From Acidobacteriota bacterium (lineage in GTDB: Bacteria > Acidobacteriota > Terriglobia > Acidiferrales > UBA7541), in contig QHYH01000144.1 of the NCBI GenBank assembly GCA_003223215.1, positions 1 through 39,688 of the forward strand: a stretch of DNA of 39,688 nt, read 5' to 3'. Of the stretch, positions 1 through 39,688 are shown in pieces; the stretch's first letter is position 1, and each line of letters opens with the position of its first letter. Below the pieces are notes generated by a model. It saw nothing but the letters and a program-made list of their open reading frames with translations. It was not told the origin of the DNA and did not search any database. A program made the position numbers and the translations under genes.

Positions 1-127
1 TCAGAAAACCAGAATCTTCCATCGTCACATTACGCGCCATCTGTTCCATCCACTCTTGATTCGGATGACGTGTGACTCCGGCCAAGCATATCCTCCGGCT
101 CTCCAAATGAATGAAAAACAGCACGTA
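1..127 (-). pseudogene. IS integrase, 3' exon fragment (runs off window)
   Basis: Read on the minus strand, this stretch translates without a stop as an rve-type (DDE) integrase core. It begins YVLFFIHLESRRICLAGVTR and continues with a segment containing EWMEQMARN. This pattern is typical of a widespread IS integrase family in which a first catalytic Asp lies upstream (VATDFFTVEVLT) and the strand after it reads YVLFF. The upstream half of the same protein lies at 991-1098, separated by a group II intron. The second catalytic Asp and the Glu would lie beyond base 1. The gene is interrupted and its N-terminal part is missing, so I treat it as a remnant. Family assignment is by recognised motif, not by search. 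Confidence 0.7.
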
Positions 128-990
128 GTACGCCGAGTAGCCAGGCGCGATTACTCGCGCCCAGCCCTCTAAGAACCGTGCGTAACACTTTCGCGTTACA
201 CGGCTCGAGCACTCAACAACGCCCCCTTAACGAACGAGGACGCAGTCTTATTCAAGTGCAATTAAGATAAGACCTACTCGATACTGGGCTTACAGCCGAT
301 TCACACGGCGATGGGAAATTCACCAGGCGTGTGGGAAGCCGCACCAACGGCTTGCGCCGTCGTCATTTGCTTTGCTTCCTGCATCGGTTCCATAAATCGT
401 CTCGAGTGCGAGCACCGGCGAAAAGTCTGCTCCGTTTCCGGCGACGTGATGTTGTCCCGAACAGGCGACGCAACGTCTATCTGCGCTATTACAGCGCCGC
501 ATTCGCTTCCTTTCGCGCTCCCATACCCACATCGCCATTGTCCGCCTCACGGCTTCCTACCCCACGTTTGTGGGGAACGATACGGGTTTACTTTGTTCCG
601 CTGATTGGACATGTCAGGTAGTTTAGGTGCCCTCTGTACGCCGGCAGTGTTGTATCGCCCATGACGGAGGAGATTACACCCTCCGTGCCCACTGCAAAAA
701 GAGCGCCGAGCATCTTCCGCTCCCTTGATGGTAACGACGCTTGCGAGAGTTTGCATCTGCTCACCGTGCTACCAACTCTAGCCCCGATCCGGATCGATGC
801 TCCCAGATGCACCGTTGCCTCGCGGTTCCAGTGCCAACCTTTCGGTTGCAGGATTCATTGTCAGAGTGCTACATAACAGGTCGTTGCCTTCCCGCTATGA
901 CTCCTAGGGTACTCGTCATGGGAGACGAGGTCCGGACGGAAGAGAACTTCTTCCGACGGACAGTCACAATCAACAGCTTTACAGGTCGCA
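128..990 (-). mobile_element. Group II intron without ORF, inserted in an integrase gene
   Basis: The minus strand between the two integrase halves contains a 34-nt domain V (see 173-206) followed by a domain VI-like hairpin (GGCGCGA, loop GTAA, TCGCGCC). The flanking exons rejoin in frame as ...TLRGLIT + YVLFFIHL.... No reverse transcriptase frame is present: about 860 nt is the size of the ribozyme domains alone, so any splicing protein would have to act in trans. The 5' end is near 990 (TGCGACCTG, a poor match to GUGYG). The 3' end lies between 137 (CUAC) and 128 (GUAC); both choices keep the exon frame. Domains I-IV were not folded. The basis is the domain V match plus the split host gene. 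Confidence 0.8.
173..206 (-). ncRNA. Group II intron domain V
   Basis: On the minus strand this 34-nt segment starts GAGCCGTG and ends CACGGTTC. It folds as a lower 7-bp stem (GAGCCGU with ACGGUUC), a two-nucleotide bulge (GC) on the 3' side, an upper 7-bp stem and a GAAA tetraloop. That is the exact length and plan of bacterial group II intron domain V, including the catalytic AGC triad near its 5' end. It is the strongest single piece of evidence for the intron. Confidence 0.92.
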
Positions 991-1098
991 GGTAATCAAC
1001 CCTCTTAGCGTAAGCACTTCCACCGTGAAGAAGTCGGTCGCCACCAACACCGCCATGTGAGCACGGATAAAGTCTTTCCAACTCTTTGCAATACGGGA
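991..1098 (-). pseudogene. IS integrase, 5' exon fragment
   Basis: The minus-strand frame reads RIAKSWKDFIRAHMAVLVATD then FFTVEVLTLRGLIT and stops being integrase at the intron boundary. The Asp in VATDFF is the expected first residue of the DDE triad. Upstream of codon TCC at 1098 the frame has a stop, and the end of the IS110 transposase gene is only about ten bases away (1108). The N-terminal part of the integrase was therefore probably removed or displaced when IS110 inserted. This fragment and 1-127 are two exons of one gene. Confidence 0.7.
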
Positions 1099-1107
1099 TC
1101 ACTCCTC

Positions 1108-2372
1108 CTACGAAAATACCTTCAGGCGGTCTGAGCAAGCGGCTCCAAGGTCACTTTGTGGCCCAGACGTTCCAGTCGCCTGACCAAGGATCGGCGGATT
1201 CGCGTCGATACGGTCAAAGTGATCCGCACCGAGTTCTCGGTAGTCTTCCTTACGCTTCAGCATGTGATAGCCAATAGCTAACAGTGCGTGAGCTACCGCC
1301 ATGACCGCGCGCTTGGCTCCCCGCCGAGCAGCAATGCGCCGATACAGGGCCGAGAGATAGTTGTTCTTGGTCATGGAGACGGCCCAAGCCGCCTGCGACA
1401 AACAACGGCGGAGCGAAACATTGCCTTTGCGCATCTTGCCGCTCAGCCGTTTCCCGGCGCTCTCAAAATTCCCGGGACACAAACAAGCCCAAGAAGCCAG
1501 GTGCCCTGAAGACGGAAACTGATTCATGTCCAATCCGATCTCCGCCAGCATTCCCCAAGCGGTTACCCGATCGACTCCGGGAATGGTGCATAGCCGAGTG
1601 ACCTTATCCTCAAAAGGGAGCATGCGCTTATCGATCTCCTGCTCGATCTCGCTCCGTTTCGATTCCGTGAAGCGCAGGTGCTCGAAGAGCTGTCGGAGCA
1701 AGAATCGATGATGCTCGGTCATACGACCTTCGAGCGCCAATTTCAGTTCCGGGATCTTGTTCCGCAGCAGCCCTTTGGACATATCCGCCAGCCGGGCAGA
1801 GTCTTGCTCCCCGGCGAGCATCGCCTCCAAGATCGCTCTGCCCGAAGCGCCCAAAGCATCGGTCGCTACCGATGCCAACTTAATGTTGGCATCCTCCAAC
1901 ACCTTCTGAATGCGATTCGCAATCCGGTTGATCTCCTGTACCAAACTCACGCGATACCGCGTGAGGTCGCGAAGTTCACGGGTGGGTTGCGGCGGCACGA
2001 AACTCCCGCGGAGCAATCCGTGCTGCAGCAAGTCCGCGATCCACTCGCTGTCTTTCTGGTCCGTCTTCCGACGGGCCCGGCTTTAATGTGTTGCGCATTC
2101 ACCAGCAACACCTCGAACCGCTCCGCAAGAATGTTCCACACCGGCTTCCAGTACACCCCGGTGGATTCCATGGCCACATGGGTTACGCCGCACTGCTCGA
2201 GCCAATCGGCCAACTGCAGCAGATCGTGAGTGAATGTCCCGAAGCGCTTCTTCTCTTTACGGCTCTTCCCCTTGGCCTCAGCCCACAACACACAGGCGGT
2301 AATACTCTTCTTATGCACGTCCAAACCACAACAGCAGGTGATAGACAACTTCCATCGCGCGACTCCTTTCAC
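1108..2372 (-). pseudogene. IS110-family transposase, frameshifted
   Basis: The N-terminal frame (1947-2372) is an IS110-type DEDD transposase domain: CGLDVHKKSITACVLWA carries the first Asp and AMESTGVYWKPVW the Glu. The C-terminal frame (1108-2031) is a Transposase_20 domain with CTIPGVDRVTAWGMLAEIG and FPSSGHLASWACLCPG. Between them the expected DQKDSEWIADLLQHGLL is readable only after a frame change, so one indel lies at about 2068-2082, next to a run of G and C. The Asp pair of the DEDD set is in this second frame. Total coding length is about 420 codons, normal for the family. The copy is probably inactive unless the shift is a sequence error. IS110 elements lack conventional inverted repeats, so I cannot place the exact ends. 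Confidence 0.88.
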
Positions 2373-2575
2373 CGCGCGGCGTCGGACGCTTCGAAAAAGC
2401 GAAAACCTCCTACGCGTGCTCTCCGCAACTTCTGGAGGCTACAATTCGTTGTGCTTCTCAGCGTCCCAGCCATACTCATAAGCGGGCTCTGCGAGCGCCA
2501 GAGTGATACGGCCTCTGTCGCCAACGCGGCTGCACAAACGCTACGCCATCTCGAGCCCATTTTCATCCATCGTTG
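2373..2575 (-). other. Probable IS110 left end, possible bridge-RNA region
   Basis: About 200 bp lie directly upstream of the transposase start, between it and the end of the permease gene. No protein is supported here. In IS110-group elements the non-coding left end upstream of the transposase encodes the bridge (seek) RNA that pairs with target and donor DNA. The length fits, but I did not identify the two loops or the element boundary, so this is position-based inference. Confidence 0.25.
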
Positions 2576-2595
2576 TGGTCCCCTCTGGGGGACCA
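2576..2595 (-). terminator. Stem-loop after the permease gene
   Basis: An 8-bp perfect stem (TGGTCCCC / GGGGACCA) with loop TCTG begins 4 bases past the TAG stop of the permease gene. There is no T-run after it on the minus strand, so intrinsic termination is uncertain. It could equally protect the mRNA 3' end. Confidence 0.4.
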
Positions 2596-2599
2596 TGAC

Positions 2600-5029
2600 C
2601 TACTCATAACGCAGCGCCTCGATCGGATCGACTCTGGTTGCCCGGCGGGCTGGAATGTAGCAGGCCGCAACCGCCACGACGCTGAGCAGCGCAATGACCA
2701 CGGAAAACGATACAGGATCAGTTGCCGTCACTCGGAAGAGGTCCAATTGGCTCGCAAGTAAACGAGCAACTCCGATGCTCGCGAGCGTGCCGACGACAAT
2801 GCCCACACCGACGAAGCTGGCGCCCGTCTGCATAATCAGGCGCAGAACGTCGGCTCGTTGGGCGCCGAGCGCCATGCGCACGCCGATTTCGCGAGTTCGG
2901 TGCGAGACGATGTAGGAGAGAACGCTGTAAAGACCTGCCAGCGCCAACGCGAGACCCAGCGCGGCAAACACACTGAAGAGCGCGACGAGGAAGCGCGGTT
3001 GTGCGGTCCGGAAACCCAGGATCGCTTCAATGGTTATCGGACCGTTGACGGGCTGTTCCCGGTCCATCTCTCGCACCTGCACGCGTAACGCGTTGCCGAA
3101 CGCGTCCGGGTCACCCATCGTGCGGACGGCCAGAACGCGCTGCGGAGGGGCCAGCAGTGTGTAGGGAACAAGGACGGCAGGCTGCGGATCGCTTCGCACG
3201 TCGTCGTTGCGCGCGTTGCCCATTACGCCGATGAGCGTAACGTCAGATGAGGCATTGGCCGAGCTCAGGGTCAACCCTCTCGGAGTTTTGAGTTCATCCA
3301 GCTTGAGGAGTCGGCCCACAGGATCTTCGCCCGCCGGCCATAGCCGGGCGGCCGCCTCGTTTATGACCGCGACGGGCCGGGCGCTGTCGACCTCCTCCTC
3401 CGTGAACATACGTCCTCGCCGGAGCGGTATTCCCAGAGTTCGCAAGTAGTCGGCACCAGCCAGGTGCAGCATGATCGGGCGCGATCCCGACTGAGGCTCG
3501 CCCTCGATGGCAAAGGTCGATTGTGGTCCACCGAATGGAAGGCCGCCGTTGCCGATTGTGGCGGCCTGAACGCCAGGGAGGTGTTTGACGCGCTCCAGTA
3601 GGTTGCGCGCGAAACGATTGCGTTGATCCCACGTCGCATAGCGTTTCGGAGGAAGCGGCAGTCCCACGACCATGACCCGCTGGGGCTGAAAACCCAGATC
3701 GACCTGCTGCAGGGCGATGAAGCTACGGATTGTTAGCCCTGCGCTCACGAGCAGCACGACCGAAAACGCCACCTCGGCGACCACCAGCAGCGCCCGCGTT
3801 CTCTTGCCTGCTGATGCGCTCCCGCTTCGTGCTTCATCCTTAAGCGCCTCGACCAGATCGGGTCGCGATGACTGAAGAGCGGGTATGAGACCAAACAGGA
3901 TTCCGGTGAATGCTGAAATGATGACGCAGAACATCAGCACGTAGACGTTGATCTCGATGCGCGCCTCGTTAGGGACGTTGAAGCTTGGCATCAGCGCTAC
4001 CACCAGCCTGGTCATGCAGGCAGCGAACAGCAGTCCGAGCAGACCTCCGACCAGCGAAACGAGAACGCTTTCCGTCAACAACTGCCGTACGAGCCTGCCC
4101 TGTCCGGCACCTACAGCGAGTCGGATCGCCATTTCCCGCGTTCGCGACGTCCCTCGCGCAAGCTGCAGGTTCGCAACATTCGCGCAAGCGATCAGCAGGA
4201 GCAACCCCACCGCTCCCAAAAGCAGTCGCAGACTCTGCCGCATTTCTCCACTCGCGACGGTGATATCGAGATAGTTCGTCAACGTCGTGGCGAATTCGTC
4301 TCGCGGATAGCCGGTCGGATTGGCCTTCGCGAACTCCCGATGGAGAACATGCAATCGTTGGTCGGCGACGGAGGACGAGGTGCCCGACGCGAGACGCACA
4401 ATCGGGAACACTCCTCGTTGATCGCGGGAATCGATCCCCATGGGCAGCCAGACACCATCCTCAGTCCACCAGCCGAAACGAGGGGGCATGATCCCGATGA
4501 TGGTGTACGGCTGATCATCCAGACGAAGCGTCTTGCCGACAGCGTTCGGGTCGCCTCCAAAGAGCCGTTGCCAACGTCTGAAACTGAGCACAGTGACCAA
4601 TTCCGGTTCACCGGTTGAGCGAATATCTGAAGGCTGAATCGTGCGGCCGATGAGCGGTGGGACTCCCAGAAAGTTAAACGCATTGCCCGAGAGCCGAATT
4701 CCGCTGATCGTTTCAGGCGCAAATTCACCGGTCAGCAATACATTACCAGGACAGGTGGCCATCACATCTGAGAAGGCTGACAACGTCGCCATTTCCAGAT
4801 ATTCCTTCGGCGGATACGGACGCATCCTCTGGTTTGCTGTGGCGCTGCGAAGGCCGGGCGTCCAGATCTCGCCCGGTTTGGCGTAGGGATACGGATCGAT
4901 CAACACGCCGTACACTGCACTGAAGAGCGAAGTCGTTGCACCAATGCCGAGTGCGAGCATGAGCACGGCGGCGACGAAAAAGCCCGAGTGCTTGAAGTGT
5001 TGACGAAGCGCAAATCTGACGTCGTTCAT
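2600..5029 (-). CDS. ADOP-type ABC transporter permease (MacB/FtsX), 809 aa
   Basis: This is a duplicated FtsX-type permease. A first membrane helix lies near residues 17-45 (FFVAAVLMLALGIG), followed by a MacB-like periplasmic domain to about 240. A first FtsX unit spans about 265-395 ([29 protein letters not shown]), then a second periplasmic domain and a second FtsX unit from about 685 to the end (LAGLYSVLSYIVSHRTREIG, VRMALGAQ, terminal ALRYE). Such permeases are abundant in Acidobacteriota and usually lack an adjacent ATPase. This copy has no PadR gene beside it and lacks the N-terminal prefix domain seen in the copy at 30143-32800. It starts at ATG 5029 with a GAGG upstream. The substrate cannot be told; efflux or envelope roles are only family-based guesses. 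Confidence 0.93.
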   Translation of the reverse strand: MNDVRFALRQHFKHSGFFVAAVLMLALGIGATTSLFSAVYGVLIDPYPYAKPGEIWTPGLRSATANQRMRPYPPKEYLEMATLSAFSDVMATCPGNVLLTGEFAPETISGIRLSGNAFNFLGVPPLIGRTIQPSDIRSTGEPELVTVLSFRRWQRLFGGDPNAVGKTLRLDDQPYTIIGIMPPRFGWWTEDGVWLPMGIDSRDQRGVFPIVRLASGTSSSVADQRLHVLHREFAKANPTGYPRDEFATTLTNYLDITVASGEMRQSLRLLLGAVGLLLLIACANVANLQLARGTSRTREMAIRLAVGAGQGRLVRQLLTESVLVSLVGGLLGLLFAACMTRLVVALMPSFNVPNEARIEINVYVLMFCVIISAFTGILFGLIPALQSSRPDLVEALKDEARSGSASAGKRTRALLVVAEVAFSVVLLVSAGLTIRSFIALQQVDLGFQPQRVMVVGLPLPPKRYATWDQRNRFARNLLERVKHLPGVQAATIGNGGLPFGGPQSTFAIEGEPQSGSRPIMLHLAGADYLRTLGIPLRRGRMFTEEEVDSARPVAVINEAAARLWPAGEDPVGRLLKLDELKTPRGLTLSSANASSDVTLIGVMGNARNDDVRSDPQPAVLVPYTLLAPPQRVLAVRTMGDPDAFGNALRVQVREMDREQPVNGPITIEAILGFRTAQPRFLVALFSVFAALGLALALAGLYSVLSYIVSHRTREIGVRMALGAQRADVLRLIMQTGASFVGVGIVVGTLASIGVARLLASQLDLFRVTATDPVSFSVVIALLSVVAVAACYIPARRATRVDPIEALRYE

Positions 5030-5148
5030 ACGAACCTCACGATTGTCACCCCTGAAAGGAGATGTAGCGTACGATATTTTTCACCGAGCCGCTTGGACTC
5101 TGTGGGACGATCCCGGGAGAGTAGGCCCGCGGAATGTCACCGCGAGCC

Positions 5149-5232
5149 CGTGGCTGGCGAATTGCTGTTTTGCTTCGGTGGACAATGTGACATTGCGCTG
5201 AACCTTGACACCGTGCCAATTCGCCAGGGACA
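5149..5232. mobile_element. 84-bp MITE-like element with the same ends as the IS at 5614-6522
   Basis: The left end CGTGGCTGGCGAATTG (5149-5164) and the right end, read inverted, TGTCCCTGGCGAATTG (5217-5232) match the two ends of the neighbouring IS (TGTGGCTGGCGAATTG and TGTCTCTGGCGAATTG). The interior has a perfect palindrome CAATGTGACATTG (5183-5195) and no coding potential. It sits exactly where a VapC-like reading frame loses homology at its C-terminus. It is best read as an internally deleted relative of that IS. Confidence 0.75.
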
Positions 5233-5613
5233 CCCTCTGCTTGTGCTGCCTTGCGCAAATCGCCATCGAGGGTTCCCAGCGGCAATTGGTAACGGCGAGC
5301 GAGCTTTAGGTATGCTGCGTGGTACACTGTGAGGCCATGCTTTTCGCCCAGCGCAAGAACCTCCTTACCCCGAGCGGTCGTGAGCGCTGGTTCGGTGTCG
5401 ATCGGCAGCCGCCCGAGTTCATCCCAGAGCAGTTGAGGTTGTTCTGGCTTGATTCGCTTTCTGCGGACTCCCATCAATAGAGCGTTTGCAACTTCGGTGG
5501 CCCAGTGCGCCGGAACAATAATTCGATCACCCTGCCGTAAGCGTTCGAGAAACTCTTCGGTCCAATTCGTCGCTTCGTCTTCAAAACACCAGGCCAGAGC
5601 TACCGAGGCGTCC
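5233..5613 (-). pseudogene. VapC-like PIN-domain toxin, broken at both ends
   Basis: The middle of the minus-strand frame is a PIN domain. DASVALAWCFEDE contains the first catalytic Asp, IIVPAHWATEVANALL the conserved Glu, and LPLGTLDGDLRKAA the late acidic motif. Where the family normally has YDAAYL this copy has YHAAYL, replacing a metal-binding Asp by His. The residues before DASVA are replaced by the IS end at 5614, and those after AEGV by the 84-bp element ending at 5232. An open frame runs through both insertions (5046-5642), but its terminal sequences are insertion-derived. No antitoxin gene is attached. Loss of a catalytic residue and of both termini argues for an inactive toxin. Confidence 0.8.
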
Positions 5614-6522
5614 TGTGGCTGGCGAATTGTTGTTTCGCCCATATTCCTTTAGGATTTCTCTTCCTGCTACGATTCTGCGATGAGCAATTTGGCGTTCCAT
5701 CTCCAAATCGACAAAGACGTGGTTCGCAGGATTCTCGCCCGTCACTACCGGCCGGGACAGCACCCCGATGGTCCTTCCTGGCTGACGTTCCTGGGCCACA
5801 TGAAAGACAGTCTCTGGAGCATGGATCTGTTCACGTGCAAGTCGGCAACGTTGCGGACCCATTGGGTCCTCGTGGTCATGGATCAGTACACGCGCCGGAT
5901 CATTGGGTTCGGCGTGCATGCGGGCACGGGCGATGGTGTCGCACTCTGTCGGATGTTCAACCGCGCCATTCGAGGGCACCTCTGCTTGCCGAAGTACCTC
6001 AGTTCCGACAACGATCCGCTTTATCAGTTCCACCAATGGCAAGCCAACCTGCGGATACTGGAAGTGACAGAAATCAAGACCATCCCCTACGTTCCCCTGT
6101 CCCATCCGTTCGTCGAAAGGCTGATCGGTACGCTTCGACGGGAGTATTTGGATCGCCTATTGTTCTGGACGAAGGCAGATCTCGAAAACAAACTGCTCGA
6201 TTTCAGTACCTACTTCAACAACCATCGCACGCATACCGCACGGCAAGGGCGAACGCCGGATAGGACTGTGACCCGACCGGTCGTCAATCTCCGCTCATTT
6301 CGATGGCAACCTCATTGTCGATCGTTATATCAGACACCTATGGCTGCGTGATTTTCCCAAGACACGCGCTGCCTGCGGTAATGGTCGACCTCGGCAATGC
6401 TTCCAAAAAAATCATTCGGTGTTTCTCAATCGCAGCGCGTTTCGCCGATCTCATCGTTCAGTCCCACCGGATACGGCGCGATTGCCGGTACAATCGCCTC
6501 CCGTAACAATTCGCCAGAGACA
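5614..6522 (+). mobile_element. IS element with 18-bp imperfect inverted repeats
   Basis: The left repeat TGTGGCTGGCGAATTGTT (5614-5631) and the right repeat AACAATTCGCCAGAGACA (6505-6522) are inverted copies, 16 of 18 identical. The element is 909 bp and encodes one rve integrase (5680-6351). I see no convincing target-site duplication: the flanks share only CC. It splits a VapC gene just upstream of the codon for its first catalytic Asp. Confidence 0.78.
5680..6351 (+). CDS. IS integrase/transposase (DDE, rve core), N-terminally shortened
   Basis: A 223-residue frame with an integrase core. WSMDLF has the first Asp (about residue 48), YLSSDNDPLYQFH the second, and HPFVERLIGTLRREYLDRL the Glu. 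After that comes YFNNHRTHTARQGRTPDR, the usual C-terminal signature. Full-length relatives carry some 150 or more extra N-terminal residues with a helix-turn-helix. Here only 66 bp separate the IS end from the start, and the codons before ATG 5680 (RISLPATILR, then a stop) look like decayed integrase in another frame. The element has therefore probably lost its DNA-binding half by internal deletion and may be non-autonomous. The catalytic triad itself is intact. Confidence 0.82.
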   Translation: MSNLAFHLQIDKDVVRRILARHYRPGQHPDGPSWLTFLGHMKDSLWSMDLFTCKSATLRTHWVLVVMDQYTRRIIGFGVHAGTGDGVALCRMFNRAIRGHLCLPKYLSSDNDPLYQFHQWQANLRILEVTEIKTIPYVPLSHPFVERLIGTLRREYLDRLLFWTKADLENKLLDFSTYFNNHRTHTARQGRTPDRTVTRPVVNLRSFRWQPHCRSLYQTPMAA

Positions 6523-6702
6523 CCTGACAGCATGGAGACGGCTTTCCTTCGCTGATGGGCGGCCGATGGAGTTTTTGGCAGGGACAGGCTCAGCGGCCGC
6601 GTCTTAGAACCGCGCACAACAGTCACTAGGCGCCTCCGTCACTGGCGAACAATCGTCTTGACGCTACAGGCGAGTTCCTCCACAATGGAGGAGTTTAGGA
6701 GT

Positions 6703-6939
6703 ATGACTGTGGCGATCCTCAACATCAAGAATCTTCCCGACGCTCTCTACAAGAAGCTTCAGGCTCGGGCGAAGCGCCAACACCGATCGATCGCTCAGGA
6801 GATAACGCATCTACTCAGCGAGGCTCTTGAAACGCCGAAGCCATTGTCCATCCTTGATCTCAAGGGGCTGGGTAAAGAGCACTGGAGGGAAGTTGACCCG
6901 TCCACACATGTTGCGCGAGAGCGAAGTTCATGGGATTGA
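6703..6939 (+). CDS. vapB: VapB-like ribbon-helix-helix antitoxin
   Basis: A 78-residue protein starting MTVAILNIKNLPDALYKKLQ. The beta-strand followed by two helices (ARAKRQHRSIAQEITHLLSE) is the FitA/VapB-type RHH fold, which binds operator DNA as a dimer. The C-terminal tail (HWREVDPSTHVARERSSWD) would wrap the toxin. The start at 6703 is chosen because GGAGGAG (6687-6693) lies 9 bases upstream; longer starts would include that Shine-Dalgarno in the coding region. The stop TGA overlaps the toxin start, so the two are translationally coupled. The pair probably represses its own promoter. Confidence 0.85.
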   Translation: MTVAILNIKNLPDALYKKLQARAKRQHRSIAQEITHLLSEALETPKPLSILDLKGLGKEHWREVDPSTHVARERSSWD

Positions 6940-7373
6940 TGGCCGATCTCGGGCGCGGCCCTGTGGGTGTGGACACCGTCATCTTCATCTACTTCATCGA
7001 AGAACATCCCCAGTTCGTTCCGCTGCTTGAGCGGCTTTTCAGAGAGGTCGACAATGGACGCAGGGAATTGGTTACGTCGGCGCTTACTTTGTTGGAAGTT
7101 TTGGTCGTTCCCTACCGTTCGGGAGACCATCTGCTGGCCGGGCGTTATGAAGCTCTTCTCACTCGGAGTCGCGGGGTTCGGGTTGCAGAGATTTCGCGGG
7201 ATCATCTGCGCGCCGCTGCGCAGCTAAGAGCTGCGACGGGAGTCAAGACGCCGGACTCCCTTCAGCTTGTGGCCGCTTTGGCGGCTGGCTGTGCCACTTT
7301 TCTCACCAATGATCGCGACCTCCCGACTATACGCGGCCTGCGTATCTTACAATTGGTTTCTTACTGTAGGTGA
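6930..7373 (+). CDS. vapC: VapC-like PIN-domain RNase toxin
   Basis: A 147-residue PIN protein. VGVDTVIFIYFIEEHPQF gives the first Asp, TSALTLLEVLVVPYR the Glu, TGVKTPDSLQLVAALAAG the third acidic residue (PDSLQ) and FLTNDRDLPTI the last Asp. All four positions expected of an active VapC are present. ATG 6930 overlaps the antitoxin end; ATG 6939, forming TGATG with the antitoxin stop, is an equally good start. The family cleaves RNA, often tRNA or rRNA, when the antitoxin is degraded. Unlike the VapC at 5233-5613, this copy looks functional. Confidence 0.88.
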   Translation: MGLMADLGRGPVGVDTVIFIYFIEEHPQFVPLLERLFREVDNGRRELVTSALTLLEVLVVPYRSGDHLLAGRYEALLTRSRGVRVAEISRDHLRAAAQLRAATGVKTPDSLQLVAALAAGCATFLTNDRDLPTIRGLRILQLVSYCR

Positions 7374-7400
7374 TCTTGCACAACTACGAAAGCGCTCAGT

Positions 7401-7654
7401 ATGCTGCCAAAGGTCCTTGCTGTGTCGACCGACATTTATCAATGGTTCCTTATGGGTGAATTGGCACGAGCGCAGGATAGCGAATGGAAGCGGCAAGAAC
7501 TGCTGGATGCCATTCCTGGAGCAGGCCCCTTTTGGGTGTTTCGGAGCACGATTCGAAGGCTGGGCAGAAAACAGAGTTGCTCTAAGTTCCGTAAGCAAGC
7601 GCTGCAGAAATAGCACGCGACTGGCTGGAGGAGCACAATCTCCCGTTCAGGTAG
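7401..7654 (+). pseudogene. UPF0158 family protein, truncated and frameshifted
   Basis: The frame from 7401 contains KRQELLDAIPGAGPFWVFRS then TIRRLGRKQ, which matches the conserved LLDA..GRGAFRRFKD core of UPF0158 (PF03682). After SKFRKQAL the frame hits TAG. The family's C-terminal end, EIARDWLEEHNLPFR, is readable in the next frame and stops at 7654, so one indel lies near 7600. The N-terminal half of the family is absent. The function of UPF0158 is unknown. The gene follows the vapBC pair but is not obviously part of it. Confidence 0.7.
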
Positions 7655-7681
7655 CGGCGCACACTTGAAGTGAGAAGAGAC

Positions 7682-7948
7682 ATGGGTTTCGTACCGATCG
7701 GAGTTTCGGAGTACGTCAAGCTGCACGTGAAAGCTAACCCGGACGAGAATCCAACAGAGTTGCTAACGCGTTTGCGCAGTTGTGTTTCGGACGCCCTGAT
7801 GGGAGCGCGTTGCCACTGTGGGGCACCGGTCTGGGTTGTCGGGTCCGTTTCAGCGGGCTACGGGTGTTTCACCTGCATCACCGGCGAGGCATTTCCCAGC
7901 GAAGACTATGAGATTGATGAGGTCCTCACTGCCCGTGGGAAAGCGTGA
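7682..7948 (+). CDS. Small conserved-looking protein with CxC...CxxC
   Basis: An 88-residue protein starting MGFVPIGVSEYVKLHVKANP. It has an N-terminal helical half (ENPTELLTRLRSCVSDALMG) and a C-terminal half with RCHCGAPVWVVGS and GCFTCITGEAFPSEDYEIDE. The two cysteine pairs are spaced like a small zinc-binding knuckle. ATG 7682 is preferred over 7670 because a purine-rich GAGAAGAG lies just upstream. I do not recognise a named family. The acidic C-terminus and absence of signal or membrane segments suggest a cytoplasmic protein. Confidence 0.6.
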   Translation: MGFVPIGVSEYVKLHVKANPDENPTELLTRLRSCVSDALMGARCHCGAPVWVVGSVSAGYGCFTCITGEAFPSEDYEIDEVLTARGKA

Positions 7949-8287
7949 TTTTGACAGGCTGTGGGTTTGCGCCGGTCTCCGAACGTGACCGAAGGTGGAA
8001 TGCTGTCGAGAGATGGAGGGATCATAAGACGACTGCAATCGAAAGGCGGAATCCGTGTGAGTCGCTTGCAGCCCTGGATTGGTCGCGGGAGCACGTTGGT
8101 GCCGTCCTGATGCAGAAAGGTAAGGGCTGTGCCCCGTCTCACGCCAGCCCTTCGGCCTACCATTTGCGTAACGAGCGTTCGGTGTGCTACTGAAACTCGT
8201 AGGTTTCATCATTCTTTCCTTTTTAAGCATTGGGCGGAGTATTTGTTATCCCGCTCCCCGCCCCTAAGGCGGTACAGACAATTTGAT
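7949..8287. other. Stretch without a supported gene
   Basis: About 340 bp. Short open frames on both strands show no family motif, no good ribosome site and arginine/serine-rich composition. Nothing is called. Confidence 0.5.
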
Positions 8288-8338
8288 CCCGCACCGCAGG
8301 GCCTAATCCCAGGTTCATAACTCCTGGGCAGATGCGGG
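8288..8338 (-). terminator. Two-tier stem-loop downstream of the Rap1a-type gene
   Basis: The outer stem is CCCGCA (8288-8293) with TGCGGG (8333-8338) and the inner stem CCCAGG (8308-8313) with CCTGGG (8323-8328). It lies 8 bases past the stop of the minus-strand gene at 8346. There is no T-run, so it may act as a weak terminator or 3' mRNA stabiliser. Confidence 0.4.
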
Positions 8339-8345
8339 AAACTTT

Positions 8346-8795
8346 TTAATGCGCCGAAGCGTTTTTAGTGGAAGCCTTAATTGGCGTCAAGGTCACCAAA
8401 TTAGCCTCCTCTACCGCCATATGCAGGCCCCAATCGCCTGACCGATGTTCCCCTTCCGGGTGTTTTGACATGTAATTTACGAAAACACGAATGACCTGGC
8501 CAACGGTTGCTTCGCTGTCAAATTTTAGGATGTAGAAATGGTCTTCGCCGCCCTTAACCACACCACCGTTCATGGCCTCTATCCACCCGCTTATGAATCC
8601 GGAACAGAGTGCAATTTCATACCCATATTCGCCCATGAATTTGCCTTGGTCACGGTCCGGAGTGTTGGCGTAGGCGACGGAGTACTTGCAAACTTTTAGT
8701 AGCTCTCCCGCTTTGATGAGCGGTGTCGAGCTTGCTGTACTGCCGGTGACACTGCAAAGCAAAACAAATATGCAAATGATGATCGACGTCTTCAT
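8346..8795 (-). CDS. Secreted Rap1a/Tai-family-like protein
   Basis: A 149-residue protein with a clear signal peptide (MKTSIIICIFVLLCSVTGST, cleaved near ASS). The mature part fits the Rap1a domain: a cysteine-bearing start (LLKVCKY), a central CSGFISGWIEAM (relatives have CxGYVxGVxDA), then TVGQVIRVFVNYMSKHPEGE and a terminal helix. In Serratia, Rap1a and relatives are periplasmic immunity proteins against type VI amidase effectors. No such effector or type VI gene is visible here, so an immunity role is only a family hint. The start at 8795 is chosen because GAGGAG lies 11 bases upstream; a longer TTG start at 8813 overlaps that site. Confidence 0.65.
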   Translation of the reverse strand: MKTSIIICIFVLLCSVTGSTASSTPLIKAGELLKVCKYSVAYANTPDRDQGKFMGEYGYEIALCSGFISGWIEAMNGGVVKGGEDHFYILKFDSEATVGQVIRVFVNYMSKHPEGEHRSGDWGLHMAVEEANLVTLTPIKASTKNASAH

Positions 8796-8835
8796 GGCTG
8801 GTGTTCTCCTCAAATTTTATTACTGCGGAATCCTT

Positions 8836-9066
8836 TCATGCCTGCGCCCACATCCGGTCTTGGCGGAACATTATGGTGATTTTTGGTTTCTCAGAAAATT
8901 GCGCCCTGGCATGTTCTGCGAGGAATTGGTTCATGTGATCGACCAGGATTCTTCGCGTGCTTCTGTCAATCTCATTCATCAGACTCCTAACGACCTCCGG
9001 CCCGAAAACACCGGAAACTTTATAGTTGCGCAACCTGAGACGTAGAAAACTAAACAATCGGTCCAA
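8836..9066 (-). CDS. Possible small hypothetical protein
   Basis: A 76-residue frame with natural-looking composition: a basic N-terminal helix (FSFLRLRLRNYKVSG), an amphipathic helix (VVRSLMNEIDRSTRRILVDH) and a beta-like end (KPKITIMFRQD). The only start is TTG and no clear ribosome site precedes it. It may be a remnant. No family recognised. Confidence 0.25.
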   Translation of the reverse strand: MDRLFSFLRLRLRNYKVSGVFGPEVVRSLMNEIDRSTRRILVDHMNQFLAEHARAQFSEKPKITIMFRQDRMWAQA

Positions 9067-9542
9067 GATGCGTGGGAGTACCCGGACATTGGTACAGGAC
9101 CGGGACTACTATAATATCTGCCGAGTGCGGGATCACAGACAGTAGCCGCAGCCGTCAGGTTCTAATGGATAATTCCATCCTCAGTTAGAACGAAGTGCCC
9201 TACCACCGGACAAGATCGCGCCGAATTCAGTTTTGATTTGATTCATTTCGTTCTTCTGCGACCGGACAGGAAACAACGGGGAGGCATCAGGTCTCCTTCG
9301 CGGAACCTCTGCAAGACCTCAAATTCTGATTCTTTTTTGGAGAAAATATGAGACCACGGTGATCATCGAACTGTACCGGGCGGCGTAACAATCCGCCACT
9401 GAAGATCATGCGAGATGGCCAACGTTCAGAGCACAACTACGGCGTGAATTTGATTTAGCGGAATCATGGCGAATGGTACCCTGTTAATTCGAAAGCGGCA
9501 CCGAACTCTGCGGACGAGTTTTTGGCGCGGGCTTACGATGTC
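9067..9542. other. Intergenic region upstream of the TonB receptor
   Basis: About 475 bp between divergent genes. I find no protein or RNA gene. It should contain the promoter of the receptor at 9543, but no -35/-10 pair is convincing. Confidence 0.5.
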
Positions 9543-11882
9543 ATGATGATCACCGACAGGACGGTTCTTGTGGTCGGAGTGCTTGCCCTTGTCCTTCTTG
9601 CTGGAAGGACTACGAACGCGCAGCGTGCCCGGGGCGAACTGCGTATCGAGGTGCGTGACCCGCAGGGGGCTGTGGTGCCGACTGAAGCGGAACTGGTGAG
9701 CGACGCCAATCAATTTCGCCGGACATTTCATGTGGGTTTGGATGGCCGTTACGTGGTACAGGACCTTGCTTTTGGTGTCTATCGTCTCAGCGTAAGTACG
9801 GAGGGGTTTGCGCCATGGTCCGGCTTGGTCGAAGTTCGCTCGGAGGTCCCGGTTCGCGTCTCGGTGAGTTTGGGGCTTGCACCAGTGGCGACCCAAGTAC
9901 AAGTGAGCGATTCGGCCACCCTGCTTGACCCTTCTCGGACCGGAACAGTCTATCCTCTTGGGCGTCAAACGCTGGGTGAAGCCGTCGCGACGCAACCGGG
10001 TCGAGGCCTTTCCGATCTAGTCAACGATCTTCCGGGATGGTTGTATGAAGCGAATGGTGTTTTACACCCGCGCGGCTCAGAATACGACGTGCAATATGTA
10101 ATTGACGGACTGCCAATCACGGCGAATCGCTCGCCTGCTTTTGCGCCATCGCTCGATGCGGACGCTGTAGATTCCATGCGTGTACTGACAGCGAACTATC
10201 CCGCCGAGTATGGTCGGAAGCTGGGCGGGATCGTAGAGGTCACGACGGAAAAGAATGTACCCTCCGGATTGCATGGGCAGTTCGATGCAAGCGGGGGAAG
10301 TTTTGGAACCGCGAACGGTTCTGCTGGAGTTTCCTATTCACATGGAAAGGACCGCTTTTCGATCAGCGGTGACGCGTTCCATACAGATCGCTACCTGGAC
10401 CCGCCAGTCCTGGCGAACTACACGAATCGCGCGAGTGCCGATGGCTTCTCAGCCTCTTACGAGCGTGATTTCTCCGATCGTGACCGTTTACGCCTGACCG
10501 TTTCGCACAATATCGTTCGCTTCCTGGTTCCCAATGAACTTGTTCAGCAAGAAGCCGGGCAACAACAAGACATCACAAACACCGAGACGACCGGCCAGGT
10601 CTACTTCCAGCACATTATTTCGAGTGAGTTGTTGCTGAGTGTTTCCGGGAGTGTTCGAGACGCCGCTGCGACGCTCTCTTCGAATCCGTTTGCGACTCCC
10701 GTCATTGTTTTGCAGGACCGCGGGTATCGCGAAGGCTATGTCCGGGCGGACCTTGCTGGACACCACGGGCACCACGACTGGAAAGTGGGCGCGGACGCAA
10801 TATTCAACCCGGTCCATGAAAGTTTGCAGTACACCATCACTGATCCGACGCAATTCGATCCCGGGACGCAGCAACAGTTTCAGTTTTTGGACCACCGTTG
10901 GGATGTCGAGCCATCTGCCTACGCGCAAGATCAAATTCGCCTCGGCTATTGGAATCTCAGTGCTGGGCTCCGCATCGACCATTACGGTTTTGTCGTGCAG
11001 GAGTCGGCGTGGAGTCCCAGAATTGGCGTCTCTCGATATTTTCCATCGGCGAATCTATTGCTTCATGCATCCTACGACCGCGTGTTCCAGACCCCCGCGC
11101 TCGAGAATCTTCTCTTGGCTAGCTCGTCGCAGCTCGATTCGTTGAATCCTATTGTTGTGCGGCTCCCGGTCGAGCCCGCACGCGGTTACTACTATGAGGC
11201 CGGCGTCACGAAGTCATTTTTCGGGAAACTTCGGCTCGATGCAAACGTGTTCCGTCGCGATTTTCGCAACTATTCCGACGATGATGTTTTGCTGGATACG
11301 GGTGTGAGTTTTCCGATCGCTTTTGCAAAAGGGCGGATCACAGGCGAGGAGGTGCGAATTGAAGTTCCACACTGGGGGCGCTTCTCAGGTTACTTGAGCT
11401 ATGCCAATCAGGTGGGGATCGGCCAGGGGCCCATTACCGGTGGGCTCTTCCTCGGAAGCGACGCTTCGAACGCGCTGACTGACACCAGCCGGTTTCCGGT
11501 CAGTCAGGATCAACGCAATACGGCACGTGCGCGTCTGCGGTTACAGGCGACTCGGCACTTGTGGCTTGCCCTGGGCGGAGAATACGGCAGCGGATTACCG
11601 GCGGACACCCGTGGTGCTGGCCCAAGTTTGCTGCTGGCTCAGTTTGGCCCCGAGATATTGAACGAAGTGAATTTGGCGCGAGGACGAGTGAAACCGAACT
11701 TTGCGTTGGACGCTGGAGCAGGGTTCGAAGTCTACCGCAAGGAGCAACGGAGTGCGGCCCTGCAAATTCAGGCCGCGAATTTGACCGATCGCGTGAACGT
11801 GATCAATTTTGCGAGCCTCTTTTCCGGTACCGCAGTTGCGCCGCCGAGGAGTGTTTCCGGGCGGTTGAAGTTGACCTTCTAA
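9543..11882 (+). CDS. TonB-dependent receptor with carboxypeptidase-regulatory-like N-domain
   Basis: About 780 residues. MMITDRTVLVVGVLALVLLA is the signal peptide, ending near TTNAQ. Next is a CarboxypepD_reg-like beta sandwich (GELRIEVRDPQGAVVPTEAE ... VYRLSVSTEGFAPW, about 30-115). A plug follows to about 240 (SDLVNDLPGW, VQYVIDGLPI, YPAEYGRKLGGIVEVTTEKN), then a long beta barrel that ends in LKLTF with the terminal Phe typical of outer-membrane barrels. The family imports large nutrients with energy from TonB-ExbBD. This domain order is common in Acidobacteriota and Bacteroidota. The substrate is unknown. ATG 9543 or 9546 fits the signal peptide better than the TTG at 9522. Confidence 0.9.
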   Translation: MMITDRTVLVVGVLALVLLAGRTTNAQRARGELRIEVRDPQGAVVPTEAELVSDANQFRRTFHVGLDGRYVVQDLAFGVYRLSVSTEGFAPWSGLVEVRSEVPVRVSVSLGLAPVATQVQVSDSATLLDPSRTGTVYPLGRQTLGEAVATQPGRGLSDLVNDLPGWLYEANGVLHPRGSEYDVQYVIDGLPITANRSPAFAPSLDADAVDSMRVLTANYPAEYGRKLGGIVEVTTEKNVPSGLHGQFDASGGSFGTANGSAGVSYSHGKDRFSISGDAFHTDRYLDPPVLANYTNRASADGFSASYERDFSDRDRLRLTVSHNIVRFLVPNELVQQEAGQQQDITNTETTGQVYFQHIISSELLLSVSGSVRDAAATLSSNPFATPVIVLQDRGYREGYVRADLAGHHGHHDWKVGADAIFNPVHESLQYTITDPTQFDPGTQQQFQFLDHRWDVEPSAYAQDQIRLGYWNLSAGLRIDHYGFVVQESAWSPRIGVSRYFPSANLLLHASYDRVFQTPALENLLLASSSQLDSLNPIVVRLPVEPARGYYYEAGVTKSFFGKLRLDANVFRRDFRNYSDDDVLLDTGVSFPIAFAKGRITGEEVRIEVPHWGRFSGYLSYANQVGIGQGPITGGLFLGSDASNALTDTSRFPVSQDQRNTARARLRLQATRHLWLALGGEYGSGLPADTRGAGPSLLLAQFGPEILNEVNLARGRVKPNFALDAGAGFEVYRKEQRSAALQIQAANLTDRVNVINFASLFSGTAVAPPRSVSGRLKLTF

Positions 11883-11994
11883 GACTGCCACGCTAGCTCT
11901 TTCGCTTCCAGTTTGGACCTCGGACCTCATCTGCGTGGAGGTGGAATCTCGAAATCTGGCAGGATCTGCCCCGGAGATAGGTCATTGCCTCGCA

Positions 11995-12276
11995 GTGTAC
12001 ATTTGTGCATACCAGCGAATCGTGGACTGCGAATAGGATCCAGTCAAGGCCAAGGCGAACGTCACGAAGCACGGGATCCACTTCGCAGATGCCGCCAGCG
12101 GGCTCGAGGATGATTCGGCGCTGACCATTCCCGATCCTTACTTTGAAGAAGAACGGTGGATCACGCTCGGAATGGATGCTCTCGGCAGAGTTCTGGTGGT
12201 CATCTACACCTGGCGCGGGGAGAGGGTGCGGCTCATTTCGGCTCGGCAGGAGAGGCGGAAATATGAAGAGAGCCAT
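11995..12276 (+). pseudogene. brnT: BrnT-like toxin with nonsense codon
   Basis: The frame reads VYIC..YQRIVDCE, TAG (12034-12036), then DPVKAKANVTKHGIHFADAA, ALTIPDPYFEEERWITLGMD, RVLVVIYTWRGERVRLISAR and QERRKYEES. BrnT homologues have (F)EWDP at the start, so the TAG replaces the expected TGG Trp codon by one base change. Four residues between SAR and the ERR motif also seem missing, and the normal stop is lost: the frame reads on to 12477. BrnT is a RelE-like RNase. The antitoxin gene brnA overlaps its end in the usual order. Restart downstream of the stop would lack the first strand, so the toxin is probably dead. Confidence 0.8.
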
Positions 12277-12616
12277 GAAGCGCGAATACGATTTCAGCCG
12301 AGGCAAACGCGGACCTGTAATATCGGTTCCAAAGGGCAAGACCAGAACCACAATCCGACTGGACGACGATGTGCCCGATTGGTTTCGCCAACAGGCGGAT
12401 TTGGCTCGCGGAAACTATCAGACTTTAATCAACGATGCGCTGCGGCAGCAAATCCGTCGAGTTCAAGAGCCGCTTGAGGCCACCTTGCGTCGCGTCATCC
12501 GCGCAGGACCCTCAGTTGCTCGCCGCTGGCCGGAACGGCAATGTCCAAGAACACCAAAACCGCACGATTCAGCCGCACTATATCCTCGTCGGCGAGCCGG
12601 CCGGCGCGGAAGTTGA
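12263..12616 (+). CDS. brnA: BrnA-like antitoxin with altered C-terminus
   Basis: A 117-residue frame starting MKRAMKREYDFSRGKRGPVI, then VPKGKTRTTIRLDDDVPDWF and NYQTLINDALRQQIR. This is the BrnA ribbon-helix-helix DNA-binding domain, which represses the brnTA promoter and binds BrnT. Family members normally end soon after LRRVIREEL. Here the sequence runs out of family at LRRVIRAGPS and adds about 35 arginine/proline-rich residues, probably from a small frameshift near 12500. ATG 12263 (or 12275) follows a GGAGAGGCGGAA ribosome site. The DNA-binding core is intact although the partner toxin is not. Confidence 0.78.
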   Translation: MKRAMKREYDFSRGKRGPVISVPKGKTRTTIRLDDDVPDWFRQQADLARGNYQTLINDALRQQIRRVQEPLEATLRRVIRAGPSVARRWPERQCPRTPKPHDSAALYPRRRAGRRGS

Positions 12617-12666
12617 GTCTGTCCACAAGAAGTTTGGCCGCCAGGTGCGATCCTGTGGCTGCTGTG

Positions 12667-14697
12667 CTACTGGGCCCCGGTTGCTTGCACGAGCAACTCC
12701 ACCGAAGGCGCGACCATAAGCAGCAGCACGGCCTGCGGTTTTGCGGCGAGTTTCAGAAATTCGATATTTCGTTGCCGCGTATCGGCGTTGACGAGACGGT
12801 CTCCCTGCAAATCGTCAAGAGCCTGCAGGCCAATCTCTGCCACCTGGGCCAAGTTACGCGACACCGGCGCCAAATCTTGCGTCAAGAACGATCGTTTCAG
12901 CAAGGGTTGCAGCTTGGCATCGTTATCCCGCCACAACTGAAGCCATTCTCGGGCCTGCTGCCACTCCTCGCGGGTTGCCTTTCCCGAAGCGATTCGCTTG
13001 GCGATGTCGGTAAATTCGCGGGCTGTATCGCTTTCAGGTGGCACGGCATCGTCGAGGCGGTTGAGCGGTGTGAAGTCGCTAAAGGTCCGCAGTTCCTGGC
13101 GCTGATACAACCGGGGAGGTTGTACGACGGCCGCAAGCACTCTTAAGGGCTCTGGATCCGGCTCGCCGCTCATGCGCTCCAGCATTTCCTCCGTGATGCG
13201 TCTGTGGCGCAAGCCGTAGCAACCGAGTTTCTGCGATACGATCGCGAGCCGCTGGTACATCGAGTCCACATCCTGTACCTCTTGAGGAGACCACCACCGC
13301 TCCGCGATGGCGGCGGTGCGCGGCCATATGCGGTTGTCCATGTTTTCGTGCGACACGATGTCCGTCCACATGGTGGCCTCGCCGCCCAGCACGCGTGCCT
13401 TCTCATCCGCCGTGAGCGTTGCAGCAACGTCCCCTAACGGGTCGACCTGATAATGCTCCGCCGCTGACTGGTTCAAATCAATGTAATAGCCGGACGAGAG
13501 CACGGCGCGGTTGCCTTTGCGCGCGGCCTCTGCCAGTGACTTTGATCCGCGCCACGATTGGATGACTACGTCTTTCGGCGTATCAGGCTGAAGCACTTCG
13601 TCCCATCCAACCATGATCTTCTTCCGGCCCGCGATGGTCTTCTGGACTCTGGCTGTGAACAGCGCTTGCAAGGCCACTCCGTCCTTAATTCCGTGCGCCC
13701 GCATGAACTCGTTAATGCGTGGGTTGCCTTCCCATTCCTTGGGATCGCACTCATCTCCTCCCGCGTGAAAATAGGAATCGGGGAAAAGAGCAGTCATCTC
13801 GCCAATGAATCCGGTCAGAAACTTGTACGTGCTTTCGCGTGTGGGGTCGATCGCCGAACTGTGGGAGGGATCTTGGCCGCTGGCCAAATCCGGGTAGCCC
13901 AGAAACCATGACCCTGTATGGCAGGGCATGTCGAATTCCGGGACGACTCTGATGCCGCGGTCCCGCGCGTAGTCGATAATCTCCAGCACTTCATGTTGCG
14001 AGTAATAAAACCCGCCGGAGCCCTTTTCCTGCAATAAAGGGAATTTTTTGCTTTCCACGTGGAAGCCTTCATCGTCCGCGAAACGCCAATGGAAGACATT
14101 CAGTTTGACCGCTTCCATGCCGTCCAGATTGCGCTTGATGGTCGGGATGGGCACGAAACGATGTCCGGAGTCGATCAGCAATCCGCGCCAGGGGAAGCGC
14201 GGCTGATCGTCAATCGTCACGGCGGGAACAGTGAAGGCTTTCGGAGTAATTCTCACCAATTGAAGGAACGTCTGGAGGCCGCGAAGCGCCCCAAGTGGGT
14301 TCTGCGCTTTCAACTGAACATCGGTATTTGTGATTTCGAGGTGATAGGATTCATCTTCGCCCAGTTCCTGGATGGGCGCGCTCGGTCCCGCAGTCTGAAC
14401 GATGAAATGTGGTTCGTTGAGGCTTGCCTCGCGCCAAAGCGGGATGCCGGTTTCCTCGGAAAGCCTGTCCAGGAATCTCTGCCGCGCTCCTTCCAGCCGA
14501 GGTTCCTTGTACCCTTTCAGAGCGATGCCAAAATGCCCGTCAATAACGAATTCCCCCTCGCCGCGCACAACATGCGCGGGAAGAGGCATGACCGGCAGCG
14601 CCTCGTTTTGTCGCGCGCGAAGATTGCCTGCGGCGACAACCCAGCAAAACGCAAGCAAAGGAAATTCTAGTGAACGTGCCAGGCGCGGCTTTGGCAA
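12667..14697 (-). CDS. Beta-N-acetylhexosaminidase, GH20
   Basis: 676 residues. The N-terminal hydrophobic stretch (LEFPLLAFCWVVAAG) is a signal peptide. A GH20b domain (about 35-160) precedes the catalytic barrel that begins FPWRGLLIDSGHRFVP (about 168). Substrate and catalytic motifs follow: LNVFHWRFADDEGF (about 199-212), VVPEFDMPCHTGSW, and FHAGGDECD with the catalytic Asp315-Glu316 pair. Later come WRGSKSLAEAA, GGEATMWTDIV and IWPRTAAIAERWW. The family removes terminal GlcNAc or GalNAc by substrate-assisted catalysis, acting on chitin fragments, peptidoglycan or glycans. A C-terminal helical region of about 150 residues follows the barrel. It is convergent with the BrnTA locus and possibly periplasmic. 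Confidence 0.93.
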   Translation of the reverse strand: MPKPRLARSLEFPLLAFCWVVAAGNLRARQNEALPVMPLPAHVVRGEGEFVIDGHFGIALKGYKEPRLEGARQRFLDRLSEETGIPLWREASLNEPHFIVQTAGPSAPIQELGEDESYHLEITNTDVQLKAQNPLGALRGLQTFLQLVRITPKAFTVPAVTIDDQPRFPWRGLLIDSGHRFVPIPTIKRNLDGMEAVKLNVFHWRFADDEGFHVESKKFPLLQEKGSGGFYYSQHEVLEIIDYARDRGIRVVPEFDMPCHTGSWFLGYPDLASGQDPSHSSAIDPTRESTYKFLTGFIGEMTALFPDSYFHAGGDECDPKEWEGNPRINEFMRAHGIKDGVALQALFTARVQKTIAGRKKIMVGWDEVLQPDTPKDVVIQSWRGSKSLAEAARKGNRAVLSSGYYIDLNQSAAEHYQVDPLGDVAATLTADEKARVLGGEATMWTDIVSHENMDNRIWPRTAAIAERWWSPQEVQDVDSMYQRLAIVSQKLGCYGLRHRRITEEMLERMSGEPDPEPLRVLAAVVQPPRLYQRQELRTFSDFTPLNRLDDAVPPESDTAREFTDIAKRIASGKATREEWQQAREWLQLWRDNDAKLQPLLKRSFLTQDLAPVSRNLAQVAEIGLQALDDLQGDRLVNADTRQRNIEFLKLAAKPQAVLLLMVAPSVELLVQATGAQ

Positions 14698-15542
14698 GAT
14701 AACATCTCCGAAAAGCGAATCTATTGGATGGTCCAGCGTGTTATAGCATAACCCGGCCTCCTACCCACTTTGTTGCATGCTTTTCGGCGGTTGCTGTGCT
14801 TTCGGCTGTTTTAGTGAGGGAGGCACTCCGTCAGCCGTCCTCCGTCAGCCATCCTGTAAACTGACCCGCGGCGTGGAAACAACCCGACATCTGACACGGC
14901 CCAGAGAAGTTTCGGATTTGCCGATAAGGAGTCATTGCCTTCCCCCCAGGCCGAAATCGAAGAGTTCGCGCCGGCATGATGCCGATTTCGCCGAGCGACC
15001 GGGCGACCGCGAGCGCTGCGCCGACGAGGGCCGGTTCTGGAAGGGAGCACGCGCCTTTGAGAAGCAATGGCGAGACCCTGACAACGTTTATAGCGACGTC
15101 GAACGTCGCGAGGAAGAACCCAAGATGATTGCCGTCGCCTCTCGGTGTTATTCCCCACTCTGGCGTTGCCGAACAAGACCCAGGGAGTCTCAACAACAGC
15201 GAAAGAAAAAGCTGGCCTCCGAAGCGCGAGACGTAAGTAAATCGGGCGGAGCCGACAACCGCAGCGTGCACACCTGGCAAATATTTCGGATAAAACCTCC
15301 GAGCCGCAGCATTTACCTGCGAGATTATCGAAAGGCCTGGAATGGTGCACTAAGTTCGGTAGAGACTCGGTTATGGTCAGTGTATCGAAAGTTCACCAGG
15401 ACTCTGGGTCCCTCTTCAACGAAGCTTCCAGTTTGTGTATCGTAATATCATGCGGGTAGCCTGGCCAGGACTGCGCATTGCTTAGATGAATCTGCGCAGC
15501 TCCAGACCCATGGCGCGGTGACAATTTCTTCTTGACGCTCTG
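14698..15542. other. 845-bp stretch without a supported gene
   Basis: Two long open frames overlap on opposite strands (14777-15445 + and 14811-15350 -), but both are arginine- and serine-rich, lack ribosome sites and show no motif. They behave like chance frames in GC-rich DNA. A short direct repeat (CCGTCAGCC / TCCGTCAGCC) lies near 14825-14850. The promoter of the gene at 15543 should be near the right end. Nothing more is called. Confidence 0.5.
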
Positions 15543-18500
15543 ATGCAGTGCAGTTGCTCGGAATCGCTGCACCCTATATCCATGACCTCATTCGCAGCTT
15601 TACAGCGCCTATACGACACAAATCGGTTTCTCGAGGCTTTCCATCAGAGTGCAGATTATTGGAACCCTGCCCGTCGCTTTGATGATCTTTCCTGTGACGA
15701 GTTGATTTTAGGCGGCAGACTTGCCGCACGCCTCGGTGGCCGGCGTCTCTCGCGTTGGCTCCTGCGCTCCGCTTTCAACCGATACCCCTCTGAGCCGCGT
15801 GTTCGTTATTTCGCGTCACACCTCCACCGCCGCGGATGGAAGCTCTTCGAGCAATTGCGAGAATCGGAATCAAGTCCGGAGCTGCCCGGCGCTGACAGCC
15901 GCACCCAGGCAGATTGGCTGGCTACGCGCGCCCTACTTTGGGCTTCCGTTCGCGACTTTGCCGCGGCCCACCGCTGCATCGAGCGAGCCTCATTCTACAG
16001 GCCCAACGACAGCTGGGTTTTCTCTTGCCAAGCGGACGTATTTGGTTTGGAAGATCGCTGGGATGACGCCCTACGCTCCGCCGAACTCGCCTGGGAGATC
16101 AACCCGGGAGCGCCATATGTCGCGCATAGCCTCGGTCAGAGCCTCTTGAATTTGCGGCGTGTGAGGGAAGCCGCCGATCGATTGTCCGCAGCCGCTGAGA
16201 GCTGCCAGTCCTTCGAGGTCGCGAGTGGAGCCTGCTGGCATCTTTGCGCGCTCGCCGAAACGTTCGAAGGCGACGACCGGCGGCGCACCATGAGTCGTGC
16301 ACGCGCATTGGCCGGCAATCTCGCGTCTCTGGCGCCCCTGGCGGACCGCGAAACCCGCGCTCTGGTGGCTCGAGTTTGGCTCGACATTGCCCAACAGGAT
16401 GACGACCACGACGCCACGGAGCGCTGGTCATACGAAGCTCGCTCTCCGTTCCATCGCGCGGTCATGAAGAATCTTCGTGCAAATCCTAACGGACTCCGCG
16501 TCCGTCTGCCGTTCCGCTGTGGCATTCAAAAGCATGACGCATGCCTGCCCACGAGCGTTGCCTCCGCACTCGAAGCTATGGGAACCCACATAGATCCCGA
16601 TGTAATGGCCTCGGAGATTACTTTCGGAGGAACGCCAGAATGGGCAGCCGCCGAATGGCTTGAGAATCGCGGGTTTTGCGTTCGCTACTTTCCCGCCACT
16701 CCGGACACTGCCGCGCGACTAGTTAAGAACGGCATTGCTTTCATCATGACCCTGGAGGGTGACGCCAGCGCACATGCGGTGGCCGTTGTGGGCATTGACG
16801 AAGCTGCTGGAACTCTCATCGTCCACGATCCGCAATCCTTTCGTACTTCCGAATACCTTTCAGAATACATCGGGCACGGCGAAGCGCCTCTCGGCCCCAA
16901 GGCTATGGCCGTAGTTGCACCCGCGCAATTGCCGCTGCTCGAGCGCCTGCTCCCGGAGGCTGATTCGGAAGCCATCGCGGCTACCGAGCGCCACCATCAA
17001 CTTGTTACCCTGCACGGACCCGCTGCCACCCGCGAACTCGTTCAGGATTTCGCCAAGCGCTACCCTTCGCATCCAGTTACCCGGTTGCTCGTTGCCATGC
17101 AGGCGACGCACGACGGGCAATTAGGCGCTGCTTTGCGTGACCTTCAGGACCTGCTAAGGGCATTCCCAAACTCCGCTTTTGTTCGCTCGAGGATTCTTTC
17201 CGCCTGCCGGTCGCTCGGCAACACCGCCCTTACTCGCGAGACCTTAGCAACCGTCGTCCACCGAGGTGTAGTCCCTGGAATCGAGTCTCAGCAGAACTGG
17301 TTGTATCCGCCCGGCCATTACGTAGCCGAATACGCCGACCTCCTGCGCCAGTCCGCGGAGACACGGGACATCGCGCTCTCATTACTACACGGCGTACTCG
17401 TACGTGAACAAACCTGCGCGTTCGCTTGGCATGTCCTTGGCGAAGTTTTCTCGAGCGAGATGGACACCAGCGGAGCACTGCTTGCTTATCGCATTGCGGC
17501 TTGTCTTGCTGATAGTTGGGAGCATTATGCTCGCGCTTACTGCGATGCGCTCGGCAATTGCGGCCGCATAGAAGACGGTTTGAGGTGGCTCGAGGAGCGT
17601 GTTCGCCGTTTTGGCTCTTCTTCGCGGGCCGTCTCCACATGGACCACGTGGATTGGCGCGCTCGAACAGTGGGGGCGCCCGCAAGAAGCGTTGCGGGCGA
17701 CAGAAGAGTCGCTGAATCGCTACCCGGACTCTGCCGCATTGCTGGCCTTCGTGGTCCCATTTACCGCGCGCATGGGCCAATGGGAGCGCGCGGAGGCCTT
17801 GTTGGGCCGCTTGGCTGCCGCGGGAAACTCCGCCTTGTTTCACAAGGCGGCTGTGGCTTTCTATCGCATGCGTGGCGATCTCGAAAAATCCATTCAGCAC
17901 GCCTATGATTGCGTAAGTGAATCGCCACTTTCCACCGAGGCTTACGGCGACTTACTTCAACTCATTGCTAAACGCGACGGCGCTGTTGCTGCCGTGGATT
18001 TGGCCTCCCGCTGGCTTGCCGATCATCGCGGCCATGACGGATTCGAGCAACTCTATTCGCAGCAACTGGATCGCGTGGCCTTTTCGCGGTTCAGAAAATA
18101 CTCGCTCCTGCTTCGCCGCTCCAGGCGCAATCCCCAAGATGGCTGGACCTGGCGTGAGTTGGTATTCTTATGCTGCCTCGAATACCGATCTGCGGATGAT
18201 CGGCGGCGTGGCAGACTAGCTGCTCGCATCCATAAGTTCCTTCAACAATGCCGGCGAATCTCACCGGAAGCCGCAGCCACTCTGCGAGCGCAAGCCCTTT
18301 GGTCTGAAGCTTGCGGTAAATGGTCTGAAGCCCTCGAGGGCTGGTCGCAATCCATCCGTCGGGAACCGGAAAGCCTCTATGCCCACGAGCACGCGCTGAA
18401 TTGTTTAGCGAGGTTTGAGGCTGCGGAGCGAAAGCGTGCCTGGGAGGAAATCTCCGCGCTCCTGCCAAGGTACTCGGGCCGCTTGTTCGCGGCTCGCTAC

Positions 18501-20765
18501 AACGCCATGCGCGCTGCCGAAATGTTTGGCTTCACTCTGGCTGAGCAAAGCGTTTCCCGGTGGGCAACTCTCCGCGCCGATGACCCAGAAGTGTTGGAAG
18601 CCAGGGTCGATCTTTTGTTGGAGCACGGTCATGGTCGCACTGACGCCGAGCGCGCCCTCGAAATTCTGCAGCCCGCCGTAGAACGCCATCCCTATCACAT
18701 CGGTCTCCGCTCTTCCTTAGCGAATGCGCTACACAAGCTGGGCAAGTTCGGGGAAGCCGAGCAAGTCCTAGCCGACCTCGTTCGCCGTCATCCGGATGAC
18801 TCTCCTGCACACATCCAATTGGCCCGTGTTCATGAACAGGGTGGCCAGCTTGACAAAGCCTTGCAGGTACTCGAATCCGCCAGCCAGCGCGATCCCCAAA
18901 ATACCGATCTCTGGGACGTGCGCGCGCAGATGCTCATTCATGCCCGGCGTTTTAAGGAAGCCAATTCTGCCGTCCGCGATGGACTGTCGCGGTTCCCTAG
19001 GCATGTTCATTGGCGGGAGCGAGCCATCAGGCTCCTGCTGGATTGCGGGCAGCCCGAGGACGCCATCGAAGCTGCCCGCGAGGGCGTTCGTGTGTATCCT
19101 CGCGGGGCTTACTTGTGGTTTCTTCTAGGCACAACCCTTAACGACTTAAGACGCTTCGCTACACACGGCGAGATTGAGAAGTGCCTGCGGCATAGCCTCG
19201 CGCTCGATCAGGGCTTGTTCGCACCAGCCGATCGGCTTGCTATTTTTCTCGTCGAGCAGCGCCGTTATGCCGAAGCTGAGCAAGTGATGCTTTGCGTTCG
19301 CGAACGCCTCAGCGATCCTACTCCGGCGAACGGTCGTCTGGCTTGGATTCACCACCAACAGGGCAAAAAAGAGGAAGCGCGCAATGAACTGGCCTCCTTG
19401 TTACGCGCTGTCCCTTCCTATCTCTGGGGCTGGATGGTTTTGCACGACGCGCTGGTCGCGGACCAGGCTTGGGACGATGCTCGCACGATTTTCATCAGCA
19501 CACCCACTGAGCTTCAGACGCACATGCGGTTCCGTCGCCAACGTCTAGTTCTGCTGGAGAAAGCCGGCCTTTCCCCCGCCGAACTCGATTCTGAATGGAA
19601 TGCCTTGCTCCAGGATTTTCCAGAAGACCTGGCTGTCCACCTGCAACGCTATGACTCACTTCGGTCCGCCAAACGGATGCCGGAGGCGGCCAAGGTGCTC
19701 GAACTGGCCCGGGCCCGCTACCCGGAAAATCTGTTCGTGCTTGCTCGCTTCGTCGAAGTGCTGGCGCAGGATCAACAACGCAAAGCTGAAGCCATCCACA
19801 CCTTACTGACGATTTTCTTTGCTGACGGCGAAGATCCTTCGTGGGCTGTGGATTACGCCTGGGGAGCCGCAAAGGTCGCCAAGTGGCAACACCAGGGTTA
19901 TGAGCAGGCGCGTGAGCTCTTGCGACAGGGTTCGCGTCCCACGCCGCGGGCATTATCTCAGTTGTCTTCCTACGCCCTCGTGCATTATGGAACCTTCAAA
20001 CAAAGGCTCCAGCCACGCTGGCGCACATGGTTCCCAGACCGCGGGGCTAGCGAGATCCTCGCAATGCTCAATTTCGTCGATTCCTCGGTGTGGGCAAACG
20101 GAACGTATCGCACGATCCTCTTGCGTCACCTCTGCGATTTCGGTTACCACCGCGCTGTCGTCAGGTACTGGAGGAGGCACAAGCCGCTGGTTGAGGCCGA
20201 TGTTCTATCCTGGTCGGAAACCGCACGGGCCCTTGTTGCGCTGAAGAAAAACAAATTCGCCCGCCAACATCTGGCCGATTGGCGCTCGCGAACCGGAGTT
20301 CCCATGTGGGCTGTCGCAAATTATGTCATGTGCTTTTCGCCCCGTCGTCGCTCCCATTTGCGCGAGCTGGTCTCCTCTTGTCGCGATGCCTTGGCCGGGC
20401 TCCCACACGACCATTGCGCCAAATATCTCGTGCACAGGCAGGCCGAAGCCTGTGCCTTGTTAGGTGATCAGGCTGGTTTTCAGCAGGTTTGGCTGAAACA
20501 CGGCAATTATCTGACCAGCAAACTCGAACAGAACGAATGGTTTGACTCGCGCAGCAAGCATTTGCTGACCGATCTACCGGTAATGGCCCGTGCGTTGCAA
20601 CAAAGCGAGCTCCCGTTGTACCAACAAACCCTGCGAAGCGTGCGCTGGAGACGCATGTTCGGCGGATTTCACCTGGCAGACCACAGCAGAATGCCTACAT
20701 GGCGGTGGTTCTGGTGGATCCTCTTCTGGTTAGCTCTCTCCATGTCCATGCTGCGGAGCCACTAA
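15543..20765 (+). CDS. Giant TPR protein with embedded C39-like peptidase domain and C-terminal TM
   Basis: 1740 residues. Helical TPR-like repeats run from the N-terminus to about 310. A C39-like papain-fold domain spans about 318-450: FRCGIQKHDACLPTSVASAL places Gln329 and Cys334, SAHAVAVVGID His411, and LIVHDPQS Asp429. These are the oxyanion Gln and Cys-His-Asp triad of peptidase C39 (IPR005074-like). TPR repeats resume to about 1500 (for example LANALHKLGKFGEAEQVLAD and a pair near 1115-1190). The last 22 residues (WRWFWWILFWLALSMSML) form a membrane segment, so most of the protein probably sits on one side of a membrane. C39 domains usually belong to bacteriocin ABC exporters; here no ABC or transporter part exists. 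Start 15543 or 15582. Function unknown; scaffold-linked peptidase is inference. Confidence 0.88.
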   Translation: MQCSCSESLHPISMTSFAALQRLYDTNRFLEAFHQSADYWNPARRFDDLSCDELILGGRLAARLGGRRLSRWLLRSAFNRYPSEPRVRYFASHLHRRGWKLFEQLRESESSPELPGADSRTQADWLATRALLWASVRDFAAAHRCIERASFYRPNDSWVFSCQADVFGLEDRWDDALRSAELAWEINPGAPYVAHSLGQSLLNLRRVREAADRLSAAAESCQSFEVASGACWHLCALAETFEGDDRRRTMSRARALAGNLASLAPLADRETRALVARVWLDIAQQDDDHDATERWSYEARSPFHRAVMKNLRANPNGLRVRLPFRCGIQKHDACLPTSVASALEAMGTHIDPDVMASEITFGGTPEWAAAEWLENRGFCVRYFPATPDTAARLVKNGIAFIMTLEGDASAHAVAVVGIDEAAGTLIVHDPQSFRTSEYLSEYIGHGEAPLGPKAMAVVAPAQLPLLERLLPEADSEAIAATERHHQLVTLHGPAATRELVQDFAKRYPSHPVTRLLVAMQATHDGQLGAALRDLQDLLRAFPNSAFVRSRILSACRSLGNTALTRETLATVVHRGVVPGIESQQNWLYPPGHYVAEYADLLRQSAETRDIALSLLHGVLVREQTCAFAWHVLGEVFSSEMDTSGALLAYRIAACLADSWEHYARAYCDALGNCGRIEDGLRWLEERVRRFGSSSRAVSTWTTWIGALEQWGRPQEALRATEESLNRYPDSAALLAFVVPFTARMGQWERAEALLGRLAAAGNSALFHKAAVAFYRMRGDLEKSIQHAYDCVSESPLSTEAYGDLLQLIAKRDGAVAAVDLASRWLADHRGHDGFEQLYSQQLDRVAFSRFRKYSLLLRRSRRNPQDGWTWRELVFLCCLEYRSADDRRRGRLAARIHKFLQQCRRISPEAAATLRAQALWSEACGKWSEALEGWSQSIRREPESLYAHEHALNCLARFEAAERKRAWEEISALLPRYSGRLFAARYNAMRAAEMFGFTLAEQSVSRWATLRADDPEVLEARVDLLLEHGHGRTDAERALEILQPAVERHPYHIGLRSSLANALHKLGKFGEAEQVLADLVRRHPDDSPAHIQLARVHEQGGQLDKALQVLESASQRDPQNTDLWDVRAQMLIHARRFKEANSAVRDGLSRFPRHVHWRERAIRLLLDCGQPEDAIEAAREGVRVYPRGAYLWFLLGTTLNDLRRFATHGEIEKCLRHSLALDQGLFAPADRLAIFLVEQRRYAEAEQVMLCVRERLSDPTPANGRLAWIHHQQGKKEEARNELASLLRAVPSYLWGWMVLHDALVADQAWDDARTIFISTPTELQTHMRFRRQRLVLLEKAGLSPAELDSEWNALLQDFPEDLAVHLQRYDSLRSAKRMPEAAKVLELARARYPENLFVLARFVEVLAQDQQRKAEAIHTLLTIFFADGEDPSWAVDYAWGAAKVAKWQHQGYEQARELLRQGSRPTPRALSQLSSYALVHYGTFKQRLQPRWRTWFPDRGASEILAMLNFVDSSVWANGTYRTILLRHLCDFGYHRAVVRYWRRHKPLVEADVLSWSETARALVALKKNKFARQHLADWRSRTGVPMWAVANYVMCFSPRRRSHLRELVSSCRDALAGLPHDHCAKYLVHRQAEACALLGDQAGFQQVWLKHGNYLTSKLEQNEWFDSRSKHLLTDLPVMARALQQSELPLYQQTLRSVRWRRMFGGFHLADHSRMPTWRWFWWILFWLALSMSMLRSH

Positions 20766-20789
20766 GCCGCCGCTATTAATCACGGCGGC
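20766..20789 (+). terminator. Stem-loop after the TPR/C39 gene
   Basis: GCCGCCG (20766-20772) pairs with CGGCGGC (20783-20789) around a 10-base loop, directly at the stop codon of the large gene. No T-run follows, so it is a weak terminator candidate. Confidence 0.4.
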
Positions 20790-21063
20790 CTGAAACCCTA
20801 ACTAGCTAGGTGTTAGCTTCCGGCTGACGAATTCCTGAAATACGTTGGCAAAAGCAGTTTCAACGACCCTGATCCCGGCGGTTTGAAACACAAACCCCAC
20901 GTTACGATTTTTTGCTGGACGGTAGGAGGTCGCAATTCCAGCCGCCGTCAGGTTTCCAAGGAAATTCGAATAGTTAGGCTGCCAGTTTCCGTTGTCGCCC
21001 TTGGCAAAGTCGTTCTCGGATCTGACCTCAAACTTTCAGACTCCAAACTCCTAACAACCCGGC

Positions 21064-21159
21064 TCATGGACGACGCTTTGTACCGATGACACCGTCCGGG
21101 CTGGTGAAGCAGAGAAAACCCAGAATGCTCACTGCGGCAATCATCAAAAACATTCCCAT
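21064..21159 (-). CDS. 31-residue membrane peptide
   Basis: The frame starts MGMFLMIAAVSILGFLCFTS and ends DGVIGTKRRP. It has one hydrophobic helix and a basic tail, so the C-terminus should face the cytoplasm. A very strong ribosome site (GAAGGAGG) lies 5 bases before the ATG. It overlaps the end of the broken sigma-factor gene and lies on the same strand, so it may be the surviving last member of that operon. No family recognised; small size limits confidence. Confidence 0.42.
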   Translation of the reverse strand: MGMFLMIAAVSILGFLCFTSPDGVIGTKRRP

Positions 21160-21919
21160 AAGTTCCTCCTTCGGCGGCAGAGCTGACTCATGCATTGCAG
21201 GTCAGGAGATTTTGCGTTACCGGCGATGGCTAAAATGTTGCGTCCGGATACGCGACGTGGCCTCATATAGCGCCTGACTGCCTGGCCGAGCTTCCTTCTC
21301 CCGTGAAAGACCCGCGCTTTAACGGCGCTAACCGAGAGTCCCATGCGGCGAGCGGTCTCTTGGGTGGTTAACTCACGGAGTTCCCGCAACTCGAGGGCTC
21401 TCCGAATTCCTGACCTCAACTGCGTCATCGCGGCCGCCAAAATTTGCGCCCCTTCCCGCTGTAAGTATCTGGCTTCGGAGTCTGGATTTGTGTCGGGCAC
21501 CTCCAGGCCAGGGGCTGTTCCTTCGCTGCTCGAATCGTCGATGTGTACCTCGCGCAGCGCGCGACCTCTCCGAAGCAACATAAGTGCCTCGTTGATGGCG
21601 ATGCGCGTCAACCAGGTGGAGAAGGAGATTTCCCTTCGAATTTGTGCAAGTAGACGAAGGCTTTTTGGAAAGTTTGCTGGACAACGTCTTCTGCGTCCTC
21701 CGGGACGCGTGTGTAGCGCAGCGCGAGCGCGAAAATCCTTGGCTGGTGTCGCTTGACAAGCGCTTCAAATGCCAGTTCCTCACCACTCTTGGCGGCAGCG
21801 ACAAGCGCTTCTTGCTTTGGCGGATCTTTGAAGGTAGCGAGCTTGGTTTCAGGTTTGCTGCCGTCTTCCGCCAGGCTGGATCGCATGGTGCTGCTCTCCT
21901 TATCGGTTTCAAATGGCAT
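21144..21919 (-). pseudogene. ECF-type sigma-70 factor, one-base frameshift
   Basis: The first frame (21608-21919) holds sigma region 2: AFEALVKRHQPRIFALALRY, EDAEDVVQQTFQKAFVYLHK, FEGKSP. The family continuation FSTWLTRIAINEALMLLRR is in the next frame (21144-21611), followed by region 4: LELRELRELTTQETARRMGL and SVSAVKARVFHGRRKL. One base is missing between TCT and TTC near 21620. Joined, the protein would be about 255 residues, of the ECF subgroup common in Acidobacteriota. It follows the decayed RsbW-like gene by 8 bases, so the two were an operon. It would lack region 4 if the frameshift is real. Confidence 0.85.
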
Positions 21920-21926
21920 ACCGTCT

Positions 21927-22396
21927 TCAAGCGGCTTGCCGCTGCTGCTCGCCGCCTGCCTTTGCCTTCATCGCGACAACGGCAACTCCGCGACCAGGGC
22001 GGCTCGCTTGCGTGTCGTGGGCCGATGCGGTGCTGTCTTGTAACTCGGCTCCCGGATTGCGCGCCGGCCCTTTCCGCATGTGAACCTCGGTGCCTCCGCG
22101 TTTAAAGGAGACTTCAATCCATTGCCGACTTCATGAGGTGGATGCCCCAGCCGTGTTCGCCTCCAGCCCCTCCGGCGCCACAGGGTCGGCGGCGGCCAGT
22201 CGGGTCAGATCCTTTTCCTCGTCCAGCAAATACCCGTCGCGGGGCCGGCTTCACATTCGCAGTGTGTGCGCGGTATTCACGACGCGACCTCCCGATCAGC
22301 CTCGGTGCCAGCCAAAGGTCATAGCGAATCCATTGCGGCCGCGCAGCACGCCCGACCACTTTTTCCCTTGGGGACGAAAGCGAGAACGAGTGACAT
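21927..22396 (-). pseudogene. RsbW-like anti-sigma ATPase, multiply frameshifted
   Basis: The minus strand shows pieces of an HATPase_c_2 serine kinase in alternating frames: YDLWLA, GRGKGSDPT (relatives DEGKGFDP), LAAADPVAPEGLE, GEHGWGIHLMKSAMD, then after one extra T EVSFKRGGTEVHMRKGP. These are in the order of the G1 box and C-terminal strand of RsbW/SpoIIAB proteins, which bind and phosphorylate anti-sigma antagonists. At least three frame changes occur. ATG 22396 has an excellent ribosome site (AAAGGAGGGG), but the frame ends after 25 codons. The last frame stops at 21927, 8 bases before the sigma gene. Confidence 0.7.
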
Positions 22397-22665
22397 AGCC
22401 CCTCCTTTCAGATGCGCTGCGTTGCGACGATGATGGGAAAGCAAGGCGAGGACCAGGCTCTCGAAGTGTTCTGGCTTAAACGGAACTCCTTGATTTGCAA
22501 TGAGATAAGGGCGGGCTAAAGATTTTCGGCGGGTCCCGTGCCAGACCGCTACTGCCGGCTACGTGGGAAGGTGCCAGGTTGTTGGCGCGGAAAGCCATCG
22601 GCTATGCAGGCGGCACCGGGCTAGGCGAGTCATACCTTAACGCGGGAGGAGGGAAGCAGCCGACT

Positions 22666-23781
22666 CTACTCGAACTGTAGCACCACAATCTCCGGATTCG
22701 ATCCGAGTCGCAGCGGTGGCCCCCACGTACCGGCTCCACTCGAAGTGAAAACCTGCATCTCCCCTATTCGGCTGAGGCCGTACACGAACTGGCGGTAAAT
22801 CCGTCGCGCTATCCAGCTCCAGGGTATGAACTGGCCAAGGTGTGTATGTCCTGAAAGTTGCAAAGAAACCCCGGCAGCCTCCGCAATTTCCGGATGATCG
22901 GGAGCATGCGTCAATAAAATGCTCGGACGGCCGCGATCCAAACGGATGCCTTGGAGCACCGACGCAAGGGATCTGCGATGCCACGCATTCCGGTACTGGA
23001 CACCAAGAATCTGCAAACCATCTACTTCAACCTTTTCGTTGTTGAGCACGCGTACGCCAGCCGCCGCAATAGCATGGAGATATTTGCTGTCGTCCCGAAA
23101 TTGCTCATGATTTCCAGCGACGAAATACACACCGTGTGGCGCAGTTAACTGGTTCAATGGCTCCGCCGCTTGAACGGCGTCGATGGCCGTGCCGTCATAC
23201 AAATCGCCGGCAATAAAAATTGCGTGCGGCTTTTCGTTCAAAATCTTGGCAACCATACGCCGCAGAAAACCGGCGTTTCGCACATGTCCCAGATGCAAAT
23301 CGCTAATTAGCGCTGCTTTTCGCCCACGCCACGCGTCCGGCAAGTTCGCGAGCCGCACTGTAGTTCGCGTGACGCGCGTCCAACTTGCGTTGAAAACCCC
23401 GTAGAGTCCGGTTGCTAGCGCAACCGCGAACAGCGCTTCGACACTTCGATGGAAGTTCGGGTGCAGCCCCGCCAAAAGTCCAACCGCGAGAACCATCCAG
23501 GAGCAAACCGAGGCAATGAAAAGGAAGCTCAGCAAACCTGCCCAAACCGCGGCAATCCTGTAGACGACACGCACAAAAGCATTTGTATAGCGAAAAGCGA
23601 GCAGCGAAGCCGGAATGAATGTTGCGGACAGAACTCCGAGGACCAGCTTGATCCACAGTGGTCCAGGGATACGGGCGTTTGCAGACGAAAATGTCCACGT
23701 CTCATACAGGAAGAAATGCGTCAAAAAAAGAACCGCCTGCAGAATGACAACAAAAACGATTACGCCCTTTGAAAGTTTCAC
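22666..23781 (-). CDS. Membrane-anchored metallophosphoesterase (YaeI-like)
   Basis: 371 residues. The first 135 hold about four membrane helices (VIVFVVILQAVLFLTHFFLY; LWIKLVLGVLSATFIPASLL; WAGLLSFLFIASVCSWMVLA; ALFAVALATGLYGVF). The calcineurin-like phosphoesterase domain follows with all metal motifs: ALISDLHLGH (Asp161, His163), GDLYD (about 192), GNHEQ (about 223), LLTHAPDHP (His292) and SGHTHLGQF (about 310-318). Relatives such as YkuE/YaeI act on phospholipid or UDP-lipid phosphates at the membrane. The start is a GTG at 23781, as no in-frame ATG precedes it. It stands alone; no neighbour suggests the substrate. Confidence 0.9.
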   Translation of the reverse strand: MKLSKGVIVFVVILQAVLFLTHFFLYETWTFSSANARIPGPLWIKLVLGVLSATFIPASLLAFRYTNAFVRVVYRIAAVWAGLLSFLFIASVCSWMVLAVGLLAGLHPNFHRSVEALFAVALATGLYGVFNASWTRVTRTTVRLANLPDAWRGRKAALISDLHLGHVRNAGFLRRMVAKILNEKPHAIFIAGDLYDGTAIDAVQAAEPLNQLTAPHGVYFVAGNHEQFRDDSKYLHAIAAAGVRVLNNEKVEVDGLQILGVQYRNAWHRRSLASVLQGIRLDRGRPSILLTHAPDHPEIAEAAGVSLQLSGHTHLGQFIPWSWIARRIYRQFVYGLSRIGEMQVFTSSGAGTWGPPLRLGSNPEIVVLQFE

Positions 23782-24122
23782 GCTCCATTCGATTCCGCAG
23801 CCGGGTAGATCGTTATAATTTGGTCCGTTCGACGCCTGCGGTCCGCCAATGCCGGCCTGGAACTCCTGGTAGAACGTGCGAGCGCGGTCTGGTCCTGCGA
23901 CCCCAACACATGGCGAGGACCCTTGGCGTGCCGGTCGCTTCTCCTAACAAGTGCCGCTTCCGCGGCGCTGATAAGATTCGTAGGCCGGGTTGTGACGCAC
24001 CGTTTGTCTCAAGGAAGGGTTCACTCTCTAGGAATTCTGGCCTGACCCTGCCAGCTCTGGATAAGGCTTAGGGCCGCATGATTTGTTTGCGCAAGATCAA
24101 ATCACGCATGGCACCGGGCGCT
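23782..24122. other. Intergenic stretch, no gene seen
   Basis: 340 bp upstream of the phosphoesterase and downstream of the next minus-strand gene. Short frames only, without motif or ribosome site. Confidence 0.5.
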
Positions 24123-24557
24123 TCAAGAGAGAGAAACCGTGCTCGACGGGGGTTGCCAAGACTTGGCGCCTGGCGAGGAAAAGTGCCCTGGCTGAAACAC
24201 CAGAAACTTCCTCGCGGTCTTGGCAAACGCAGCGGGAAATTCGATAGCCAGCGCGACCAGCAGGCCAAATACGCTGCCCAACAGTGCAAAACCGAGGTTC
24301 TGGAGGGTGAACCAGAACGTGACTCCACCGATGGTCAATGCGTGGAGCGAACCAGCAGCCGAGTCGTGGGTCGCGGCCATGCCGGATCGAACGAAGCTCG
24401 GCACTACGACGCCAGCCAGAAACAGGGCGATCGTGACCCCGCCAAGGAGCTGCAGGACAGAAAGAACTCGTTGGATCTTCTCTATTTTCGCAGTGCTTCC
24501 CCCGTTTGTCGGCTTGACGGCGGAATGGTGGTGAGGTTGCTGCGCCCCATGGAACAT
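24123..24557 (-). CDS. Small membrane protein of unknown function
   Basis: A 144-residue protein starting MFHGAQQPHHHSAVKPTNGG. Two hydrophobic segments follow: VLSVLQLLGGVTIALFLAGV (about 36-55) and a longer region WFTLQNLGFALLGSVFGLLV (about 84-103). The end is serine/proline-rich. The start at 24557 is chosen because AAAGGAG sits 6 bases upstream; the longer frame to 24764 lacks a site and has an unconvincing N-terminus. The His-rich N-terminus (HGAQQPHHH) might bind metal, but that is a guess. No family recognised. Confidence 0.6.
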   Translation of the reverse strand: MFHGAQQPHHHSAVKPTNGGSTAKIEKIQRVLSVLQLLGGVTIALFLAGVVVPSFVRSGMAATHDSAAGSLHALTIGGVTFWFTLQNLGFALLGSVFGLLVALAIEFPAAFAKTARKFLVFQPGHFSSPGAKSWQPPSSTVSLS

Positions 24558-25115
24558 AAATGCTCCTTTCTGATCGCTGACATTTCCGTTCATTGGTTTT
24601 CTCAAGCACTCAGATGGCAGGAGACTTGCTGGGGGCTCGGAGGCGTTCGTGCTCGGGTACCAAAAGCCTTGAGCAGCGAACGCCTCGAGCGCTCCTGGGG
24701 AAGCATCTCTGCGTGCTGTTATCAAGGGGTTGCTAGCAGAAGGCTCGATATTCAGGTAATTCACTGAAGATCACCCACAAAAACGCCTTAGTTAGAGACC
24801 CTTTGGTTCTGCTGCACCTGGGCGTTTTCTATGGATTTGCGGGAACTCTCATTTGGAACCATCGTTTGCGAGGCTCAGATCCTATTTGCCGGTGCGCCAC
24901 TGGCTCGTCAGGGAAGGGAGCCTGCCGCACCGCGGATGGACGGAACTTAAACCGAGTGGGTTCTACCAGGTCCTGGCGCCCGACCAGGGTGGAAAGCAGT
25001 ACTGCCTGCAAATGGGCGGACGCCACAAAAACCTTGTGCGACAATCCCGTGCGCCAACAGAAGGCCAAGGAAGCCACGAACGATCGATGGAGAGTCCTGG
25101 CCAAATTCTCCTCCC
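24558..25115. other. 558-bp stretch without a supported gene
   Basis: Open frames on both strands are short, lack ribosome sites and show no recognisable motif. The minus-strand frame 24829-25119 is the longest but has unnatural composition. Nothing is called. Confidence 0.45.
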
Positions 25116-25568
25116 TCACTGGTCCACCAGATGATATCCACGGGTGTTACCATTGCTCGGCTCGACAAACTTTGTCATCTGATGGGTCTCGAAGTCGAGA
25201 ACCAAGCGAAATACAAACTTGACCGCGCCAGGGCTCGATTTGCTGGTTTGGTCTCCATTCTTGTCTGCGTAGAATTCGGTGACAGCTGTGAGGGTATGTT
25301 CGTCCCAATTTGTGACGGCGAACGTATTCGTGGACACAGTGACAGAATCCTTTGCACTGGCCTGCGCTTCCGTCAAGAAACACGCTCCGCTGCTGTCGCC
25401 TTTTGACACATCCTCTTGAGTCGTGACGTGAACACAGAACAGGCTCACCCCTTCGTGGGATTCCTTCCACTTGCCAACCGCGAAGGCGGCGTCCACACTT
25501 CCGTTGACAGTCTGGGCGTTTGCAGCTGCTGGTAAAACGAACAGAAGAGACAGCATAAGGTACTTCAT
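25116..25568 (-). CDS. Secreted hypothetical protein
   Basis: 150 residues with a textbook signal peptide: MKYLMLSLLFVLPAAANAQ. The mature part is rich in Thr, Ser and Val, with beta-like stretches (GVSLFCVHVTTQED, KFVFRLVLDFETHQMTKFVE) and two Cys (SLFCVHV, GACFLTE) that could form a disulfide in the periplasm. GGGAGG lies 8 bases before ATG 25568, which decides the start over the upstream TTG at 25598. No family recognised. Confidence 0.65.
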   Translation of the reverse strand: MKYLMLSLLFVLPAAANAQTVNGSVDAAFAVGKWKESHEGVSLFCVHVTTQEDVSKGDSSGACFLTEAQASAKDSVTVSTNTFAVTNWDEHTLTAVTEFYADKNGDQTSKSSPGAVKFVFRLVLDFETHQMTKFVEPSNGNTRGYHLVDQ

Positions 25569-25642
25569 GTCGTAGCCTCCCTGATTAGGAGCGGACAATA
25601 GGCAGACTATAACAAATCAGCTAACCCCGCACTGGCCGGTCG

Positions 25643-25819
25643 TTCAGGTGGAGCCGGATGCTCAGGTCCAGTCGGCTGCTCCGAATCGAGCGACCCGATA
25701 TTGAGAAACGCTATCGGAAGAACGTCCTGTGGTCGCCATCATGCTTTGCCGCCAGTTGTGGCGGGGCACCGCTGGGCATCATTAGGCAATACGTCGAGCA
25801 ACAAAAGACACCACTTTAA
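25643..25819 (+). pseudogene. tnpA: IS200/IS605 TnpA, C-terminal remnant
   Basis: 58 codons before TAA read ...LLRIERPDIEKRYRKNVLWS then PSCFAASCGGAPLGIIRQYV and EQQKTPL. This is the C-terminal third of a Y1 (HUH) transposase: the SYFAASCGGAP..IIRQYIEQQ motif carries the catalytic Tyr. The HUH half upstream is gone. The element's right-end hairpin follows immediately (25821-25862), so this is the tail of a decayed single-strand-transposing IS. Confidence 0.85.
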
Positions 25820-25820
25820 C

Positions 25821-25862
25821 GGGCCTTATATCCCCGCCCTGAAGGATGGGGCTTTACGGCCC
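25821..25862 (+). repeat. IS200/IS605 right-end hairpin
   Basis: The outer stem is GGGCC (25821-25825) with GGCCC (25858-25862). Inside, CCCC..GCC pairs with GGATGGGG around CTGAA. The segment CCCCGCCCTGAAGGATGGGG followed by CTTTACGG is the familiar right-end signature of IS200/IS605 elements, recognised by TnpA as a folded single strand. Confidence 0.75.
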
Positions 25863-26010
25863 GACTGGTAAGTACGGGAGGGCCCCTGAAGGCTACCGGA
25901 AGGCCAAGGCTAAGTGCCTTTCACGTTACGCTTCACGCAAAAATGAAAGACTTTCATGCTTTTCCGGTAGATGATTCTGCCGTTAGGGGTAAGGAAGCCC
26001 AGAGGACTAT

Positions 26011-26586
26011 ATGCTCATGATTCCGGTCTCTGTGGAAGGTACATGGTGGACGGAAGCGCATGCTGTGTGGATTGAGGCTTTTGCACTCATAGGGATTCTT
26101 GTCGCTGATCTTTTCTTGGCTTTCTTTACCCTTCAGGAACGTAGAGAGGCGCGTCGAGAGCGTCGGCAAGTGGAGATTGCAAGGCAACGGAGCGAGGTAA
26201 CCTTGGCCGGAATTACGGCACTAGAGCGCACCATGAGCGAGGAGGATGGGTGTAATACGTTGTGGCACCGCGATTTCAAGCACGCCGGATTTGCTGTTGA
26301 GAAAGACCTATATACTCAGCTTCCTGAATATTTAAGGCGAAAATGTGACGCACTCATGGACGAAAACAGGAGGCCGATGGCCCCGGATGCACACACGAAG
26401 TTGCGTTTTCTGCTGGTATTCAGATTCCCCTATCCGAATTTCGACGCCGTGCTGGAAGATGTTGACAGGCTCCATTTTGGGAACGCGCGCACAGTATGGG
26501 ACGACAACGGAAGGCCAATAAAGGTTTCTAGAAGCTCGCCAGTCAGCATTTCCGGCGAATCTCGCCGCCAGGGTGTGAAGCCCTAG
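26011..26586 (+). CDS. Single-TM hypothetical protein with coiled coil
   Basis: 191 residues starting MLMIPVSVEGTWWTEAHAVW. A membrane helix (AFALIGILVADLFLAFFTLQ, about 23-42) leads into a very basic coiled coil (ERREARRERRQVEIARQRSE, about 43-62). A cytoplasmic domain of about 125 residues follows (EDGCNTLWHRDFKHAGFAVE; LRFLLVFRFPYPNFDAVLED). AGAGGA lies just upstream of ATG 26011. No family recognised. It stands alone between the IS605 remnant and a convergent DUF72 gene. Confidence 0.55.
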   Translation: MLMIPVSVEGTWWTEAHAVWIEAFALIGILVADLFLAFFTLQERREARRERRQVEIARQRSEVTLAGITALERTMSEEDGCNTLWHRDFKHAGFAVEKDLYTQLPEYLRRKCDALMDENRRPMAPDAHTKLRFLLVFRFPYPNFDAVLEDVDRLHFGNARTVWDDNGRPIKVSRSSPVSISGESRRQGVKP

Positions 26587-26763
26587 AAAGTGCCGATAGG
26601 GACCGCCGGAATCCGGTACGGCCTCTTCAAACGGGGTGAACACCCCTTATGCGAATCTAGGTGTTTTCCCGTGCGCCCCGAGCACCCGTGTAGCGTCGAG
26701 AAGCGCATTGCCTTTCGTCTGCGAGACAAACCGATCATTGCCGAGAAAATCTTGCCTGTAGAA

Positions 26764-27708
26764 TCACTTCTCAGCGAGCTGGGGCCGGAACGGCGGCAGC
26801 GGGGTTCTTCCGTTCCATAGCTCCAAAAACTGTTTCACTGTCGCCGGAGCGTGCCCTGCATAGTGGTTGTTTGCGAACGCAAAGATTTTTCGGATTCGCT
26901 TGTCATCGACAAGACACTTCAACACGACGACCCAACTCGTCAGGTCGTTCTGCCTGTCGATCACGGTCTTGTCCCACGTCGTCGTCTGCTCCTCAGTAGC
27001 CTTGCGATTCCCCAACCATCTGACATAAGAGAAGTCGGCAGTGACCAAGTCGAGCGTGCCTTTCATCTCCCAGGGTCGAGGCATAAACGACGTGTCAGTC
27101 AGCGCCAACGCCACGTTGTACCCGCGGAGCAAATCCGTCAGCCGAGGGTCGAGCCATTCCTTGTTGCGGACTTCCACCACAAAGCGACCTGCCCGAAGGT
27201 CTGACGCTCGTTTGAAGAAGGATTGCAAGCGACCACGAAATTCCTCGGAACTCTTGAGCATCCATTTGTCGAATTTGGGGAATTGCAGGAGCATCGGGCC
27301 GAGCTTGTTGCCCAGCAACTGCATCCTCTCGATGAACTCATCAAACTCAGCCTCGCATTCGACCAGCACTTTGTCGTGCGTGATGATCTGGGGAACCTTT
27401 ACTGCGAAGATGAAATCTCCAGGCGTCTTCCCGTTCCAGCCTGTGACGGTTGAAGCGCTTGGAGTGCCATAAAACGTGCTATCGATTTCAACCGTTTGAA
27501 ACCAGCTGGCATAGTGACGGAGAAAATCCTTTGGCCGCATGCCTTGGGGATAGAAGGAGGCTTCCCAACCAGCCGCCGTGAATGATGAAGTGCCGAGTAA
27601 GATGCGGGGCAGTGAAAAAGGGCGGGTGCCAGTGGGTTCGGACGATTTTTCGAGGTCGAACAGGGTGGGCTGCCGAACCGGTTCAACCTTGGGAGGCTTT
27701 GAATTCAC
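26764..27708 (-). CDS. DUF72 (YecE-like) family protein
   Basis: 314 residues. After a 35-residue leader comes the DUF72 TIM-barrel: ILLGTSSFTAAGWEASFYPQ, FQTVEIDSTFYGTPSASTV, GDFIFAVKVPQIITHDK, LGPMLLQFPKFDKW, RFVVEVRNKEWLD, VALALTDTSFMP, then YVRWLGNR and the C-terminal IFAFANNHYAGHAPATVKQF. All typical DUF72 motifs are present in order and length is normal or slightly long. The biochemical function is unknown; the fold resembles phosphate-binding sugar-isomerase barrels. It is not in an evident operon. Confidence 0.9.
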   Translation of the reverse strand: MNSKPPKVEPVRQPTLFDLEKSSEPTGTRPFSLPRILLGTSSFTAAGWEASFYPQGMRPKDFLRHYASWFQTVEIDSTFYGTPSASTVTGWNGKTPGDFIFAVKVPQIITHDKVLVECEAEFDEFIERMQLLGNKLGPMLLQFPKFDKWMLKSSEEFRGRLQSFFKRASDLRAGRFVVEVRNKEWLDPRLTDLLRGYNVALALTDTSFMPRPWEMKGTLDLVTADFSYVRWLGNRKATEEQTTTWDKTVIDRQNDLTSWVVVLKCLVDDKRIRKIFAFANNHYAGHAPATVKQFLELWNGRTPLPPFRPQLAEK

Positions 27709-28173
27709 AGTTCCGAGAGCCTAGCACCCACGCCGCCTCCGGGCAATCGGCCGTCATTGCTGGACGCCCTTTCGTCGTTCACAGAAATGACTCAAGACGC
27801 TGACGATCAGAACCCACCGAGCGACAATCATGAGATTGCCAACAACGCCCCCGTATTCCTTTCGGCGGAAGCAAAAAAACAGGTCTCCGCAGTGGAGACA
27901 AATTCAATCCAGAATGAGCTGCGAGCATCTATATCCGCTCTCAGCCCGTAAAGCCTTTGATCGGAATAGCGTGGCTGCTATGGCCTGTGAAATAAATGGG
28001 CTCGGGCGAACCAGAAAATAAGTAGAAAACCCAGCACCGACAAAAAAACCTGAAACGCCGTGCTAGATGCTTTCCCGCACCTGATTTTCATACCGATGGT
28101 TGAACCGAAGTCCTAAAAATCCTGCCCATCGGTACCATAGACGCTCCTTGCCTCAACAATTTACAAGTGAACC
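27709..28173. other. Intergenic stretch
   Basis: 465 bp. A short frame from 27787 (MTQDADDQNPPSDNHEIANN..., about 54 codons) is polar and could be a small protein, but it lacks a ribosome site and any recognised motif. Nothing else is seen. Confidence 0.4.
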
Positions 28174-28317
28174 ATGAGGCGAATGTCACTGGGGCTCGCT
28201 GGCGTGCTGCTAGCATTAGTCCCTATCGGATGTCTCCTAGCGGCACACTTCCATACCAAGCATACCGCCGCGTGCTGTAGCGCCAGGATTTGTGCCATCG
28301 CTCACCACCATCATTGA
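28174..28317 (+). CDS. Possible 47-residue Cys/His-rich lipoprotein-like peptide
   Basis: The frame starts MRRMSLGLAGVLLALVPIGC, a short lipoprotein-style signal with LVPIGC, and continues LLAAHFHTKHTAACCSARIC, then AIAHHHH and stop. Clustered His and Cys after a signal sequence suggest metal binding at the envelope. There is no strong ribosome site and no family is recognised, so it may be chance or a degraded gene. Confidence 0.3.
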   Translation: MRRMSLGLAGVLLALVPIGCLLAAHFHTKHTAACCSARICAIAHHHH

Positions 28318-28539
28318 TCATGCTCGGCGTACCTTGTACCTGTTGGGAATGCTTGAGCGCCGGTCGTCCATCTCGAATTGGGGTCTTGACACGCCTCATC
28401 GCGCCCTGGCTTGTCTCCGCGGGGGATCCAGCCAAACGCTTTTATCTCCTCAACAGGGTTCTTTATCTCTGCTTGTAGATTCTCGTCGAGTCGGAGTAGG
28501 GATCATGATTACTCACAACCCCCTCCACGGATCCGGACA

Positions 28540-28819
28540 GCTGGAGATTCCTCTCCAGCTCCTCACCGTAGTGTCGCCACGTCTCCCCGTCCGCGCCCGG
28601 CGCGGCTTCTTTCTTCAAAGAGAAGTAGGCCATGCGCAGCGTTTCCAGGTTATAGATGTGGTGCAGAAGCGCCGTGAACCGCAACTTCCTATCCTGCTTT
28701 GCTGCTTGACGGTCGCACGTTCCCCTGTCAACGCTTCGACGCCGCCCTCGCGAGCAGCTCTGCATGACTCGGGGCCGATGTGGGTCGCTAATCCACTTTC
28801 GTGTGACTTTTTCATTCAC
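28540..28819 (-). pseudogene. Group II intron reverse transcriptase, N-terminal remnant
   Basis: The minus-strand frame has DRKLRFTALLHHIYNLETLR followed by MAYFSLKKEAAPGADGETWR and HYGEELERNL, the start of the RT domain of bacterial group II intron proteins (LtrA-like). After this the sequence leaves the family. A leader typical of these introns (SGLATHIGPESCRAA ... VEALTGER) is readable in a neighbouring frame just upstream, so there is at least one frameshift. RT motifs 1-7, maturase and HNH parts are missing. It is unrelated in structure to the ORF-less intron at 128-990 as far as I can see. Confidence 0.8.
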
Positions 28820-29314
28820 TACAACCTCGCCGGTTTAACCGGCGCTCAAGAGTAACCACGATGTAATTTCTTTGTAAGGCTCTTGTAAACAGCTGGCGCC
28901 AACCATCTTGTTGGTCCGTGGGTTGCACTGAGTATGTGTGCGGGGGGAGGCTGTCGGACCCAAAGGTGCCTCCTTGGGTATACTGCGATTGCTAAGATCC
29001 TAAGATCGTCGTTTGTGGCGACAGCGCGATTCTTGGGATCGCCAGTCTTTCCGAAGGCCGACCCCTCCGCAATGCGGGGACAACACACAGTCTTGACGCC
29101 CCAGAGCGGCGGCGAATCCCAGCAGAAGACATCCGAAAATGCCTAGCGTCGGGCGACGATTGGTAGAGAGCCGTCAGCATGTAAGGGTTGCGTTCATCTA
29201 ATCCTTTTGGTTTTCTCGCGTGGATGCCTGCGGTGTGACATTCATCGGTCGCTTCAATTTCTCAACCATGGCCGTATCGTCTGATAGATTGAATGTTGTT
29301 GCCGGAGGCCACCC
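28820..29314. other. Probable remains of group II intron 5' region, otherwise empty
   Basis: About 495 bp. The segment next to the RT remnant has GCGCCGGTTAAACCGGCG-type inverted symmetry (near 28830-28850) and lies where intron RNA domains would be. No boundary can be set. No other gene is supported. Confidence 0.35.
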
Positions 29315-29992
29315 ATGTTTCGCACTTCCGCCGGATGTGTCTTTTCCGCGCTTCTAGCGGGGCTTCTTGTTTGGCCCTATTCCGCCGTTTTCGGCGCAAA
29401 CCTATCTGATGAGGCCGTGCGCGAGGCGTATTTCCTGGGCCAGCGGAACGATGAAAAGACGGCTCGCTTCCTCGAGACCTACCGCCGGCTTTTCCCCCTG
29501 CCGCAATCCGGCCTCTACGTTTCCGAAATCGAGCTCTTCACTCCTTATGCTGAAACCGTTGACCTCTCTCGCCAGCGCACGTTCGGTTACAGCGCGCAAC
29601 AGGCGGCGCAGGAGTACCGCGATCGTGGTGATGTGTTTCGCCTCCGCGTCCGAGTGTTTTTCACCGATACGTACTCCCTGCGCACTTATGCCCAAACCGC
29701 GACGCAGAAGGATGGCCGGAAAACAGGGCTCGGACAGGATCCCAGGACCCACTCGAACGGCTCGCAGGGTTTTCAGGTCCAACTTTGGCAAAAAGACAGG
29801 CTCATCGAACCCTTGGAGATTCCCGGCATACCGGTCTTCCGCGGCTACACCGTGGGCGCAGCTTATTATGGGTTCGACGTTGTCCTGCACTATAACGGGG
29901 ACGATATCGCCGCGGACAACGCTGAAGTGGTCGTCCTTACACCGGATGGCCAGCGCATCGCTGCCGAGTTTGATCTAGCGAAACTCCCTTAA
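29315..29992 (+). CDS. Secreted hypothetical protein
   Basis: 225 residues with signal peptide MFRTSAGCVFSALLAGLLVW ending near VFGA. Mature motifs: DEAVREAYFLGQRNDEKTAR, FPLPQSGLYVSEIELFTPYA, AAQEYRDRGDVFRLRVRVFF, IPVFRGYTVGAAYYGFDVVL, and a C-terminal ADNAEVVVLTPDGQRIAAEF. The pattern suggests a mixed alpha/beta envelope protein of a kind I have seen as uncharacterised in Acidobacteriota. GGAGG lies 8 bases before ATG 29315. No named family. Confidence 0.68.
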   Translation: MFRTSAGCVFSALLAGLLVWPYSAVFGANLSDEAVREAYFLGQRNDEKTARFLETYRRLFPLPQSGLYVSEIELFTPYAETVDLSRQRTFGYSAQQAAQEYRDRGDVFRLRVRVFFTDTYSLRTYAQTATQKDGRKTGLGQDPRTHSNGSQGFQVQLWQKDRLIEPLEIPGIPVFRGYTVGAAYYGFDVVLHYNGDDIAADNAEVVVLTPDGQRIAAEFDLAKLP

Positions 29993-30142
29993 CTCCTCCA
30001 ACCCTTAAGTTCACACGCCACATCTTCTTCAGTCCCCAAGTTTGTAGACAGCTTTGCGCCAAACAAAGGCTTTTCCCCTTGCCCTGGCGGGACTCTCACC
30101 CGCTAGATCATCAACGAGCTTCACTCGACTATCCCGGCGCCC

Positions 30143-32800
30143 TCATTCGTAGCGTAACGTTGCGGCGGGGTCCGTGCGCATGGCGCGCCTCGCAGGAATG
30201 TAACAGGCCACGATGGCGACAAGCGCGAGCAGAGCCGCGACGGTAGCGAAGGTGACGGGATCAACCGCGCTGACGCCGAAAAGCAGGCTACGCATGAGTT
30301 GCGTGAGCCCGAGGGCCGCGGCCAAGCCGGCGAATACACCCATTATCGTGAGCCGGGCGCCCTCGCCGAGGACGAGGCGCATTACGTCGTAGTGCTGCGC
30401 TCCGAGAGCGATGCGAATTCCGATTTCGCGCGCGCGGTGTGCGACGGAATAGGAGATGAGTCCGTACAGGCCAACCATGGTAAGAATCAGGGCGAGCGCC
30501 GCGAAGCTGCCAATCAGATAGGCAGGGTAGCGGCGAAGAAACACAGACGGAGACTGGGCGATGATCTGGTCCATGGTGAGAGGCTGGATCAGAGCCAATT
30601 GCGGATCCAAAGCATGCAGTGAGGCGCGTATGGCGCTTGTCGCATTGGCGGGATTGCCGCTGGTGCGGACCAAGTAGGGGATAAAGGAGTTCGCGTCCTG
30701 CGCGAAGGGCAGGAAGAGACTTGGCTCATCGGGGCCGTCGAGGCCAGCCTCGGCAGTGTTGCCGACGACGCCGACGATTTCGCGGTAGGGCTGCGTGGGT
30801 GAGTAAGTGAATTTGATGCGCTTGCCGAGGGGATCCTCGCCGTGGAAATACTGCTTTGCCCAAGCTGCGTTGACGATGACGTGCTGCGTCGCTGTTTCGT
30901 TATCGGCCGAGTCATTGAACAAGCGCCCGGCCAGCAGCGGGATTTTCATCACCGAAAAATAGTTGGACCCGACATCCCTGATATTGCATTCGTTCTCGTG
31001 GCCCATTGCCACAGGGCGGCCCTCGATGAGGAAGCGGATGGAGGCCCCACCGCCGGTGAGCGGTGCAACACTGTTGGAAGTGACTCCCTCAACGCCGGGA
31101 AGATTGCGAAGACGATCGGTAAACTCCTTGTCGAACCGAATCGCGTCAGGATCCTTGGGATACGAAGTCGAAGGAAGGTTCACAACGAAGACGAGGAGTC
31201 TCTGTGTGTCAAAGCCGGGATTGCGATCCACCAGCGCAGCGAGGCTCTTCACCATCAGGGCTGAGCCGATCAAAAGCACCAAAGAAAAGGCAATTTCCGC
31301 CATGACGAGGATGCTGCGCAGCCGCGCGCGAATTCCGCCGGCGGAGGCACGCCCTTCCTCTTTGAGCGTCTCTCCCTCACGTCCGTGAGAAATCTGCAGG
31401 GCTGGAACCAGGCCGAAGGCCACTCCGGTGAAAATCACGGCGGCGCACAGAAAGGTGAGGACAGCAAAATTGGCGTGAGTGTCGCGCAAAAAAGGCGCAG
31501 AGTCTAGGAGTTGTTCCGGTATGGCCGCGATGAGGAGCGAGCTGCCCCACTCGGCGAGCAGCAGGCCAAGCGCACCTCCGGCGGCTGCAAGCATCATGGT
31601 TTCCACGAGGAGCTGCGAAATCAAGCGGCTTCGAGGGGCACCTAGCGCGGCGCGAATGCTGAATTCTCTCCTCCTGCCCGCAGCGCGAGCCAGCAACAGG
31701 TTCGCAACATTGGCGCAGGCAATGAGCAGTACAAATCCGACGGCGCCGAACAGAATCAGCAGCAGCGGCTGGACCTGGCCCACGATGCGATGCCGCAACG
31801 GAGCCATCACGATTTGAATCGCGCCGTTCTCCTTTGGGTAAGCCGCGGTGAGGCCCGCGTTAATCGAGTTCAATTCCGACCGGGCTTGCTGCGGAGTGAC
31901 GCCGGGGGCGAGCCGGCCGATAACCGGCATCCAACGAAGGCTGCGGCGGCTTACCAAATCCTTCTCAATATGCAGCGGCACCCAGATCTCCGCGTTGCCT
32001 CGGGGTGCAAATTCAAACTCGCGAGGAAGGACGCCGATGATGCTGACGCTTTTATCGTCGAGCTGTATGGAGCGGCCAAGGACATGCTCGTCGCCGCCGA
32101 ACCGGCGTATCCAGGAACCATAAGTGAGGATGGCGACTTTTGGTCCCGCGGCGATGTCCTCTCCAGTCGCGAAATCTCGGCCGAGAAAGGGTTTGACGCC
32201 AAGGGTGGAGAAAAAATTGATGCTTGCTTGGACGCCAAAGACCATCTCCGGCTCACCCGCGCCATGAAGGGTGAAGCCGTCGCCACTGAACCCGGCAAGG
32301 GATTGGAAGGATTTCGACTGGTGTGTCCAATCGAGGTAATCGGGGTAGGAGGCGTTCCAGATTCGTGTATCCAATTCGCTGGACTTGCCTTCTTGGGGGC
32401 GCACTTCGCCAAGGGTTATCAGGAGGTTCGGTTGCCAGTAGGGAAGTGGGCGCATGAGCGCCGCGTAGACAACGGAAAAGATGGCCGTGTTCGCGCCAAT
32501 CCCTAGGGCCAGGGTGAGGATGGCGACGACGGAAAAGCCGGGATTGTTCCTGAGCATTCGAAAGCCATAACGGAGGTCATGGAGAAGGTTCTCGATGGAA
32601 GGCCACCGCCAGACGTCGCGGGCGTTCTCCTCCATCAGCGTCACATTCCCAAACTCACGGCGAGCCGCAGACTCGGCGTCTTTCCGCGACATGCCGTTCC
32701 TCACTAGTCCTTCCACCTTTTCTTCAAGGTGTTCCCGAATCTCTTCGGAGAGATCGCCGTAAAGCCGACGGCGAGAAACCAATTGCTTGAGCCAGTTCAT
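30143..32800 (-). CDS. ADOP-type ABC permease with prefix domain, 885 aa
   Basis: Residues 1-75 ([37 protein letters not shown]) are the permease-prefix domain that marks ADOP proteins. Then come TM1 ([20 protein letters not shown]), a MacB-like periplasmic domain, the first FtsX unit near 345-470 ([20 protein letters not shown]), a second periplasmic domain and the terminal FtsX unit ([30 protein letters not shown]), ending LRYE. No ATPase gene is next to it. Its ATG overlaps the TGA of the PadR gene by 4 bases, so the two are co-expressed and PadR probably controls it. Export substrate unknown. Confidence 0.94.
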
Positions 32801-33138
32801 GATTCACCCCGCGCCAGAACCCGCGTAATCCCTTCGAGCATACGCTCGAACCTCGATACCTCGCGCTCTAGATGCTTCACGCCTACCGCCGTCAGCTTGT
32901 AAATCCGGACACGCCGGTTTGTGGAGGAAATGCCCCATGCGGCCTTCACAAGCTCTGCTTTGAGAAGGCGCTGGAGAGCTGGGTAAAGCGATCCTTCTTC
33001 GATCTCGAGCAAATCGTTTGAGGTTCGTTTGATATGTTGCGCGAGGGCATAGCCATGGAGAGGCTGCCGCTTCAACGTGCGAAGAATCATCATTTCTAAA
33101 GCGCCTGGAAACAGGTCACGCTGCTCGTAGCTCTTCAC
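32797..33138 (-). CDS. PadR-family transcriptional regulator
   Basis: 113 residues. The winged-helix domain starts [20 protein letters not shown] with [29 protein letters not shown] (recognition helix) and the wing [16 protein letters not shown]. The C-terminal helix ([18 protein letters not shown]) is the dimerisation element of short PadR proteins. It is the first gene of an overlapping pair with the ADOP permease. PadR proteins usually repress until a ligand, often a toxic compound, is bound, so the pair probably forms a ligand-induced efflux unit. A palindrome in its own promoter region may be the operator. Confidence 0.92.
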
Positions 33139-33159
33139 AAGGAGAACCCCCCGCTCAGG

Positions 33160-33212
33160 CTAGTTCTGACTAGGCCTAGACACAAATAGTATAGCTCGAA
33201 TTTTGCTGTCAA
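33160..33212 (-). promoter_or_regulatory. Promoter and candidate PadR operator
   Basis: On the minus strand TTGACA (33207-33212) is a perfect -35, with TATACT (33188-33193) or the overlapping TACTAT as -10; spacing of 13 or 15 is short. Downstream is a perfect 10-bp palindrome CTAGGCCTAG (33170-33179) and a further CTAG 10 bases on, between the promoter and the padR start. The location suits autorepression by PadR. Confidence 0.5.
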
Positions 33213-33337
33213 GCATGCGGTTGGTGCTTTGACGGTGGCGCTCGAACCTCCGAACTCGCGGGATGGTTCACTGTTGCGGATTCGAACGCCCCATAAGTGA
33301 GACCATCTCGTGTCTCAACAGGCTGCCGGAGAAAGGT

Positions 33338-34790
33338 TCAAGAGTCTGCGGACGACGTCGAAGTCGGGGCGAATTCCGGCCTGGTAGCCGCCATCAACGG
33401 CATGGCGTTCAAATTCAAAAGCAGGGACTCCACGATCTCCCTGCCGTCGGGATCGCGCACCGCTTGCAATGGCGTGCGGCCACCGAGTGCCGGCACCTTA
33501 TGGTTAACCCAGTCCTCGGCTTGCTTCTCGATGATTTCCTGAAGCCTCCTCTTTGCCTCCGGATCGCGGCGAAGGGCTTGCTCGAACTCCTCACCATCCT
33601 TCGCCTGCGCCTTGGTTCGTTTGGGAGCTTTCGCGAGCATCTCGTCGGCCGTTTGCGCCGTTGTGCTCTGGTGCGTAACGGAAGCACCAAGCCGCCTTTC
33701 GATCTCAGCGCGGAGGCGTCTGGCGCGATTTGCGGAATTCACTTTCGCAATCAGGGATCGGCCGGCAATTTTGATATTCCCGAGGATGGTATTGTCCCAA
33801 CTCGGAATCCTCGGGTTGCCCTTCCTCGACCAGTCAAATTCAATGCTCTCGAGCTTCCCATCTTTGCCGAATTTCGCCTCCTCCAAAAGCTCCTCTTTCG
33901 ATTGGAGCAGGGCCAGCGGCGCGAGGGCGTCAAACGCCTCTTCAGGCGATTCAATGCGGAACTTCAGCGTGTGGAACACAAGCGGATCACCGTCCGTATT
34001 GGCCAATCGTGGGGGAGTGTACAGTCCATCCCGAATCGTTAGGTACTTGAGACGAATCGCATCCTGGCATCGTACAAGATCGGCGGGAGTCAAATCCCGA
34101 TTTTGCTTGGCGATCTTCCTTCGCAGCTGCTTCCGGAGACCAATCACCTCGCCCTTCCACCTGGGCGGGATGCGGATCGGGGCCGTACAACCGAGAATGG
34201 AGAGTGTCGGCAGGTTCCAAATCTGCGCGTAAACTACATCTCCCTTTTGCAGCATATGTGAGGCCGACTGCTCGACAACCTCCGTCTCTCCGCCAATCAG
34301 GATATCCCGCAGCCGAATGCGCTCGCCGGGCTCACTCCACAAGACTTCAAAGAAACTGAGTGGCTGTGTGGTGGCCTGTTCAAGAAACAAGCGCTCGAGC
34401 TCCGACAGCCGGCCGCCTTTTTCCAGCTCGTACCATCGAGTGACAATGCCGCCTCTCCAGATCGCTCCCTTTCCGCTGCGCGGCCTTTGGGGGTCCCAAT
34501 GGAACAAGAAGTAAGGCATGAAGATCTGCTGCTCACCGGGGTAGGCATCCAAGGGAACCGGCAGATCGGTCATCTTGAAGTCTTCCCAGGCCACCTGAAT
34601 CTGGTCGCCAAAACTTGCGTTCGGCAAACCTCAGCATGTCTCGTGTTAGCTGGTCGGATGCGTCTCGTTGCCGTGCCCAAAAACTGTGGGTGGCACATTG
34701 CTGCTCCAAACAGCAGCGCTTGTATTTCTTGCCGCTGCCACAAGGACACGGGTCATTTCTGCCGATCTTGCCCTTCCCAGGAGAGAGCAT
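33338..34790 (-). pseudogene. SEC-C zinc-motif protein, split by one extra base
   Basis: The first frame (34533-34790) begins [27 protein letters not shown], a canonical SEC-C zinc motif, then [15 protein letters not shown]. The rest of the protein is in the next frame (33338-34627): [13 protein letters not shown], a long alpha/beta body, and a conserved C-terminal element WVNHKVPALGGRTPLQAVRD PDGREIVESLL often found with SEC-C proteins. The join is at a run of four A on the plus strand (34610-34613); three would restore one 480-residue frame. A homopolymer change of this kind may be a sequencing error or a true mutation. Function unknown; SEC-C motifs bind SecB-like or chaperone partners in some proteins. 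Confidence 0.85.
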
Positions 34791-35297
34791 AATGTCGACA
34801 CATTACCCTCCGAAATCAGGAAAGACAAGAGCCGAAGTTCATGCTTTTGTGGATTTCCTGCTCAGTATTCGATTGCCCCCTGCTCTCGAGAGCGGAGGCA
34901 ATGCTCGGGACGCCGCCGAGTTATCAACTGCTGGTTGTTGGAGGTTGCCAAGCACATCAGCCGCAACTGTCAGCACCGTACACGAGGGAAGTCTGGACCG
35001 CCATGGCGAGGTGCTCGAAAAAAGCCCGCCGGTCAAGGACGCCGAGCCGGCCAGCTTTTTGCCGCAATGGCACATCGCTAGCCGGTCACTCGGATTCTGC
35101 AAACAAGCCCCGATTTGCTCTGACCCGAGTTTGTAGGGGGCCGAAACAGAACTTCTCGTCCTCCTTTTTTAAGATTGGATCGCGTTTTCTTTCACGATTC
35201 ACTGGGGAAAAATGGTTTCGCCAGCGAGGGCGGTAGATGGCAGAATCCTTAGAACTCACTCTGTCAGGGAAACGCGATTCAGCGCGAGGTCGAACCG
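34791..35297. other. 507-bp stretch without a supported gene
   Basis: Frames on both strands are arginine/serine-rich with no motif and no ribosome site. Its right end must contain the promoter of the gene at 35298. Confidence 0.45.
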
Positions 35298-36131
35298 ATG
35301 GCGTACACTCCGGGCAACTTTTCTTTCGAAGCGTGGTGGGAGAAAGTCATTGCGCGCACGCCCGTTAAATATATTTCCTTGATCTTGGCTGCCGTTGGAG
35401 GATTGCTCGTTTGGAGATTTCCCGGCGGTTATTTCTGGCACTCCATCGGGGAAGCTGCCGTTATTGCCGCGCTCCTCATGTTCCTGGTAGACCCGTTCCT
35501 GAAGGCTAGGCTGCTCAAGGAGGCGGCCAGGGATATTTTTGAATATCTCTTAGGATTCGACCACCAACCACCGTTAAAGGAGCGCCTCAGACGATTGGTT
35601 TTCGATACCAAGCTGTTCCGCAGGAATTTCAACGCGCGGTACAGACTCATTCCTGAGGCGGATTTCATACAGAGCGAGATGGAATTCGATTTCGAGCTGG
35701 TTAACCCAACGGAGGAGGCAGTTGAGTTCCAGTATAAAATTGATTTCGAGCAGGCTGAGAACCCTCGCCTCGATTCTCTGACCCTTATATCTTCGGAAAA
35801 AAGCTATGAGTGGCGACCAGCGCTAAACGCCACGGAAGATGAACCGTTCGTTCTTCAAGGGCTCGCAGACCCGGTGAAGATTCAGCCCGCTTCGAAGGGT
35901 TTCAGCTACAGATTCGGTGGAAAATGCGCGGTAAGCTATCCAGCCGCTTTTTATTATGCCCAACATTTCGCTTATCCCACGATAGGAGTTACTGTCACAA
36001 TCGAACACCCGCAAACGCTGGAAGTCGCTGCGGCTCAAACTCCGGCGCACGAAGGAAATGTCTGGAGATACGAGAGACTGTTCATGCCCGGCGACCATAT
36101 CAGCATTCGTTGGAAACCGTCGAGTTCTTAA
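35298..36131 (+). CDS. Two-TM protein with beta-rich cytoplasmic domain
   Basis: 277 residues starting MAYTPGNFSFEAWWEKVIAR. Two helices (VKYISLILAAVGGLLVWRF, about 23-41; SIGEAAVIAALLMFLVDPFL, about 49-68) are followed by a basic linker helix (KEAARDIFEYLLGF, LKERLRRLVFDTKLF) and a 170-residue beta-rich domain (EMEFDFELVNPTEEAVEFQY; FSYRFGGKCAVSYPAAFYYA; GVTVTIEHPQTLEVA). Both termini should be cytoplasmic. The layout (2TM, linker, beta-rich domain) resembles that of the Cap15-like gene 260 bp away on the opposite strand, though the sequences are not similar. No family recognised. Confidence 0.65.
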   Translation: MAYTPGNFSFEAWWEKVIARTPVKYISLILAAVGGLLVWRFPGGYFWHSIGEAAVIAALLMFLVDPFLKARLLKEAARDIFEYLLGFDHQPPLKERLRRLVFDTKLFRRNFNARYRLIPEADFIQSEMEFDFELVNPTEEAVEFQYKIDFEQAENPRLDSLTLISSEKSYEWRPALNATEDEPFVLQGLADPVKIQPASKGFSYRFGGKCAVSYPAAFYYAQHFAYPTIGVTVTIEHPQTLEVAAAQTPAHEGNVWRYERLFMPGDHISIRWKPSSS

Positions 36132-36392
36132 GACGGACCCGAATCATCTAACTCGGGACAGAAGACTGCACAATCTAAGCACTCGAATTTCAAGCAAGCA
36201 GTTTCAAGTACAGTTTAGAAACGCCCTGGACCTCGAGGGATTGTCTGGCGGTGGCCTGAACCCGCCGTGGGCGCCAGGAGACAGCCACTGGTCCCAGGCA
36301 TTCAGCACTATGTTGTGATCGGCGCGAGGCAACTGACGACTAGCGGGCGTAGCGGGCTCCCCCGTCCCGCGACCGCCTCACGCGGCCCAGGG

Positions 36393-37049
36393 CTATGAGG
36401 CCCTCCGCTTGCCACCGATCATTTCGAGTAGGTGCGCGTATCGTATGACACGGCCTTCGTGCTCTCTCCAACACCATATTTGTCCGTAAGTGCGCCGGTC
36501 CCTCCCAGAGTAATACTCTCCGGACAAGCAGTCGCTCTTGTCGGACAGCCGCAACATGGCGGTGCCAAAATGCATGTGCATCGACTTCATGGCATAGGAA
36601 AGAGGCTGGTTTTGGTACTGGTAAATCAAGGCGACACCCTCAGGGTCTGACACCTGCAGTTCGGCAACGCAACTTCGCGACATCGATGTGATCGTGGTGA
36701 GGTAAATCGAGATTTGCGTCCAGCTTTGGAAAATCTGGAGCAGCACATCGTGACGTTTGACGTGGCCGTCGAACGAGGAGACCAGGAACCCGCGCCAGTG
36801 TCCGGTGAGGTTCGGGACTCTCGACAATCCCAACTTGCGCACCAAGCGGTTGCGCCAGAGGTGCTTATCAAACAGCGTGTTCACCACGCCGTAAAAAGCC
36901 AAACTGGAAGGTGCATCGAGCCACCACGGTGTGGAAAAATGAGCGGCGGCCATGAGTTTGGAGCACAACCAGGCGCACACAACGGCCACTGCAGCAAGCA
37001 GAAGAGGAACAAATCTCCTTTCGCTGGAGTCTGTACTGTAACCGTGCAT
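36393..37049 (-). CDS. Cap15-like (S_2TMBeta) two-TM beta-barrel protein
   Basis: 218 residues. Two membrane helices (FVPLLLAAVAVVCAWLCSKL, about 14-33; LDAPSSLAFYGVVNTLF, about 44-60) are followed by a beta-rich domain with RVPNLTGHWRGFLVSSFDGH (78-97), LLQIFQSWTQISIYLTT, SMSRSCVAEL, LIYQYQNQPLS, MHMHFGTAMLRL and LSGEYYSGRDRRTYGQI. This matches the pattern of the SMODS-associated 2TM beta effector (PF18153), known as Cap15 in CBASS: W.G...SS, I.Q.W..I.I.L, Y.Y.N.P, H.GT, G.YY..R.R...G. In CBASS it senses a cyclic dinucleotide and disrupts the inner membrane. No CD-NTase, Cap2 or Cap3 gene is in the window, so this copy is an orphan or acts otherwise. Confidence 0.78.
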   Translation of the reverse strand: MHGYSTDSSERRFVPLLLAAVAVVCAWLCSKLMAAAHFSTPWWLDAPSSLAFYGVVNTLFDKHLWRNRLVRKLGLSRVPNLTGHWRGFLVSSFDGHVKRHDVLLQIFQSWTQISIYLTTITSMSRSCVAELQVSDPEGVALIYQYQNQPLSYAMKSMHMHFGTAMLRLSDKSDCLSGEYYSGRDRRTYGQIWCWREHEGRVIRYAHLLEMIGGKRRAS

Positions 37050-38214
37050 GCTACACGCGTCCGGCTTTCGATCAGTTGGATTGCGCTTACCACCCGGACT
37101 GCTGCTGGGCAGCCCCGCGGGGGGAACAGCCAGCGGTATGGTTTCCTGAAGAGGTATCCCGCCGGTATCCTAGAATCAGGCAACTGCTGGTGGTAACGCT
37201 CCTTCCAACTTCTCTGTTTAGAGGCGCACCGCCCCTGCCCGGTTGCCTCTGAGGCAACTTGCCCAAGGTGAACCATGCGTCGCAATTTGCCCTTCTTCCC
37301 TAAGTTCTTTATTTCTTGCCGCTTCTAGCTCAGGTCAATCCGCTCTAAGCGAACCCCAGGGTATCGAAGCTTTAGTTGCAGAGGTCCGGCTATTGAGAAA
37401 GGCTGAATAAGCTTGTGGGAACGCTCCAATCGAGCGTCAAAAAAGCGTGTTCATCCAGAGCCCGACGCAATCCTCCCCCGTCAGCGGCACTCCTTGAACC
37501 TCGTCTTTTCCAGGCCGTCGGGACCGCGCCGCATGGCTTACTTGTTCTTTTGTTCCCCCGCACGTTTGCTGCGCCATAGCTCACGCCACAGGGAGCGCAT
37601 CATCACCATCCCAATCATGGCAACCCCGAGCTTCATGCCAAACCAAATGGAATCCAATGGGTCCACCGTCCACCTCTCACAACGGGTTGCACGCCACTTC
37701 GTTGAGATGCCCAATCTCCCGTTGAACACCTCAATCATGAGGGTCAGTTTTGGAAAAAGAGATGGTACTTGACCCTATCGGTTAATGGCTGATCGAGTGC
37801 TCTGCAGAGTCTTCCGAAACAAGCGCATTTCCTCCTACATGCTGCGGTGCTTGGCATTCTCAAAGTGACAGGATCGGTTCAGAACGATCTCGGGGCCAAC
37901 GTATTCGATAACGTCACCGTTCAAGTTGCGGACCCGGGTCCGAAGAACCTAGGAAAGACATCGTTGATTGGCTGAAGAAGAAATATCCAACGGTCAAAAT
38001 CCTTGCCTTCCGTCCACCGCAAAAGGAAATGTCCGATTAGAGCGCCGCGTAATCGCTTGCCAATCGTGCATCCGTTCTGTAGCCCGGCCTTTAAGACACT
38101 CTTGAAATCGGCAGCACGGCTACCGCTCGAGCGATGGACGCCCGCACCGAGCACCGCAACTCTAGGCGAAGCCCTACTCCACTTTCGTGTGATAGATTGT
38201 TTTATGGAGGAGAA
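37050..38214. other. 1165-bp gene-poor stretch with small remnants
   Basis: Two short pieces look like relics. At 37275-37410 (+) a signal-like start (MRRNLPFFPKFFIS) and, after a frame change, SALSEPQGIEALVAEVRLLR then KAE and stop resemble the beginning of a secreted coiled-coil protein. At 37948-38040 (+) RKDIVDWLKKKYPTVKILAF then RPPQKEMSD and stop resemble a receiver-domain strand and helix. A minus-strand frame at 37538-37738 has one hydrophobic helix (WFGMKLGVAMIGMVMM) but no ribosome site. None is strong enough for a separate gene. Confidence 0.4.
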
Positions 38215-38421
38215 ATGGACATTCTATCAGCGTTGAAAAACGAAGCGTCAAAGCTGCAAAAGCAGTTGGATACGGTCCATGCAGCCATCAAAGTCTTCGG
38301 GGGAAGGGACGGCGTCGGTCGTGGCAAGAAACGGCGCTTGTCTCCAAGTGCGAGAGCGAGAATAGCGAAGGCGCAAAGGGCGCGGTGGGCAAAAGCAAAG
38401 GCTGCGAAGAAGAACGGCTAA
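38215..38421 (+). CDS. Small coiled-coil protein with basic tail
   Basis: 68 residues. MDILSALKNEASKLQKQLDT then VHAAIKVF form one coiled-coil helix; after a GGRDGVGRGKKRR linker comes LSPSARARIAKAQRARWAKA KAAKKNG. The tail motif RARIAAAQRARWAK is seen in many small acidobacterial and planctomycete proteins and suggests nucleic-acid contact. GGAGGAG lies 4 bases before ATG 38215, which decides the start against the upstream ATG at 38134. Function unknown. Confidence 0.75.
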   Translation: MDILSALKNEASKLQKQLDTVHAAIKVFGGRDGVGRGKKRRLSPSARARIAKAQRARWAKAKAAKKNG

Positions 38422-38485
38422 CAACCTTCCTTCCGCCACGTCTTGATCAGGCACATCCGATGCATGCCTTGAACCTCTCCGTCCG

Positions 38486-39202
38486 ATGAATCGCAGAATC
38501 ATAAGCTGGCTGATTGTTTCGAGCCTGATGTGCGCCGCGGGTTATGCTGCGTTGTTCATTGCTCCGGATGAGCGAACCATGCATGACGCGCAGCGCATCT
38601 TCTATTTTCATGTGCCAAGCTGGGTCGCCATGTTCTTAGCGTTTTTTGTATCTGTCTTTGGAAGCATCTCTTATTTATTCACACGCAAGCAACGATGCGA
38701 CTGGCTTGGCGTCGCAGGGGCAGAAGTGGGCGTGGTGTGCTGCACGCTTGGGCTGATAACCGGTCCGTTGTGGGGAAAACCGGCTTGGGGGATCTGGTGG
38801 ACGTGGGATGCGCGGCTCACAACGACTTTGGTTCTTTGGCTGCTATACATTTCTTATCTTGTGCTGCGTTCGATGGTGGAGGAAACCGAGAGGCGTGCCA
38901 GAATCTGCGCGGTGTTCGGAATCTTTGCTTTTCTCGACGTGCCGTTGGTGTACGTTTCAAACCGCTTTTGGCGGACTCAACACCCCACGCCGGTCTTTTT
39001 CGGCGGCCCTAACGCAGGGGTCGACCCCACCATGGGCAAAGTACTGTTGCTATGTTTCGCTGCCATGGTCGCGGTCATGACCGTTCTTCTTCTGGACCGT
39101 TACCATCTTGAGCGTTTGCGGTGCGAAGTAAGCCTGCTGACATCTGAAATTGAGTCTCGCGATTTGGACAAGCGATCGCGCATGGCTAGGGAGCACGTAT
39201 GA
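38486..39202 (+). CDS. ccmC: Heme exporter protein CcmC
   Basis: 238 residues with six membrane helices. IFYFHVPSWVAMFLAFFVSV gives the first conserved His (42), GKPAWGIWWTWDARLTTTLV is the Trp-rich WWD signature (101-108), and NRFWRTQHPTPVFF gives the second His (166). These bind heme in CcmC, which loads it onto CcmE for cytochrome c maturation at the outer face of the cytoplasmic membrane. The last about 30 residues (ERLRCEVSLLTSEIESRDLD) form a cytoplasmic helix. The ccmD start overlaps its stop. CcmA/CcmB are not upstream, so the operon begins with ccmC here or has been rearranged. Confidence 0.94.
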   Translation: MNRRIISWLIVSSLMCAAGYAALFIAPDERTMHDAQRIFYFHVPSWVAMFLAFFVSVFGSISYLFTRKQRCDWLGVAGAEVGVVCCTLGLITGPLWGKPAWGIWWTWDARLTTTLVLWLLYISYLVLRSMVEETERRARICAVFGIFAFLDVPLVYVSNRFWRTQHPTPVFFGGPNAGVDPTMGKVLLLCFAAMVAVMTVLLLDRYHLERLRCEVSLLTSEIESRDLDKRSRMAREHV

Positions 39203-39333
39203 AGAACTTCCAGTATCTTCTCGCCGCATGGATTGCAGTTTGGGTTGTCTTTTTCCTTTATCAGATTTCCCTATCTCGCAGATTCTCCCAATTGCGCGAC
39301 GAGATCAAACGCCTCAAGGAACGGCTTCGATGA
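39199..39333 (+). CDS. ccmD: Heme exporter protein CcmD
   Basis: 44 residues: MKNFQYLLAAWIAVWVVFFL, then YQISLSRRFSQLRDEIKRLK and ERLR. It has one membrane helix followed by a basic cytoplasmic helix, the standard CcmD plan. The ATG overlaps the ccmC stop (ATGA), the usual ccmCD coupling. CcmD stabilises the CcmABC-CcmE complex. Too short to be found by length alone, but context makes the call firm. Confidence 0.88.
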   Translation: MKNFQYLLAAWIAVWVVFFLYQISLSRRFSQLRDEIKRLKERLR

Positions 39334-39688
39334 CTTGCTCCCGGGCAGGACAGTTCACAAGGAAAAACCTAAGGCGGTAGATCGAGAACCGAAAAGTGCA
39401 CGGTAAATTTGTTCTGACGGATCGCTGGAGAAATTTATAGGATTGGCTGGTTCCGATCACACTTTGCCATGCGGTGCGATCCTTTTTGATTCCTCAGCTG
39501 ATCAGCAGGTATTCGGCAGCGGAGAGCTCTGCTGCGCGCCGAGAGTCCAGGTAAGAAGCTGAGTCGTTCTCCGATGGCGCCTATTTCAGGTGACAGGCGC
39601 AAGAGTTCTCGCTCATCCGCAGGTAATCGAATACCAAACGCACGTTACGCGTGAGTCGTCGCATTTTCTGCGCCACACCTCCTCGGCC
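39334..39688. other. Window end, no gene seen
   Basis: 355 bp after ccmD with no open frame of note in the expected direction. ccmE, which often follows, does not start in this window. A minus-strand frame near the right edge is too short to judge. Confidence 0.45.

Follow-up and report, generated by a model that had tools for sequence, protein, structure and literature searches.

Locus and protein architecture

The window, that is, the whole 39,688-nucleotide stretch of acidobacterial DNA analyzed here, carries a gene for a 1740-residue protein in which a C39-like peptidase domain is set between two helical-repeat regions (Table 1). Around it lie genes for a GH20 hexosaminidase and a metallophosphoesterase, a sigma-70 region 4 frame, and a DUF72 gene. 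Elsewhere in the window, two PIN-domain genes are found close together (5046-5642 and 6658-7373), the latter preceded by a FitA-like RHH antitoxin gene, and the one domain assigned in a 429-aa frame (33338-34627) is an Xre/MbcA/ParS toxin-binding domain close to the C-terminus.

Table 1. Features of the gene for the TPR-C39-TPR protein and of its product (positions in the window)
Feature	Position	Strand	Basis or remark
Gene for TPR-C39-TPR protein	15543..20765	+	1740 aa, ATG start
N-terminal helical-repeat region, residues 14-310	15582..16472	+	TPR-type profile match, relatives, low-confidence model
C39-like (Peptidase_C39_2) domain, residues about 311-475	16473..16967	+	PF13529 over cut-off
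Gln329 codon, presumed oxyanion-hole residue	16527..16529	+	24/24; sole invariant Gln of 76
Cys334 codon, presumed nucleophile	16542..16544	+	24/24; sole invariant Cys of 30
His411 codon, presumed general base	16773..16775	+	24/24; sole invariant His of 65
Asp429 codon, presumed third triad residue, followed by invariant Pro430	16827..16829	+	24/24
Long C-terminal TPR region, residues 476-1690	16968..20612	+	holds most of the best TPR stretches
Trp-rich hydrophobic C-terminal tail, residues 1719-1737, presumed membrane anchor	20697..20753	+	sequence, hydropathy
Hairpin directly 3' of stop codon	20766..20789	+	predicted fold

The frame, with TPRs on both sides of the C39-like domain, was confirmed by the ORF list and by Pfam, as the original prediction had it. 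An alternative start is Met14 (15582), which gives a protein of 1727 aa and from which close relatives align better; if it is used, all residue numbers given here are 13 lower. Many TPR models of Pfam match the protein, TPR_19 with an E-value of 5.6e-35 over six separate stretches. In the N-terminal region, a TPR-type profile matches residues 169-223, two relatives (L046 and L052) have TPR matches at a comparable place, and a low-confidence AlphaFold model has helices at residues 226-285.

The central domain matches Peptidase_C39_2 (PF13529) over residues 330-430 with an E-value of 1.2e-7 and 32.8 bits against a cut-off of 24, and all four further family members scanned (L044, L046, L048, and L052) also exceed the cut-off, L048 with a Peptidase_C70 match besides. 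A six-frame search of the window's own genome recovered this match, with 38.1 bits, and a second C39_2 place in a 207-aa frame of contig 110. A C39-like domain with an intact residue set is present, as was expected when the protein was read as a C39 peptidase, but the family matched is C39_2, a relative of the exporter-fused PF03412.

The gene had also been credited with a stem-loop of its own. Directly after the stop codon there is indeed a hairpin with a perfect 7-bp G+C stem and a 10-nt loop, although it has no T-run. The 91-nt hairpin region folds with a z-score of -2.18, and 6 of 200 shuffles fold equally well. The hairpin was not among the results of a terminator scan because that scan takes loops of 3-8 nt only.

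Family size, distribution, and phylogeny

Scanning genome contigs with the single sequence gave one relative (L014, on a contig of a gp2 Acidobacteria MAG), and profiles of the C39 region extended the family considerably. A four-core profile was run against 399 genomes of the class, where it matched seven long members (one being the window's), and against a 396-genome sample of the phylum, where it recovered the window protein along with seven others. A 14-row profile gave 12 long members, 8 of them new, when applied to the class of G671 (162 genomes) and three, two of them new, when applied to that of G739 (193 genomes). The class and phylum samples overlap, and all are centered on genomes of Acidobacteriota. 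The number of candidates scored per genome was at most 8 in the 399- and 396-genome samples, 19 in the 162-genome sample, and 16 in the 193-genome sample, among the genomes listed, so that members may have been missed. Within the window's genus, the gene occurs in 3 of 36 genomes, its own one included (C39-region search).

The resulting alignment holds 24 long members, i.e., the window protein and 23 others, all from Acidobacteriota and 20 of them 1573-1775 aa in length. Atypical rows are one split in two frames (G717), one cut by a contig end (G820, 1013 aa), a distant outlier of 1412 aa (G594), and proteins of 1514 aa (G937) and 2063 aa (G874). Long relatives are present in at least three classes of Acidobacteriota, and the design is no one-off. 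On viral contigs, none of 68 pattern matches was a relative. Among plasmids, the C39 cores of the window protein and of L048 found no match, and the full window protein found one, in its TPR part.

Weak matches were kept out of the 24 rows; they came from 6 of 13 genomes in the 399-genome search, 5 of 13 in the 396-genome search, 2 of 14 in the 162-genome search, and 9 of 12 in the 193-genome search. The 22 loci behind them (some representing the same gene twice) hold mostly ordinary C39-like frames, most with Gln...Cys-Gly, and in 15 of them a simple motif search picked up the Gln-Cys part as well as the His-Asp part. Three loci in the class of G739 (L092, L093, and L095) have weakly matching C39-like domains within other long frames, of which 680-820 aa were seen.

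A likelihood tree divides the family into subfamily I (eight rows, support 100/100) and subfamily II (15 rows, 97/98), with G594 outside both on a very long branch. Subfamily I consists of seven rows from the window's class and one from the class of G739 (L097/G937), placed inside a fork with support of 89/98. This nesting within the clade of another class suggests transfer between classes, a lead drawn from a tree that was flagged for long branches and composition differences.

Conservation of the presumed catalytic residues

Gln329, Cys334, His411, and Asp429 stand where the original prediction had placed them, and the survey of homologues found all four, along with Pro430, identical in all 24 members; the proposed nucleophile, on whose conservation the peptidase reading depended, has thus been retained throughout. 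The window protein has 93 Asp residues, of which only Asp419 and Asp429 are invariant. Ten of the 15 invariant columns fall within residues 311-480 (hypergeometric p 1.2e-7; 24 rows), and in all 13 relatives compared the identity of the C39 part to the window protein is at least that of both flanks. This peak is partly a matter of ascertainment, since the relatives, except L014 (whole protein), were fetched with the C39 region, a procedure biased toward sequences in which this domain is well preserved. Less exposed to this effect is the difference between the catalytic Cys, His, and Gln and other residues of the same type.

After the cysteine, family members have Leu, Ala, or Ser followed by Pro (Val-Ser in G594), unlike the ordinary C39-like frames among the weak matches, in which Cys-Gly is most common. 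According to the mutant results in PMC3335142, secretion depends on Asp121 and on the next residue, Pro122, in the C39 domain of CvaB, while Q26A has little effect; given the latter, Gln329 is a weaker argument than the triad. The predicted C39-like peptidase domain is very probably catalytically competent.

Predicted fold of the domain

A single-sequence search of the PDB gave only two unrelated matches. When a 14-member profile was compared with PDB sequences, the best match was 3erv, a "putative C39-like peptidase", with a whole-sequence E-value of 0.0083; the alignment comprises two individually weak stretches that bring Gln, Cys, His, and Asp into register. The next match was AvrRpt2 (6hqz) at an E-value of 0.58.

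AlphaFold models made from two sequences (window and L014) were of low confidence, with a pLDDT of 51.7 for 336 residues and a pLDDT of 44.2 and pTM of 0.47 for the C39 domain by itself; the C39 part lies mostly under pLDDT 60. With this weak domain model as the Foldseek query, 15 of the first 20 matches were C39 domains or C39-bearing transporters, including ComA, PCAT1, HlyB, 3zua, and 3b79, and the other five were likewise papain-like (Josephin-2, staphopains, and a papain-like toxin). Human Josephin-2 ranked first at an E-value of 0.0074, no match fell under 0.001, and unrelated folds appeared from rank 24 on. These matches support a papain-like (C39-type) fold without amounting to a structure. 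The predicted fold and catalysis are very likely.

The C-terminal tail and cellular location

The protein had been predicted to be tethered by a Trp-rich C-terminal anchor. The stretch exists, but its hydropathy is modest (Kyte-Doolittle 1.03 over 19 residues, compared with 1.42 for a stretch at position 398 inside the C39 domain), and it is a feature of one subfamily. A Trp-rich or otherwise aromatic hydrophobic tail ends seven of the eight members of subfamily I, the exception being L045/G194, whereas visual comparison shows different ends in subfamily II, for which 14 of the 15 could be seen (G820 is cut). In three subfamily II proteins that lack the Trp-rich tail, the last 60 residues reach higher values than the window's 1.03 (L046, 1.59; L076, 1.32; L051, 1.28), so the contrast between the subfamilies rests on sequence judged by eye, and some membrane contact may occur in subfamily II as well.

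Another subfamily I protein (L097:7867-12411, G937) argues that the tail matters. It matches window residues 13 to 1372 with 47% identity and lacks residues 1373 to about 1718, yet it retains the same kind of aromatic tail despite the loss of these 345 or so preceding residues. A role of the Trp-rich tail as a putative membrane anchor is plausible. None of the 22 proteins scanned has an N-terminal 19-residue stretch above a hydropathy of 1.18, and the body of the protein is therefore probably cytoplasmic. We infer with moderate confidence that in subfamily I this cytoplasmic body is held at the inner membrane face.

Gene neighborhood, exporters, and leader peptides

Possible partner genes were sought by tblastn against 24 family-member loci, the queries being 247 ORFs of 120-1199 aa taken from 24 loci (among them L053 and L054 but neither L096 nor L097); queries matching at least two other loci at 1e-8 were reported, as were subfamily I pairs at 1e-5. 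No adjacent gene was found to be common beyond single families. In family f83, a DUF6016-type gene lies directly upstream in six of seven loci (L050, L051, and L076-L079), and the contig of the seventh, L081, covers just 0.5 kb upstream. The DUF6016 name comes from the Pfam match in L078; the gene is cupin-like and presumably of the WbuC type. In family f34, a YkuD-type L,D-transpeptidase gene (named by Pfam in L048) lies directly upstream in three of four loci (L048, L049, and L082), with a TsaE-type gene (by eye) beyond it. We read this sharing as local synteny, not function. The window's own matches to other loci involve its two FtsX/MacB permeases, which lie far from the gene (matched in L050 and L096), and a 59-aa sigma-factor-like stretch (matched in L015), all from widespread gene families and none next to the gene.

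The absence of a transporter nearby, part of the original prediction, holds for the close surroundings only, as two MacB_PCD/FtsX permease genes (2600-5029 and 30143-33138) lie 10.5 kb and 9.4 kb to either side. Permease genes of the MacB/FtsX type are common in acidobacteria. The one at 30143-33138 has a PadR regulator gene beside it, and Pfam finds an ATPase domain in neither. The absence of a leader peptide gene was borne out: scanning the 39.7 kb for leader motifs gave two loose matches, one in another frame of the gene itself and the other 8.5 kb away, neither with a Shine-Dalgarno sequence and neither credible.

In the window's own genome, a search for PF03412 (E <= 0.001) matched two other places and not the window gene; one frame found elsewhere is of exporter size (G000:C206, 700 aa). 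Of the 24 carrier genomes, 14 were searched for PF03412. Four of these had none (G149, which is 86% complete, G671, G717, and G460), and exporter-sized frames (528-879 aa) were found in only four (G194, G287, G000, and G043). With exporters this patchy and no credible leader gene, neither appears to be a constant partner. In G017, a further C39 frame, PF03412-like and interrupted by a single TAG (L016:16042-16437, G017:C138), lies some 7 kb away from the family gene. A search of the PADLOC defense library gave just two weak matches, both in the TPR region.

Comparison with known C39 and TPR proteins

Stand-alone Peptidase_C39_2 proteins share the order Gln, Cys, His, Asp with the window domain. 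Such proteins are treated as single-domain peptidases in a classification of papain-like proteinases (JBC 2023, PMC10318531), the relevant parts of which make no mention of a TPR fusion, whereas the window domain sits within a protein about ten times its size. The C39 domains of bacteriocin exporters (PF03412; ComA, PCAT1, and CvaB) likely have the same fold, judging from the model, and share the catalytic residues, including Asp-Pro. Unlike them, the window protein has no PF03412 match in the search of its own genome, no transporter family among the 25 of 37 Pfam matches listed, and no credible leader gene near it. Since the match is to C39_2 and not to PF03412, the missing exporter is less odd than it looked.

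The PA2778 family cysteine peptidase model (NCBIfam NF033920) is C39-named and also covers a TPR-like part. The window protein scores 61.1 bits against it, short of the cut-off of 150, with the best stretch in the TPR part, and 5 of 14 C39 cores match it weakly (best E-value, 0.015); the model has 255 positions compared with 1740 aa. Within the same phylum, L053 (654 aa, with POTRA; layout from Pfam) and L054 (346 aa; layout by eye) have a C39-like domain adjoining TPRs, but there the domain is N-terminal behind a signal-like stretch (by eye) and the TPR part is short. The L053 gene (L053:6304-8268, G701) encodes an N-terminal C39/C39_2 domain, TPRs, POTRA, and a remainder that looks barrel-like by eye, i.e., a peptidase domain fused to an outer-membrane assembly-type protein. 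TPR-CHAT (Csx29) and separase also join a cysteine protease to a large helical-repeat scaffold. The analogy is one of design, with no homology claimed; their protease domains are caspase-like, not papain-like.

The proposal of a new arrangement has to be narrowed accordingly: given L053 and L054, the combination of C39 and TPR is in itself no novelty, while no published account of a long TPR-C39-TPR protein was found in the open-licence PMC literature. The family represents a known type of peptidase in an architecture that is conserved and, it seems, undescribed.

Alternative functions and proposed role

The same Cys-His-Asp set could perform acyl transfer, transglutamination, or deamidation on a TPR-held protein. 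BtrH_N acyltransferases and phytochelatin synthase are among the families close to C39 (PMC10318531), transglutaminase action has been proposed for some papain-like toxin domains (PMC3482391), and no leader-type substrate is in sight in the 39.7 kb scanned. Such chemistry is nevertheless rather doubtful, as the sequence matches are to peptidase families (PF13529, and Peptidase_C70 too in L048) and BtrH_N is neither among the 25 of 37 Pfam families listed nor in the scan of relatives. A pure scaffold whose C39-like domain merely binds peptides has a precedent in HlyB, which keeps a C39-like domain without peptidase activity; HlyB structures and the "C39-like domain" 3zua are among the Foldseek matches. 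A dead domain would be expected to lose its Cys, His, Asp, and Gln, and with all four kept in 24 of 24 members this alternative is most improbable. Action in trans as a double-glycine leader peptidase for an exporter encoded elsewhere in the genome would suit the dominance of leader peptidases among the fold matches of the weak model and the exporter-sized PF03412 frame in the window's own genome. We regard it as very unlikely, given the match to C39_2, the want of a credible leader gene nearby, and the distribution of PF03412 among carriers.

The protein might instead be a triggered conflict or stress protease on the pattern of TPR-CHAT: once its TPR solenoid detects a partner, the peptidase would be set loose against proteins of the cell. 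The pairing of TPRs with a cysteine protease recalls the TPR-CHAT of Craspase, the gene is patchy in the genus, and the genus loci differ in their fetched neighbors save for the sigma-factor-like match between the window and L015. The position of L097 within the clade of another class fits transfer. Against this stand the weakness of the two PADLOC matches, the lack of a recognizable defense locus around the gene, and the constancy of the upstream gene in f83, which points to vertical descent, and the idea seems unlikely.

The best explanation, which we judge an even prospect, is a cytoplasmic C39_2-type papain-like peptidase built into a partner-binding TPR solenoid of about 1,500 residues and membrane-tethered in subfamily I. 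Cys334 would attack, activated by His411 and Asp429, and Gln329 would form the oxyanion hole. The flanking solenoid, mainly its 1,200-residue C-terminal array, would bind a protein partner or substrate and either present the bound protein to the active site or switch the active site on, while in subfamily I a short aromatic C-terminal helix would hold the protein at the inner membrane face. TPRs generally bind and recruit proteins, and it is from this general property that we infer substrate selection or recruitment by the TPRs here. A further, speculative and rather improbable, reading is that the embedded peptidase is turned on, to cleave a specific cell protein, when the giant solenoid recognizes a protein or an assembly at the inner membrane. 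The principle would be that of separase and TPR-CHAT with an unrelated catalytic fold, and the proteins would form a family of free-standing regulatory proteases in Acidobacteriota.

If the domain is active, these proteins would constitute a large conserved protease family that is independent of exporters and brings its own scaffold, with which it could recruit substrates. Mutating the catalytic site could allow the substrate to be trapped, which would make roles of C39-type peptidases outside bacteriocin export directly testable.
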